Assembly: GCF_003441595.1 (NCBI RefSeq)
Contig: NZ_CP031848.1
Span: 1,922,001 to 1,986,000 of the forward strand
Length of the DNA: 64,000 nucleotides
Source of the DNA: Marinobacter sp. Arc7-DN-1
Lineage (GTDB): Bacteria > Pseudomonadota > Gammaproteobacteria > Pseudomonadales > Oleiphilaceae
Reading direction: 5' to 3'
In this document: positions 1 to 64,000 of the stretch, one piece after another
Numbering within the stretch: the stretch's first letter is position 1
Layout of the letters: each line of letters starts with the position of its first letter
The notes under the pieces: generated by a model
Databases searched by the model: none
What the model saw: only the letters and a program-made list of their open reading frames with translations
What the model was told of the DNA's origin: nothing
Program-made: the position numbers and the translations under genes

Positions 1-7443: not shown

Positions 7444-8511
7444 TTACAACCAGCTGTATAAGCGTCCGGGATTGAAGATGTTATCCGGATCAAACGCATT
7501 CTTGATTCGGCGCTGAATGCCTTTCAGGGCCTCCGGCTGATGGTGCATCACTTCACCGGAGCGGTCGCCACCCCGAAACAGGCTGACCTGGCCGCCCGCA
7601 GCGCGCGCCACCGGTTCCAGCTCTTTCAGTTCACCGGTACCCCGGAACCAGCGTTGGGAACCGGCCCAGTCGATGAACCAGTTGCCTTCCAGCTCCGGCG
7701 TGGCTGCGGTTGAGCCAACGGAGAAACGCCACAGCGGCACGTCATTACCGGCGAAGAACTCGTGCTGCATGTCCTGCACCTGCTGCCAGAACTGATCGCC
7801 CTGCTCCATCACCTCGCCGGACCATTTTTCGGCCGTGGCCTCAACACCGGATTTTGCGCCGGACAGGCGCAGATAGACCTTGCCGTCCACCCAGCAGGCA
7901 GCCGTGATCGGCTTGGGCTCGGCGGCGCGGCTGTTCATGTAGTGAATCACCTCGTCCATGCCCATTTCCTGAATCAGGGTCAGGGACGCAGCAGGTCTGG
8001 GCATCACTTTCATGCTAATTTCGGTAATCACGCCAAGCGTGCCGAGGGCGCCGGCCTGAAGCCGTGATACGTCATAGCCGGCCACGTTCTTCATGACCTG
8101 ACCACCAAAGCGAAGGTGCTCACCCTTGCCGTTCAGCAGCCGGATACCCAGGACCTGGTCCCGTACCGAACCCGCCCACGGACGGCCCGGGCCGGAAAGA
8201 TTGCAGGCCAGGGTGCCGCCGATGCTGGAGGCAGCACCGAATCTGGGCGGTTCGAAATGCAGGCACTGGCCCTGTTCGGCCAGGGTGGCCTCGATCTCGC
8301 TCAAAGGCGTACCGGCACGAACGGTCAATACCAGTTCGACCGGATGGTAATCCACGATGCCGGAATGTTCGCCCACGTTGAGGGTTCCGGCATCCGGGTC
8401 GGCTTCCCGGCCCATAAAGGCCTTGGTTCCACCGCCGACAATATTGAGTTTGTGCCCGCTGTCCCGGGCCTGGAGCACCTGCTCCTTCAGTTGTTGGGAA
8501 ATATCAGCCAT
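7444..8511 (-). CDS. glcE: Glycolate oxidase FAD-binding subunit
   Basis: 355 residues from ATG 8511 (MADISQQLKEQVLQA). This start overlaps the glcD stop by 8 nt and is preferred to an upstream ATG at 8553 deep inside glcD. The N-terminus is a PCMH-type FAD domain (NIVGGGTKAFMG and ASSIGGTLACNLSGPGRPWAGSVRD); FNPGRLY lies at the C-terminus. It is shorter than GlcD, as usual for GlcE. With GlcD and GlcF it makes the membrane-associated glycolate dehydrogenase. Overlapping starts and stops imply translational coupling. Confidence 0.93.
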   Translation of the reverse strand: MADISQQLKEQVLQARDSGHKLNIVGGGTKAFMGREADPDAGTLNVGEHSGIVDYHPVELVLTVRAGTPLSEIEATLAEQGQCLHFEPPRFGAASSIGGTLACNLSGPGRPWAGSVRDQVLGIRLLNGKGEHLRFGGQVMKNVAGYDVSRLQAGALGTLGVITEISMKVMPRPAASLTLIQEMGMDEVIHYMNSRAAEPKPITAACWVDGKVYLRLSGAKSGVEATAEKWSGEVMEQGDQFWQQVQDMQHEFFAGNDVPLWRFSVGSTAATPELEGNWFIDWAGSQRWFRGTGELKELEPVARAAGGQVSLFRGGDRSGEVMHHQPEALKGIQRRIKNAFDPDNIFNPGRLYSWL

Positions 8512-9976
8512 GGGCGGCTTCCGTATGGTCGTGCGTGTGTTGTTTATGCTCAAGGGAGCGGTATTCCTGGCAGAATCGCAGTGCCGGCACGCCCTTGCCC
8601 GGGTTGAGAATACCGGCGGGGTCGAAGGCCGCTTTCACATCGTGGAACTGCTGCAGCTCCTCATCGTTGAACTGCACGGCCATCTGGCGGATTTTTTCCA
8701 CGCCAACGCCATGCTCACCGGTGATGCAGCCACCCACTTCCACACACATTTCCAGGATGCGGGAGCCAAACGCCTCGGTGCGCTCAAACTCGCCGGGCAC
8801 GTTGGCGTCAAACAGGATCAACGGGTGCAGGTTGCCGTCGCCGGCGTGGAACACGTTGGCCACGCGCAGACCGAACTCCTCGGACATCTTCTCCATTTCC
8901 GTCAGAACGTAGGCGATCTCACGGCGGGGAATGGTACCGTCCATGCAGTAGTAATCCGGCGAAATCCGGCCGACTGCCGGGAACGCGGATTTACGGCCTT
9001 TCCACAACAGCGCACGCTCTTCCTCGCTCTGGGAAGTACGGACGGAGGTAGCCCCCAGCTTGCGGAACACGTCCTCGGCCTGGGCGATGTGCTCATGCAC
9101 CTCTTCTTCGGTACCGTCTACTTCGCACAGCAGCAAGGCTTTGGCATCCCTCGGGTAACCCGCCTGGGCGAAGTCGTCGGCCGCGACGATCGCGTGGCTA
9201 TCCATCATTTCCAGGCCGCCGGGAATGATCCCGTGGGAAATAATGCCGCCCACGGCATCGCCGCCCTTCTGCACATCATCAAAACCGGCCATAACCACCT
9301 GGGCCACTTCCGGCTCCGGCAGCAGTTTTACTTTTACTTCCGTCACCACACCCAGCAGACCTTCAGAGCCGGTCATCAGCGCCAGCAGATCCATGCCACA
9401 GCTGTCCAGGCCATCGCTGCCCACGGTGACCACATCACCCTCGGCGGTCACCATCTCCACGCTAAGAATATTGTGAACGGTCAGCCCGTACTTGAGGCAG
9501 TGCACGCCACCGGAATTCTCCGCCACATTACCGCCGATGGTGCAGGCGATCTGGGACGAGGGATCCGGGCCGTAGTAGAGACCATACTGGGCCGCCTCTT
9601 CACTGATGGCCAGATTACGAACACCAGGCTGAAGCCGTGCCGTTCGCCCCAGTGGATCAATCCCGATGATGCGGTTGAACTTGGCCAGCGACAGCACCAC
9701 GCCCTCTTTATTGGGCATGGCACCGGCACTGAGCCCGGTTCCGGCACCACGGGCCACCACCGGCACTGCGTTCTCGTTGCAGATGCGCATCACGCGCTGC
9801 ACCTGTTCAACGGTCTCCGGCAGAACCACCAGCAACGGCATCTCGCAATACATGGACATGCCGTCGCATTCGTAGGGCTTCATGGTTTCGTCATCGGTGA
9901 TGACGTAGTCCGGGTCGATAAACGACCGGAACTGCTCCACCAGCTCGGCTTTGCTAACTTTCGGCTTGGTAGTCAT
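8504..9976 (-). CDS. glcD: Glycolate oxidase, catalytic FAD-linked subunit
   Basis: 490 residues. The FAD-binding PCMH domain is seen as VVARGAGTGLSAGAMPN and GNVAENSGGVHCLKYGLT. The C-terminal FAD-oxidase domain contains FHAGDGNLHPLILFD and GCITGEHGVGVEKI, the conserved histidines of the GlcD/D-lactate dehydrogenase family. It oxidises glycolate (and often D-lactate) to the 2-oxo acid. A histidine-rich tail (THDHTEAAHG) is unremarkable. It lies downstream of glcG and the TRAP genes on one transcript. Confidence 0.95.
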   Translation of the reverse strand: MTTKPKVSKAELVEQFRSFIDPDYVITDDETMKPYECDGMSMYCEMPLLVVLPETVEQVQRVMRICNENAVPVVARGAGTGLSAGAMPNKEGVVLSLAKFNRIIGIDPLGRTARLQPGVRNLAISEEAAQYGLYYGPDPSSQIACTIGGNVAENSGGVHCLKYGLTVHNILSVEMVTAEGDVVTVGSDGLDSCGMDLLALMTGSEGLLGVVTEVKVKLLPEPEVAQVVMAGFDDVQKGGDAVGGIISHGIIPGGLEMMDSHAIVAADDFAQAGYPRDAKALLLCEVDGTEEEVHEHIAQAEDVFRKLGATSVRTSQSEEERALLWKGRKSAFPAVGRISPDYYCMDGTIPRREIAYVLTEMEKMSEEFGLRVANVFHAGDGNLHPLILFDANVPGEFERTEAFGSRILEMCVEVGGCITGEHGVGVEKIRQMAVQFNDEELQQFHDVKAAFDPAGILNPGKGVPALRFCQEYRSLEHKQHTHDHTEAAHG

Positions 9977-10016
9977 AGCACTCTCTGGGTTTGGATTACA
10001 TCAAGTGTGACAGTCA

Positions 10017-10442
10017 TCAACCGCGTTTTGTTGCAAAGTGGTCAAGACCGGCCTGGGCACAATCCATGTCCTGCTGGGGCGTACCGGAACTGATTCCGAT
10101 ACCCCCCACCACGTCGCCGTCAACGATCACCGGCAAGCCACCGCCAACTGAGCTGATGCGCCCGCCCACTTCGGTGTGAATACCAAAGGCCAGGCTGCCG
10201 GGCACGTTCACCTTGTTGTAGTCGTGGGTGGCTTTCTTCGCCGCCGCCGCCGTGAACGCCTTGTCCTGGGCAATGGTCACACTGGTGATCTTGCCGCCGT
10301 CCATGCGCTCGAAGGCCACCAGGTTGCCGGATTCATCCACGATGGCAATGCACATGGGCACGCCGATTTCCTGGGCCTTGTTCGCGGCGCCTTCAATGAG
10401 AATTCGTGCTTCAGCCAGATCCAGCCGATTGATTGTCAACAT
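10017..10442 (-). CDS. glcG: GlcG/HbpS-like protein (DUF336)
   Basis: 141 residues, full length for the family. The motifs VDESGNLVAFERMDG, TIAQDKAFTAAA and GGLPVIVDGDVVGGIGISS are typical of the HbpS/GlcG (PF03928) fold. Members bind haem or small ligands, and GlcG is encoded with glycolate oxidase in many bacteria, but its role there is not settled. It sits between the TRAP transporter genes and glcD in the same orientation. Confidence 0.88.
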   Translation of the reverse strand: MLTINRLDLAEARILIEGAANKAQEIGVPMCIAIVDESGNLVAFERMDGGKITSVTIAQDKAFTAAAAKKATHDYNKVNVPGSLAFGIHTEVGGRISSVGGGLPVIVDGDVVGGIGISSGTPQQDMDCAQAGLDHFATKRG

Positions 10443-10464
10443 AACGTATTACTCCTTGAATTAA

Positions 10465-12000
10465 TTAACCGTAGACCAGCCCTGGCAGCCAGGTTACGAG
10501 GCCGGGAATCAGGATACACATGAACAGCCCGAGCGCCTGAATCGCCAGGAACACCAGGGACGACTGGAAAATCGTGGCCATGGATATTTCCGGCGGGCAT
10601 ACGCCGCGGAGGTAGAACAATGCGTAACCGAATGGCGGACTGAGGAACGACATCTGCATATTGACCAGATAGAGCACGCCAAACCAGAGCACAACGTCAT
10701 CACCTGCCACAGGCGGGAAGCCCAGCAACCCCGGGAACTCCAGCGCTTTAACAATAGGAATGAAGATAGGAACTGCCAGCAGCAGAATACCCACCCAATC
10801 CAGGAACATACCCAGAACCACCAGCAGGAACATCAGCAGGAACAGAATGCCGTATGGCGACATGCCAGTACCCAGGATGGCGTCCGTGACAAATTGCTGC
10901 CCACCCTGAAGGATGTAGAAGCCAACAAAGACCGAGGCACCGAACATGATCCACAGCACCATTGCGGATGCCTTGGTAGTGGTTACGGATGCTTCCCGCA
11001 GTCCGGCAATGGAGAACCTGCCGTGCATCATGGCCACCACGATGGCGCCAAAGGAGCCGATACCGGCCGCTTCCACGGGCGTTGCGATGCCGCCGAACAG
11101 CAGGCCCAGCACCAGAAATACCAGAATCAGTGGAGCAATCAGGTTTTTCGTGAGCAGCAGCTTTTCCTTCAGGGAAATCCGCTCTTCCACCGGTACAGGC
11201 GGCCCCAGCTTCGGATTAATCCAGCTGCGGATCAGCACATAGGCAATATACATGGAAGACAGCATCAGGCCCGGGATCACGGAGCCGAGATACAACTCAC
11301 CGACCGATTGCTGTGCGACAACCGCGTACAGAATTGCCAGGATTGAAGGAGGAATCAGTATGCCCAGAGTACCGCCAGCCATGATCGAGCCCAGAGCGAT
11401 CTTCTGATCGTAACCGCGCTTGAGCATCGCCGGCAGAGCGATGATACCCATCGTGACAACTGCGGCTCCAATGACACCCACCATGGCTGCAAGGAGGGTG
11501 GAGGCCAGGATGGTTGCTGTCGCCAGACCGCCGCTCAGGCCACCCATCCACTTGTAGACCACACTGAACATTTCCTCAATCAGGCCGGCGCGTTCAAGCA
11601 TCGAAGCCATGAAGATAAACAGCGGTATCGCCGCCAGATCAGAGTTGGTCATCATCGGGAAGATGCGCCCCGGCACGAGGTTCAGCATCAGTGCGTCGCC
11701 CACCAGGTAGATGAACATCACCCCTAGACCACCGGTCACGAAAGCCAGCGGCAGCCCCATCATCAGGGCCACGGCAAGGGAACCGAACATCAGATAGGTC
11801 AAAGGCCCGATCTTGACGTCAGAAAGGCTACCGGAGAGCTTGAACAGGAATTGCTCATCGCTCCACGGATCGTAGAAAAGAATGTTGATCATTTCGACAC
11901 AGATGACAAACGCCAGTGCCACTGTGGCGATAATCATCAGCCAGGTACTCAGCTTCCCGACAAGGTTACTGCCCGGCGCAGTTGTTGTATTTGTAGTCAT
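10465..12000 (-). CDS. TRAP transporter large permease subunit (DctM family)
   Basis: 511 residues from ATG 12000, which overlaps the dctQ stop as ATGA; a longer frame to 12114 lies inside dctQ and is unlikely. It contains the DctM core with many membrane helices (GAAVVTMGIIALPAMLKRGY, GGTLGILIPPSILAILYAV, FLDWVGILLLAVPIFIPIV). About 70 extra N-terminal residues with one more helix (LSTWLMIIATVALAFVICVE) precede the usual start, which makes it longer than the common 425-residue form. It drives Na+-coupled uptake of an organic acid; glycolate or lactate is the likely substrate given the linked oxidase. Confidence 0.93.
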   Translation of the reverse strand: MTTNTTTAPGSNLVGKLSTWLMIIATVALAFVICVEMINILFYDPWSDEQFLFKLSGSLSDVKIGPLTYLMFGSLAVALMMGLPLAFVTGGLGVMFIYLVGDALMLNLVPGRIFPMMTNSDLAAIPLFIFMASMLERAGLIEEMFSVVYKWMGGLSGGLATATILASTLLAAMVGVIGAAVVTMGIIALPAMLKRGYDQKIALGSIMAGGTLGILIPPSILAILYAVVAQQSVGELYLGSVIPGLMLSSMYIAYVLIRSWINPKLGPPVPVEERISLKEKLLLTKNLIAPLILVFLVLGLLFGGIATPVEAAGIGSFGAIVVAMMHGRFSIAGLREASVTTTKASAMVLWIMFGASVFVGFYILQGGQQFVTDAILGTGMSPYGILFLLMFLLVVLGMFLDWVGILLLAVPIFIPIVKALEFPGLLGFPPVAGDDVVLWFGVLYLVNMQMSFLSPPFGYALFYLRGVCPPEISMATIFQSSLVFLAIQALGLFMCILIPGLVTWLPGLVYG

Positions 12001-12701
12001 GCGGTGCGCTCCCGGCCAAGACGGACAAACAGGACAATATCCTTGATCAGCTTGGATGTGCCTGCGAGTAAAAGAAGTATTGAACCCAGAACCATCATGC
12101 CTTTGGCCGGCCAATGCTGGATGCCCCAGGTCTCAACCGTGGTCTCATTCATGGCGTAGGAATCCTGGAAGAAGGTCCAGGAGGTAACCAGCAGAATCAG
12201 GGCAAAAATGAAGAAGAACATGGAAGTAAAGATGTCCAGGCCAATTCTTCCCCTCGGCGGCAGCATGTTGTACATCACATCCACACGCACGTGGGCGCCA
12301 TGAAGCATGGCAAATGCGCCCGCCAGCATATACTGCATACCCAGCAGCAGGAAGCTGGCTTCATGGACCCAGATGGTGGGCATGTTAAAGATATAGCGCA
12401 TGACCACCCCAAAGAAATAGAACACAACGGCATTGATTGTCCAAAACGACACAAACAGACCGGATTTGTCGCACATCCAGTCCACTACCTTGGTAAACCA
12501 GTTCCCTTCGAACTGGAGATAGATAAGAGGATCATCCTCTTCCGCCTGTAATTCCCCCGGTGTCAATTCCGGCTCGGCACTCCCGCCTCCGTGACCACTA
12601 CTCCACCTGTCCCAGGCCATCATGATCAGCGGCATGACCGCAAGCCAGCCCCAGTAGAACCAGTGCGGCATTACGAATCCGAAACCTTCAAGATCAGACA
12701 T
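11997..12701 (-). CDS. TRAP transporter small permease subunit (DctQ family)
   Basis: 234 residues, longer than the usual 160-190. The DctQ core with four helices lies in the C-terminal two thirds (VHEASFLLLGMQYMLAGAFA, then HGAHVRVDVMY). An extra N-terminal helix (WFYWGWLAVMPLIMMAWDRW) and a soluble acidic stretch rich in glycine and glutamate come first. The gene is translationally coupled to dctM. It forms the membrane part of the TRAP system together with DctM. Confidence 0.9.
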   Translation of the reverse strand: MSDLEGFGFVMPHWFYWGWLAVMPLIMMAWDRWSSGHGGGSAEPELTPGELQAEEDDPLIYLQFEGNWFTKVVDWMCDKSGLFVSFWTINAVVFYFFGVVMRYIFNMPTIWVHEASFLLLGMQYMLAGAFAMLHGAHVRVDVMYNMLPPRGRIGLDIFTSMFFFIFALILLVTSWTFFQDSYAMNETTVETWGIQHWPAKGMMVLGSILLLLAGTSKLIKDIVLFVRLGRERTA

Positions 12702-12803
12702 GTTGTTGCTTCCTCAGCCACAAAACGGGGAAGGTGGGACCCCCCCTTCCGAAGCTGTCCCTGCCCTTCCCCTTGTTTCTTTTTTTATTGATTTGACAAG
12801 GCG

Positions 12804-13940
12804 TTACCGGCCCGGCACACCTTCAAGATCAGACTCATCGATATAGCCGACGGTATCGTTCATCATATACTCGATCTGCATGTCGAAGATGGCACGGGCA
12901 TCTTCGTCTTTGTTCGCCCACTTATACCAGATCGGGATGGCTCTGCGGCGCCATTCATCCACATCCTCCTGGCTCAGACGGCTCACGGTGTCACCCGCAT
13001 CCTTGAACTTCTTCATGGCCTCAACGTTGCGCTTCTGAATGGTCAGGTAGTGCTTCTGGGAATAGATGCGCACTTCATCCTCAACCAGTTGCTGGAGTTT
13101 CGGATCCAGAGCGTTCCAGGCACGCAGGTTGACGGTCAGATCCATCAGGTCCACCGGCTGGTAGATCGACATTACGCCCGGAGGTCCGAACAGAATGTAA
13201 TCTGTCACCTGGGAAAAGCCCAGTTCCCAGTTCACCGCCGGGCCCACGTAATCGGCTGCGTCGATGGTGCCCTTTTCCAGGGCCGGGAAGATGTCAGAGC
13301 CCGGCAGACTCACGGTAGAAGCACCGAACGCCTGAAACACCTCAGCGACCATACCACCGGGAACCCGGAGCTTCATGCCTTTAAAGTCTTCGAGACTGTT
13401 TACCGGGGTCTTGGAGTGAATGATATTTGCATCGTGCTGGATCGGCCCCACATAGAACAGCCCGAACTTCTTGTAGATTTCCCGGGTCTTCTCCAGCATG
13501 CCCAGTGAGTAGAACATGGTGTCCCACTGGTGAGGCTGATCCGGGCCGCCGGGATAGGATGACAGGAAAACCGAAGCGGGAATCTTGCCGGACCAGTACA
13601 GAGTGAACGGGTTCATGCCCTGAAGAACGCCACTGCGAACCGAATCGAACAGTGAATTGCTATCGGCGGCGACAGCCTTGGCAGGGAAACATTTGAAGAT
13701 CAGTTCCCCGCCGGACTTCTCTTCCATGCCATTACACCAGTCCTCAAACAGGTCATAGCCGACCGTGCCCGCATCCCAGACAGACTGGATTTTCCAGGTT
13801 GTTGCAGCCTGGGCCTGGCCGGCACCCATCAGCATCGCGCCGGCGAAGGCGGCGCCTACAGCGGCAGTTTTAAGGAAACTTCTGCGAGGTGGGGTCTCGC
13901 CCGTATCACATTTATTCCGGATGTTATTCTTCGAATTCAT
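12804..13940 (-). CDS. TRAP transporter periplasmic substrate-binding protein (DctP/TakP type), Tat signal
   Basis: 378 residues. The N-terminus holds a twin-arginine signal, RRSFLKTAAVGAAFAGA, ending near AQAA at about 46, so it is probably exported folded. The mature part is a DctP-family binding protein (TWKIQSVWDAGTVGYDLFE, LRVPGGMVAEVFQAFGAS, TIDAADYVGPAVNWELGF). The sequence resembles TakP/mannitol-chloroaromatic-type proteins that bind 2-oxo or hydroxy acids as dimers. It is the first gene of the seven-gene operon that ends with glcF, which suggests glycolate or lactate as ligand. This substrate assignment is inferred. Confidence 0.92.
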   Translation of the reverse strand: MNSKNNIRNKCDTGETPPRRSFLKTAAVGAAFAGAMLMGAGQAQAATTWKIQSVWDAGTVGYDLFEDWCNGMEEKSGGELIFKCFPAKAVAADSNSLFDSVRSGVLQGMNPFTLYWSGKIPASVFLSSYPGGPDQPHQWDTMFYSLGMLEKTREIYKKFGLFYVGPIQHDANIIHSKTPVNSLEDFKGMKLRVPGGMVAEVFQAFGASTVSLPGSDIFPALEKGTIDAADYVGPAVNWELGFSQVTDYILFGPPGVMSIYQPVDLMDLTVNLRAWNALDPKLQQLVEDEVRIYSQKHYLTIQKRNVEAMKKFKDAGDTVSRLSQEDVDEWRRRAIPIWYKWANKDEDARAIFDMQIEYMMNDTVGYIDESDLEGVPGR

Positions 13941-14049
13941 CGAAACGTCTCCGTTGGCTTTGTTGTTATGAGCGTCATAGCAACGCCGGCACAGGCCGGC
14001 ATTACCATGATATTCGTAGCCATTCCCGCTTTAGTCCAGTTCCGTAACT

Positions 14050-14064
14050 ACTGGTCAGACCAGT
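14050..14064. promoter_or_regulatory. FadR/GntR-type operator 1 in the glc divergent region
   Basis: ACTGGTCAGACCAGT is a perfect palindrome around a central A. It contains TGGT-N3-ACCA, the core bound by FadR-family regulators such as PdhR and LldR. It lies 110 bases upstream of dctP, between the operon and the regulator gene. Confidence 0.7.
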
Positions 14065-14167
14065 TTTTGAAGTATTAAAAATGGACGAAATACTCTGAAT
14101 CAGCCATATTTAACGGGCTCGGACGCGTATCGGTTGGCAGATTAAGCAACAACAATCAGAACCATTG

Positions 14168-14181
14168 ACTGGTCAGACCAC
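14168..14181. promoter_or_regulatory. FadR/GntR-type operator 2, next to the regulator start
   Basis: ACTGGTCAGACCAC repeats the same 11-base core as operator 1 (TGGTCAGACCA, 14170-14180). It lies about 22 bases before the ATG of the regulator, where binding would block its own transcription. Two identical cores 118 bases apart could allow looping. Confidence 0.65.
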
Positions 14182-14202
14182 AGAGCACAAACAGGCACCC
14201 AA

Positions 14203-14961
14203 ATGGCAATCTCCCAGGAAATTTCTTACCGGCTGGAACGGCTCATCCTTGATGGCGGGCTCGCCCCGGAGCAGAAAATACCCTCCGAACGGCAATTGGC
14301 GGCGCGGCTGGGTGTTTCCCGCGCAGTCATTCGCGAAGCCCTGCACGAGCTTCAGGGTCGAGGGGTTATCGAAACCCGGCATGGCAAGGGCTCATTTGTG
14401 GCCAGCATGGTTCCCGGCTCCAACGATCTGGGTGAACAGAGCCCGCTGATGCATCTTTTCGAAGGCCACCCCCGAACCCTCTATGATTTGCTGGAAGTGC
14501 GGGAGCAACTTGAGGGTCAGGCGGCCTACCTGGCAGCACAACGGGCAACCCGGCTGGACCGGCACCGGATCACCAAGGCGTTCCGTGCTCTGGAAGACAC
14601 CGATCCGCTCAGCAACGCCCGACCCGACCACGGCTTTCACCTGGCCATTGTGGAGGCCTCCCACAATCCGATTCTGGTGCACGTGCTCAATAGCCTGAAA
14701 AACATGATGCTGTTGACCGTTCAGGCATCCGTTGCCAACCTCAACCCGAGGGAAGAGATGCGCAAGAAAATTGTCCGCCAGCACAGGCAACTTTATGAGG
14801 CGGTAATTTCCGGCAAAGCCGCCAGCGCCCAGAAAGCCGCCACAGCCCATGTGCGGTTCGTCAGCGAAGCCATGCGGGAGATGGAAAAGGAAGGCAGTAC
14901 GCTGATCCGCCTGCCGGTCGGCGCAGAGGCCGGGGCGCATTACTCACAGGCCACGACCTGA
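14203..14961 (+). CDS. FadR-family (GntR) transcriptional regulator, GlcC-like
   Basis: 252 residues. The N-terminal winged helix (about 1-72) is GntR type: PSERQLAARLGVSRAVIREALHELQGRG, then ETRHGKGSFVA. The C-terminal FCD ligand domain (about 90-230) keeps metal-binding histidines (DHGFHLAIVEASHN, IVRQHRQLYEAVISGKAASA, HVRFVSEAM). Members sense organic acids such as glycolate, lactate or pyruvate. It is divergent from the dctPQM-glc operon with two matching operators between them, so it most likely controls that operon and itself. Confidence 0.9.
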   Translation: MAISQEISYRLERLILDGGLAPEQKIPSERQLAARLGVSRAVIREALHELQGRGVIETRHGKGSFVASMVPGSNDLGEQSPLMHLFEGHPRTLYDLLEVREQLEGQAAYLAAQRATRLDRHRITKAFRALEDTDPLSNARPDHGFHLAIVEASHNPILVHVLNSLKNMMLLTVQASVANLNPREEMRKKIVRQHRQLYEAVISGKAASAQKAATAHVRFVSEAMREMEKEGSTLIRLPVGAEAGAHYSQATT

Positions 14962-15115
14962 GGATGGCAAACGCTTGCATTGATCACCCATTCGCCCACA
15001 ATGAAATGCAGCGAACGGCGGTGAAATACGGTGAAACGCCCTGTTGAAGGTATTGATTTCTGCATCCACAGTCCGTAAAACATGCGCCTTTGAATTACAG
15101 CCTCAGGAGTCACCC

Positions 15116-15886
15116 ATGGCGGACCAAGCGCCTTTGATCTGCAGGGACATTCACAAGACCTTTGATCAGCTTGAAGTACTCAAGGGTATTTCACTGGAGA
15201 CCCGCAAAGGCGACGTGGTTTCCCTGATCGGCAGCTCCGGCTCCGGAAAGAGTACCTTCCTGCGTTGCATTAACCTGCTGGAAACGCCCACATCCGGCGA
15301 CATTATCGTGCACGGCGACCCGATACGGTTCACCACCAACCGGAAAGGCGAACGCATTCCTGCGGATAACAAGCAGGTTGAACTGATCCGGGCAAAACTT
15401 TCCATGGTGTTCCAGAGCTTCAACCTCTGGTCCCACATGACCGTGCTCGAAAACATCATTGAAGCGCCCATCCACGTGCTCAAGGTGCCCAAGAAGGAAG
15501 CGATTGAGCGTGCCGAGGCCTACCTGAACAAGGTGGGCATCTACGAACGCAAGGATTACTATCCGGCCCAGATGTCGGGCGGTCAGCAGCAGCGGGCCGC
15601 CATTGCCCGGGCCCTCGCCATGGAGCCGGAAGTCATGCTGTTTGATGAGCCCACGTCGGCTCTCGATCCTGAGCTGGTGGGTGAAGTGCTCAAAGTTATG
15701 CAAAGCCTCGCCGAGGAAGGCCGCACCATGATCGTGGTCACCCACGAGATGGCGTTTGCAAGGGATGTGTCGAGTCAGGTCCTGTTCTTGCATCAGGGCG
15801 TGATTGAGGAACAGGGTACACCGCGGAAAGTGTTTGATAACCCGGACTCGGAACGCATGAAACAGTTCCTGGCGCCCAAGTTCTGA
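15116..15886 (+). CDS. aotP: Arginine/basic amino-acid ABC transporter ATP-binding protein
   Basis: 256 residues from ATG 15116, with CAGGAG 8 bases upstream; an earlier frame start at 15044 is not needed. Walker A is [10 protein letters not shown], the signature [16 protein letters not shown], and Walker [15 protein letters not shown]. The protein is of the HisP/AotP type. It powers uptake through the two permeases encoded downstream. Unlike Pseudomonas aotJQMOP, the ATPase gene comes first here. A small hairpin (TGGAAT/ATTCCA, 15925-15941) lies between this gene and the binding-protein gene. Confidence 0.92.
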
Positions 15887-15984
15887 CACGCGGTGCTATC
15901 TTGAGCCGGTGAAGAAATAAAAGCTGGAATCAAAAATTCCATTAAAAATAAAGCCCAAAAGGCAAACCACTGGAGAAGTGACAC

Positions 15985-16737
15985 ATGAAAAAACTGATTG
16001 TTGCAGCAAGCTGCGCCCTCGCCCTGATTGCAGGCGGTGCACAGGCCCAGGAACGTAGCCTCCGCATTGCATTCGACGTGCCCTACGAGCCGTTTGAGTA
16101 CAAAGACGAGAACGGCGAGCTGACCGGTTTCGAAGTGGAACTGGCCGAAGCCATGTGTGAAGAAATGAACGCTGACTGCGAATTCGTTATTCAGTCATGG
16201 GACGGCATGATCCCGGGTCTGCTGGCGCGTAAGTTTGATCTGATCATGTCTTCCATGTCCATCACTCCGGAGCGGGCCGAGCGGGTTCTGTTCTCCGAGC
16301 CGTACTACAACACCCCGGGTGGCTGGTTCGGCCCTGAGAGCTTCAACACCGACGTCACCGACATGGACGCCATGAAGGGCAAGACCGTGGGCGTTCAGCG
16401 TGGCACCACCATGGACACCCACGTAACCGAAAACATGGGCGGCATTGTGACCATCAAGCGTTACACAACCGCCGATGACATGGTTCTGGACCTTGAAGGC
16501 CAGCGTCTGGATGTCGTCTTCGTAGACTATCCGGTAGGCGAGCAGACTATACTGCCCAAGGAAGGCTTCAAGGAAGTTGGTGAGCCCGTAAAGCTGGGTG
16601 AGGGTGTTGGCGTTGCCATGCGCAAGCGAGACGCGGATATCGCAGAGAAAGTGAATGCAGCCCTTCGCACCCTGAAGGAAGATGGTACCTACGACACCAT
16701 CATGCAGAAGTACTTCGCTTACGACATCAAGATGTAA
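15985..16737 (+). CDS. aotJ: Arginine/basic amino-acid periplasmic binding protein
   Basis: 250 residues. The signal peptide is MKKLIVAASCALALIAGGAQA (1-21). The mature protein is a family-3 solute-binding protein (LRIAFDVPYEPFEYKDENG, LTGFEVELAEAMCEEM, MIPGLLARKFDLIMSSM, GVQRGTTMDTHV). HisJ/ArgT-type members bind arginine, ornithine, lysine or histidine. Linkage to the succinyltransferase pathway favours arginine. A strong GGAGAAG ribosome site precedes the ATG. Confidence 0.9.
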   Translation: MKKLIVAASCALALIAGGAQAQERSLRIAFDVPYEPFEYKDENGELTGFEVELAEAMCEEMNADCEFVIQSWDGMIPGLLARKFDLIMSSMSITPERAERVLFSEPYYNTPGGWFGPESFNTDVTDMDAMKGKTVGVQRGTTMDTHVTENMGGIVTIKRYTTADDMVLDLEGQRLDVVFVDYPVGEQTILPKEGFKEVGEPVKLGEGVGVAMRKRDADIAEKVNAALRTLKEDGTYDTIMQKYFAYDIKM

Positions 16738-16785
16738 TCTTACTGGGGCGGCCGTTAAGGCTGCCTCTGCTTACCGGACGTTCCC

Positions 16786-17490
16786 ATGCTCGATCTGAAA
16801 GGTTATGGCCCGGCCCTGATAGACGGGGCAATCGTTACCCTTGAACTGGCCTTCCTCTCTCTGGCCCTCTCGGTTGTCCTGGGACTGATTGGCGCGCCTG
16901 CCAAACTGTCGCAAAGCCGGGTTGCCAGGGGCATCGCCACCACCTACACCACGCTGATCCGTGGCGTGCCGGATCTGGTCATGATGCTGCTGTTTTATTA
17001 CGGCGGCCAGGTTGCAGTGAACATGCTCTCAGACTACATCTGGGAAGCCTACGAAATCGACTTTTTCTTTCAGTTCGATCCGTTCATCTCTGGCGTGGTA
17101 ACGATCGGGCTGATCTTCGGCGCCTACATGACCGAAACTTTCCGGGGTGCCTTTCTGGCGGTTGAAACCGGCCAGATTGAGGCCGCCCGCGCCTACGGCT
17201 TTACCCGCCTGCATACCTTCCGCAGAATCATGCTGCCTCAGATGCTTCGTCATGCACTGCCCGGGCTGGGCAATAACTGGCAGGTTCTGCTGAAAACCAC
17301 GGCACTGGTGTCGATCATCGGGCTCACGGACATGGTCCGGGTTGCCGAGGAAGCCGCCAAGGCAGAGCGGATGCCTTTCCACTTTTTCATTCCGGTGGCG
17401 TTCGTCTATCTGGCCCTGACGGCGGGGTCCGAGCTGTTTATCAAATGGCTCGACAAGCGCGCTAACGTCGGCGTGATTCAGGGGAGTTAA
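16786..17490 (+). CDS. aotQ: Arginine ABC transporter permease (HisQ type)
   Basis: 234 residues with about five helices. The EAA loop typical of binding-protein-dependent permeases is GQIEAARAYGFTRLHTFRRI, followed by LPQMLRHALPGLGNNW. It pairs with AotM in the inner membrane. It lies 48 bases after aotJ and 3 bases before aotM, so the genes are co-transcribed. Confidence 0.9.
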   Translation: MLDLKGYGPALIDGAIVTLELAFLSLALSVVLGLIGAPAKLSQSRVARGIATTYTTLIRGVPDLVMMLLFYYGGQVAVNMLSDYIWEAYEIDFFFQFDPFISGVVTIGLIFGAYMTETFRGAFLAVETGQIEAARAYGFTRLHTFRRIMLPQMLRHALPGLGNNWQVLLKTTALVSIIGLTDMVRVAEEAAKAERMPFHFFIPVAFVYLALTAGSELFIKWLDKRANVGVIQGS

Positions 17491-17493
17491 CGG

Positions 17494-18216
17494 ATGCCTG
17501 ATTTCATTGCCGAGTGGCTCAACCAGAACGACATTTTTACCGCCATGACCATCATGGAATACTGGGATGGTCTGGTGACCACCGTCCATCTGGTGTTCCT
17601 GTCATTGGTTATCGGCTTACTGATGGCGGTACCACTGGCCATTCTCAGAACGGTTCGCAACCCGTTCGTGTCCGGGCCAGTGTGGCTGTACACCTACCTG
17701 TTCCGCGGTACACCGCTGCTGATCCAGCTGTACATTATCTATTACGGCCTGGCCCAGATTGAGGGGATACAGGAGACTTTCTGGTGGGAGATCTTCCGGG
17801 AGCCGTTCTACCCGGCCCTGCTGGCATTCACACTGAACACCGCAGCCTACACCACGGAGATTATCCGGGGTGCAATTGTGTCAACACCCAATGGTGAAAT
17901 CGAGGCGGCCAAGGCCTATGGCATGAACTGGCTCATGCGTATGCGGCGTATCGTGCTGCCGAGTGCCGCGCGGCGTGCGGTTCAGGCATATTCCAATGAG
18001 GTGATTTTCATGCTGCACGCCAGTGCCATTGCCAGTGTGGTCACTATTGTCGATCTTACCGGGGCGGCGCGTAACATTTACTCGCGGTTTTATGCGCCGT
18101 TTGATGCGTTTATCTTTGTAGCGTTTTGCTACATGGCGCTGACCTTTATTCTGGTGTTTGCGTTTCGCAAACTTGAGAATCATCTGCTTCGACATCAGCG
18201 GCCGGTAAGCGGCTGA
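17494..18216 (+). CDS. aotM: Arginine ABC transporter permease (HisM type)
   Basis: 240 residues. The EAA loop is GEIEAAKAYGMNWLMRMRRI, and TYLFRGTPLLIQLYIIYYGL is the conserved HisM-type segment. It forms the second half of the permease dimer with AotQ. A structured 108-nt element follows within 30 bases of the stop and precedes astE. Confidence 0.9.
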   Translation: MPDFIAEWLNQNDIFTAMTIMEYWDGLVTTVHLVFLSLVIGLLMAVPLAILRTVRNPFVSGPVWLYTYLFRGTPLLIQLYIIYYGLAQIEGIQETFWWEIFREPFYPALLAFTLNTAAYTTEIIRGAIVSTPNGEIEAAKAYGMNWLMRMRRIVLPSAARRAVQAYSNEVIFMLHASAIASVVTIVDLTGAARNIYSRFYAPFDAFIFVAFCYMALTFILVFAFRKLENHLLRHQRPVSG

Positions 18217-18243
18217 GCCTGCTGATTTCGGCTTAAGTGCCCG

Positions 18244-18351
18244 GGCAGGCAGGGTGTTGCCTCCCGGGAGACGCTACGAGCACATCCATGTGCGCTTGTC
18301 TGAAGCCATCCATGGCTTCAGACACTCCCGGGAGGCAACACCCTGCCCGCC
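18244..18351. repeat. 108-nt three-stem cruciform element upstream of astE
   Basis: Outer arms 18244-18270 and 18325-18351 are 27-base inverted copies with a single difference, which is a G-U pair in minus-strand RNA. Inside are two hairpins, GCACAT-CC-ATGTGC (18280-18293) and GTCTGAAGCCAT-CC-ATGGCTTCAGAC (18298-18323). Both tips read CAT-CC-ATG. It ends 23 bases before the astE ATG. It looks like a dispersed structured repeat, with possible effects on the aot-astE message. Confidence 0.8.
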
Positions 18352-18374
18352 CCCAGACTTGGTTCGGGGATTCT

Positions 18375-19445
18375 ATGTCGGCAAAACACGACCTTTTCGG
18401 AACTCACTCTGACTGGCTTTTCCACACCCTCGACAATTCGAAAGCCTCACTTCCTGAAACCAAAACCTTCCTTCCCGACGGAACCCGCATCAGCCGCAAG
18501 GCCGTTGGGGTTCTGGACATTGTTCCGCCCGCTGGCCGGGGCAATCCGAATTCCGAGGCGATCATCGTTTCCGCGGGTGTGCATGGCAATGAAACCGCAC
18601 CTGTCGAGGTTCTGAACGAACTGGTTTCTGAGCTGATCAATGGCGAGTGGGAACTTGCCTGCCCGATCTTGTTGATTCTGGGTAATCCGCCGGCGATGGT
18701 GGCCGGAGAGCGGTTCACGGAGGTGAACCTGAACCGGTTATTCAATGGTGCACACGGACGGAGCGAGTACGACGGTCTGGCGGAGGCGGCGCGGGCGCAG
18801 TTGCTTGAGGAGGCTTGCCGGCAGTTTGCCATGGCAAATCCCCAGGCGCTTTATCACTACGATCTGCACACCGCCATTCGTCCCTCCCACCGGGAGCGGT
18901 TTGCCTTGTATCCTTTTGTGGCCGGGCGACAGGTTCCGGTCAGGCAGTGTGATTTTCTACTGGAGGCGGAGGTGGAGACGTTGCTGCTGCAACACAAGGC
19001 GGGCACGACGTTTTCGTCGTTTTCGGCGTCGCTGTTGAAGGCTGAGAGTTTTACCGTGGAACTGGGTAAGGTTCGGCCTTTCGGCCAGAATGATCCGGGG
19101 CGTTTCTCGGGCATCCGGGATGCCTTGCGGCGGCGGCTCCGGGGGCAACCTGCGCCTTCACCGCAGCCACCGTTTGACCAGTTGACGGTGTTTGAGGTGG
19201 TGCATGAAATCCTGAACACCGGAAAGAATTTCCGGTTTCACATCCCGGATGATGTTGCCAACTTCACCGAGTACCAACCCGGCACGGTGATCTGGGAGGA
19301 CGATGAAACCAGCTACCGGGTCGGGCATTCGCCGGAGGCCATTGTATTTCCCAACCCTGAGGTTCCTGTGGGCCAACGTGTCGGTTTGATGATCAGACCG
19401 AAAACGGGTTCGAAGTTGGGGTCAGATGAAAAAGGGGTCAGATGA
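18375..19445 (+). CDS. astE: Succinylglutamate desuccinylase
   Basis: 356 residues from ATG 18375. Zinc ligands are in SAGVHGNETAPVE (H70, E73) and YDLHTAIR (H165); ELGKVRPFGQND carries the catalytic glutamate (E229). All match AstE/AruE, the last step of the arginine succinyltransferase pathway (N-succinylglutamate to glutamate plus succinate). FPNPEVPVGQRVGLMIRPK is the normal C-terminus. The last ten residues (KLGSDEKGVR) and the stop are encoded by a GGGGTCAG palindrome, so the original stop has been replaced. The gene follows the aot transporter and is about 5 kb from the other ast genes. Confidence 0.92.
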   Translation: MSAKHDLFGTHSDWLFHTLDNSKASLPETKTFLPDGTRISRKAVGVLDIVPPAGRGNPNSEAIIVSAGVHGNETAPVEVLNELVSELINGEWELACPILLILGNPPAMVAGERFTEVNLNRLFNGAHGRSEYDGLAEAARAQLLEEACRQFAMANPQALYHYDLHTAIRPSHRERFALYPFVAGRQVPVRQCDFLLEAEVETLLLQHKAGTTFSSFSASLLKAESFTVELGKVRPFGQNDPGRFSGIRDALRRRLRGQPAPSPQPPFDQLTVFEVVHEILNTGKNFRFHIPDDVANFTEYQPGTVIWEDDETSYRVGHSPEAIVFPNPEVPVGQRVGLMIRPKTGSKLGSDEKGVR

Positions 19446-19483
19446 AAATTTCATCTGACCCCTTTTTCATCTGACCCCAACTT
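19413..19483. repeat. GGGGTCAG palindrome, copy 2 (71 nt)
   Basis: The 61-nt core (19418-19478) is identical in design to copy 1. Here the arms extend by AAGTT/AACTT, giving 35-base arms around a central A. It overlaps the 3' end of astE, encoding its last ten codons and stop, and lies 25 bases from the 3' end of the convergent RND gene. It would form a hairpin in either transcript. Confidence 0.9.
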
Positions 19484-19507
19484 TGACTTGACCCTGACTT
19501 CAGCGGG

Positions 19508-22500
19508 TCAGGCCGGGGCGTTTTCAGGTTCCGGTACGCTGGCTCTGATCAGTTGGGTACATACCGCCGGGATCACCAGCAGGGTCAGCACCGTGGAAGC
19601 CAGCAAACCTGAGATAATGGCCCAGGCCATCGGTGGCCACAAGGTGGAGCTGGAGAACGCCAGGGGCAGCAGACCGGCCACGGTGGTTGCCGTCGTCAGC
19701 AGAATCGGGCGGGTGCGCTGTTCTGCTGCGCTGCGCATGGCACCCCTGATGTCCTTTCCTTTCTCCAGTTCCCGGTCCATGACATCCAGAAGCACAATGG
19801 CGTTGTTTACCACGATACCCACCAGGGCAATAACCCCCAGCAGGGACTGGAAACCGAAGGGGGAACCGGAAAGCACCAAACCCGGGAAGATACCGACGGC
19901 AGCCAGCGGTACCGTCAACAGGATAATCCCGACCCGGCGGAAGGAATTGAACTGCAGCAGCAGGAAAAACAGCAGCAACAGCATGCCGATAGGTGCCGCT
20001 GTCAGCAAAGCCGTATTGGCCTCACCCGAACCTTCGGCATCACCGCCCAGTTCCATGCGCGTGCCCGGCGGCAGGGGCGTCTTGTCAAGGGCTGCGTACA
20101 GGCCCTCCAGGGCCTGACTGAAGCTGTAGCCGGTTTCCAGGTTCGCCGTTACCGTGTTCATTCTGACGCCATCGCGCAGGTACCGGGCGGCGGGTTCCCA
20201 GGTGGTAGACACACTGGCTACCGCCGACAGGGGCACGGCATCCCCGCGATCATTGTAGATGTTGACGGACAGCAGGCGTGAGAGCGACAGCGCAGTGCCT
20301 TCCCGGGACCGCAACACCAGGGGAATGGGGTCCTCCTCCTGGCGATAGCGCTCGGCCACCACACCAAAACTCTGGCCATAAAGGCTTTGGGCCACATCGG
20401 CGCGGGTCAGGCGGTACCGGGCCGCAGTGGCGTCGTCGACGTTAATCGCGATGCTGGGCACGCCGATATCCAGATCATGGCGCACATCAACCGTGCCCTC
20501 AACGCCCCGCAGAATACTGAAGACCTGTTCCACTGCCCTGGCCCGGGTGTTGTCGCTGGCGTGATAGATCCGAATTTCCACCGGTGCGGCCCTTGGTGGC
20601 CCCTGCCCGAGCACACCCACGGTCACGTCCAGCTCCGGCATCTGCTCGTTTACATGAGCGCGTATCCAGCGGGTCATATCGGCGGTGTCTTCAAGGGTTG
20701 GTGTGGTGACAACGAGTCTGGCGCGGTTCGGAGCCTGAGGTGCCTCCTGGAGATTGTAATAGAATGACGGCCCGGTGTAGCCCACAAACCGGTGCACCGC
20801 CAGGGCATCGGGCCGGGCCCGGATAGCCCTCTCAAGGACTGCCGTTGCGTCCGAGGTGCGGGACTGGTCAGTACCCTCGGGCATGTGAACTTCAACGATG
20901 ACTCTGGGGCGATCAGCATTCGGAAAGAACTGCCGTGCCATAAAAGGCGTCATGGCCAGACTGATGGCGACCAGAATGGTGCCGGCGGCAATCAGGCGTC
21001 CGGGGTGCCGGGCAACCAGGCTGCCCAGAAAACGGGCCAGACCCGTAAACCGGTCCTCTCTGCTTTTCCGCGTTGGCTTCAGGAACTTCGCAGCCAACAG
21101 GGGTACAGCGGAAATGGCCAGCAGATAGCTGACCGACAGGGTCAGCATGATCATCACCGGCACCCCCCGGGTGAAATCGGCGGTGCCGCCCTTGGACAGC
21201 AACAAAGGCGTAAACGCCGCCAGAGTGGTGCCGGTTGAGGCACCCAGAGGTCCGGCCAGTTCAGTCACCGCCTTACGCAAAGCATCGAGGCGACGCATCC
21301 CCTCGTCCAGGTGTCCCTGGATGCTTTCAACAATCACGATGGCGTTATCAATCAGGATACCGAGGGAAATTACCATACCAATCACGGCAATCTGATGCAG
21401 AACGCCGCCGCCCAGATCATAGAGCCCGACACTGATCAACGCCACCATGGGCAGGATGGATGCGACCAGCAGACCCATGCGAATACCCATGCCGGTGAAC
21501 ACCACTGCAACGATGATCAGCACAGAGAGCACCAGGCTCCAGGCCAGGTTGTCCAGCCGTTCCTCCACCTTGTCGGGCTGGAAGAACATTTCCCGGATCT
21601 CGTAGGGCTCAAACTCTGCGCGAATCCGGGCCACCCGTTCCCGTACCCGCTGGCCAAACCGGATTGCATCGGTGGTGCCCTCTTCCATGATGATGGAAAC
21701 CAGCACAACCCGCTCGCCGTCGTACCAGGTTTCCGGCTGCCGGGGTTCCGCTGGTCCGCGCCAGACATCCGCCGTTGCCGCGAGGGGCACCTGGGAGCCG
21801 TCAGGCAGTTCTACAGGCGTGGCGCGGATGGCGTCAATATCGGCAAATTCGCTGTTGGGAAGCACCGACAGGCGGCGGCCATTGACCACCACGAAGCCGC
21901 CGGGGATGGTCTGGTTGCGCCGCGCCAGCGTGTCCAGCACCCGGGCCGGGGAAATGCCCAGGCGGTAGAGCGCGGCATCATCCAGGGCCAGGGTGACCTG
22001 TTCATCGGCATCCCCTTCCAGTGCAATCCGGGAAACACCCGGAATATCCGACAGGTTCTGCTTCAGCCGCTCGGCAACCTCCGTTAGTTCCGTGACCGAC
22101 GGCGAGCCACCTACGGCCATGACGATTGCAGGATTGTCGATCAGGCGGTCATCAAGCACCATTTGCCCCACATCATCCGGAAAGTCCTGCCGCGCCCGCT
22201 CCATGGCCTGGCGCACCCGATCCCAGGCTGGGTCGGTGTCATAGATGGTGTCATTCAGGCGCAGCCGGACAATGGCCACCCCGGTGCGGGCAGTCGCCTG
22301 GGAGAAATCGACCTCTTCCACTTGGCGAAGCTCGTCCACCAGCGGCTGCAATACAAGCCGCTCCACAGCATCGGCGCTGGCGCCCGGGTAGTTAATACTG
22401 ATCAGCCCCGCCCGGTAAGGAAACGACGGATCTTCCTGACGTGGCATGGTGCTGTACGCCGCAATGCCAAGAAGGCAGAGCATGGCAACAACCATCCCGA

Positions 22501-22534
22501 GAAGTCGCTGGCAGTTCAGGAGCCGGCGAGTCAT
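19508..22534 (-). CDS. RND efflux transporter, inner-membrane permease (AcrB/HAE-1 family)
   Basis: 1008 residues, full length, with the twelve-helix RND layout in two homologous halves. Motifs include INYPGASADAVERLVLQPL near the N-terminus and VISLGILIDNAIVIVES with AFTPLL in helices 4-6. The second half has GVIALVGIVVNNAIVLLD. It is a proton-driven pump for hydrophobic or toxic compounds, working with the membrane-fusion protein encoded just upstream; no outer-membrane channel gene is nearby. Start and upstream stop overlap by 1 nt. Its 3' end faces astE. Confidence 0.93.
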   Translation of the reverse strand: MTRRLLNCQRLLGMVVAMLCLLGIAAYSTMPRQEDPSFPYRAGLISINYPGASADAVERLVLQPLVDELRQVEEVDFSQATARTGVAIVRLRLNDTIYDTDPAWDRVRQAMERARQDFPDDVGQMVLDDRLIDNPAIVMAVGGSPSVTELTEVAERLKQNLSDIPGVSRIALEGDADEQVTLALDDAALYRLGISPARVLDTLARRNQTIPGGFVVVNGRRLSVLPNSEFADIDAIRATPVELPDGSQVPLAATADVWRGPAEPRQPETWYDGERVVLVSIIMEEGTTDAIRFGQRVRERVARIRAEFEPYEIREMFFQPDKVEERLDNLAWSLVLSVLIIVAVVFTGMGIRMGLLVASILPMVALISVGLYDLGGGVLHQIAVIGMVISLGILIDNAIVIVESIQGHLDEGMRRLDALRKAVTELAGPLGASTGTTLAAFTPLLLSKGGTADFTRGVPVMIMLTLSVSYLLAISAVPLLAAKFLKPTRKSREDRFTGLARFLGSLVARHPGRLIAAGTILVAISLAMTPFMARQFFPNADRPRVIVEVHMPEGTDQSRTSDATAVLERAIRARPDALAVHRFVGYTGPSFYYNLQEAPQAPNRARLVVTTPTLEDTADMTRWIRAHVNEQMPELDVTVGVLGQGPPRAAPVEIRIYHASDNTRARAVEQVFSILRGVEGTVDVRHDLDIGVPSIAINVDDATAARYRLTRADVAQSLYGQSFGVVAERYRQEEDPIPLVLRSREGTALSLSRLLSVNIYNDRGDAVPLSAVASVSTTWEPAARYLRDGVRMNTVTANLETGYSFSQALEGLYAALDKTPLPPGTRMELGGDAEGSGEANTALLTAAPIGMLLLLFFLLLQFNSFRRVGIILLTVPLAAVGIFPGLVLSGSPFGFQSLLGVIALVGIVVNNAIVLLDVMDRELEKGKDIRGAMRSAAEQRTRPILLTTATTVAGLLPLAFSSSTLWPPMAWAIISGLLASTVLTLLVIPAVCTQLIRASVPEPENAPA

Positions 22535-23613
22535 CAGCGCACCTCCACGGCATCACCGTCGGCCAGCCGGGTCATGCCCGCGTACACCACCTGATCACCG
22601 GGAGCCAGATCACCGGACTTGACGACTACCCTTTCGCCGACAACCCGATCCACGACCACGGGAACCCGTTTGGCGACCTTCTCACGGACCCGGAAAACAC
22701 TGGTACCCTCGGCATTCCGGACCACAGAGAGCAAAGGAACCGTGAGTGCCGATTCGCGTACCAGGGTTATCCCCACCTCCACAGGTTCGCCTGGCTCCAG
22801 GGTATTGACCGGCAGACTGACCAGCACCGGGTGCAATTCACCACGAATGGCGCCAGCCTGGGCGATCTCCACGACAGAACCGGTTTGCGAAGGCTGGCTG
22901 CGGTCCTGCACCGACCAGACCGGCAGGGCCTGCCGCAGTTGCACGTGGTTCAGCAGATGGGCGGGCACTCGCACTTCCACTTCCCGGCCTTCCGGCGAAG
23001 ACAGGCGCATCACCGGCTGGCCGGCGGCGACGAATTCATCCTGCTGCACCAGCAGGGCTTCCACACGTCCGGAGAATGGTGCCCGCAGGGCACTTTCTTC
23101 CAGCATTTGCGTGGCCTCCGCCAGCGAGGCACGAGCCGTGGCAACACTGGCTTTCAGGGAATCGCGCCGGGCGGCAATCTGCTCCAGGTCCTGTTCGGAA
23201 ACCACACCACGTTGATGCAGCCGGCTGGAACGTTCCCACTCACGTTTAGCCTGCTGGTACCCGGTTGTGAGCTCGTCCAGCCGGGCTCTGGCGGAATCCC
23301 GCACCGGCTCCAGGGCGGGGTTGTAAACCCGGGCCAGAACCTCACCAGCCTGCACCTTCTGGCCCAACTCAACCGCCCTCTGTTTCAGGGTGCCGCTGAC
23401 CTGAAAGGTCAGGGTTGCCCGCTGGCTGGCGCGGACAATTCCGGAAAACCTGAGGGGCATATCCCGGTTTTCACCACCGCCCACCTCTGAAACGCGCACC
23501 GAAACCCTTTGCTGCTCAGGCTCCGATGACACGTCACTGGCTTTGCAGCCGGACAAGAGTAGTGAAAAGAACGCGAGGGAAACTATGGCAACGGAAATAC
23601 GAAGTGGCGTCAT
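22534..23613 (-). CDS. RND efflux membrane-fusion lipoprotein
   Basis: 359 residues. The N-terminus has a lipobox LLSGC (Cys23), so it is anchored to a membrane on the periplasmic side. The lipoyl/barrel-sandwich and coiled-coil hairpin follow (RASQRATLTFQVSGTLKQ, GQKVQAGEVLARVYNPAL, RAPFSGRVEALLVQQDEFV). It bridges the RND pump to an outer-membrane channel. It is the first gene of the pair and is divergent from the TetR gene, which very likely represses it. Confidence 0.92.
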   Translation of the reverse strand: MTPLRISVAIVSLAFFSLLLSGCKASDVSSEPEQQRVSVRVSEVGGGENRDMPLRFSGIVRASQRATLTFQVSGTLKQRAVELGQKVQAGEVLARVYNPALEPVRDSARARLDELTTGYQQAKREWERSSRLHQRGVVSEQDLEQIAARRDSLKASVATARASLAEATQMLEESALRAPFSGRVEALLVQQDEFVAAGQPVMRLSSPEGREVEVRVPAHLLNHVQLRQALPVWSVQDRSQPSQTGSVVEIAQAGAIRGELHPVLVSLPVNTLEPGEPVEVGITLVRESALTVPLLSVVRNAEGTSVFRVREKVAKRVPVVVDRVVGERVVVKSGDLAPGDQVVYAGMTRLADGDAVEVR

Positions 23614-23684
23614 GATTCATCCTTTCGTCCATGCTCATGTTGTTGGCGGGGCCCGGTCCGTGGCAGCCCCGATGATTGTTTAAG

Positions 23685-23715
23685 ACATCATGTCATTCTT
23701 TGACATTTTGTCAAT
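23685..23715. promoter_or_regulatory. Paired palindromes in the tetR-efflux divergent region
   Basis: GACAT-C-ATGTC (23685-23695) is followed after 5 bases by TTGACA-TTT-TGTCAA (23701-23715). Both share the GACA/TGTC half-site. They sit midway between the divergent starts and are likely the operator of the TetR-family protein. Confidence 0.55.
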
Positions 23716-23778
23716 AATCGGGTTTGATCCAGTTTCAGGTATCATGTGCCAGCTGTTGCCACCTAACCGGATGATTGA

Positions 23779-24423
23779 ATGAGCGAACCGCTGAAAACCC
23801 GCCGGGAGCGGGAAAAACAGGCCCGTTACGACACCATTCTGGACGCCGCCGAACTGGTGTTTTCAGAGAAGGGCTACGAGCGAACCTCAATGGATGACAT
23901 TGCCCGCACGGCCAGCCTAAGCCGGGCGCTGCTGTATGTGTATTTCAAGGATAAGGCGGCGATACAGCGGGGCATTATGCTCAGGGCCGGGCACAGCCTG
24001 TTCCGTCGCTTTGAAGAAGCGCGGCAAACCGCCGACACCGGCCTGGCCCAGATCCGGGCGATGGGCGAATCCTATTACCGTTTTTATCTGGAGGAGCCGG
24101 ACTACTTCTCAGCACTCACCAAGGCCTCCACGGCCATGATCGAGGCCGACGAAAGTCAGGCGGAGGAGATGCTGTGTTCCAAGTCAGACCTGATGGAACT
24201 GATGGTGGCAGCAATCAAACTGGGGCTTCAGGACGGCACCATGAACCGGCGGCGGATCAGCGATCCGGCACAGACCGCCCTGTACCTGCGGGGCGCGCTG
24301 CATGGTGCGATCCTGCTGTGCCAGTCAGAAACGGGCGAGGGCAACGACGGCTTCCCGGCCGAACAGCTGATCCGGCACACCATGGACATGCTGACCTCGT
24401 CGATTGCAGCCTGTCGGACTTAA
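23779..24423 (+). CDS. TetR-family transcriptional repressor
   Basis: 214 residues. The N-terminal TetR helix-turn-helix is clear (ERTSMDDIARTASLSRALLYVYFKDK, about 35-60). The C-terminal ligand domain is not assigned to a subgroup. It is transcribed away from the efflux pair, and paired palindromes lie between them, so it probably represses the pump and itself and is released by a pump substrate. The gene converges on astB. Confidence 0.9.
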   Translation: MSEPLKTRREREKQARYDTILDAAELVFSEKGYERTSMDDIARTASLSRALLYVYFKDKAAIQRGIMLRAGHSLFRRFEEARQTADTGLAQIRAMGESYYRFYLEEPDYFSALTKASTAMIEADESQAEEMLCSKSDLMELMVAAIKLGLQDGTMNRRRISDPAQTALYLRGALHGAILLCQSETGEGNDGFPAEQLIRHTMDMLTSSIAACRT

Positions 24424-24455
24424 GGCTGATCTACTGTACCGGTGGGACACGGACG

Positions 24456-25796
24456 CTAACGCTGGAAATCGTAGATTGAGCCGAGCCCGAGAATACCGGT
24501 GAGTTCGTCCAGGGCTTTCCGGACCTCTTCCAGCAGCATGGGGTCTGCCAGGTCATCCTGGCTCAGCTCATCCCGGTAATGGGCTTCCACCCAGGTGGTC
24601 AGGCGCTCATAGAGTTCGTCAGTGACAATGACCCCCCGGTGCGTGGCTTTGAGTTCGTCATCGTCCAGAACCACACGCAACCGCAGACAGGCCGGGCCAC
24701 CGCCATTGCGCATTGACTGCTTGACGTCGAACACTTCCACCGAGGTGACCGGCCCAGCGGATTTCACCAGATCATCCAGATACCGGCTAACCGAAGCCAC
24801 TTCCCGGCACTCGCCAGGCACGGCCAGCAGCATGCCGTCGGGCGTGTTCAGTAACTGGCTGTTGAACAGGTAAGAGGCCACCGCGTCTTCAACCGGCACC
24901 TCAGCACGGCTGACCCGAATCGCTTCAAGTTCGGCACCGGTAAGACGTTCCCGGATATTCGCCAGCACCTGGTCTTCATTCAGGAACGCCGTCTCGTGAT
25001 AGAACAGGGTGTTTCCGTTGCCTACCGCGATAACATCGTTATGGAAAACGCCGGCATCAATGGCTTCCGGGTTTTGTTGGGCAAACACCGCATGCTGACC
25101 CTTCAGGCCATGCAGTCGTGCAATCGCCTGGGAGGCCTCCAGAGTCTGTCGGGCCGGATATTTTTCCGGGGCCGACGCCTGTTCGTTAAAGGCGACCTGG
25201 CCGTAAACAAACAACTCTACGCCGGGCTCCCCATAGCCGGCACACAACCGGGTATGGTTGGCGGCGCCCTCGTCACCAAAATGACTGACCGAGGGCAGCG
25301 CCGGATGATGGGCAAAATAGCTCTCATCGGCAAAGATCGCTTTCAGGGAACGTCCGGTTACCTTGTGTTCGATGGAGCGGTGGAACTTGGCGCTCAGGTT
25401 GGCCGGGGTGAAATGCACCCGGTGATCCGTGGTATCGGCACTGGGCGAAACCGTGGCGGCATTGGCCGTCCACATGGACGAGGCTGAGGATACCGCCGCA
25501 AGAATCGACGGGCTGGCTTTCGCCGCCTGCTCCAGCACCCGGGCTTCCGTACCCTCAAAGCCAAGAGCCCGCAGCGTCGGAATGTGCGGCCGCTCATGGG
25601 GCGGGAGAATACCCTGCACATAGCCCCTGTCCGCCAGCCGTTTCATCTTGGCCAGCCCCTGGAGCGCCGCCTCCTTCGGGTTGGACGCCGATCGCACGTT
25701 GGTTTTCGACGCCACGTTACCCCAGGACAGCCCGGCGTAATTGTGGGTGGGGCCAACCAGGCCGTCGAAGTTTGCTTCTACCGCGTGTTTTGCCAT
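24456..25796 (-). CDS. astB: N-succinylarginine dihydrolase
   Basis: 446 residues, full length. The N-terminus [17 protein letters not shown] and the motifs [34 protein letters not shown] and [13 protein letters not shown] (catalytic cysteine) are characteristic of AstB. It hydrolyses N2-succinylarginine to succinylornithine, CO2 and two NH3, the second step of the AST pathway. It is the last gene of the aruCFGDB-type operon and starts 14 bases after astD. The order is the same as in Pseudomonas aeruginosa. Confidence 0.95.
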
Positions 25797-25810
25797 GGCA
25801 GTCGGTTCCG

Positions 25811-28374
<2,564 letters not shown>

Positions 28375-28438
28375 GGTGTCGCCTCTCTGTTTCCGCGATT
28401 TAACTGAATAACCGTTGGAATGCCTGTCCGAATCGCTG

Positions 28439-29458
28439 TCATAGCGGCGCGATCCTTACCCGGTCACCCGCGGTCTTGTTCAGCACCTTCCAGGTGTTGA
28501 CCGGCACCTTGAGTGTGTCTTCCAGAGTTTCCGCAACCGGTGTCAGGGTGCAGCGGAACTGGTCCCGCTCCCCTGCCGCAATCAGACAGGTTTCGCCAAG
28601 GTCATGATTGGCGGCATGCAGGGGTTTCGGGTGGCTGGTCACCAGGGTTCTCAGGCTGTCGGTGCGCGCCTCCAGTACTGGCCCGGCGTCAAAAATGTCC
28701 AGGTAGCAGCCGGGCTGGAATCCCTCCCGCTGGAGCAATTTGAAGTTCGGTACAGTTATCTCATGCGGTTGCCCCAGCGCCTTCTGGGCCGCCTTGCTCA
28801 GCAGGGTGACATAGATCGGATTGGGCGGCATCAGTTCAGCGATAAAGGTTTTACTCAGCTGCCCGGAATACTGATCTGCCGTTTCAAAATCCATATCAAA
28901 GAAATGTCGGCCAAGGCTGTCCCAGAACGGCACGCTGCCGTCATCCAGTTGCACACCCTGGATTTCCACTGCCACCCGTTGGGTAAACCATTCCCGATGA
29001 TCGGCGATGAACAGAATCCGTGCACGGGATAGCAGCTCGAACGCCTCACTGTCACGGAGTTCCGGCCGGATCGAGAACGAACACAGCAGGGTGACATCGG
29101 TCAGAAAGTGGGAGGGATACAAGACTTCTACCCGCCTTGATACACCCAGCTCATGGGATGCGTGAATCAGCGCATCGCGCCGGTAACTGTAGAAGGGCTG
29201 ACCATTGCCGGCCCTGGCATCGATACCAGCCGTGCCCGCGATCTCTCCGGTTTCAGTGTTTTCCAGCACGAACAGGAACCTCGGTGGGTCATCCTCTGTG
29301 CTGATCTTGCCGGCAAAAGACGCCAGTGAATGCTCAATCTTGTATGCAAGGGCATCGTTTTGTTTGGGCAGGGTGGAGGAAAGGCGGGCACTCTGGGTGC
29401 CCGCGATGGCGAGAATCTGGTCCAGATCATCCGGCTGCGCCGGACGTACCAGCCACAT
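28439..29458 (-). CDS. aruF: Arginine N-succinyltransferase, first subunit (AruF)
   Basis: 339 residues of the AstA family (MWLVRPAQPDDLDQILAIAG, LLSRARILFIADHREW, VAVEIQGVQLDDGSVPFWDSL, FQPGCYLDIFDAGPVLEAR). It is clearly paralogous to the next gene and lies between aruC and aruG. Its C-terminus is about 30 residues shorter than AruG. The two subunits are expected to form one enzyme. Confidence 0.92.
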   Translation of the reverse strand: MWLVRPAQPDDLDQILAIAGTQSARLSSTLPKQNDALAYKIEHSLASFAGKISTEDDPPRFLFVLENTETGEIAGTAGIDARAGNGQPFYSYRRDALIHASHELGVSRRVEVLYPSHFLTDVTLLCSFSIRPELRDSEAFELLSRARILFIADHREWFTQRVAVEIQGVQLDDGSVPFWDSLGRHFFDMDFETADQYSGQLSKTFIAELMPPNPIYVTLLSKAAQKALGQPHEITVPNFKLLQREGFQPGCYLDIFDAGPVLEARTDSLRTLVTSHPKPLHAANHDLGETCLIAAGERDQFRCTLTPVAETLEDTLKVPVNTWKVLNKTAGDRVRIAPL

Positions 29459-29467
29459 AGGAACTCC

Positions 29468-30682
29468 TTAGGCCGTCAGTTTTTTAACCGCCGCTTCGAA
29501 ACGATCGAGGGCTTCGCCGATATCCTGCTCGGGAATGATCAGTGACGGCGCCAGACGAATCACGTTAGCACCAGCCATCAGAACCATCACGCCCTCGTCC
29601 AGACCTGCATTAAGAAAATCCCTGGCCTTGCCCTGCCACTGCTCGGTGAGCACACAACCGAGTAACAATCCGGCCCCGCGAACTTCACTGAACACGCCAT
29701 AACGCTCACCAATATCCATCATGCCCTTGCGGAGCCTTTCGGAGCGCGATTTTACACCCTTGAGAATCTCCGGCTGGCTGACAGTATCCACAACCTTTTG
29801 GCCAACGGCGCAGGCCAGGGCGTTACCGCCATAGGTGCTGCCGTGGGTTCCGACGCCGAGACTGGCAGCTACCTTTGCGGTTGTCAGCATGGCTGCTATC
29901 GGGAAACCACCGCCCAGGCCCTTGGCACTGGAGAGAATATCCGGCACCACGTTGTACATCTGGTAGGCATACAGGTGGCCGGTTCTTCCGACGCCGGACT
30001 GCACCTCGTCGAACACCAGCAGGGCATCGTTGGCATCACACAGCTGGCGCAGACCTTCAAGGAAAGCCTGGTCGCCCGGCATAACACCGCCTTCACCCTG
30101 AATGGGCTCTACCACCACGGCGCAGGTTTTTTCCTTTGAGATCAGCTTATTAACCGATTCCAGATCATTGAACTCAGCGTGGTGGATACCACCCGGAGCC
30201 GGCTCAAAACCTTCCAGATATTTGGGCTGGCCACCGACACTGACGGTAAACAGGGTGCGGCCGTGGAAGGAGTTCCTGAACGAGATGATTTGGTTTTTTT
30301 CCGGGCCGAAGTGCTCCCAGGCGTAACGGCGGGCCAGCTTGAAGGCGGCCTCGTTCGCCTCACCGCCGGAGTTGGCAAAGAACACCCGCTCGGCAAAGGT
30401 GAGATCACACAGGGTTTTGGCCAGACGCAAAGCCGGCTCATTGGTCATCACGTTGGACAGGTGCCAGATTTTCTCGGCCTGATCGTGCAACGCGCCTACG
30501 AGTCCCGGATGGCAATGCCCGAGGCAGGTCACCGCGATACCACCCTGGAGATCAATAAACTCGCGGCCTTCCTGATCCCAGATCCGGGAGCCCTCGCCTC
30601 GTACCGGAATGACGGAACCGGGGGCGTAATTGGGCACCATGACTTCATCGAACAGTTCGCGGCTGACGGGTTCTTTATTCAT
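29468..30682 (-). CDS. aruC: Succinylornithine/acetylornithine aminotransferase
   Basis: 404 residues, class III PLP aminotransferase. Motifs: [20 protein letters not shown] (PLP phosphate binding), [33 protein letters not shown], and the PLP lysine in [16 protein letters not shown]. In the AST pathway it converts succinylornithine to succinylglutamate semialdehyde; the same enzyme often also makes acetylornithine. It is the first gene of the operon aruC-aruF-aruG-astD-astB. Confidence 0.93.
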
Positions 30683-31030
30683 AGATCTCTCTCGGGAAAG
30701 CGGCTAAACGTATAAAAATAGTAGAGTGACCGAACCGGACAAGTACGTAGGTGTGCGGACTCTTGCACCATAATACGCCACTCAGGGCATAAGAACATCC
30801 GGTTCCCTGGCTGCAGGGCGTGATTGTACGGACGGGGCCAATGACTACCTGTGCCGCTACAACAGCAACTACCTGGATGGTGCACAGCGTAAAGCATCAA
30901 ATCATTGATCGACCTGACGCAACTAGCGCGCTAAAGAGAAGTGCGAATACCGGGGAGCCCGAACGACGAAGGCCGGTAAGCCTTCGTCGTGCCACCCAAC
31001 CCGTGGGCAGGGTGGACGCCAGACTTCAAA
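30683..31030. other. Gap between aceF and the ast operon
   Basis: About 350 bases hold the promoter region of aruC and the 3' region of aceF, both on the minus strand. The only clear structure is the 11-bp hairpin at 30963-30990. I could not identify a -10/-35 pair or a regulator site with confidence. No gene is seen. Confidence 0.5.
30963..30990 (-). terminator. Hairpin downstream of aceF
   Basis: ACGACGAAGGC (30963-30973) and GCCTTCGTCGT (30980-30990) form a perfect 11-bp stem with a 6-base loop, 40 bases after the aceF stop on the minus strand. No U-run follows, so it is either a 3' stabiliser or a factor-assisted terminator. Confidence 0.45.
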
Positions 31031-32716
31031 TCAAAGCAACAGGGACCGAATATCCCCAAGAAGCTGACTAAGCAGCGACGTAAACCGCGCCGCATCCGCC
31101 CCGTTCACCGCCCGGTGATCGTAAGACAGAGACAACGGCAGCATCAACCGGGGCTGGAACTCCTTGCCATCCCAAACCGGCTTCATCGCCGCCTTGGAAA
31201 CCCCCAGAATCGCCACCTCCGGCGTATTCACAATCGGCGTGAACGCCGTGCCGCCAATACCACCCAGACTGGTGATGGTAAAGCAGGCACCCTGCATCTC
31301 GGCCGGCTTCAACTGCTTGTCCCGGGCCTTCTGGGCCAGCTCGGCGCTTTCCGCCGCCAGCTCCCATAAGCCCTTCTGATCCACATCCCGGATCACCGGC
31401 ACCATCAGCCCATTGGGCGTATCCACTGCAATCCCGATGTGAATGTACTTCTTGCGAACCACCTCCTTGCGCTCCATGTCCAGCGACACGTTGAACTGAG
31501 GCAACTCCGCCAGTGCCGTGGCACAGGCCTTCAGCAGGAACGGCAGCGGCGTCATCTTCACGCCCTTCTTCTCGCCGGCTGCCTTCTGGGCCTTGCGGAA
31601 CTCCTCCATATCGGTGATATCCGCATCCTCGAACTGGGTCACATGGGGCACGTTCAGCCAGCTGCGCTGCATGTTGTTGGCAGTGGCGAACATTATCCGC
31701 GACATGGCCTCGCGCTTGACCTCACCAAACTGGCTGAAGTCCGGCAGCTTGACGCCGGGGATACCAGAGCCGGTGGCAACGCCACCACCCTGCTGGGCCT
31801 GCTTCAGCTTGCTTTTCACATAAGCCTGAACGTCGTCTTTGACAACCCGGTTCTTCGGGCCAGAGCCCTTGATCCGGGCCAGATCCGCGCCCAGCTCCCG
31901 GGCCAGTTTGCGCACGGCGGGGCCAGCGTGGACCTTAGCGCCTGGTGTGGGCGGCTCATAGGTAGCCCCTTGGGGTTCGGGTTCGGGCGCGGACTCAGCG
32001 GCCTGCCTGGACTTTTCTTCAGGTTCCGGCCCGGGCTTTTCTTCCCTGCCGGACTCTTCCTTGCCGGACTCCTCAGAGGCCTCCTCCTCACCGCCACCGT
32101 CTTCCTGAACGGTCATTTCCAGCAGTTCGTCACCTTCCGAAAGTTTGTCGCCCTCGGACACCAGGATCTTGCTCACCTTGCCCGCATAGGGCGAGGGAAT
32201 CTCCATGGTGGCCTTGTCGGATTCCACCGTTACCAGCGGATCGTCAGCCTCGATGGTATCGCCCTCAGCGACATTGATTTCGATAACCGGAACGTTGTCG
32301 AAGCCATCCAACGCAGGAACCTTCACAGTTTCCTTGCGGGAGCCGCCGGAAGCCTTCTTCGGCGCCGGCTTGCTTTCTTCTGACTTTTCTTCCTGTTTGC
32401 TGTCGTCCTTTTCCTCGGCTTTTCCTTCGGACTTTTCCTCGGGCTCGTCACTGCCGGTATCAGAGCCACCGGCATCGCTGCTGGCTTCCATCATCCCGAC
32501 AACATCGCCTTCCTTGACCTTGTCACCCACCTTGACGGTGATCTTGGTGATCTTGCCGGCACCGGGTGACGGCAACTCAACCGAGGCTTTGTCTGACTCA
32601 ACGGTCAGAATCGGATCTTCTTCCTCAACCGAATCCCCCACGCTGACGGTGATTTCGATAACCTCGACCTCATCCGCACCGCCGAGATCCGGAATCTTGA
32701 TTTCCTGTTCACTCAT
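31031..32716 (-). CDS. aceF: Pyruvate dehydrogenase E2, dihydrolipoamide acetyltransferase
   Basis: 561 residues. Two lipoyl domains carry the modified lysines in VESDKASVELPSP and VESDKATMEIPSP. They are joined by flexible linkers rich in Glu, Lys, Ser and Pro. A peripheral-subunit-binding domain follows (PAVRKLARELGADLARIKGS), then the catalytic domain ending in SYDHRAVNGADAARF, with the conserved His and an Asn where many enzymes have Asp. It transfers acetyl from E1 to CoA. It starts 10 bases after aceE. Confidence 0.95.
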   Translation of the reverse strand: MSEQEIKIPDLGGADEVEVIEITVSVGDSVEEEDPILTVESDKASVELPSPGAGKITKITVKVGDKVKEGDVVGMMEASSDAGGSDTGSDEPEEKSEGKAEEKDDSKQEEKSEESKPAPKKASGGSRKETVKVPALDGFDNVPVIEINVAEGDTIEADDPLVTVESDKATMEIPSPYAGKVSKILVSEGDKLSEGDELLEMTVQEDGGGEEEASEESGKEESGREEKPGPEPEEKSRQAAESAPEPEPQGATYEPPTPGAKVHAGPAVRKLARELGADLARIKGSGPKNRVVKDDVQAYVKSKLKQAQQGGGVATGSGIPGVKLPDFSQFGEVKREAMSRIMFATANNMQRSWLNVPHVTQFEDADITDMEEFRKAQKAAGEKKGVKMTPLPFLLKACATALAELPQFNVSLDMERKEVVRKKYIHIGIAVDTPNGLMVPVIRDVDQKGLWELAAESAELAQKARDKQLKPAEMQGACFTITSLGGIGGTAFTPIVNTPEVAILGVSKAAMKPVWDGKEFQPRLMLPLSLSYDHRAVNGADAARFTSLLSQLLGDIRSLLL

Positions 32717-32726
32717 GGCGGTCTCC

Positions 32727-35393
32727 TTAGCTCAGCACCGGGTTCGTTTTGTTGCGATCGATTCCGTATTTGCGCATGGCTTCGAGAACCACATCGTTCT
32801 TCACCTCACCATCCTGGGCCAGGGCAGACAGCGCGCTTACCGTCACGTAGTAACGATCCACTTCAAAGAAGCTGCGCAGCTTTTCCCGGGTGTCACTGCG
32901 GCCGAAGCCATCAGTACCGAGGGTCAGGTAGGTTTTGGGAATAAACGCCCGGAGCTGCTCGGAGTGCAGCTTGATGTAATCGGTGGAAGACACCACCGGC
33001 CCAGCCTGCTTCTCCAGGCACTGGGTGACATAGGCCTTCTTGGGTTTGTCATCCGGGTGCAGACGATTCCAGCGCTCTACGTGCTGGCCTTCACGGGCCA
33101 GCTCGTTAAAGCTGGTGACGCTCCATACATCGGAAGCCACGCCCCAGTCGTCTTTCAGCATCTGGGCCGCAGCGCGCACCTCGTTCAGGATGGCGCCGGC
33201 GCCAAGCAGCTGAACCCGGGGCGTTTTCTTGCGGCCCTTGGTTTCAACAGATTCGAACAGGTACATGCCCTTGATGATGCCGTCCTCGCAATCCTTGGGC
33301 ATCGCAGGCTGTTCGTAGTTTTCGTTCTCGACAGTCAGGTAGTAATAGACATTCTTGTTGTCCTCGAACATCTCTTTCATACCATGACGGAGCACCACGG
33401 CCATTTCGTACCCGTATGCCGGATCGTAGGCCTTACAGTTCGGAATGGTGTTGGCCAGAACGTGGCTGTGACCATCCTGGTGCTGCAGGCCTTCGCCGTT
33501 CAGGGTGGTCCGGCCGGCGGTACCGCCGATCAGGAAACCACGGGCCTGAATATCACCGGATGCCCACGCCAGATCGCCCACCCGCTGGAAACCGAACATG
33601 GAATAGAAGATATAGAACGGAATCAGCGGGAAGTTATTGGTGCTGTAGGAAGTTGCTGCTGCCATCCAGGCCGCCATGGAGCCATCTTCGTTAATCCCTT
33701 CCTCAAGGATCTGGCCCTTTTTGTCTTCCCGGTAGTACATGATCTGGTCACGGTCTTCCGGAACGTACTTCTGCCCCTCGGCCGTGTAAATGCCCAGTTG
33801 ACGGAACATGCCCTCCATACCGAAGGTACGGGCTTCGTCCGGCACGATCGGCACCACCCGCTTTCCGATACGTTTGTCTTTGGTCAGAGCCGTCAGTATC
33901 CGGACAAAGGCCATGGTGGTGGAAATTTTCCGCTCTCCAGAACCTTCCAGCACCGCCTTGAAGATGTCGAGCTCCGGAATCTGCAATGGCTGGCAGTCCT
34001 TGCGCCGCTTGGGATAGAAACCGCCTAATTCCTGCCGGCGTTTTTTCATGTAGACGATTTCCGGGCTATCCGGTGCCGGGCGGTAATAGGGAACGTCCTT
34101 GAGCTCGTCGTCCTTCAGCGGCAACGCAAACCTGTCCCGGAACGACTTCAGTTGCTCGATGTCCAGTTTCTTCAGGGAATGCGCGGTATTCTGTGCCTCA
34201 CCGGCCTCGCCAAATCCGTAGCCCTTGATGGTATGGGCCAGGATGACGGTCGGGCGGCCACCGTTGTTGTGGATGGCGTGATGGTAAGCGGCATAGATCT
34301 TATAGGGGTCATGGCCACCGCGGTTGAGCTTGTTGATCTCCTCATCAGAGAGGTTTTCAACCAGCTTCGCTGTTTCGGGGTACTTGCCAAAGAAGTGTTT
34401 GCGGGTATAAGCAGGTCCGTTGCTTTTATAGTTCTGCAACTCGCCATCACAGACTTCGTCCATGACCCGCTGCATCTTGCCGTCCTTGTCGCTCTCGAAC
34501 AGGGGGTCCCAGTGACGACCCCAGACCACTTTCAGCACATTCCAGCCGGCACCCCGGAAGACACCCTCAAGCTCCTGTATAATCTTGCCGTTGCCCCGCA
34601 CAGGCCCGTCCAGACGCTGAAGGTTGCAGTTAACCACAAAAATGAGATTGCTCAGGTTTTCCCGGCCGGCCATGGAAATGGAACCCAGGGTTTCCGGCTC
34701 GTCACATTCACCGTCACCAACAAAGCACCAGACTTTGCGATCACCCATTTCGACGAGCTCCCGGCTGTCCAGGTACTTCATGACGTGTGCCTGGTAAATG
34801 GCCTGGATGGGACCCAGACCCATAGAAACCGTCGGGAACTGCCAGTATTCAGGCATCAGCCAGGGGTGCGGGTAAGAGGACAGCCCCGTGCCATCCACTT
34901 CCTCCCGGTATTTGTCCAGATCCGTTTCGTCGAAACGGCCTTCCAGGTAGGAGCGGGCATAGATGCCCGGCGAAGAATGCCCCTGGAAATAAATCAGATC
35001 GGATTCGCGTTTTTCGTCGCCGCCATGGAAAAAGTAGTTGAAGCCCACGTCATACAGCGTTGCTGCCGACGAGAACGATGAAACATGCCCACCCAGATCT
35101 CCGGGCCTCTGGTTAGCGCGCATGACCATGGCCATGGCATTCCAGCGGATCAGGGAGCGAATCCGGCGCTCCATAAACAGATCACCGGGCATCGGCGCCT
35201 GCTGGGAAACAGGAATACTGTTCCGGAATGGCGTGGTGATGGAATAAGGCAGCTCGGTGCCATCGCGGCTCGCCCGCTCGGAGAGCCTTTCAAGTATGTA
35301 TTTGGCCCGGTCTACGCCTTCGTTCTCGATCAGAGATTCCAGCGCGTCCAGCCATTCACTGGTTTCAATGGGATCATCGTCCTGGTACATCAA
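32727..35393 (-). CDS. aceE: Pyruvate dehydrogenase E1, homodimeric type
   Basis: 888 residues, the usual length. Thiamine-diphosphate-binding and E1 motifs include GDGECDEPETLGSISMAGRE with NLIFVVNCNLQRLDGPVRGN, then TLNGEGLQHQDGHSH in the transketolase-like half. It decarboxylates pyruvate and passes acetyl to the E2 lipoyl group. It forms an operon with aceF. The upstream 650 bases are divergent from the aminomutase gene and include a 16-base palindrome. Confidence 0.96.
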   Translation of the reverse strand: MMYQDDDPIETSEWLDALESLIENEGVDRAKYILERLSERASRDGTELPYSITTPFRNSIPVSQQAPMPGDLFMERRIRSLIRWNAMAMVMRANQRPGDLGGHVSSFSSAATLYDVGFNYFFHGGDEKRESDLIYFQGHSSPGIYARSYLEGRFDETDLDKYREEVDGTGLSSYPHPWLMPEYWQFPTVSMGLGPIQAIYQAHVMKYLDSRELVEMGDRKVWCFVGDGECDEPETLGSISMAGRENLSNLIFVVNCNLQRLDGPVRGNGKIIQELEGVFRGAGWNVLKVVWGRHWDPLFESDKDGKMQRVMDEVCDGELQNYKSNGPAYTRKHFFGKYPETAKLVENLSDEEINKLNRGGHDPYKIYAAYHHAIHNNGGRPTVILAHTIKGYGFGEAGEAQNTAHSLKKLDIEQLKSFRDRFALPLKDDELKDVPYYRPAPDSPEIVYMKKRRQELGGFYPKRRKDCQPLQIPELDIFKAVLEGSGERKISTTMAFVRILTALTKDKRIGKRVVPIVPDEARTFGMEGMFRQLGIYTAEGQKYVPEDRDQIMYYREDKKGQILEEGINEDGSMAAWMAAATSYSTNNFPLIPFYIFYSMFGFQRVGDLAWASGDIQARGFLIGGTAGRTTLNGEGLQHQDGHSHVLANTIPNCKAYDPAYGYEMAVVLRHGMKEMFEDNKNVYYYLTVENENYEQPAMPKDCEDGIIKGMYLFESVETKGRKKTPRVQLLGAGAILNEVRAAAQMLKDDWGVASDVWSVTSFNELAREGQHVERWNRLHPDDKPKKAYVTQCLEKQAGPVVSSTDYIKLHSEQLRAFIPKTYLTLGTDGFGRSDTREKLRSFFEVDRYYVTVSALSALAQDGEVKNDVVLEAMRKYGIDRNKTNPVLS

Positions 35394-36000
35394 ACCCTCC
35401 CCTTGGCATCAAAAAGTGCGGCGCGGCCACGATCAGCAGCCTGGCGCGCAGCGGTGTCGATAAGCTGCGATGAATTGCAGTGTGTTGTTGTGGGTATTTC
35501 CAGCCTGACAGGCGTACCGGCTTGCAGCACACAGAACCTGTATAAAGCATAGAACAGCTTTCACACTTTTCCTGCCTGATCGCCCCTGATTCACGGGCTT
35601 TTGGCCTCAGGTTGACCGGCATTCTGGTGAAGTGCGCGGATCCGCCTACCCGATTCGTAGTATTTTTACTACATTTTGCCTGCCAAATTCAATTCAGGCC
35701 GCTTTTAAATCCATTCATGGCAGGCACCTTGCGGTTACTTACGGAAGAATGACCGTTTTCGGACCAGCAGACAACCAGACTGCGACCAATGTCGTAGCAT
35801 TCTTATCAAACGGCATTTTCATTACACGCTAAAAGATCTCAATTCTGGATTTACCTGTATTTTCGGCGCATTTAACGTTTATTGCTGAATTTTCAATCAG
35901 ATCTTCTTATACGCACGCCTGATTTATCGATACTTTTTGGTTAGACCTGAAAATAAATTCCGGTTTATGTATACTGCCTGACCGATTTTTAACCACCCAA
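35394..36000. other. Divergent control region between aceE and the aminomutase gene
   Basis: About 600 AT-richer bases without a convincing gene. Visible features are the palindrome GTAGTATTTTTACTAC (35657-35672), a -10-like TATACT at 35970-35975 reading toward the aminomutase gene, and a near-match TGGTTAGACCT (35938-35948) to the TGGT-N3-ACCA operator found just downstream. Short frames here lack family resemblance. Confidence 0.5.
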
Positions 36001-36019
36001 AAAGTGGTCCAACCACTTT
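36001..36019. promoter_or_regulatory. GntR-type palindrome upstream of the aminomutase gene
   Basis: AAAGTGGTCCAACCACTTT has 8-base arms around CCA and includes TGGT-N3-ACCA. It lies about 25 bases downstream of the TATACT box and 30 bases before the chosen start codon, a place where a repressor would block transcription. Confidence 0.6.
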
Positions 36020-36048
36020 ATGACATGGCACTAATCAGAGGGCGATCT

Positions 36049-37413
36049 ATGAACTCCATCGTCACCCTTCCGAACCGGATTCCCACTACAGAATTCGAGG
36101 AACGGCGTTTCAAGGTCTACACAGACCGCCAGCTCGACAAAATTGAAGTCATTCAGAATCTCCCTGAAGAGACTCTGTTTGAAATGAAGGTGGTAGCCAG
36201 CGTGCTGCCGTTCCGGGTTAACGAATATGTGATCAACGAACTGATCAACTGGGACAGGGTACCGAACGACCCGATCTATCAACTTGTCTTCCCTCAAAAA
36301 GGCATGTTGAAAGACGAGCATTACGAGCGCATGGCAACAATGCACCGGGAAGGTGCCGGCAAGAAAGAGATCCAGGCCGTTGCCAGGGAGATTCGGGATG
36401 AACTGAACCCGCACCCGGCTGGCCAGATGGAAATGAACATGCCGGAGCTGGACGGCGAGGTGCTGGACGGCGTTCAGCACAAGTACCGGGAAACGGTTCT
36501 GTTCTTCCCTGCCCAGGGCCAGACCTGCCACTCCTACTGCACCTTTTGCTTCCGCTGGGCGCAGTTTGTCGGTGACAAGGACCTGAAGATGGCCAGTACC
36601 GAAGCCGGGGAATTGCACGGCTACCTGCAGGAGCACACCGAGGTAACCGACCTGCTGGTGACCGGCGGCGACCCCATGGTGATGAAGACCAAGAACCTGG
36701 TGCAGTACCTGGAACCACTGCTACAGCCGGAGTTCGATCATATCCAGACCATCCGGATCGGCACCAAGGCCCTCACCTTCTGGCCGTACCGTTTTGTGAC
36801 GGACAAGGATGCGGATGAGCTGATTGACCTGTTCGCAAGTCTGGTGGATGCCGGCAAGCACGTGGCCATCATGGCCCACTACAACCACTGGCAGGAAATC
36901 ACCACCGACATCGCCGAAGAAGCTATCCGCCGCCTTCGCGCCACCGGTGCCGAAATACGCGCCCAGGGCCCGCTGATCAAGCACGTGAATGACAATGCCG
37001 ACGACTGGGCCAAGCTGTGGAACAAGGAAGTGCAACTGGGCATCATCCCCTACTACATGTTTGTCGAGCGGGACACCGGCGCCAAGAATTACTTCGAAGT
37101 GCCACTTGCCGAGGCTTTCCATATCTACCGGGAAGCCATGAAGCAGGTGTCTGGCCTGGCCCGTACCGCCCGCGGCCCGTCAATGAGCGCCGGCCCGGGT
37201 AAGGTTGAGGTGCAGGGCATCACTGAGATCAACGGTGAGAAGGTATTTGTGCTTCGCTTTATCCAGGCCCGCAACCCGGACTGGGTGCAGCGCCCGTTCT
37301 TTGCCAGGTACAGCGAAACGGCCACCTGGCTGCATGAGCTGGAGCCAGCCCTTGGGGAGGAAAAGTTCTTCTTTGAGGACGAGTACGAAGAGATGAAGAA
37401 GGGTAACGGCTAA
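36049..37413 (+). CDS. Lysine 2,3-aminomutase-like radical SAM protein (KamA family)
   Basis: 454 residues from ATG 36049, which follows AGAGGG; an upstream in-frame ATG at 36019 or start at 36004 would overlap the operator. The radical-SAM cluster motif is C160-x3-C164-x2-C167 (TCHSYCTFCF). GGDPMVMKTKNLVQYL fits the SAM-binding strand. SAGPGKVEV near the C-terminus resembles the PLP-lysine motif of lysine aminomutases. It is longer at the N-terminus than EpmB and is not the EF-P enzyme. The substrate is unknown; a beta-amino-acid product is plausible. Confidence 0.8.
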   Translation: MNSIVTLPNRIPTTEFEERRFKVYTDRQLDKIEVIQNLPEETLFEMKVVASVLPFRVNEYVINELINWDRVPNDPIYQLVFPQKGMLKDEHYERMATMHREGAGKKEIQAVAREIRDELNPHPAGQMEMNMPELDGEVLDGVQHKYRETVLFFPAQGQTCHSYCTFCFRWAQFVGDKDLKMASTEAGELHGYLQEHTEVTDLLVTGGDPMVMKTKNLVQYLEPLLQPEFDHIQTIRIGTKALTFWPYRFVTDKDADELIDLFASLVDAGKHVAIMAHYNHWQEITTDIAEEAIRRLRATGAEIRAQGPLIKHVNDNADDWAKLWNKEVQLGIIPYYMFVERDTGAKNYFEVPLAEAFHIYREAMKQVSGLARTARGPSMSAGPGKVEVQGITEINGEKVFVLRFIQARNPDWVQRPFFARYSETATWLHELEPALGEEKFFFEDEYEEMKKGNG

Positions 37414-38858
37414 TCGCTACTTCCTCGACCAGTCGGGTCGAGGAAGTAGCGCTGCAATAGGTCCGGGTCATCAAAATGGCGACGGCCAGTGAACGCAACC
37501 GCATGCTGGCCCCATTGGCGCATGGCACCGGCCGACACCACCCCCGTGGGCCAGAGCAGGAACCGCTCCAACCGCTCGGACCCGGATACAAGGCCGTCGG
37601 AAGCAAACAGCCGCCCGCCCTCGGGTGAACGCCCGCGCAGGTGATCGTATGGCAGGAAATGGTAGACATGATCCGCCACCTGATCCGGCGCCGTTCGGGA
37701 CGCCACCAACTGATGCTCGCCCGCAGACAGGTAAAGCGTCATGCCGGTATCCGTCTGCGGCACAGCACCGGCTATCCAAAGGGGCTCCTCACCAGCGGGA
37801 ACCCCATCCACAGGCAACAGCCCGGACTCGACAAGCAGCCACTGATGGTAGCAGCCGCATGAATGGACGAAATCGTAGACCAGCGGTAAACCGTCCTCGC
37901 CGAGTGTGACCCTCCAGAAGAAGCCATCCAGCGCACCAGCATAGATATCCACGGCCGCCGCCGGTGGCCGGGAAGCGAACCAGATCAGATAGTTCAGTTG
38001 CGGCAGCACCTGGCCATCGAACCGGGTATAGGACAGTCGAGTATAGACAACAGGGGTGGGCTCGAATAACAACTTGCCATCGCTCCGGCGGGCAGGGCGG
38101 CCTGGCACGTCATTGCCGTCCCGCGTCTCCAGCACCCAGGTGGGCGCATAGCGGGCAAACAGGGCCTGGGACTCCGCCTCGCTGAACATCGGAATCCGCA
38201 GTGTGCTGCGACGCGAGGCCCGTTCCAGCAATCCGGCGAAATCCTCCTGGCCGACGGGTTCCGGCGGTGCGTAAACCGTCCAGGGATAGGCAGGTTGATA
38301 GGGCAATTGGTAATCCTCAATCAACTCCCCCATCACCTTCCTGGCACGCCACTGAACCAAGGGCGCCATCAGGGGATACAGGCCAACCACCTGTGCCAGG
38401 CCGCGATAGCTGTCAGGCACCGACCTGGCAACGTCCAGCCTATGCCAATCCTTGCCACCGCGCTGAAGCCGGGCAGTCGCCGCTTGCCCACATTCCCGAA
38501 GCGCTGCCAACCGGCCGGGGCTTACGCCACCCAGACTGTCCGCCTCATGAGCCCGGGCATTCACGGCTTTCAGGTGCGCTCGCTGCAGCCATTCCTGGCG
38601 CTGTGCAGCCGACAAACCGGAGAACTCGAAACTGGCAAGGAAGCGGTCAACCCGCAAATAGGGAAAGCCAGGCGGAGACCAGGCCTGAGCATCAAAGTGG
38701 TTGCCACCAACCACCTCCTGCTGCCACTGACGGAACAGTTTGTCACACTCGAAGGTGACAGCTTCGATAGGCGCGGAAGAATAATTCTGTGAGGCACACC
38801 CGCCGATGCCGACAACCACCACTATCAGAAAAGCCGGGAACGCTGCCCACCGTCGCAT
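37410..38858 (-). CDS. Large lipoprotein of unknown function
   Basis: 482 residues from ATG 38858, chosen because a lipobox follows at once: MRRWAAFPAFLIVVVVGIGG then Cys21. The mature part has no family I recognise. Segments such as TWVLETRDGNDVPG, LNYLIWFASRP, DGFFWRVTLGEDGLPLVYDF and HSCGCYHQW look like a folded periplasmic domain with a possible metal site (HSCGCYH). The gene ends 4 nt inside the convergent aminomutase gene, and its last codons form a 15-bp hairpin. Function unknown. Confidence 0.75.
   Translation of the reverse strand: MRRWAAFPAFLIVVVVGIGGCASQNYSSAPIEAVTFECDKLFRQWQQEVVGGNHFDAQAWSPPGFPYLRVDRFLASFEFSGLSAAQRQEWLQRAHLKAVNARAHEADSLGGVSPGRLAALRECGQAATARLQRGGKDWHRLDVARSVPDSYRGLAQVVGLYPLMAPLVQWRARKVMGELIEDYQLPYQPAYPWTVYAPPEPVGQEDFAGLLERASRRSTLRIPMFSEAESQALFARYAPTWVLETRDGNDVPGRPARRSDGKLLFEPTPVVYTRLSYTRFDGQVLPQLNYLIWFASRPPAAAVDIYAGALDGFFWRVTLGEDGLPLVYDFVHSCGCYHQWLLVESGLLPVDGVPAGEEPLWIAGAVPQTDTGMTLYLSAGEHQLVASRTAPDQVADHVYHFLPYDHLRGRSPEGGRLFASDGLVSGSERLERFLLWPTGVVSAGAMRQWGQHAVAFTGRRHFDDPDLLQRYFLDPTGRGSSD
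37416..37450. terminator. 15-bp hairpin at the junction of two convergent genes
   Basis: GCTACTTCCTCGACC (37416-37430) and its exact complement (37436-37450) enclose AGTCG. It starts 2 bases after the aminomutase stop and lies inside the last codons of the lipoprotein gene. It can fold in both transcripts. There is no U-run, so termination would depend on stem strength or Rho. Confidence 0.5.
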
Positions 38859-39022
38859 CGCTGTTGCCTCCAGTCTGTCGACTTCCTGCAATTCGGACAG
38901 GCAGCAAGTTCTCTGGTTCCAACCATCTGTTGTGATCGCTGGAACGACAGGGTTTCCTTGGCAGACAGTTTACCAGTCGGGTTTCGCCTGGGGCTCTACC
39001 CGCTCCTGGCTACTCGAACGGA

Positions 39023-39886
39023 TCAGTGCATTAGGGTGTACAACTTCCGCCGGTAAGTTCGAACATCCGCGTTATTGTTCCCCAGCTTGTCAAACAGCTC
39101 GATCAGGGTGGTTTTCGCCACTTCGTCTTTATACTGGCTGTCCACCTGCATCAGGCGAATCAGCAGATCCATGGCCTCAGCGTTGTTTTCCTGTAATACG
39201 TGATGAAGGGCCAACTGGTGCAGTGCGTTCGGGTCTTTCGGGTCCTGCTCCAGTGCCATCTCCAGATCCTTGATCGGCGGCAGCTCCGCTGACTGCTTCA
39301 GGAACTTCACCCGGGCCGCCAGCTGTTTGGCCTGGTGCTGCATTTTCTCTTCCGGCGGCAGGCTCTCGAGCACTTTCTCAGCCGTTTCAAGGTCGCCCAT
39401 TTCCGCCTTCAGCTGAGCCAGATCAATCAGCACCTTCAGGTTTTCGGGGTCTTTCTGGTTCATCTCCGAGAGGATGGCCAGCGCACCTTCCACATCCCCC
39501 TCTTCCCAGATGCGGTGAGCCTTGTCGTAAGGGTCTTCCTTCGGAGCCTCAACGTGCTTGTCGAGGACCTTGCGGATCTCGCTCTCCGGCAGGGCGCCGT
39601 TAAAACCATCCACGGCCTGGCCATCCTTCACGAGTATTACCGTCGGCAGGCTACGCACGCCCAGGCTGGAGGTGAGCTGCTCCTGTTCGTCGGCGTTGAC
39701 CTTCGCCAGCATGAAGGCGCCCTCGTATTCATTGGCCAGCTTCTCCAGCAGCGGCATCAGCTGCTTGCACGGGGCGCACCATTCGGCCCAGACATCCACC
39801 AGAATGGGCGTGCTGGCCGAGGCCTCCATGACCTTCTGCTGGAAGTTTTCCATGGTGGCTTCAAAGATGTAGGGAGAGTTGCTCAT
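39023..39886 (-). CDS. cnoX: Thioredoxin-domain co-chaperone with TPR-like repeats (CnoX/YbbN)
   Basis: 287 residues from ATG 39886. The N-terminal thioredoxin domain (about 1-110) has the active site WCAPC (C37, C40), unlike E. coli CnoX, where this site is SQHC. The C-terminal half (about 120-287) is made of tetratricopeptide-like helices (RIWEEGDVEGALAILSEM, DPKDPNALHQLALHHVLQ, EAMDLLIRLMQVDSQYK). CnoX holds clients and hands them to GroEL and DnaK after oxidative stress. The intact CxxC suggests redox activity here. Confidence 0.9.
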   Translation of the reverse strand: MSNSPYIFEATMENFQQKVMEASASTPILVDVWAEWCAPCKQLMPLLEKLANEYEGAFMLAKVNADEQEQLTSSLGVRSLPTVILVKDGQAVDGFNGALPESEIRKVLDKHVEAPKEDPYDKAHRIWEEGDVEGALAILSEMNQKDPENLKVLIDLAQLKAEMGDLETAEKVLESLPPEEKMQHQAKQLAARVKFLKQSAELPPIKDLEMALEQDPKDPNALHQLALHHVLQENNAEAMDLLIRLMQVDSQYKDEVAKTTLIELFDKLGNNNADVRTYRRKLYTLMH

Positions 39887-40094
39887 GCAGGGCACCTGAA
39901 AAAGTCGAATGAATCGTTGGGAACTGCCAGTGGACATGGGGCCAGATGCCGGAAAATCAAGCGTAACCCGGTAAAAGCCAGCGCCTTGAAATAACCGTAT
40001 CTGCCGTTACATAGGCTATTAAGCAACGCTTGGGAAATGACTTTGAAAACGCACCCGGGCGACTCACAACCTTCCCGGATGGATACTTCACGGC

Positions 40095-42545
<2,451 letters not shown>

Positions 42546-42549
42546 AATA

Positions 42550-42564
42550 ACTGGTCTAACCAGT
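42550..42564. promoter_or_regulatory. FadR/GntR-type operator upstream of the sugar dehydrogenase gene
   Basis: ACTGGTCTAACCAGT differs from glc operator 1 (ACTGGTCAGACCAGT) only in the centre, and the full palindrome with TGGT-N3-ACCA is kept. It lies just after the lon stop and 126 bases before the dehydrogenase gene. It may be bound by the glc-linked regulator or by a paralogue. Confidence 0.6.
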
Positions 42565-42689
42565 GAGCAATTACATTGACGCTTTCCGGACCTTTGTCTT
42601 TACTCGATTTGACCTTGATCAAAAAGTGAACGATCGGTAGTCCCAAGGCTACCGACATCCTACTCGTTGGCAAAGAGAGTGGTAAAACA

Positions 42690-43955
42690 ATGAACAGGAA
42701 AGCCTCAATTCTCTGCGTGGCCGCGGGCCTCGCTGTCATTCCTTACGCTCATAGCCAATCCGACGACACCCTGAAAAAGCTGGGCAATTTCCAGACCACG
42801 GGAAAGGCCGGGTTCACGGTCATCGACCAGAAAAGTGACAGCGCTGACGCCATCCGGAAAACACTGGAAAAAATCCAGCTTCCCGAGGGCTTTGAAATCA
42901 GCCTCTACGCCCTGGTCCCGGATGCCCGCCACATGGCGGTAGGCCCACAGGGTGTGGTCACCTTTGTAGGCACCCGGAAAACAGAAGTCTGGGCGGTCAC
43001 TGACCGGGACAAGGACCGGGTGGCCGACGAGGTCAAGAACTTCGCGCCTTCCCTGGCCAAGGCGGTTCCCAATGGTCCCTGCTTCTCACCAGACGGTGTG
43101 CTCTACATCGCCGAGCAGAACCGGGTGTTGGCGTACCCCGCCGCCGAGTTCTTCTTTGAAGGCGGCGATGTGGTCGCATCCGAAGTCATCCCCCAGGGCG
43201 AGCTGATTCCCGAGGAGTTTGTAAGTTACAACCACACCGCGCGGGTCTGCGATGTTGGTCCGGACGGCAAGCTCTATATCTCGCTGGGCCAGCCCTACAA
43301 TGTGGCGCCGCGCGAGTACCTGGACACATTCAGCGAATGGGGTATCGGCGGCATGATCCGGGTGAATCAGGATGGCACCGGGCGCGAAGTTTATACCCGC
43401 GGCATCCGGAACTCCGTCGGACATGATTTCCACCCCACCACGGGAGAGCTCTGGTTCACCGACAATCAGGTGGACGGAATGGGAGACGACATTCCCCCGG
43501 GTGAGATCAACCGGCAAACCGCCATGGGCCAGCATTTTGGCCATCCCTGGTATGGCGGTGGTGATGTCCGCACCAACGAATACAAAGGTGACGAAGTTCC
43601 GGTCGACGTGATCTTCCCGGTTTCCGAAACGGTAGCCCACGCCGCAGACCTGGGGATGGTGTTCTACACCGGCAATATGTTCCCGAAAAAGTATCAGGGC
43701 GGCATTTTCTCCGCGCAGCACGGCTCCTGGAACCGGACCACGCCCATCGGTGCAAGGGTGATGTTCACGCCCGTGGATTCGGAAGGCAATATTGCCGGGG
43801 AAACCGTGCCCTTTGCGGAAGGCTGGCTGGATGAAAACGGCGAGTATCTGGGGCGCCCCGTAGACGTGGCCCAGCTGAAAGATGGCTCACTGCTGGTCTC
43901 TGATGATCTGGCCGGTGCTGTCTATCGGATCGCCTATACCGGTTCCGGCTCCTGA
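42690..43955 (+). CDS. PQQ-dependent sugar (sorbosone-type) dehydrogenase
   Basis: 421 residues with an N-terminal signal peptide (1-23, ending YAHS). It is a six-bladed beta-propeller of the soluble glucose/sorbosone dehydrogenase type: LPEGFEISLYALVPDARHMA, GPCFSPDGVLYIAEQNRVLA, GIRNSVGHDFHPTTGELWFTDNQ (split over two blades), and FSAQHGSWNRTTPIGARVMF near the C-terminus. It likely oxidises an aldose or polyol in the periplasm using PQQ. The substrate is not evident. A GntR-type operator lies upstream. Confidence 0.85.
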   Translation: MNRKASILCVAAGLAVIPYAHSQSDDTLKKLGNFQTTGKAGFTVIDQKSDSADAIRKTLEKIQLPEGFEISLYALVPDARHMAVGPQGVVTFVGTRKTEVWAVTDRDKDRVADEVKNFAPSLAKAVPNGPCFSPDGVLYIAEQNRVLAYPAAEFFFEGGDVVASEVIPQGELIPEEFVSYNHTARVCDVGPDGKLYISLGQPYNVAPREYLDTFSEWGIGGMIRVNQDGTGREVYTRGIRNSVGHDFHPTTGELWFTDNQVDGMGDDIPPGEINRQTAMGQHFGHPWYGGGDVRTNEYKGDEVPVDVIFPVSETVAHAADLGMVFYTGNMFPKKYQGGIFSAQHGSWNRTTPIGARVMFTPVDSEGNIAGETVPFAEGWLDENGEYLGRPVDVAQLKDGSLLVSDDLAGAVYRIAYTGSGS

Positions 43956-43956
43956 G

Positions 43957-43970
43957 CCTGACCCCTTTTT
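43957..43970. repeat. Relic half-arm of the GGGGTCAG palindrome
   Basis: CCTGACCCCTTTTT matches the right half of copies 1 and 2, then the sequence diverges (CACAGAAC in place of CATCTGACCCC). It lies 2 bases after the dehydrogenase stop, and the marR stop codon begins at its end. It is probably a decayed copy. Confidence 0.5.
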
Positions 43971-44437
43971 CACAGAACAGACCCAACCGTCAGCACCGGC
44001 GACGCGTCAATATCGTCGGCATCCATCATGTTGGCCACCCGCTGGAGTGAGGCCAGAATCATGGTCTGTTCCCACTCCGCCAGGCTCTGGAATTTCTGGA
44101 TAAAATCCTCCTGCAGCGGATTGGGTGCCCGGGCAAGGAGCTCGGCGCCTTCGTCCGTCAGGTGGGCGTGTACCTTGCGTTTGTCCTGGGTACTGCGCAC
44201 CCGGTAAACCAGCTTGCGATGCTCCAGGCGATCCAGAATCGTCGTCACCGTCGCCTGGCTGAGGCTCACCTTGTCGGCAATGGTTCCGATGGTGACCTCC
44301 CCCAGATCCCGAATCGTTCTCATGATCAACAGCTGCGGGCCCGTAAGCCCGGCGTGCTTGCTGAGGCGCTTGGAATGCAGATCCGTTGCCCGGATCACAC
44401 GCCTCAGTGCCACCAGTACATCTTCGTAACTGTTCAC
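43970..44437 (-). CDS. MarR-family transcriptional regulator
   Basis: 155 residues from GTG 44437 (VNSYEDVLVALRRVIRATDL), which has GGAG 7 bases upstream; the frame continues upstream but has no better start near the domain. The winged helix is at about 45-105 (GLTGPQLLIMRTIRDLGEVT, KVSLSQATVTTILDRLEHR, STQDKRKVHAHLTDEG). Such regulators bind aromatic or stress ligands and usually control a neighbouring gene; here that would be itself or the divergent TPR gene. It is convergent with the dehydrogenase gene. Confidence 0.85.
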   Translation of the reverse strand: MNSYEDVLVALRRVIRATDLHSKRLSKHAGLTGPQLLIMRTIRDLGEVTIGTIADKVSLSQATVTTILDRLEHRKLVYRVRSTQDKRKVHAHLTDEGAELLARAPNPLQEDFIQKFQSLAEWEQTMILASLQRVANMMDADDIDASPVLTVGSVL

Positions 44438-44602
44438 GGCATTACTCCGATTCGGAATTGATAATTTATTTATACCACTAACTATTAGAGGTCTTTGCAC
44501 CGGGAAATGCAAGCCACGGAGGTCCCCGGCATTTTTTCCGCCAGCCACTATGCTAAGGTCACGAACTTGTTCCATTTCCGACAGACCGACGGACAGAACC
44601 CG

Positions 44603-45511
44603 ATGATCAAGTATTTTCTGCTTTTCCTCCTCACCATGGCATTTACCGGCACCCTGTATGGCCAGGACAGGCTCGGCCCGGAAGAAGAGCTAACCTCGGA
44701 AAACCTGGAAGAAAGCATAAAGACCCTGGAAAAGCCCATGTACACGCCATTCATAGAGCTTTACCTGCTGGAGGAAAGCAAGGCGCTGCGCAAAGAGATG
44801 ATGAACACCCGCGCAGAGCTGATCGAAAAGGTGGTGGATAAAGAGCTGTCGGTCGCCGACAAGACCATGTCCTACGCGACCGACACGGTGACTTATTTCT
44901 TCTACCTGATCGCCGGTGCGACTTCAATTCTGGTGGTTATCGGATGGAACTCCATCCGCGATATGCGCAACCAGCTCACCAGCCTGGCGGAAAAAAGGGT
45001 GAACGAACTGGTGGTTGAGTACGAGAAGCGCCTGGAATTTATTGAGGACCAGCTCCGGCAGAAATCCGACATCATCCAGCAGAACCAGGCGGAGATTGAA
45101 CGCACCAATGAAGTGCACTCCCTGTGGCTGAAAGCCAGCCAGGAAACCTCACAGCAGAACAAGATTGCCGCCTACGACACCATTCTGGATCTTCGCCCGG
45201 ACGACGTCGAAGCCCTCAGCTATAAAGCCGACGCCGTTCTGGAGATGCAGGAGCCGCTGTGGGCCATCAGCCTGTGCCAGCGGGCCCTGAAACTTGCACC
45301 GGATAATGGCCACGCGCACTATCAGCTGGCATGTGCCTATGCCGAGATCGGCCGCTGGGAGGACGCTATCAGTACCCTGCAAAAAGCAATTGATATTTCC
45401 GAGGCATACCGGGACGATGCCTCCGTGGATGTCAGTTTCGAGCAGTTGCGCGATCATGAAAGCTTCCGCACACTGGTCTACCCGGATCAGGACGACGGCA
45501 CGGATGCTTGA
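44603..45511 (+). CDS. Membrane-anchored TPR protein
   Basis: 302 residues from ATG 44603, chosen because a signal-like hydrophobic start follows (MIKYFLLFLLTMAFTGTLYG). A single membrane helix at about 96-116 (TVTYFFYLIAGATSILVVIG) is followed by a coiled-coil (about 120-175) and three TPR units (about 180-280: IAAYDTILDLRPDDVEALSY, WAISLCQRALKLAPDNGHAH, EDAISTLQKAIDISEAYR). It looks like an adaptor in the inner membrane. Function unknown. It is divergent from marR. Confidence 0.75.
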   Translation: MIKYFLLFLLTMAFTGTLYGQDRLGPEEELTSENLEESIKTLEKPMYTPFIELYLLEESKALRKEMMNTRAELIEKVVDKELSVADKTMSYATDTVTYFFYLIAGATSILVVIGWNSIRDMRNQLTSLAEKRVNELVVEYEKRLEFIEDQLRQKSDIIQQNQAEIERTNEVHSLWLKASQETSQQNKIAAYDTILDLRPDDVEALSYKADAVLEMQEPLWAISLCQRALKLAPDNGHAHYQLACAYAEIGRWEDAISTLQKAIDISEAYRDDASVDVSFEQLRDHESFRTLVYPDQDDGTDA

Positions 45512-45585
45512 CAACCAACCAGCTGTGGTGTTTTTTAGCTCGCTGAGAACATAAGAATAACCCTGAACAAAACAGGACAGACTCA

Positions 45586-46698
45586 ATGAGAACTTCAGCA
45601 AAGAAACTCGTAACCGCTGTCAGCACTTCCATCGCCCTGATGGGCGCCGGCCACGCCGCCGCCGAAATCCAGATCGGTATCGCCGGCCCCATGACTGGCC
45701 CCGTCGCCCAATACGGTGACATGCAGTTTTCCGGTGCCCGTATGGCGATTGAACAGATCAACGCCAACGGTGGCGTGATGGGCGAGGAACTGGTCGCCGT
45801 GGAATACGACGATGTCTGCGACCCGAAGCAGGCCGTTAGCGTTGCCAACAACCTGGTCAACGATGGCGTCCGCTTTGTCGTCGGCCATCTGTGCTCAAGC
45901 TCCACCCAGCCCGCCTCGGACATATATGAGGACGAAGGCATCCTGATGGTTACACCGGCCTCTACCAGCCCGGAAATTACCGAGCGTGGTTATGAGCTGG
46001 TGTTCCGCACCATCGGCCTGGACAGCATGCAGGGTCCCGTCGCTGGCAACTATCTGGCCAGCCTCAACCCCGAGCGCGTCGCCATCATTCACGACAAACA
46101 GCAGTATGGTGAGGGCATTGCCACCGCCGTACGTGACACCCTCAAAGACAAGGGTGTGAAAATCGCCATGTTTGAAGGTATCACCGCTGGCAGCAAAGAT
46201 TTCTCTTCCCTGGTGACCAAGCTGAAGCAGGCCGATGTCGACTACGTCTACTTCGGTGGCTACCATCCGGAGCTGGGCCTGATCCTGCGTCAGGCACGCC
46301 AGGCTGACCTGGACACCACCTTCATGGGCCCGGAAGGCGTGGGCAACAAGGACATCAACACCATAGCCGGCGAAGCTGCCGAAGGCCTGCTGGTTACCCT
46401 GCCGCCGGCGTTTGACCAGAAAGCGGCAAACCAGGAACTGGTTCAGGCTTTCGAAGCCAAGGGTGAAGACCCCTCCGGTCCGTTTGTGCTCACGTCCTAC
46501 ACCGCCGTTCAACTCATAGCCGAAGGTATTGAGAAAGCGGAATCCACGGATCCGTTCCAAGTGGCGGAAGCCCTGCGTAACGGCTCTTTCGAAACACCCA
46601 TCGGCAAGGTTGAGTATGATAAGGCCGGTGATATGAAGTCATTCGAGTTCGTTGTTTACGAATGGCATTCAGATGGCAGTAAAACTCCGGTAAACTAA
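45586..46698 (+). CDS. livJ: Branched-chain amino-acid ABC transporter binding protein
   Basis: 370 residues with a signal peptide (1-26, MGAGHAAA). The mature protein is of the LivJ type: IQIGIAGPMTGPVAQYGD, GEELVAVEYDDVCDPKQAVS, VVGHLCSSSTQPASDIYEDE. Two nearby cysteines (in DDVCD and HLCSS) fit the conserved disulfide. It binds leucine, isoleucine, valine or related ligands. A terminator-like hairpin 30 bases downstream separates it from livH, which would give more binding protein than permease. Confidence 0.93.
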   Translation: MRTSAKKLVTAVSTSIALMGAGHAAAEIQIGIAGPMTGPVAQYGDMQFSGARMAIEQINANGGVMGEELVAVEYDDVCDPKQAVSVANNLVNDGVRFVVGHLCSSSTQPASDIYEDEGILMVTPASTSPEITERGYELVFRTIGLDSMQGPVAGNYLASLNPERVAIIHDKQQYGEGIATAVRDTLKDKGVKIAMFEGITAGSKDFSSLVTKLKQADVDYVYFGGYHPELGLILRQARQADLDTTFMGPEGVGNKDINTIAGEAAEGLLVTLPPAFDQKAANQELVQAFEAKGEDPSGPFVLTSYTAVQLIAEGIEKAESTDPFQVAEALRNGSFETPIGKVEYDKAGDMKSFEFVVYEWHSDGSKTPVN

Positions 46699-46728
46699 GC
46701 CAAATCGTTAAAAAACGGTAATGCGGAG

Positions 46729-46765
46729 AACACCTTCTCACCGGGATCCGGGAGAAGGTGTTTTT
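46729..46765 (+). terminator. Intrinsic terminator or attenuator between livJ and livH
   Basis: AACACCTTCTC (46729-46739) pairs with GAGAAGGTGTT (46752-46762), an 11-bp stem, followed by TTT. The inner CCGG/CCGG can lengthen the structure. The U-run is short, so partial read-through into livHMGF is expected. Confidence 0.75.
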
Positions 46766-46859
46766 CCAGGCTCCTGTTGAACCTCCCCCGCCCGCGGTTC
46801 GGACATCCCGCGCCAGTGGTGTGGCAGCGGAGGGAGCAGGCTTTCGGAGCTCCAAAACA

Positions 46860-47783
46860 ATGCAAGATCTCCTCTATTTTTCCCAGCAGCTCATCAATGG
46901 ACTGACGATCGGGAGCGCCTACGCCCTGATCGCCATCGGCTACACGATGGTTTACGGCATCATTGGCATGATCAACTTCGCTCATGGTGAAATCTACATG
47001 ATCGGTGCCTATACAGCCCTGATCGCCATCACCGGCCTTGCCACCCTGGGTATCGCGTGGCTTCCAGTGATCCTGATAGTTGCACTGGTTTGCGCCATGA
47101 TCGTCTCCTGCGCCATGGGCTGGGCGGTGGAGCGGGTTGCCTATCGGCCGGTCCGCGGACGTCACCGCCTGATTCCACTCATCTCCGCCATCGGCATGTC
47201 GATCTTCCTCCAGAACTATGTCCATCTCGCCCAGGGCTCCCGCAACATCGGATTTCCCGCCCTGATTGACGGTGGCTTCCAGTTCGGCCCGGATGATGCG
47301 TTCAAGATGTCGCTCTCCTACATGCAGATCACCATCTTCGTTACCACTCTGATCTGTATGGCCGCGCTGTCCCTGTTTATTTCGCGGTCCCGTACCGGTC
47401 GCGCATGCCGGGCAGTTTCACAGGATCTGGGCATGGCCAACCTGCTTGGCATCGACACCAACCGGATCATCTCGGCGACCTTCGTGATCGGTGCTGCCCT
47501 GGCTGCGGTCGCGGGCCTTCTCCTGGGCATGTACTACGGCTCCATTGATCCGCTATTCGGATTTATCGCTGGGCTCAAGGCGTTCACCGCCGCCGTCCTT
47601 GGCGGTATCGGCAGCATTCCCGGCGCCATGCTGGGGGGGCTTATCCTGGGCGTTTCCGAAAGCATGACCTCCGGCTACCTCAGCGGTGAATACAAGGACG
47701 TGGTCTCTTTTGGCCTGCTGATCCTCATTCTGCTGTTCAAACCCACCGGCCTGCTTGGCAAACCGGAGGTTGAGAAGATCTGA
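46860..47783 (+). CDS. livH: Branched-chain amino-acid ABC transporter permease
   Basis: 307 residues from ATG 46860 ([20 protein letters not shown]); an upstream frame is rejected because it runs through the terminator tail. Membrane helices and the LivH motif [18 protein letters not shown] are present, and the conserved loop [20 protein letters not shown]. Stop and livM start overlap as TGATG. It is the first of the four membrane and ATPase genes. Confidence 0.93.
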
Positions 47784-49054
47784 TGGCCGCTCAAAATCTG
47801 AAACACGCGCTTTTCTGCGCCGTTATCACCCTGGTTATTTCCTACCCGATTCTCGGGTTTAATCTGGAAGCACAGGGCATCAATGTCACCCTTACCGGGG
47901 CCGAGACCTCGACCATTGTGATGGTTTTCCTGGCTGCAGTGGTCGTCTTCCTGTTCCAGCTGTTCCGTGAAAGCGTGATGGCGACACTGAAAAGCATTCC
48001 AAGACCGCTGCCACAAACCCAGAAAGAGCCGATGGCTGAAAACAAGCGGGCAAGAATCGAATCCCGGGTACTCACCGTTATTATTGTGCTGGCCCTGTTC
48101 TGGCCCTTCTTTGTATCCCGTGGCTCTGTGGATCTGGCAACTCTGGTGCTCATTTACATCATGCTGGCTCTTGGCCTGAACGTGGTAGTCGGCCTGGCCG
48201 GCCTGCTGGACCTGGGCTATGTGGCCTTTTATGCCGTAGGTGCATACACCTTTGCTCTGCTTTCGGAGTATTTCGGCATTTCCTTCTGGATGTCGCTGCC
48301 GCTCGGGGCGCTTCTCGCGGCCCTGTTCGGGCTGGTACTGGGTTTCCCGGTGTTGCGGCTCCGGGGGGATTATCTGGCTATCGTAACCCTCGGTTTCGGC
48401 GAGATCATCCGCATTCTGCTCAACAACTGGACCAGCCTGACCGGTGGCCCCAACGGTATCGGCGGCATTCCGGAACCAACGCTCTTTGGCATGGAGTTCG
48501 GCCGGCGCGTCAAGGAAGAGGGCAATACCTCTTTCCACGAAACCTTCGGCATCGCCTACAGCGGTGAAGACAAGGTCATTTTCCTCTACCTGATATCCCT
48601 GATACTGGCCATTTTCACTGCCCTGGTGATTCGACGGTTCATGCGCATGCCGGTGGGCCGCGCCTGGGAAGCCCTGCGGGAGGATGAAATTGCGGCCCGG
48701 TCCCTCGGCCTCAGCCGCACCGCCGTCAAGCTGACCGCTTTTACCATCGGTGCCTTCTTCGCCGGCTTTGCCGGTACCGTGTTCGCTTCCAAACAGGGTT
48801 TTATCAGCCCGGAATCGTTCGTCTTCCTGGAATCGGCCATCATCCTGGCAATCGTTGTACTCGGGGGCATGGGCTCCCAACTCGGTGTGATTCTGGCGGC
48901 CATTGCCGTCACCATCCTGCCGGAGCTGGCCCGTGAATTTTCCGAATATCGCATGCTGATCTTCGGTGCCGCCATGGTGCTGATGATGGTCTGGCGTCCG
49001 CAGGGCCTGATGCCCATGCGCCGAATCCACATTGAACTGAAAAAGCAGGAGTGA
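47783..49054 (+). CDS. livM: Branched-chain amino-acid ABC transporter permease
   Basis: 423 residues, with the long N-terminal extension typical of LivM. Motifs: [59 protein letters not shown] and [16 protein letters not shown]. It pairs with LivH in the inner membrane. It ends 6 bases before livG. Confidence 0.93.
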
Positions 49055-49060
49055 CAGACG

Positions 49061-49816
49061 ATGCTTGATGTACAGAATCTGTCCATGCGCTTTGGCGGCC
49101 TGCTGGCAGTAGACCAGGTGTCTCTGGACGTTCAGGAACACGAAATCGTGTCCATCATCGGCCCTAACGGCGCCGGTAAAACTACCGTATTCAACTGTAT
49201 GAGCGGCTTCTACAAGCCGACTGGCGGAAAGATCCTGTTCGAGGGGCAGGAAGTCCAGGGCAGACCGGATCACAAGATCTCCCGCCTGGGGATGGTAAGA
49301 ACCTTCCAGCATGTCAGGTTGTTCAACCAGATGACCGTGGTGGAAAACCTCCTGGTTGCCCAGCACCGGCATCTGAACACGAACCTGATTGCCGGCTTGA
49401 TGAAAACCCCGAATTACCGGGACCGGGAACAGAAGTCACTGGATCGGGCCGCTTATTGGCTGGATCGCGTGGGCCTGATGGACCTGGCCAACCGGGAAGC
49501 AGGCAACCTGGCCTATGGCCAACAGCGCCGGCTGGAAATCGCCCGATGCATGGTGACTGAGCCCAAGCTGCTGATGCTCGACGAGCCGGCAGCCGGCCTC
49601 AACCCGGCAGAGACCAAGGATCTCAATCAGCTGATCGTCAGCCTGAAAGAGGACTACAACGTTTCCGTAGTGCTGATTGAGCACGACATGAGCCTGGTTA
49701 TGGACATTTCCGACCGTATCAATGTCATCAACCAGGGCAGGCCCCTGGCATGTGGTACGCCGGATGAAATCCGCCAGAACGACGACGTGATCAAAGCCTA
49801 TCTGGGCGAGGCCTGA
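49061..49816 (+). CDS. livG: Branched-chain amino-acid ABC transporter ATPase
   Basis: 251 residues. Walker A GPNGAGKTT, signature LAYGQQRRLEIAR, Walker B LLMLDEPAAGLNP, and the LivG insert around ARLGMVRTFQHVRLF (here SRLGMVRTFQHVRLF) are all present. It energises the LivHM permease with LivF. It lies 9 bases before livF. Confidence 0.94.
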   Translation: MLDVQNLSMRFGGLLAVDQVSLDVQEHEIVSIIGPNGAGKTTVFNCMSGFYKPTGGKILFEGQEVQGRPDHKISRLGMVRTFQHVRLFNQMTVVENLLVAQHRHLNTNLIAGLMKTPNYRDREQKSLDRAAYWLDRVGLMDLANREAGNLAYGQQRRLEIARCMVTEPKLLMLDEPAAGLNPAETKDLNQLIVSLKEDYNVSVVLIEHDMSLVMDISDRINVINQGRPLACGTPDEIRQNDDVIKAYLGEA

Positions 49817-49825
49817 GGGGAAACC

Positions 49826-50527
49826 ATGCTGGTACTAGAAGATGTCCATACCCACTATGGCAAAATCGAGGCACTGCACGGGGTTTCTGTCGAGGTCAAA
49901 AAGGGGGAAATAGTTTCTCTCATCGGCGCCAACGGCGCAGGCAAGACAACGCTACTGATGACTGTGTGCGGCCACCCCCAGGCCACCTCTGGCCGCGTTT
50001 TTCTGCAAGGACAGGACATCACTCGCGAGCCGACGGCGCGGATCATGCGCTCCGGCATTGCTATTGTCCCCGAGGGGCGGCGGGTCTTCTCGGGCCTGAC
50101 TGTCGAAGAAAACCTCCATATGGGCGGGTTCTTCAACACCAGGGCCGAGATCCGCAAGAGCCAGGACCATGTCTACGAGCTCTTTCCCCGCCTCAGGGAG
50201 CGTGAGCACCAGCGCGCCGGCACCATGTCTGGTGGCGAGCAGCAGATGCTTGCCATTGGCCGGGCGCTGATGAGCAGGCCGAACATGATTATCCTGGATG
50301 AGCCTTCCCTTGGTCTGGCTCCGCTGATCATCAAGCAGATCTTCGAGATCATCGGCCACCTGCGCGACGAAGGCATTACGGTTTTCCTGGTTGAGCAGAA
50401 CGCTCATCAGGCTCTCAACCTGGCCGACCGTGGTTACGTGCTCGAAACCGGCAAGATTCGCCTGCACGATACCGGCAAGAATCTGCTGGCCAACCCGGAT
50501 GTTCAGAACGCCTATCTGGGCGGCTGA
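49826..50527 (+). CDS. livF: Branched-chain amino-acid ABC transporter ATPase
   Basis: 233 residues. Walker A GANGAGKTTL, signature MSGGEQQMLAIGRALM, Walker B MIILDEPSLGLAP, and the LivF-specific IVPEGRRVFSGLTVEENL. It is the last gene of livJHMGF. A T-rich stretch follows within 50 bases but no clear hairpin. Confidence 0.94.
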   Translation: MLVLEDVHTHYGKIEALHGVSVEVKKGEIVSLIGANGAGKTTLLMTVCGHPQATSGRVFLQGQDITREPTARIMRSGIAIVPEGRRVFSGLTVEENLHMGGFFNTRAEIRKSQDHVYELFPRLREREHQRAGTMSGGEQQMLAIGRALMSRPNMIILDEPSLGLAPLIIKQIFEIIGHLRDEGITVFLVEQNAHQALNLADRGYVLETGKIRLHDTGKNLLANPDVQNAYLGG

Positions 50528-50608
50528 TTGAGGTGGCCCCTTCAGTTTTTACATTTTTTTAAGAAATCCAACAATTACCGCCGCGACACAAGTTTAACCA
50601 ATCTGTAA

Positions 50609-50627
50609 TATTCCGCCGGTCGGAATA
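50609..50627. promoter_or_regulatory. 19-base palindrome upstream of a lipoprotein gene
   Basis: TATTCCGCCGGTCGGAATA has perfect 7-base arms around CCGGT and is 47 bases before the ATG. Its size and place suit a dimeric repressor site, but no regulator is identified. Confidence 0.35.
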
Positions 50628-50673
50628 GGTACGCTTCCGTCATCCTGGAGTTATAACTAATTAAGGAATAAAA

Positions 50674-51114
50674 ATGATTCTATCTCGATCAAAAGGCGTG
50701 GTACTGAGTGTTGTTCTGAGCGTCCTGATGATATCTGGCTGCGCAACACCGCTCTCCTCAGGGCAAAAACAGGAGTACCGCGGCTATCAGGCCAAAGGTC
50801 TGGCCGTCGAAGAGAAAAACCCGGGTGCTGCCGCAGCTCTTGGAATCCTGCCCGGTTTTGGTTCTTTCTATGTGCGTGAATACGGCGCTGGCGTTGTAAA
50901 TCTCCTGCTATGGCCGGCCTCAATCCTGTGGGATCCAATGAGCGGATACCAAGGCGCACAGTCAATCAACTATTATGCGACGAAGCAGAAAATTGACCAA
51001 TTGAAAGACAAAGAAATCACTCAGCTGGAAGATCAGCTAATGATGGAAACGATCGACAATAGAGAATATGTTTCCGCAAAGCGTGAGATTGACAACAAAT
51101 ACTCTGCATACTGA
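50674..51114 (+). CDS. Small lipoprotein of unknown function
   Basis: 146 residues. The signal peptide ends in a lipobox, MISGC (Cys23). A central glycine- and hydrophobic-rich part (AAALGILPGFGSFYVREYGAG, then VVNLLLWPASILWDP) could insert in or lie on a membrane. The C-terminus is a charged helix (KQKIDQLKDKEITQLEDQL). I do not recognise the family with certainty. The gene stands alone between livF and a 557-base gap. Confidence 0.7.
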   Translation: MILSRSKGVVLSVVLSVLMISGCATPLSSGQKQEYRGYQAKGLAVEEKNPGAAAALGILPGFGSFYVREYGAGVVNLLLWPASILWDPMSGYQGAQSINYYATKQKIDQLKDKEITQLEDQLMMETIDNREYVSAKREIDNKYSAY

Positions 51115-51671
51115 CTGGGATTAACACCTGCTGGTCACTCCAGTAGCCGTGATTCCCAGCACTCTCAAATGAAACCAGAGCTGCCTGAACGGTAGCTCTG
51201 GTTTCAAAAAATAATCTAAATCTACGTAACACTTTCGATTGCGACTTTATAGACCGCAACGGTTACATTAATGGTGCCATAAACGACGCAATGTTCTTTC
51301 TCACGGTGTACCACTGCGCACCGATCACATCAGCTCCTGACGCGGCAATCGCGTTGAATGCAGCTATATTTCGGCCTTCACGGCCGCACACACGATACTG
51401 AATTACTCCACATCTAACATTATGGACTTTTGATAGACCATATAAGACCCACGGAGAATATAACCACGTGATCAGTTTTCTCCGTTTTTTCAGGCCAAAT
51501 CAGTCACTCACCCATCGGTAAGCTTGCGTTGGCAGGATTTGAACTATACTCAAGCCAACGGTCATCCTGTCTCCATAAGACCAGTTAGGGCCGTTTTCGC
51601 AATGCTGCCCTGCGTCAGGGGCGGCATTGTGTATTGCGACGACAGCTTTAAACCACACAAAGGAGTGGATA
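51115..51671. other. AT-richer gap, possible gene relic
   Basis: About 560 bases between the lipoprotein and DUF3015 genes. A perfect 12-bp inverted repeat GAAACCAGAGCT/AGCTCTGGTTTC spans 51171-51205, a possible terminator of the lipoprotein gene. On the minus strand, codons 51499-51263 are open (79 codons, ending in FMAPLM before a TAA) but lack a proper start codon. This may be a decayed gene end or chance. The DUF3015 promoter lies at the right side (TATACT near 51544). Confidence 0.45.
51171..51205. terminator. 12-bp inverted repeat after the lipoprotein gene
   Basis: GAAACCAGAGCT (51171-51182) and AGCTCTGGTTTC (51194-51205) form a perfect stem with an 11-base loop, 56 bases after the stop. 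It is followed by A-rich and not T-rich sequence, so it is not a canonical intrinsic terminator for the plus strand. Confidence 0.4.
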
Positions 51672-52136
51672 ATGAAAAAACTGATCGCAGGTGCAATTCT
51701 TCTGGGTGCCTCCTCCATGGCCTTTGCCCAACCGGGCTGTGGTGTCGGTGCCATGATCTGGAAAGGACAGTCCGGCATTGCCCCCCATGTACTGGCTGCA
51801 ACCACGAACGCAACCTTTGGTAACCAGACCTTTGGCATGACCACAGGCACACTCGGCTGCCAGACCAACCAGTCTGTCCAGTCCATGGCCATGTACATGG
51901 ACAGCAACATCGACAAGGTCGCCCGGGACATGTCTCGCGGTGGTGGCGAAAACCTGGATACCCTGGCAGTCCTGCTGGGCGTCGACGAGGCTGACCGTGA
52001 CAGCTTCCGAAAGGTGCTGCAGGACAACTTCGCCACCATTTTCCCGAGTTCTGACACCACCTCCGGCGAAGCCGTCGATGCCATCGTCGCCCTGTTGGAA
52101 AAGAATGAGTCGCTCAGCAAGTACGTGGCGGCCTGA
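51672..52136 (+). CDS. Exported DUF3015-family protein
   Basis: 154 residues from ATG 51672 (AAGGAG upstream). A signal peptide (1-19, MKKLIAGAILLGASSMAFA) is followed by the family core: GCGVGAMIWKGQSGIAPHV, NATFGNQTFGMTTGTLGC, and an acidic helical C-terminus. Two or three cysteines could form disulfides. Proteins of this family are periplasmic and uncharacterised. It is followed by the Lnb-like gene after 89 bases, possibly one transcript. Confidence 0.8.
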   Translation: MKKLIAGAILLGASSMAFAQPGCGVGAMIWKGQSGIAPHVLAATTNATFGNQTFGMTTGTLGCQTNQSVQSMAMYMDSNIDKVARDMSRGGGENLDTLAVLLGVDEADRDSFRKVLQDNFATIFPSSDTTSGEAVDAIVALLEKNESLSKYVAA

Positions 52137-52225
52137 CCCAGATCTATTTAAAGGATGTTCGTGCGCCAGGGAGGGCGCATCGCTCCACCCTCAACACCGT
52201 TCAACCCCGGATACAGCACACACCC

Positions 52226-54091
52226 ATGGGCAACATGCTTCGTATTGGGCCAGTTCTGATCTGGCTCGCAGTCAGCCTGCCGACCCAGGCAGAGACGCCT
52301 GAGAGCAAACCCGACCTCCACTTTGACCCGGCCTGGCTGGCGCTGGTTCACTATCAGCCGGACTCTTTTGGCGACGGCTACACCAGCCAGGCAGACGATC
52401 CGGCATTCTTTCTGAGCGACGACGGCAAGCACTCACCGAAGGCGGAGCTGAAGGCAACCCTTGAGGCGATCCAGCGACCCGGGGAAGGCGATAAGCACGC
52501 CCGCTGCCGGTTCCCTGCGCGGGAGGCCTGGCTCCGGCAACAGGTTGACCTGTCGTTACCGGATATTGACTGCCCGGGCTACCAGGAATGGTCCGAGGCC
52601 CTGAACACGGAAACTGTGACGCTGGTGTTCGCCGCCTCTTACCTGAACAGCCCGTCTTCCATGTTCGGCCACACCTTCCTGCGACTGGATCCTCCCCAGG
52701 ACGACGACGAAACCAACCTGCTGCTGGCCAACACCATTTCCTATGCCGCCGACGCTGCCGCCCACGACAACGAACTAATGTTTGCCTACAAGGGCATCTT
52801 CGGCGGCTACCCCGGCATCACTACGGTTCAGCCCTACTACGAAAAAATCCGCTTGTATTCCGACATCGAACATCGGGACCTATGGGAATACAAACTGAAC
52901 CTCACCCAGGACGAAGTGGACATGATGGTCGCCCACGCCTGGGAGATTCGGGACCGGAATTTCGATTACTACTTCTTTGATGAAAATTGCGCTTATCGTC
53001 TGCTGGCTCTGATTGATATCGCCCGACCGGGCACAGACCTTCTGGGCGAAGTGAACACTCACGCAATCCCCTCGGACACCGTGCGCTGGGTGGTGGACAA
53101 AAACCTGGTCAGCGACGTGTATTACCGGCCCTCAGCGGCCACGTCGGTGGCTTACAGCCTCGCCACCCTTGCCGAAGACCAGCAGACTCTCGCGGCCGCG
53201 ATCGCCAATGGTTATGTCGACCCGGATGCCCGTGAAGTGGCCAGCTTGCCACCGGAGCAACGGGCCCAGGTTCTGGATGCCACCTACGACTACGTCCGTT
53301 ACAAAAGTGAAGCGGACGGCTGGCCCCGGGAAATCGCCGCGCCCCTGTCCCACGACTTGTTGCGAGAGCGTAGCCGTATCAACGATGCGCCACCGCCACC
53401 GGAGCCTGTTGAGCCCCTGGTAAGGGACGATCAGGGCCACGACACCTTCCGCCTGAGTGTTGGCACCGGCCAGCAGGCACACCGGGAGTTCACCCAGCTC
53501 ACGTTCAGGCCCGCCTATCATGACCTGCTGGACCCGCCAGCCGGCTACCGCACCGGAGCCCAACTGCAATTCCTGAGACTGGACGCCCGACTTTATACCG
53601 ACAACAATGAGCTCCAGCTGGAACAGCTCACCGGCGTGGAAATCCGCTCACTGAGCCCCCGCAACGCCTTCTTCTCGCCGCTTTCCTGGCAGGTCGGCTT
53701 TGGTGGCCGCCGAACCGACACAGGCAACGACAGAGTACTGACCCCCTACCTGGAAGGCGGCGCTGGCGGAAGCTGGCGTCTTGGCCACCAGACCCAGGCC
53801 TTTGCCATCGCCACCGCCGACTTGGAAATCGACGACGACCTGCGCCGTGGTTACGATGCCGCCCCGGGCGCCGATGTCGGGCTGCTGCACCAGAACAACC
53901 GCTTCAGCGTGCTCGCCGGTGCCAAAACCAAGGCCTGGATTGTCAGCAGCCAGCATCGCCAGGACCAGCTGTACGCCAAAGCCAACTGGCACTTCGGCCG
54001 TGAATTCAGCCTGTTTGCCGAGTTCACCCGTGAAGACCACTTCGACAGGTACCAAAGCGCATGGCAAGCCGGACTCCACGCCTATTTCTGA
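52226..54091 (+). CDS. Exported DUF4105 (Lnb N-terminal-like) protein
   Basis: 621 residues with a signal peptide (1-22). The PF13387 domain (formerly DUF4105) is at about 120-290: LNSPSSMFGHTFLRLD carries H149 and YYFFDENCAYRLLALID carries C255, a His/Cys pair expected for an acyltransferase-like active site. The C-terminal part (about 420-621) has alternating beta-type segments that end in YF, as in outer-membrane barrels or periplasmic beta domains. The name Lnb refers to a lipoprotein acyltransferase; activity here is not proven. It overlaps the next gene by 31 nt. Confidence 0.8.
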   Translation: MGNMLRIGPVLIWLAVSLPTQAETPESKPDLHFDPAWLALVHYQPDSFGDGYTSQADDPAFFLSDDGKHSPKAELKATLEAIQRPGEGDKHARCRFPAREAWLRQQVDLSLPDIDCPGYQEWSEALNTETVTLVFAASYLNSPSSMFGHTFLRLDPPQDDDETNLLLANTISYAADAAAHDNELMFAYKGIFGGYPGITTVQPYYEKIRLYSDIEHRDLWEYKLNLTQDEVDMMVAHAWEIRDRNFDYYFFDENCAYRLLALIDIARPGTDLLGEVNTHAIPSDTVRWVVDKNLVSDVYYRPSAATSVAYSLATLAEDQQTLAAAIANGYVDPDAREVASLPPEQRAQVLDATYDYVRYKSEADGWPREIAAPLSHDLLRERSRINDAPPPPEPVEPLVRDDQGHDTFRLSVGTGQQAHREFTQLTFRPAYHDLLDPPAGYRTGAQLQFLRLDARLYTDNNELQLEQLTGVEIRSLSPRNAFFSPLSWQVGFGGRRTDTGNDRVLTPYLEGGAGGSWRLGHQTQAFAIATADLEIDDDLRRGYDAAPGADVGLLHQNNRFSVLAGAKTKAWIVSSQHRQDQLYAKANWHFGREFSLFAEFTREDHFDRYQSAWQAGLHAYF

Positions 54092-54948
54092 TACCCGGCG
54101 CAGCCCGCCTCGCCGGGCTTGCGCTCACCCTCCTGCTGCTTCCGGGTTGCAGCAGCCTCTTCTTTTATCCGGACCGGGTCACCTACATCACCCCGGACCG
54201 CCTGAACCTCGATTATGACGACATCTACATCGACACCGCAGACGGCGAAACCCTCCACGGCTGGTGGCTGCCCGCGGAAGCGCCCGAGAACGATGCCAAG
54301 GGCACCGTCTACTTCCTCCATGGCAACGCCCAGAACATCAGCAGCCACATCCTCAACGTTGCCTGGCTGCCCCAGGAAGGCTACAACGTCTTCACCATCG
54401 ACTACCGGGGCTATGGCAAATCCACCGGCGATCCCGACATCGAAGGCGCCCTCCACGACGTCGAAACCGGCCTGCGCTGGCTGGCCAAAAGACCCGACTT
54501 GGTGGGCGACCGACCAGTTTACATCCTCGGCCAAAGCCTCGGCGGCGCACTGGGCATAGCCCTCGCCGGCGAATGGACCCGGCGCGAGGAGCAACCCCGG
54601 CTGAACGGTGTGATCCTCGACGGCACGTTTTCAGGGTTCCGCGCAATCGCCCGGGAAAAACTCGACACATTCTGGCTCACCTGGCCGCTCCAGATTCCCC
54701 TGAGCTGGACCATCCCCGCGGATTTCGAAGGCATCGACCGGATCGCGAGCATCAGCCCGGTTCCGGTAATGATCATTCACAGTGTTCGGGATGGGATCAT
54801 TCCGTTTCATCATGGAGAGTCGCTTTATGAGGCCGCAGAGGAACCGAAAGAGTTTTTGCAGACGGATACGCCTCATGGGGCGACGTTTGTGATTCCGGGG
54901 TATAAGGAGGCCGTGCTGGAGTTTATTGCAGAACGCGGGGACAGGTGA
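54061..54948 (+). CDS. Alpha/beta-hydrolase lipoprotein
   Basis: 295 residues from ATG 54061, inside the end of the upstream gene. A lipobox LLPGC (Cys30) anchors it. The hydrolase core has the oxyanion strand YFLHGNAQN, the nucleophile GQSLGG (S159), and later acid and base in SVRDGIIPFHHGE and DTPHGATF. It resembles the BEM46/ABHD13-like family, with unknown lipid or ester substrates. The overlap with the DUF4105 gene suggests joint function at the envelope. Two GGGGTCAG palindromes follow its stop. Confidence 0.88.
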   Translation: MASRTPRLFLIPGAARLAGLALTLLLLPGCSSLFFYPDRVTYITPDRLNLDYDDIYIDTADGETLHGWWLPAEAPENDAKGTVYFLHGNAQNISSHILNVAWLPQEGYNVFTIDYRGYGKSTGDPDIEGALHDVETGLRWLAKRPDLVGDRPVYILGQSLGGALGIALAGEWTRREEQPRLNGVILDGTFSGFRAIAREKLDTFWLTWPLQIPLSWTIPADFEGIDRIASISPVPVMIIHSVRDGIIPFHHGESLYEAAEEPKEFLQTDTPHGATFVIPGYKEAVLEFIAERGDR

Positions 54949-54952
54949 AGAT

Positions 54953-54982
54953 GGGGTCAGAAGAAAGCGTTCTTCTGACCCC
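54953..54982. repeat. GGGGTCAG palindrome, copy 3 (30 nt)
   Basis: Arms GGGGTCAGAAGAA and TTCTTCTGACCCC around AGCG. Relative to the other copies, base 10 is A in place of T, and the right arm has the matching change, so pairing is kept. It lies 4 bases after the hydrolase stop. Confidence 0.85.
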
Positions 54983-55004
54983 GAATTTGGCAGCGGGTAA
55001 AGCT

Positions 55005-55034
55005 GGGGTCAGATGAACGCGTTCATCTGACCCC
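55005..55034. repeat. GGGGTCAG palindrome, copy 4 (30 nt)
   Basis: Arm GGGGTCAGATGAACG with its exact complement, a perfect 15+15 palindrome centred on ACGCGT. It is 22 bases from copy 3 and 17 bases from the pnp stop, so two units fill this convergent junction. Confidence 0.88.
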
Positions 55035-55051
55035 GTTTTCAGGGTTTGCTA

Positions 55052-57187
55052 TCAGGCAGAGAAATCGGTCGGCTGGTCGCCTTCCTTGATTTCCTTCATG
55101 GACAGCTTGACGCGGCCACGGTTGTCGACATCCAGAACCTTAACCAGAACTTCCTGACCTTCGCTCAGCTCGTCAGTCACATTCTCGATGCGGCGATCAG
55201 AAATCTGGGAAATGTGCACCAGACCATCCTTGCCAGGCAGGATATTGACGAAGGCACCGAAGTCCACAATGCGCTCAACGCGGCCCTTGTAGATAGCGCC
55301 AACCTCGATCTCCGCAGTGATTTCCTTCACCCGGTTCACCGCCGCCTGGGCTGCTTCCTGGTTATCCGCGTAGATCTTCACGTTACCGTCGTCATCCAGA
55401 TCAATGGAAGCACCGGTTTCGTCACAGATGGAGCGAATCATGGAACCGCCCTTACCGATAACGTCACGGATCTTCTCCGGATTGATCTTGATGGTGGTGA
55501 TGCTCGGCGCACGGGAAGACAGCTCGGCGCGGGGAGCGGAGATAACCTTGTTCATCTCGCCCAGAATGTGCAGACGGGCTGCGTGCGCCTGCTCAAGAGC
55601 AAGCTCCATGATCTCGTCGGTGATGCCGTTGATCTTGATATCCATCTGCAGGGCAGTCACGCCCTCTTGGGTACCGGCAACCTTGAAGTCCATGTCGCCC
55701 AGGTGATCTTCGTCACCCAGGATGTCGGTCAGAATCGCAAACTTGTCGTCTTCCTTGACCAGACCCATGGCAATACCGGCAACCGGTGCCTTGATCGGCA
55801 CACCCGCATCCATCAGCGCCAGGCTGGAACCACAGACCGAAGCCATGGAGCTGGAACCGTTGGATTCAGTGATCTCGGAAACCGCACGGATTGCATACGG
55901 GAACTCTTCCAGAGTCGGCATAACCGCCAGAACGCCCCGCTTGGCCAGACGACCATGACCAACCTCACGACGGCCCGGGGTGCCAACACGGCCTGCTTCA
56001 CCAACCGAATACGGAGGGAAGTTGTAGTGGAACAGGAACGGGTCCTTACGCTCGCCTTCCAGGGCATCAATGATCTGCACATCGCGGGAGGTACCCAGCG
56101 TAGTGGTCACGATGGCCTGGGTCTCGCCACGGGTAAAGAGGGCGGAACCGTGAACACTGGGCAGAACACCCACTTCGATTTCGATCGGGCGAACGGTTTT
56201 GTTGTCACGGCCATCGATGCGGGGCTTGCCCTCAATAACCTGATGACGAACGATGGCTTTCTCCACCTTGCCAAAATACTTTTTGACTTCATCCGCGGAA
56301 GGCTGACCTTCCTCTTCGCCGGCCAGTTTTTCAACCAGTGCCGTCTTGATTTCGCCCAGACGCGCGTAGCGCTCCATCTTGTCGCGAATGCCGTAGGCTT
56401 CCTCGATGGCTGCGGAGGCCTCGGCCTTGACGGCATTCAGCAGCTCAGTGTTCTCTGCCGCTGGCTGCCAGTCCCAGCGCGGCTTGCCGATTTCAGCGGC
56501 AAATTCCTTGATCGCGGCTACGGCCACCTGCATTTCCTGATGGGCGTACAGAACACCACCCAGCATCTGGTCTTCCGTCAGGCCCTTGGCTTCGGACTCA
56601 ACCATCAGAACCGCGTCTTCGGTACCGGCCACCACCATGTCCAGCAGGGAGGTTTGCAGCTCTTCAAACGTCGGGTTCAGGAAGTAGCCGCGCTCGTTGG
56701 TGTAACCAACGCGGGAGGCGCCGATCGGGCCATCGAACGGGATGCCGGAGATAGACAGCGCCGCCGAGGCGGCCAGCATCGCGGCAATATCCGGATCCTG
56801 ATTCTTGCTGGAGGACATGACCGTGGTAATGACCTGAACTTCGTTCATGAAGCCGTTCGGGAACAGCGGACGAATCGGACGGTCGATCAGGCGGGACGTC
56901 AGGGTTTCCTTCTCGGAAGGACGACCTTCACGCTTGAAGAAACCACCGGGGATTTTGCCCACGGCGTAGGTCTTCTCGAAGTAGTTCACGGTCAGCGGGA
57001 AAAACGGCTGGCCAGGCTTGGCTTCCTTGGCGCCAACAACGGTACCGAGCACCGAAATATCATCAACGGTTACCAGCACCGAACCGGTGGCCTGGCGGGC
57101 AATACGGCCGGTTTCCAGAGTGACGGTCTTGCCGCCAAGCTCAAACGATTTCTTGAAAGGTTTCAGATCCACAAAAAACTCCTGCAT
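55052..57187 (-). CDS. pnp: Polynucleotide phosphorylase
   Basis: 711 residues. Two RNase PH domains are followed by a KH domain (about 550-615: [20 protein letters not shown]) and an S1 domain (about 620-695: [20 protein letters not shown]). Catalytic motifs include RSITTE-like and [16 protein letters not shown] segments. It degrades RNA 3' to 5' with phosphate. It follows rpsO as in most gammaproteobacteria. The 400-base leader contains a palindrome and a large hairpin, which may take the place of the RNase III site known in E. coli. Confidence 0.97.
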
Positions 57188-57243
57188 TAATTCTTCATAT
57201 AGATTGGATAGATCGCGAAGACGGGGTCGAAAGCTTCGAATAA

Positions 57244-57273
57244 GGGGTCAGATGAAAGCTTTCATCTGACCCC
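57244..57273. repeat. GGGGTCAG palindrome, copy 5 (30 nt), in the pnp leader
   Basis: Arm GGGGTCAGATGAAAG with its exact complement, centred on AAGCTT. It is the only copy that lies inside an operon between same-strand genes; it sits 57 bases before the pnp start, where a 15-bp RNA stem could affect processing or translation. Confidence 0.88.
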
Positions 57274-57348
57274 GGGTTCATACCCCGAATTCACGCTGTT
57301 CTGCAGATGATGTGATGTGATCCGAAGGGCAACCCGTCTGAAAGCTAA

Positions 57349-57423
57349 CAGGCTGTTGCAAAACCCCGGTCTGTCGGGCGGCAATTCCATAGGCCGCCGG
57401 GCCCGGGTTTTTTCAACAACCTG
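57349..57423 (-). terminator. Large imperfect hairpin between rpsO and pnp
   Basis: Arms 57349-57369 and 57403-57423 pair in the minus-strand RNA over 21 positions with two mismatches and one G-U pair; GGCGGC/GCCGCC forms an inner stem. In plus-strand RNA the G-U becomes A-C. It is likely a partial terminator or nuclease entry site after rpsO. The remaining gap to rpsO also has a 9-bp stem (57500-57508 with 57526-57534). Confidence 0.6.
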
Positions 57424-57586
57424 CTATCAATTTCGGCTTTCCATTACGACAAGGAATCCTTCGGTGCCACGGACAATACAACTGCAGTGCGAGACAAGCA
57501 CAACCAGCAAGCCCCGCAAAAGGACCTGCTGGTTGAAGACTGCCACCGGCGTCACCGGCCCAGCCCTCAGGTCGTAAAGACCCGGA

Positions 57587-57856
57587 TCAGCGACGCAGAC
57601 CCAGACGCTGGATAAGCTCCAGGTAACGGTCAGCGTTCTTGCGCTTGAGGTAGTCCAGCAGCTTACGGCGCTGGTTTACCATCCGGATCAGGCCACGGCG
57701 GGAATGGTGATCCTGCTTGTTGACCTTGAAGTGATCCTGCAGCTTGTTGATGTTGGCGCTCAGCAGTGCAACCTGAACTTCAGGAGAACCGGTATCGCCA
57801 TCACCTTGCTGAAAATCATTAACGATCTGTGCTTTCTCATTGGCAGAAAGTGCCAT
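57587..57856 (-). CDS. rpsO: 30S ribosomal protein S15
   Basis: 89 residues, exact family length. Conserved segments: [40 protein letters not shown] and [19 protein letters not shown]. It binds 16S rRNA early in 30S assembly. It lies between truB and pnp in the usual order. Confidence 0.97.
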
Positions 57857-57933
57857 AACTCACCTCATTGTTGCGATGCTTTCAGATCCGGCCGAACCGC
57901 GCATCTCTACAGCCCGGCTAAACAGCGTTGCGC

Positions 57934-58875
57934 CTATGGCTTGCCGCTGCTCTTCACCAGCCGGCGGGGGACCAGACTGGTCTCCTCACCTTCCGGGAAT
58001 GCTTCTGCCAGCCCGACAAAACCTTCACTGCGGTTCTCTTTTGCATAGACACGCACGAAGCCTTCATGGGCTTGACCCGGTATTCTAACCGGTTGTCCGT
58101 TCAATATCGATACCAGCGCCGGCCCCGCCAGATGGTGCTCCGGGAACATGGACAGCGCGGCATCCGGGGCGACCAGAAGGCCGTCCAGGCTTTCGCCACG
58201 CTCTCGCATGTCTTCCAGGTCTTTGACCACATGGGCATTGGCCAGGGTGAACCCCGAAGCCATGGTACGGCGCAGGGCCGATACATGGGCGCCACAACCG
58301 AGGGCTTCGCCAATATCCTCAACCAGTGAGCGAATGTACGTACCCTTGGTGCAACTGACGGCGATATCCAGCTCATTCTCACGAATGTCCAGAAGTGTCA
58401 GTTCGTAGATGGTGACTGGCCGGGCCGGTCGCTCCACTTCAATGCCTTCCCGGGCGTATTCGTAGAGCGGGCGCCCCTTGTGCTTAAGCGCCGAATACAT
58501 GGAGGGGACCTGCAGGATATCGCCCCGGAACCGGTCCAGAACCGGCTCCAGCACCTCAGAGGAAAGACCTGCCGGTACCGGCTTCTCGGCAACGATGGCC
58601 CCTTCACTGTCGCCAGTTTCGGTGCTGATCCCGAGCCGTGCGGTGGCAATGTAGGCTTTGTCGCTGTCCAGCATCATCTGGGAGAACTTGGTGGCCTCAC
58701 CGAAACACAGCGGCAACACACCGGAGGCCAGCGGGTCCAGCGCACCGGTGTGACCCGCCTTGGCCGCACCGAACAGACGCTTAACCTGTTGCAGAATGCC
58801 ATTGGAGGTGACACCCAGCGGCTTGTCGATCACCAGAATGCCGTTGACGTCACGGCCCTTGCGTCTGCGGCTCAA
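57934..58875 (-). CDS. truB: tRNA pseudouridine(55) synthase
   Basis: 313 residues. The start is TTG at 58875, which overlaps the rbfA stop (TTGA); the resulting N-terminus [20 protein letters not shown] matches other TruB proteins. [21 protein letters not shown] holds the catalytic aspartate, and [20 protein letters not shown] is the second family motif. A C-terminal PUA-like domain follows. It makes pseudouridine 55 in the T-loop of tRNA. Confidence 0.95.
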
Positions 58876-59297
58876 GCGTTACGCTCCGGATCGTCCTGGC
58901 CTTCACCTTCATCACGGTCCACGGCGGGCTTGTCACCAACAGCTTCGCGAATGAGGCTGTCCATCTTGCGGCTATAGCCCTGCAAAGCATCAAAATGGAA
59001 CCGGAGCTGCGGCACAACCCGCAGCTTCATGGCACGCCCCACCTGCCCGCGAAGAAAGCCCGACGCCTTGTTGAGAACAGCGATAGACTCTTTGACTTCC
59101 GGAGACTCCTCCGTCAGCTCTTCGGTGGAAAGCAGGGACACGTAGATATCGGCGTAGCCAAGGTCACGACTGACCTTGACTGCATTTACCGTAACCATGC
59201 CCACCCGCGGGTCTTTGACTTCCCGCTGGATGAGCTGGGCCAGCTCCCGTTGCATCTGATCGCCGATGCGATCAATCCGGCTGAACTCTCTTGGCAT
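58872..59297 (-). CDS. rbfA: Ribosome-binding factor A
   Basis: 141 residues from ATG 59297 ([20 protein letters not shown]); a longer frame upstream overlaps the infB end and is unlikely. KH-type motifs include [20 protein letters not shown] and [19 protein letters not shown]. It assists 30S maturation at the 16S 5' end. It lies 25 bases after infB and is coupled to truB. Confidence 0.95.
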
Positions 59298-59322
59298 CAG
59301 GCTTCCCTTAACCTCAGGCGCA

Positions 59323-61875
59323 TCATGCGCCGGTGGACTCAAGCTTGCGCTCGACCCGGACGCGATCGAATACTTCGATCTGGTCGCCGACTTTCACGTC
59401 GTAACCCTTAACGCCGATGCCGCACTCCATGCCATTACGGACTTCAGGAACGTCGTCCTTGAAGCGGCGCAGGGATTCCAGCTCACCTTCAAAGATAACC
59501 ACGTTGTCCCGAAGAACCCGGATCGGTTTATTCCGGTAAACGGTACCTTCGGTCACCATGCAGCCAGCCACCTGACCAAACTTCGGCGAACGGAAGACGT
59601 CGCGAACATCGGCAATGCCGACAATGTCTTCACGGAATTCCGGTGCCAGCATGCCGGTCAGGGCTGCCTTCACATCATCAATCAGGTTGTAGATGATGCT
59701 GTAGTAGCGCAGATCCAGACCTTCCTGCTCAACCAGGCGTTTGGACGCTGTATCGGCACGAACGTTGAAGCCGAAGATAACGGCGTTGGTTGCCATGGCC
59801 AGGCTGACGTCGGTCTCGGCAATACCACCGACACCGGACGATACAATCTTCACCTGAACCTCGTCATTACCAAGGTCCTGCAGGGCTTTGGTAATGGCTT
59901 CCAGAGAACCACGAACGTCGGTCTTGAGCACCACATTGAGGGTTTTGACCTCGTCCTTGCCCATATTCTCGAACAGGTTCTCGAGCTTTGCCGCCTGCTG
60001 GCGCTGGAGACGCTGCTCCCGCTCGCGGGTCTGGCGGAACTCGGCCAGCTCTTTGGCCTTCTTCTCGTCGGCAACTGCGAAGAATTCGTCACCGGCATCC
60101 GGTGTTCCGTTCAGACCGAGGATTTCGACCGGAATGGAGGGGCCAGCTTCCCTGACCTGTTTGCCGGCTTCATCGGTCATGGCCCGGACCTTACCAAAGT
60201 AGGCACCGGCCACAACCATGTCACCCTGGCGCAGGGTACCATTCTGAACCAGTACGGTTGCAACGGAGCCGCGTCCACGCTCAAGACTGGACTCGACCAC
60301 AACCCCTTTGGCCGGGGCGTCCGTTACCGCCTGCAGCTCCAGAACTTCGGCCTGCAGCAGCAGAGCTTCCAACAGATCGTCGATGCCCGCACCGGTGTGA
60401 GCAGAGACCGGCACAAACTGGACATCACCGCCCCAGTCTTCCGGAATCACTTCCATACCGGCCAGCTCCGTCTTGATGCGATCCGGATCGGCTTCTTCCT
60501 TATCCATCTTGTTCATCGCAACCACGATGGGCACACCGGCTGAACGGGCATGCTGGACAGCTTCCTTGGTCTGGGGCATCACACCGTCATCGGCTGCAAC
60601 CACCAGGACCACGATATCGGTGCACTGGGCACCACGGGCACGCATCGCAGTAAATGCAGCGTGGCCCGGCGTATCCAGGAAGGACACCATGCCGTGATCC
60701 GTTTCAACGTGGTAGGCACCAATGTGCTGGGTAATGCCACCGGATTCACCGGAGGCCACCTTGGTACGGCGGATGTAGTCCAGCAGTGACGTTTTGCCAT
60801 GGTCAACGTGACCCATCACACTCACAACCGGAGCGCGCTGGGTCTTTTCGCCGCCTTCAAAGGAGAATTCGCTCAGAACCTCCTCTTCGAACGCGTCATC
60901 GCTGACTGTCTTGGGCGTGTGACCCAGTTCTTCGGTCACCAGAACGGCAGTTTCCTGATCCAGTGCCTGGTTGATGGTGGCCATAACGCCCATACCCATC
61001 AGGGTCTTGATTACGTCAGCCGACTTGACCGCCATGCGCTGGGCAAGGTCTCCTACAGTAATCGTTTCCGGAATCTCTACTTCTCTGACCATTGGTTTGG
61101 TCGGCCTCTCGAAGCCATGACGCTTCTCTTTGGGTTTCTTTTTCGCACGTAGCGGCTTACGCAGCGTGGTATCTTCCTCGTCTTCGGAGATCACCAGCGG
61201 CTCTTCCACCGGACGAGCGCGAGGACCGCGATGGCCAGCCTGCTTTTTCTTGGGCTTGCCTTCTTCGACCTCGTCGCTGCGTTCGCGAACCTTTTCTTTC
61301 TTCTTCTTCGGCTTGCGATCCTTGCCCTCGCCCTCAGGCGGTGGCATGGGAATGTCTTCCGGAGCGGGAGCTGGCTCTGCTGCTTTCTTCGGCTCTGCCT
61401 TCCCGGCCTGTTCCTGCTGTGCAGCCTCTTCCGGGGTCGCTGCCTCAGCCGGGGACGGCTTCTCAGCCTCCGCCTGTGGAGCCTGCTCGGCTGCCGCCTT
61501 TGGCGCTTCTTCCACCGGCGGCTGCTCTTGCGCCTGCTCTACGACCAGCTCTTCCTGTTTCGACGCTTCAGCTTCAGGCTGCAGTTCAGCCCGCTTGATG
61601 TACGTACGGCGCTTGCGAACCTCAACATTGACGGTTTTTGCCTTGCCCGCCTTGAGGGTCGTGGTGGTCTTGCGCTTCAGGGTAATCTTGCGCGGCTCGG
61701 CACCGGCCTCACCGTGGGTCTTTCTCAAATAGGCCAGCAACTGCTGCTTCTCATCGCTGGAGACAGAATCACTCTCGGAGCGGGCCTTCAGGCCAGCCTC
61801 CACAATCTGCTTCAGCAAACGATCCACGGGAGCGCCTACATCTTCGGCCAGTTGTTTTACCGTTACTTCAGCCAT
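59323..61875 (-). CDS. infB: Translation initiation factor IF-2
   Basis: 850 residues. An IF2_N domain at 1-55 is followed by a long charged linker rich in Glu, Lys, Ala and Pro (about 90-270), a second IF2_N-like part, then the G domain with GHVDHGKT (about 354-361), DTPGHAAF and NKMDK, and the C-terminal domains that bind fMet-tRNA. An internal start giving a shorter isoform, as in E. coli, is possible but not visible as a strong site. It follows nusA by 18 bases. Confidence 0.97.
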
Positions 61876-61893
61876 ACTGGTCCTCCTCCCGAA

Positions 61894-63387
61894 TTAGGCC
61901 TGGTCTTCAAACCAGGGGGCACGTGCGGTCATGATAAGCTGACCGGCACGCTCTTCATCCATACCATCAATATCGAGCAGGTCGCCAACGGACTGCTCTG
62001 CCAGATCTTCCATGGTGCGCACACCCATGCCAGCCAGCTTGAAGGCCAGGCTACGGTCCATGCCGTCCATACCAAGAAGATCCTCTGCCGGCTCGGCACC
62101 CTCAAGTGCCTCCTCGCTTGCCAGGGCCTGGTTCAGCAGGACATCCTTGGCACGACGACGCAGTTCAGTGACGGTCTCTTCGTCAAAACCTTCGATCGCC
62201 AGCATCTCTTCCATTGGCACATAGGCTACCTCCTCGATCGAAGTAAACCCTTCCTCAATCAGCACACCGGCGAACTCTTCATCAATATCCAGGTTGCCAG
62301 TGAAATGCTCGACAAGTCGATTGTACTCCTGCTCCTGACGCTCACCGGCTTCTTCTTCGGTCATCACGTTCAGGGTCCAGCCTGTCAGTTCGGTAGCCAG
62401 GCGAACATTCTGGCCGTTCCGGCCAATCGCCTGGGCCAGATTGTCTTCCGCCACAGCCACTTCCATGGTGTGCCGGTCTTCATCCATTACGATGGAGGCA
62501 ACCTCCGCCGGGGCCATGGCATTAATCACCAACTGGGCCGGGTTATCGTCCCAGAGTACGATGTCGACACGCTCACCACCGAGCTCGTTGGAAACGGCCT
62601 GAACGCGGGACCCGCGCATACCAACACAGGCGCCAACCGGATCAATGCGGCGATCATTGGTTTTTACTGCGATCTTGGCCCGGGAGCCAGGATCCCTTGC
62701 GGCACCACGGATCTCGATCAGCTCTTCCGCGATTTCCGGCACCTCAATGCGGAACAGCTCGATCAGCATCTGCGCTGCGGTGCGGCTCAGGATCAGTTGG
62801 GGGCCGCGATGGTCGGTACGGATCTCCAGAAGCAGGGAGCGCACCCTGTCGCCCATACGGAAGGTTTCCCGGGGAATCAGGTGCTCCCGGGGCAACAGCG
62901 CCTCGGCGTTACTGCCCAGATCAACAATGACATTGTCGCGAGTCACTTTTTTGACCGTACCAGACACCAGCTCACCAACACGGTCACGGTAGCTGTCGAC
63001 AATTTTCATGCGCTCAGCTTCACGGACCTTCTGGAAGATAATCTGCTTGGCAGCCTGGGCTCCGATCCGACCGAAGGCCTCGGATTCAATTTTCTCTTCA
63101 TGAATATCGCCCGGCTTCAGCGCCGTGTCGATTTCCTCGGCTTCCTGCAGAGTGAGCTCTGTACCCAGCGCAGGAACCGCATCGTTGTCCACAACCAGCC
63201 AACGGCGGAAGGTTTCATATTCCCCGGTTTTCCGGTCGATCGAAACCCGGATATCCGCCTCTTCGTCATCAAAGCGTTTTTTGGCCGCGGTGGCCAGTGC
63301 CAGCTCGATCGCTTCGAAAATCACATCCTTCTCGACACCTTTCTCGTTCGAGACGGATTCAACCACCAGCAAGATCTCTTTACTCAT
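61894..63387 (-). CDS. nusA: Transcription termination/antitermination factor NusA
   Basis: 497 residues, the long gammaproteobacterial form. The N-terminal RNA-polymerase-binding domain is followed by an S1 domain (about 135-200: [20 protein letters not shown]), two KH domains ([38 protein letters not shown]) and two acidic C-terminal repeats (about 355-425 and 430-497). It controls pausing, termination and antitermination. It is between rimP and infB as usual. Confidence 0.97.
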
Positions 63388-63441
63388 TGGATTGCCCTGC
63401 CCTCAACATAAACTGTGCGTCCACTGACTTTTTCATATCGT

Positions 63442-63903
63442 TCATTCGAATACCGGTACGATGTGGGCCTTTTCGATGCTGTCAAAAGGCAACAGATATT
63501 CGTGGTCATCAACCACCACCACCACATCATCACCTTCGACACCCTTGATGAGCCCCTGGAACTTCCGGCGCCCTTCAAATGCCATCCGGAGACGAATCTG
63601 AACCTGGTGGCCGACAAAGGCTTCGTATTGCTCCAGACGAAACAGCGGGCGATCCATCCCCGGGGATGAAACCTCCAGTGTGTATTCGGTCTGGATGGGA
63701 TCTTCCACATCCATCACACCGCTGATCTGGCGACTGACTTTTTCGCAGTCCTCGATTCCGATACCGTTCTCGGCATCGTCAATAAATACCCGCAGCAGGG
63801 AATGATGGCCCTGTGAGCGGAATTCAATGCCCCAGAACTCATACCCCAGACCCTCAATTACAGGCCGAAGAATGTCTTCCAGTTGTTTAAGCTTGGCTGA
63901 CAA
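63442..63903 (-). CDS. rimP: Ribosome maturation factor RimP
   Basis: 153 residues. Conserved motifs: [40 protein letters not shown] and [20 protein letters not shown]. It is needed for 30S assembly. It is the first gene of the operon rimP-nusA-infB-rbfA-truB-rpsO-pnp within this window. A terminator lies 40 bases upstream. Confidence 0.96.
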
Positions 63904-63944
63904 GTTACGCCTTCTCCGTTATCAGATTTACCGGCCCCAAAAAC

Positions 63945-63974
63945 AAAAAAAGGGCTGTTTTATCAGCCCTTTTT
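63945..63974 (-). terminator. Intrinsic terminator upstream of rimP
   Basis: AAAAAGGGCTG (63947-63957) pairs with CAGCCCTTTTT (63964-63974). Read on the minus strand, the GC stem is followed by TTTTTTTG, a good U-run. It ends the gene located beyond the window's right edge on the minus strand; in many relatives that is a tRNA-Leu or secG, which cannot be seen here. Confidence 0.8.
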
Positions 63975-64000
63975 ATGCACCAGGGCCCTTTGCGCCAGGC

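Follow-up and report, generated by a model that had tools for sequence, protein, structure and literature searches.

The window analysed here is a 64,000-nucleotide stretch of the 4.30 Mb genome of Marinobacter sp. Arc7-DN-1 (single contig, hereafter the own genome), in which a 108-nt element lies between two plus-strand genes, 27 nt after the stop codon of an amino-acid ABC permease gene and 23 nt before the ATG of astE at 18375. An earlier note, made from the sequence, had placed the element between aotM and astE at that same distance of 23 bases; the position was correct, and the astE name was supported by TIGR03242 (308.7 bits, cut-off 305.65), whereas aotM is a plausible name for the upstream permease gene. 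The features of the locus are as follows.

17494–18216, plus strand: upstream gene, HisM/ArtM-like amino-acid ABC permease (aotM-like), scoring below equivalog cut-offs
18243–18270, minus strand: outer stem arm of 28 nt, 3' arm of the GGA-strand RNA (inverted-repeat search, folding, pair counts in 16 genomes)
18247 and 18348, minus strand: sole imperfection of the stem, A18247/C18348 on the plus strand and G·U on the minus strand
18271–18324, minus strand: conserved core, i.e. junction and both hairpins (37 own-genome copies aligned, 29 copies from other genomes by eye)
18280–18293, minus strand: hairpin P2, reading GCACAUGGAUGUGC, with hexaloop AUGGAU at 18284–18289 (minus-strand folding)
18297–18324, minus strand: hairpin P3, with tip C-AUGGAU-G at 18307–18314 (folding, pair counts)
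18325–18352, minus strand: outer stem arm of 28 nt, 5' arm of the GGA-strand RNA (inverted-repeat search, folding, pair counts)
18375–19445, plus strand: downstream gene astE, succinylglutamate desuccinylase (TIGR03242)

The element is real, with outer arms pairing across 28 bp, and the description given in the earlier note, of an outer stem whose one difference is a G·U pair on one strand and of two hairpins with CAT-CC-ATG tips, was accurate. Both tips have the sequence CATCCATG, at 18283–18290 and 18307–18314, and read C-ANGGAN-G on the minus strand, with P2 showing a hexaloop in the lowest-energy structure predicted for that strand. Folding energies were –91.6 kcal/mol for the plus strand and –96.5 kcal/mol for the minus strand (z –11.8 and –11.4, respectively), and none of 200 shuffles folded as well as the element. 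A script detector found one copy in the window and none in two 400-kb controls, one shuffled and the other reversed. The proposed three-way-junction layout was supported by compensatory changes in the stem, as detailed below. The element is also, as had been stated, not a simple terminator: no T-run follows either arm in the window or appears in the flank consensus of 294 copies, and an intrinsic terminator was ruled out by this lack of a U-tract after the stem.

About 105 copies of the element, this one included, are present in the Marinobacter chromosome, so that a solitary structure, which would have spoken against the earlier note, is not what the genome holds. Using blastn, we found 43 matches at 42 places, one of which is a match of the window element to its own opposite strand, and a covariance model gave 106 matches at E up to 0.01, of which 105 were examined and found to be all distinct (the match at 465955 is not among this set). 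Within the genus, blastn gave a match (E at most 1e-4) in 55 of 61 genomes, own included. A class-wide draw gave a match at E up to 1e-3 in 60 of 321 gammaproteobacterial genomes, own included, representing 54 of 243 genera, and in a phylum-wide draw, its class mix not given, 17 of 299 genomes matched, all 17 being from the same class or closer. Among the matches listed, named records having the core were mostly Marinobacter, with four others: Haliea alexandrii and MAGs labelled Rhodopirellula, Oleiphilaceae and Halomonas. When inspected by eye, 29 copies from other genomes had a recognisable core and each its own long stem. Plasmids, phages, viral contigs and E. coli genomes gave no match at the sensitivity used, one of these searches being made with an exact 29-base pattern. 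Rfam 15 had no gathering-score match at the element, including for CsrB (RF00018) and RsmZ (RF00166), and its three matches were all far below gathering scores. Literature searches at overview level found no published description of the repeat family, and we know of no description of a twin GGA-hairpin repeat. The Alcanivorax sRNAs considered as a candidate are, as described in PMC9788540, ordinary CsrB-like sRNAs that differ from the repeat. Elsewhere in the window, at 57800–57920 on the minus strand, Rfam identified an S15 leader (RF00114, 41.4 bits).

Copies have a common core and stems of changing sequence. The outer stem in 42 own-genome copies had a median length of 28 bp; of 1091 pairs in total, 1039 were Watson–Crick, 13 were G·T and the remaining 39 were neither. 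For the 38 copies whose stem reached 22 bp, the positions that could pair amounted to 96% between the two arms of one copy and to 47% between arms of different copies. A weak consensus runs through the arms, which are thus not wholly unrelated between copies, and no two of the 105 own-genome copies had an identical arm, the closest agreeing at 19 of 22 bases; for the outer 14 nt the best agreement was 13 of 14, with a mean of 43%. Covariation was determined for 37 of the 42 copies, omitting five with short, broken or shifted stems, and 96.5% of cells were paired, as compared to 69.6% upon shuffling, with 322 cells changed on both sides versus 90.8 (0 of 500 shuffles). At the aotM–astE site, examined in relatives having their best match there, the 28-bp stem is maintained through paired changes in 16 of 17 genomes, with 94.5% of cells paired versus 80.3% in shuffles and 85 cells changed on both sides versus 22 (0 of 500 shuffles); the 17th genome, L059, was omitted since an insertion breaks hairpin P2. 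The paired changes in relatives that the earlier note had named as a check are thus many. The A/C combination at 18247/18348 was present in 8 of these 16 genomes.

Between close species, the arms differed by paired as well as block changes, and some one-sided changes persist. Such block changes at orthologous sites, together with the rarity of G·U on either strand, would agree with a functionless element in which hairpin-templated arm-to-arm copying at replication keeps quasi-palindromes perfect. We regard that explanation as very unlikely, as it leaves both the strand bias and the conserved loops presented below unexplained, and as one-sided changes do persist (e.g. at G017 74513).

A variant of the element and a further repeat family were seen alongside the typical form. 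In 12 distinct copies, about 85 nt of extra structured sequence was found at the P2 tip, destroying the GGA loop (for example L012:1214, L059, L083:6499 and L086:1259), and L202, L208 and L209 resembled this long form by eye. Another long-stem family, with loop TTCTGGAAAAAGAACTCGCTGCGCTC... and no GGA tips, occurred at G017 107889 and G007 107231 (coordinates in joined 400-kb stretches).

When a transition hits one arm of the DNA, the resulting mismatch is read as A·C on one strand and as G·T on its complement, and pairs that are G·U on only one strand can be counted by strand. The detector gave 346 distinct copies; in those whose stem had at least 16 pairs (8476 pairs in total), 204 such pairs were found on the GGA strand versus 28 on the other, using a scoring that favoured the non-GGA strand (binomial p 3e-34, with kinship ignored and related copies included in the pooled counts). 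The ratio was 61:16 in the fixed inner 16 pairs, 178:23 in the Marinobacter group, 26:5 in other genomes and 29:6 in the own genome alone (p 1e-4). At the aotM–astE site it was 11:2, with 8 of the 11 being one pair common to related genomes, and with one copy per foreign genome it was 15:4 (p 0.02; 31 of 38 loci having a detector call). The Marinobacter group, here and in the analyses of gene context, flanks, promoter and loop spacing, comprises all loci outside L231–L279, and includes L124, L135, L136 and L179, which are named records of other genera or lineages, as well as, in the promoter/close-pair and spacing/SELEX analyses, L400–L403. Next to co-directional genes, the GGA strand was in the mRNA in 73 cases and not in the mRNA in 66 (p 0.61), and no replication-strand bias was found (53:53 to 52:54 depending on the choice of terminus, with dnaA at 2.665 Mb), so that a mutation bias set by the neighbours would be an unexpected cause of the G·U split. 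The strand whose fold is kept is the GGA strand, minus at this locus. The earlier suggestion that the element could act in RNA is supported by the compensatory changes and by this strand-specific G·U bias; counting against an RNA reading, G·T would also be tolerated in single-stranded DNA of the GGA strand. Since the constrained strand is antisense to the permease gene and astE, control of astE itself is without support here.

The tolerance of G·T is shared by an alternative that we judge unlikely, in which the repeat is selfish MITE- or REPIN-like DNA with a transposase recognising the single-strand hairpin. The about 105 scattered copies, mostly intergenic and orientation-neutral, would fit this explanation, as would the arrangement of close pairs, nearly always head-to-head in the same sense with the GGA strands pointing outward from a common centre (9 of 9 pairs in the own genome whose starts are at most 250 bp apart, and 47 of 47 pairs separated by less than 150 among the loci examined first, orthologues included); the exceptions, from later loci, were an array in G563 and a pair in G636, both with their copies on the same strand. 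In G309, furthermore, the element lies inside a MITE having inverted ends CAGCAATTCCC and 9-bp target duplications (L260–L263, by eye), and its copies there have near-identical stems. Speaking against selfish DNA are the lack of matches in the plasmids, phages and viral contigs at the sensitivity used, the absence of any identical arms in the own genome and of a replication-strand bias, and the maintenance in place across 16 genomes. No end is common to most Marinobacter copies, either, the commonest left-flank 7-mer being found in 38 of 294, and neither terminal repeats nor target duplications were seen in the Marinobacter flanks. The notion of a non-autonomous mobile element thus holds with regards to the dispersed repeat and the MITE in G309, for which the anticipated target duplications could be found, but not with regards to the ends, arms and flanks of the Marinobacter copies or a link to Y1 transposases. 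In relatives, one and the same gene junction could carry a copy in several species and, among the junctions listed, a collapsed copy or none in others; the sites without the element, examined for an inverted target duplication, may reflect either insertion or loss.

Established repeat families resemble the element in part. Like REP, BIME and REPIN sequences it is a short intergenic palindrome in many copies, often as inverted pairs, but unlike these its arms differ between copies and none lies beside a Y1 transposase gene. The own genome has two Y1_Tnp genes, and the script detector found no copy within 1.5 kb of either; the candidate of REP/REPIN with a RAYT, in which copies flank the RAYT gene, was rejected on that basis. 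Within 1.5 kb of the Y1_Tnp gene at 1131501 (L188) there are instead 11 copies of another repeat, GGGGTCAGATG, and a second palindromic family, GGGGTCAGATGAA...TTCATCTGACCCC, seen in the window at 6148–6242, 19410–19486, 54930–55047 and 57238–57281, is for that reason probably the cognate REP of this gene. In size and intergenic position the element also resembles MITEs, with the G309 element lying inside a real one, as well as ERIC/IRU-type palindromes. It differs from MITEs in Marinobacter by its stem sequence, which is not conserved, and by its flanks, in which terminal repeats or target duplications were not seen.

Further arrangements were noted around copies. In G563 (L421, 2788–4152), six copies form a 227-bp tandem array with a TGTAGGAGCGGCTTCAGCCGCG hairpin in each, resembling a multi-site sponge. 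A repeat GTAGGTCGGATTA...TAATCCGACCTAC is often inserted between head-to-head partners (L209, L216, L220, L221). In G127 (L269–L273), two types of outer sequence, variously combined, were seen by eye on either side of the copies, with the outermost parts pairing again past an unpaired middle.

With regards to gene context, 241 copies had genes called on both sides, of which 67 were in convergent and 35 in divergent gaps, compared with 48 and 203, respectively, in a background of 578 gaps of 100–600 bp that includes gaps with elements (odds ratio 8.1); two further copies overlap a called gene. Genes were here called with a simple script, leaving out copies with less than 700 bp of flank. This excess of convergent gaps, together with the very strong fold, would fit a REP-like stabiliser of mRNA 3' ends or a bidirectional end structure, for which a strong hairpin would be enough and CsrA not needed. 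Such a function seems improbable to us, since neither a conserved pair of ANGGAN loops nor a one-strand G·U preference regardless of gene direction would be expected from it, and no U-tract follows the stem.

The tip loops, by contrast with the stems, keep their sequence. Since the two free loop positions vary with the facing position unchanged, the tip is a loop and not a paired stem. As the script detector demands tip-like motifs, its tip counts (first N, spacing, SELEX) are biased, and fairer counts come from loop-agnostic repeats and from the model-found own-genome copies, that model having been built from tip-bearing copies. A loop-agnostic search of 1.85 Mb of Marinobacter DNA gave 63 inverted repeats with a stem of at least 18 and a loop of 40–70, some of them orthologues, and two CANGGANG on one strand were found in 55, one in 2 and none in 6. 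On the GGA strand of the 105 model-found copies, 97 had two CANGGANG and 8 had one, with none on the non-GGA strand in any of the 105. The spacing of the motifs was 22–25 nt in 377 of 377 two-motif copies.

According to a review (PMC7652899), an ANGGAN hexaloop is of CsrA/RsmA type, as in the RsmE structure, the CsrA SELEX consensus is RUACARGGAUGU, and CsrA bridges two sites 10–63 nt apart, best above 18, with very stable hairpins possibly being unfavourable. The element has the traits of a CsrA/RsmA-binding RNA in that it carries at least two sites with ANGGA in a short hairpin's loop, and in that the spacing falls within the bridgeable range and above 18 nt. Several findings counted against a CsrA reading: of 42 foreign copies, 31 have two full CANGGANG and 11 do not, the first N is mostly U, unlike the R in SELEX, and P3 has a long stem. 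The 12-nt SELEX consensus was found unchanged in 8 of 42 foreign copies and 5 of 351 others. The csrA gene is present in the own genome and in 56 of 60 element-bearing genomes versus 216 of the 261 remaining genomes (p 0.046); this association is weak, and genome size confounds it. Of the 4 element-bearing genomes without a csrA match, also counted against the reading, three are less than 90% complete and one (G256) is 98% complete.

The explanation that we favour, with moderate confidence, is that of a dispersed class-wide RNA-coding repeat, of which the GGA strand would be the functional product that binds CsrA and serves as a small stable decoy. In the RNA of that strand, the 28-bp stem would enclose a three-way junction from which two short hairpins project, each capped by ANGGAN with a closing C-G and positioned 22–25 nt apart, a geometry that could be bridged by one CsrA/RsmA dimer. 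The long stem may keep both hairpins presented and the fragment resistant to decay, and the unit is probably a decoy for a CsrA dimer. Transcription of the GGA strand, its binding of CsrA and the resulting titration are inferred from sequence features. The main gaps of the decoy explanation are the neutral orientation, no preference of copies relative to flanking genes being found, and the missing promoter, as no sigma-70-like enrichment over shuffles was seen upstream of the GGA strand using a generic matrix.

The element compares with CsrB/CsrC and RsmX/Y/Z, as the latter are described in the review above, in having GGA motifs in loops, several per RNA and at dimer-bridgeable spacing. It differs from them in having two sites per unit within a long closed stem, in occurring as about 105 dispersed copies instead of one or few genes, and in lacking an Rfam match and a promoter that could be found. 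Among 19 relatives, 13 of them Marinobacter, CsrB was found in none, and RsmZ in none above cut-off, with weak matches in 4. It is possible, although we propose it tentatively, that the repeats together make up, in many Gammaproteobacteria and in place of a single sRNA gene for a CsrA antagonist, a distributed CsrA sponge of up to about a hundred two-site decoys, kept by selection copy by copy, with titration set by repeat number and background transcription.

If the CsrA-decoy reading is true, an unannotated repeat family that occurs in about one in five of the gammaproteobacterial genomes sampled (60 of 321) would be an RNA directed at CsrA, and the Csr/Rsm network of non-model bacteria would have to be counted differently. 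The repeat is also a clean test bed for the evolution of a stem in place, with the core staying and the stem sequence turning over while pairing is kept.
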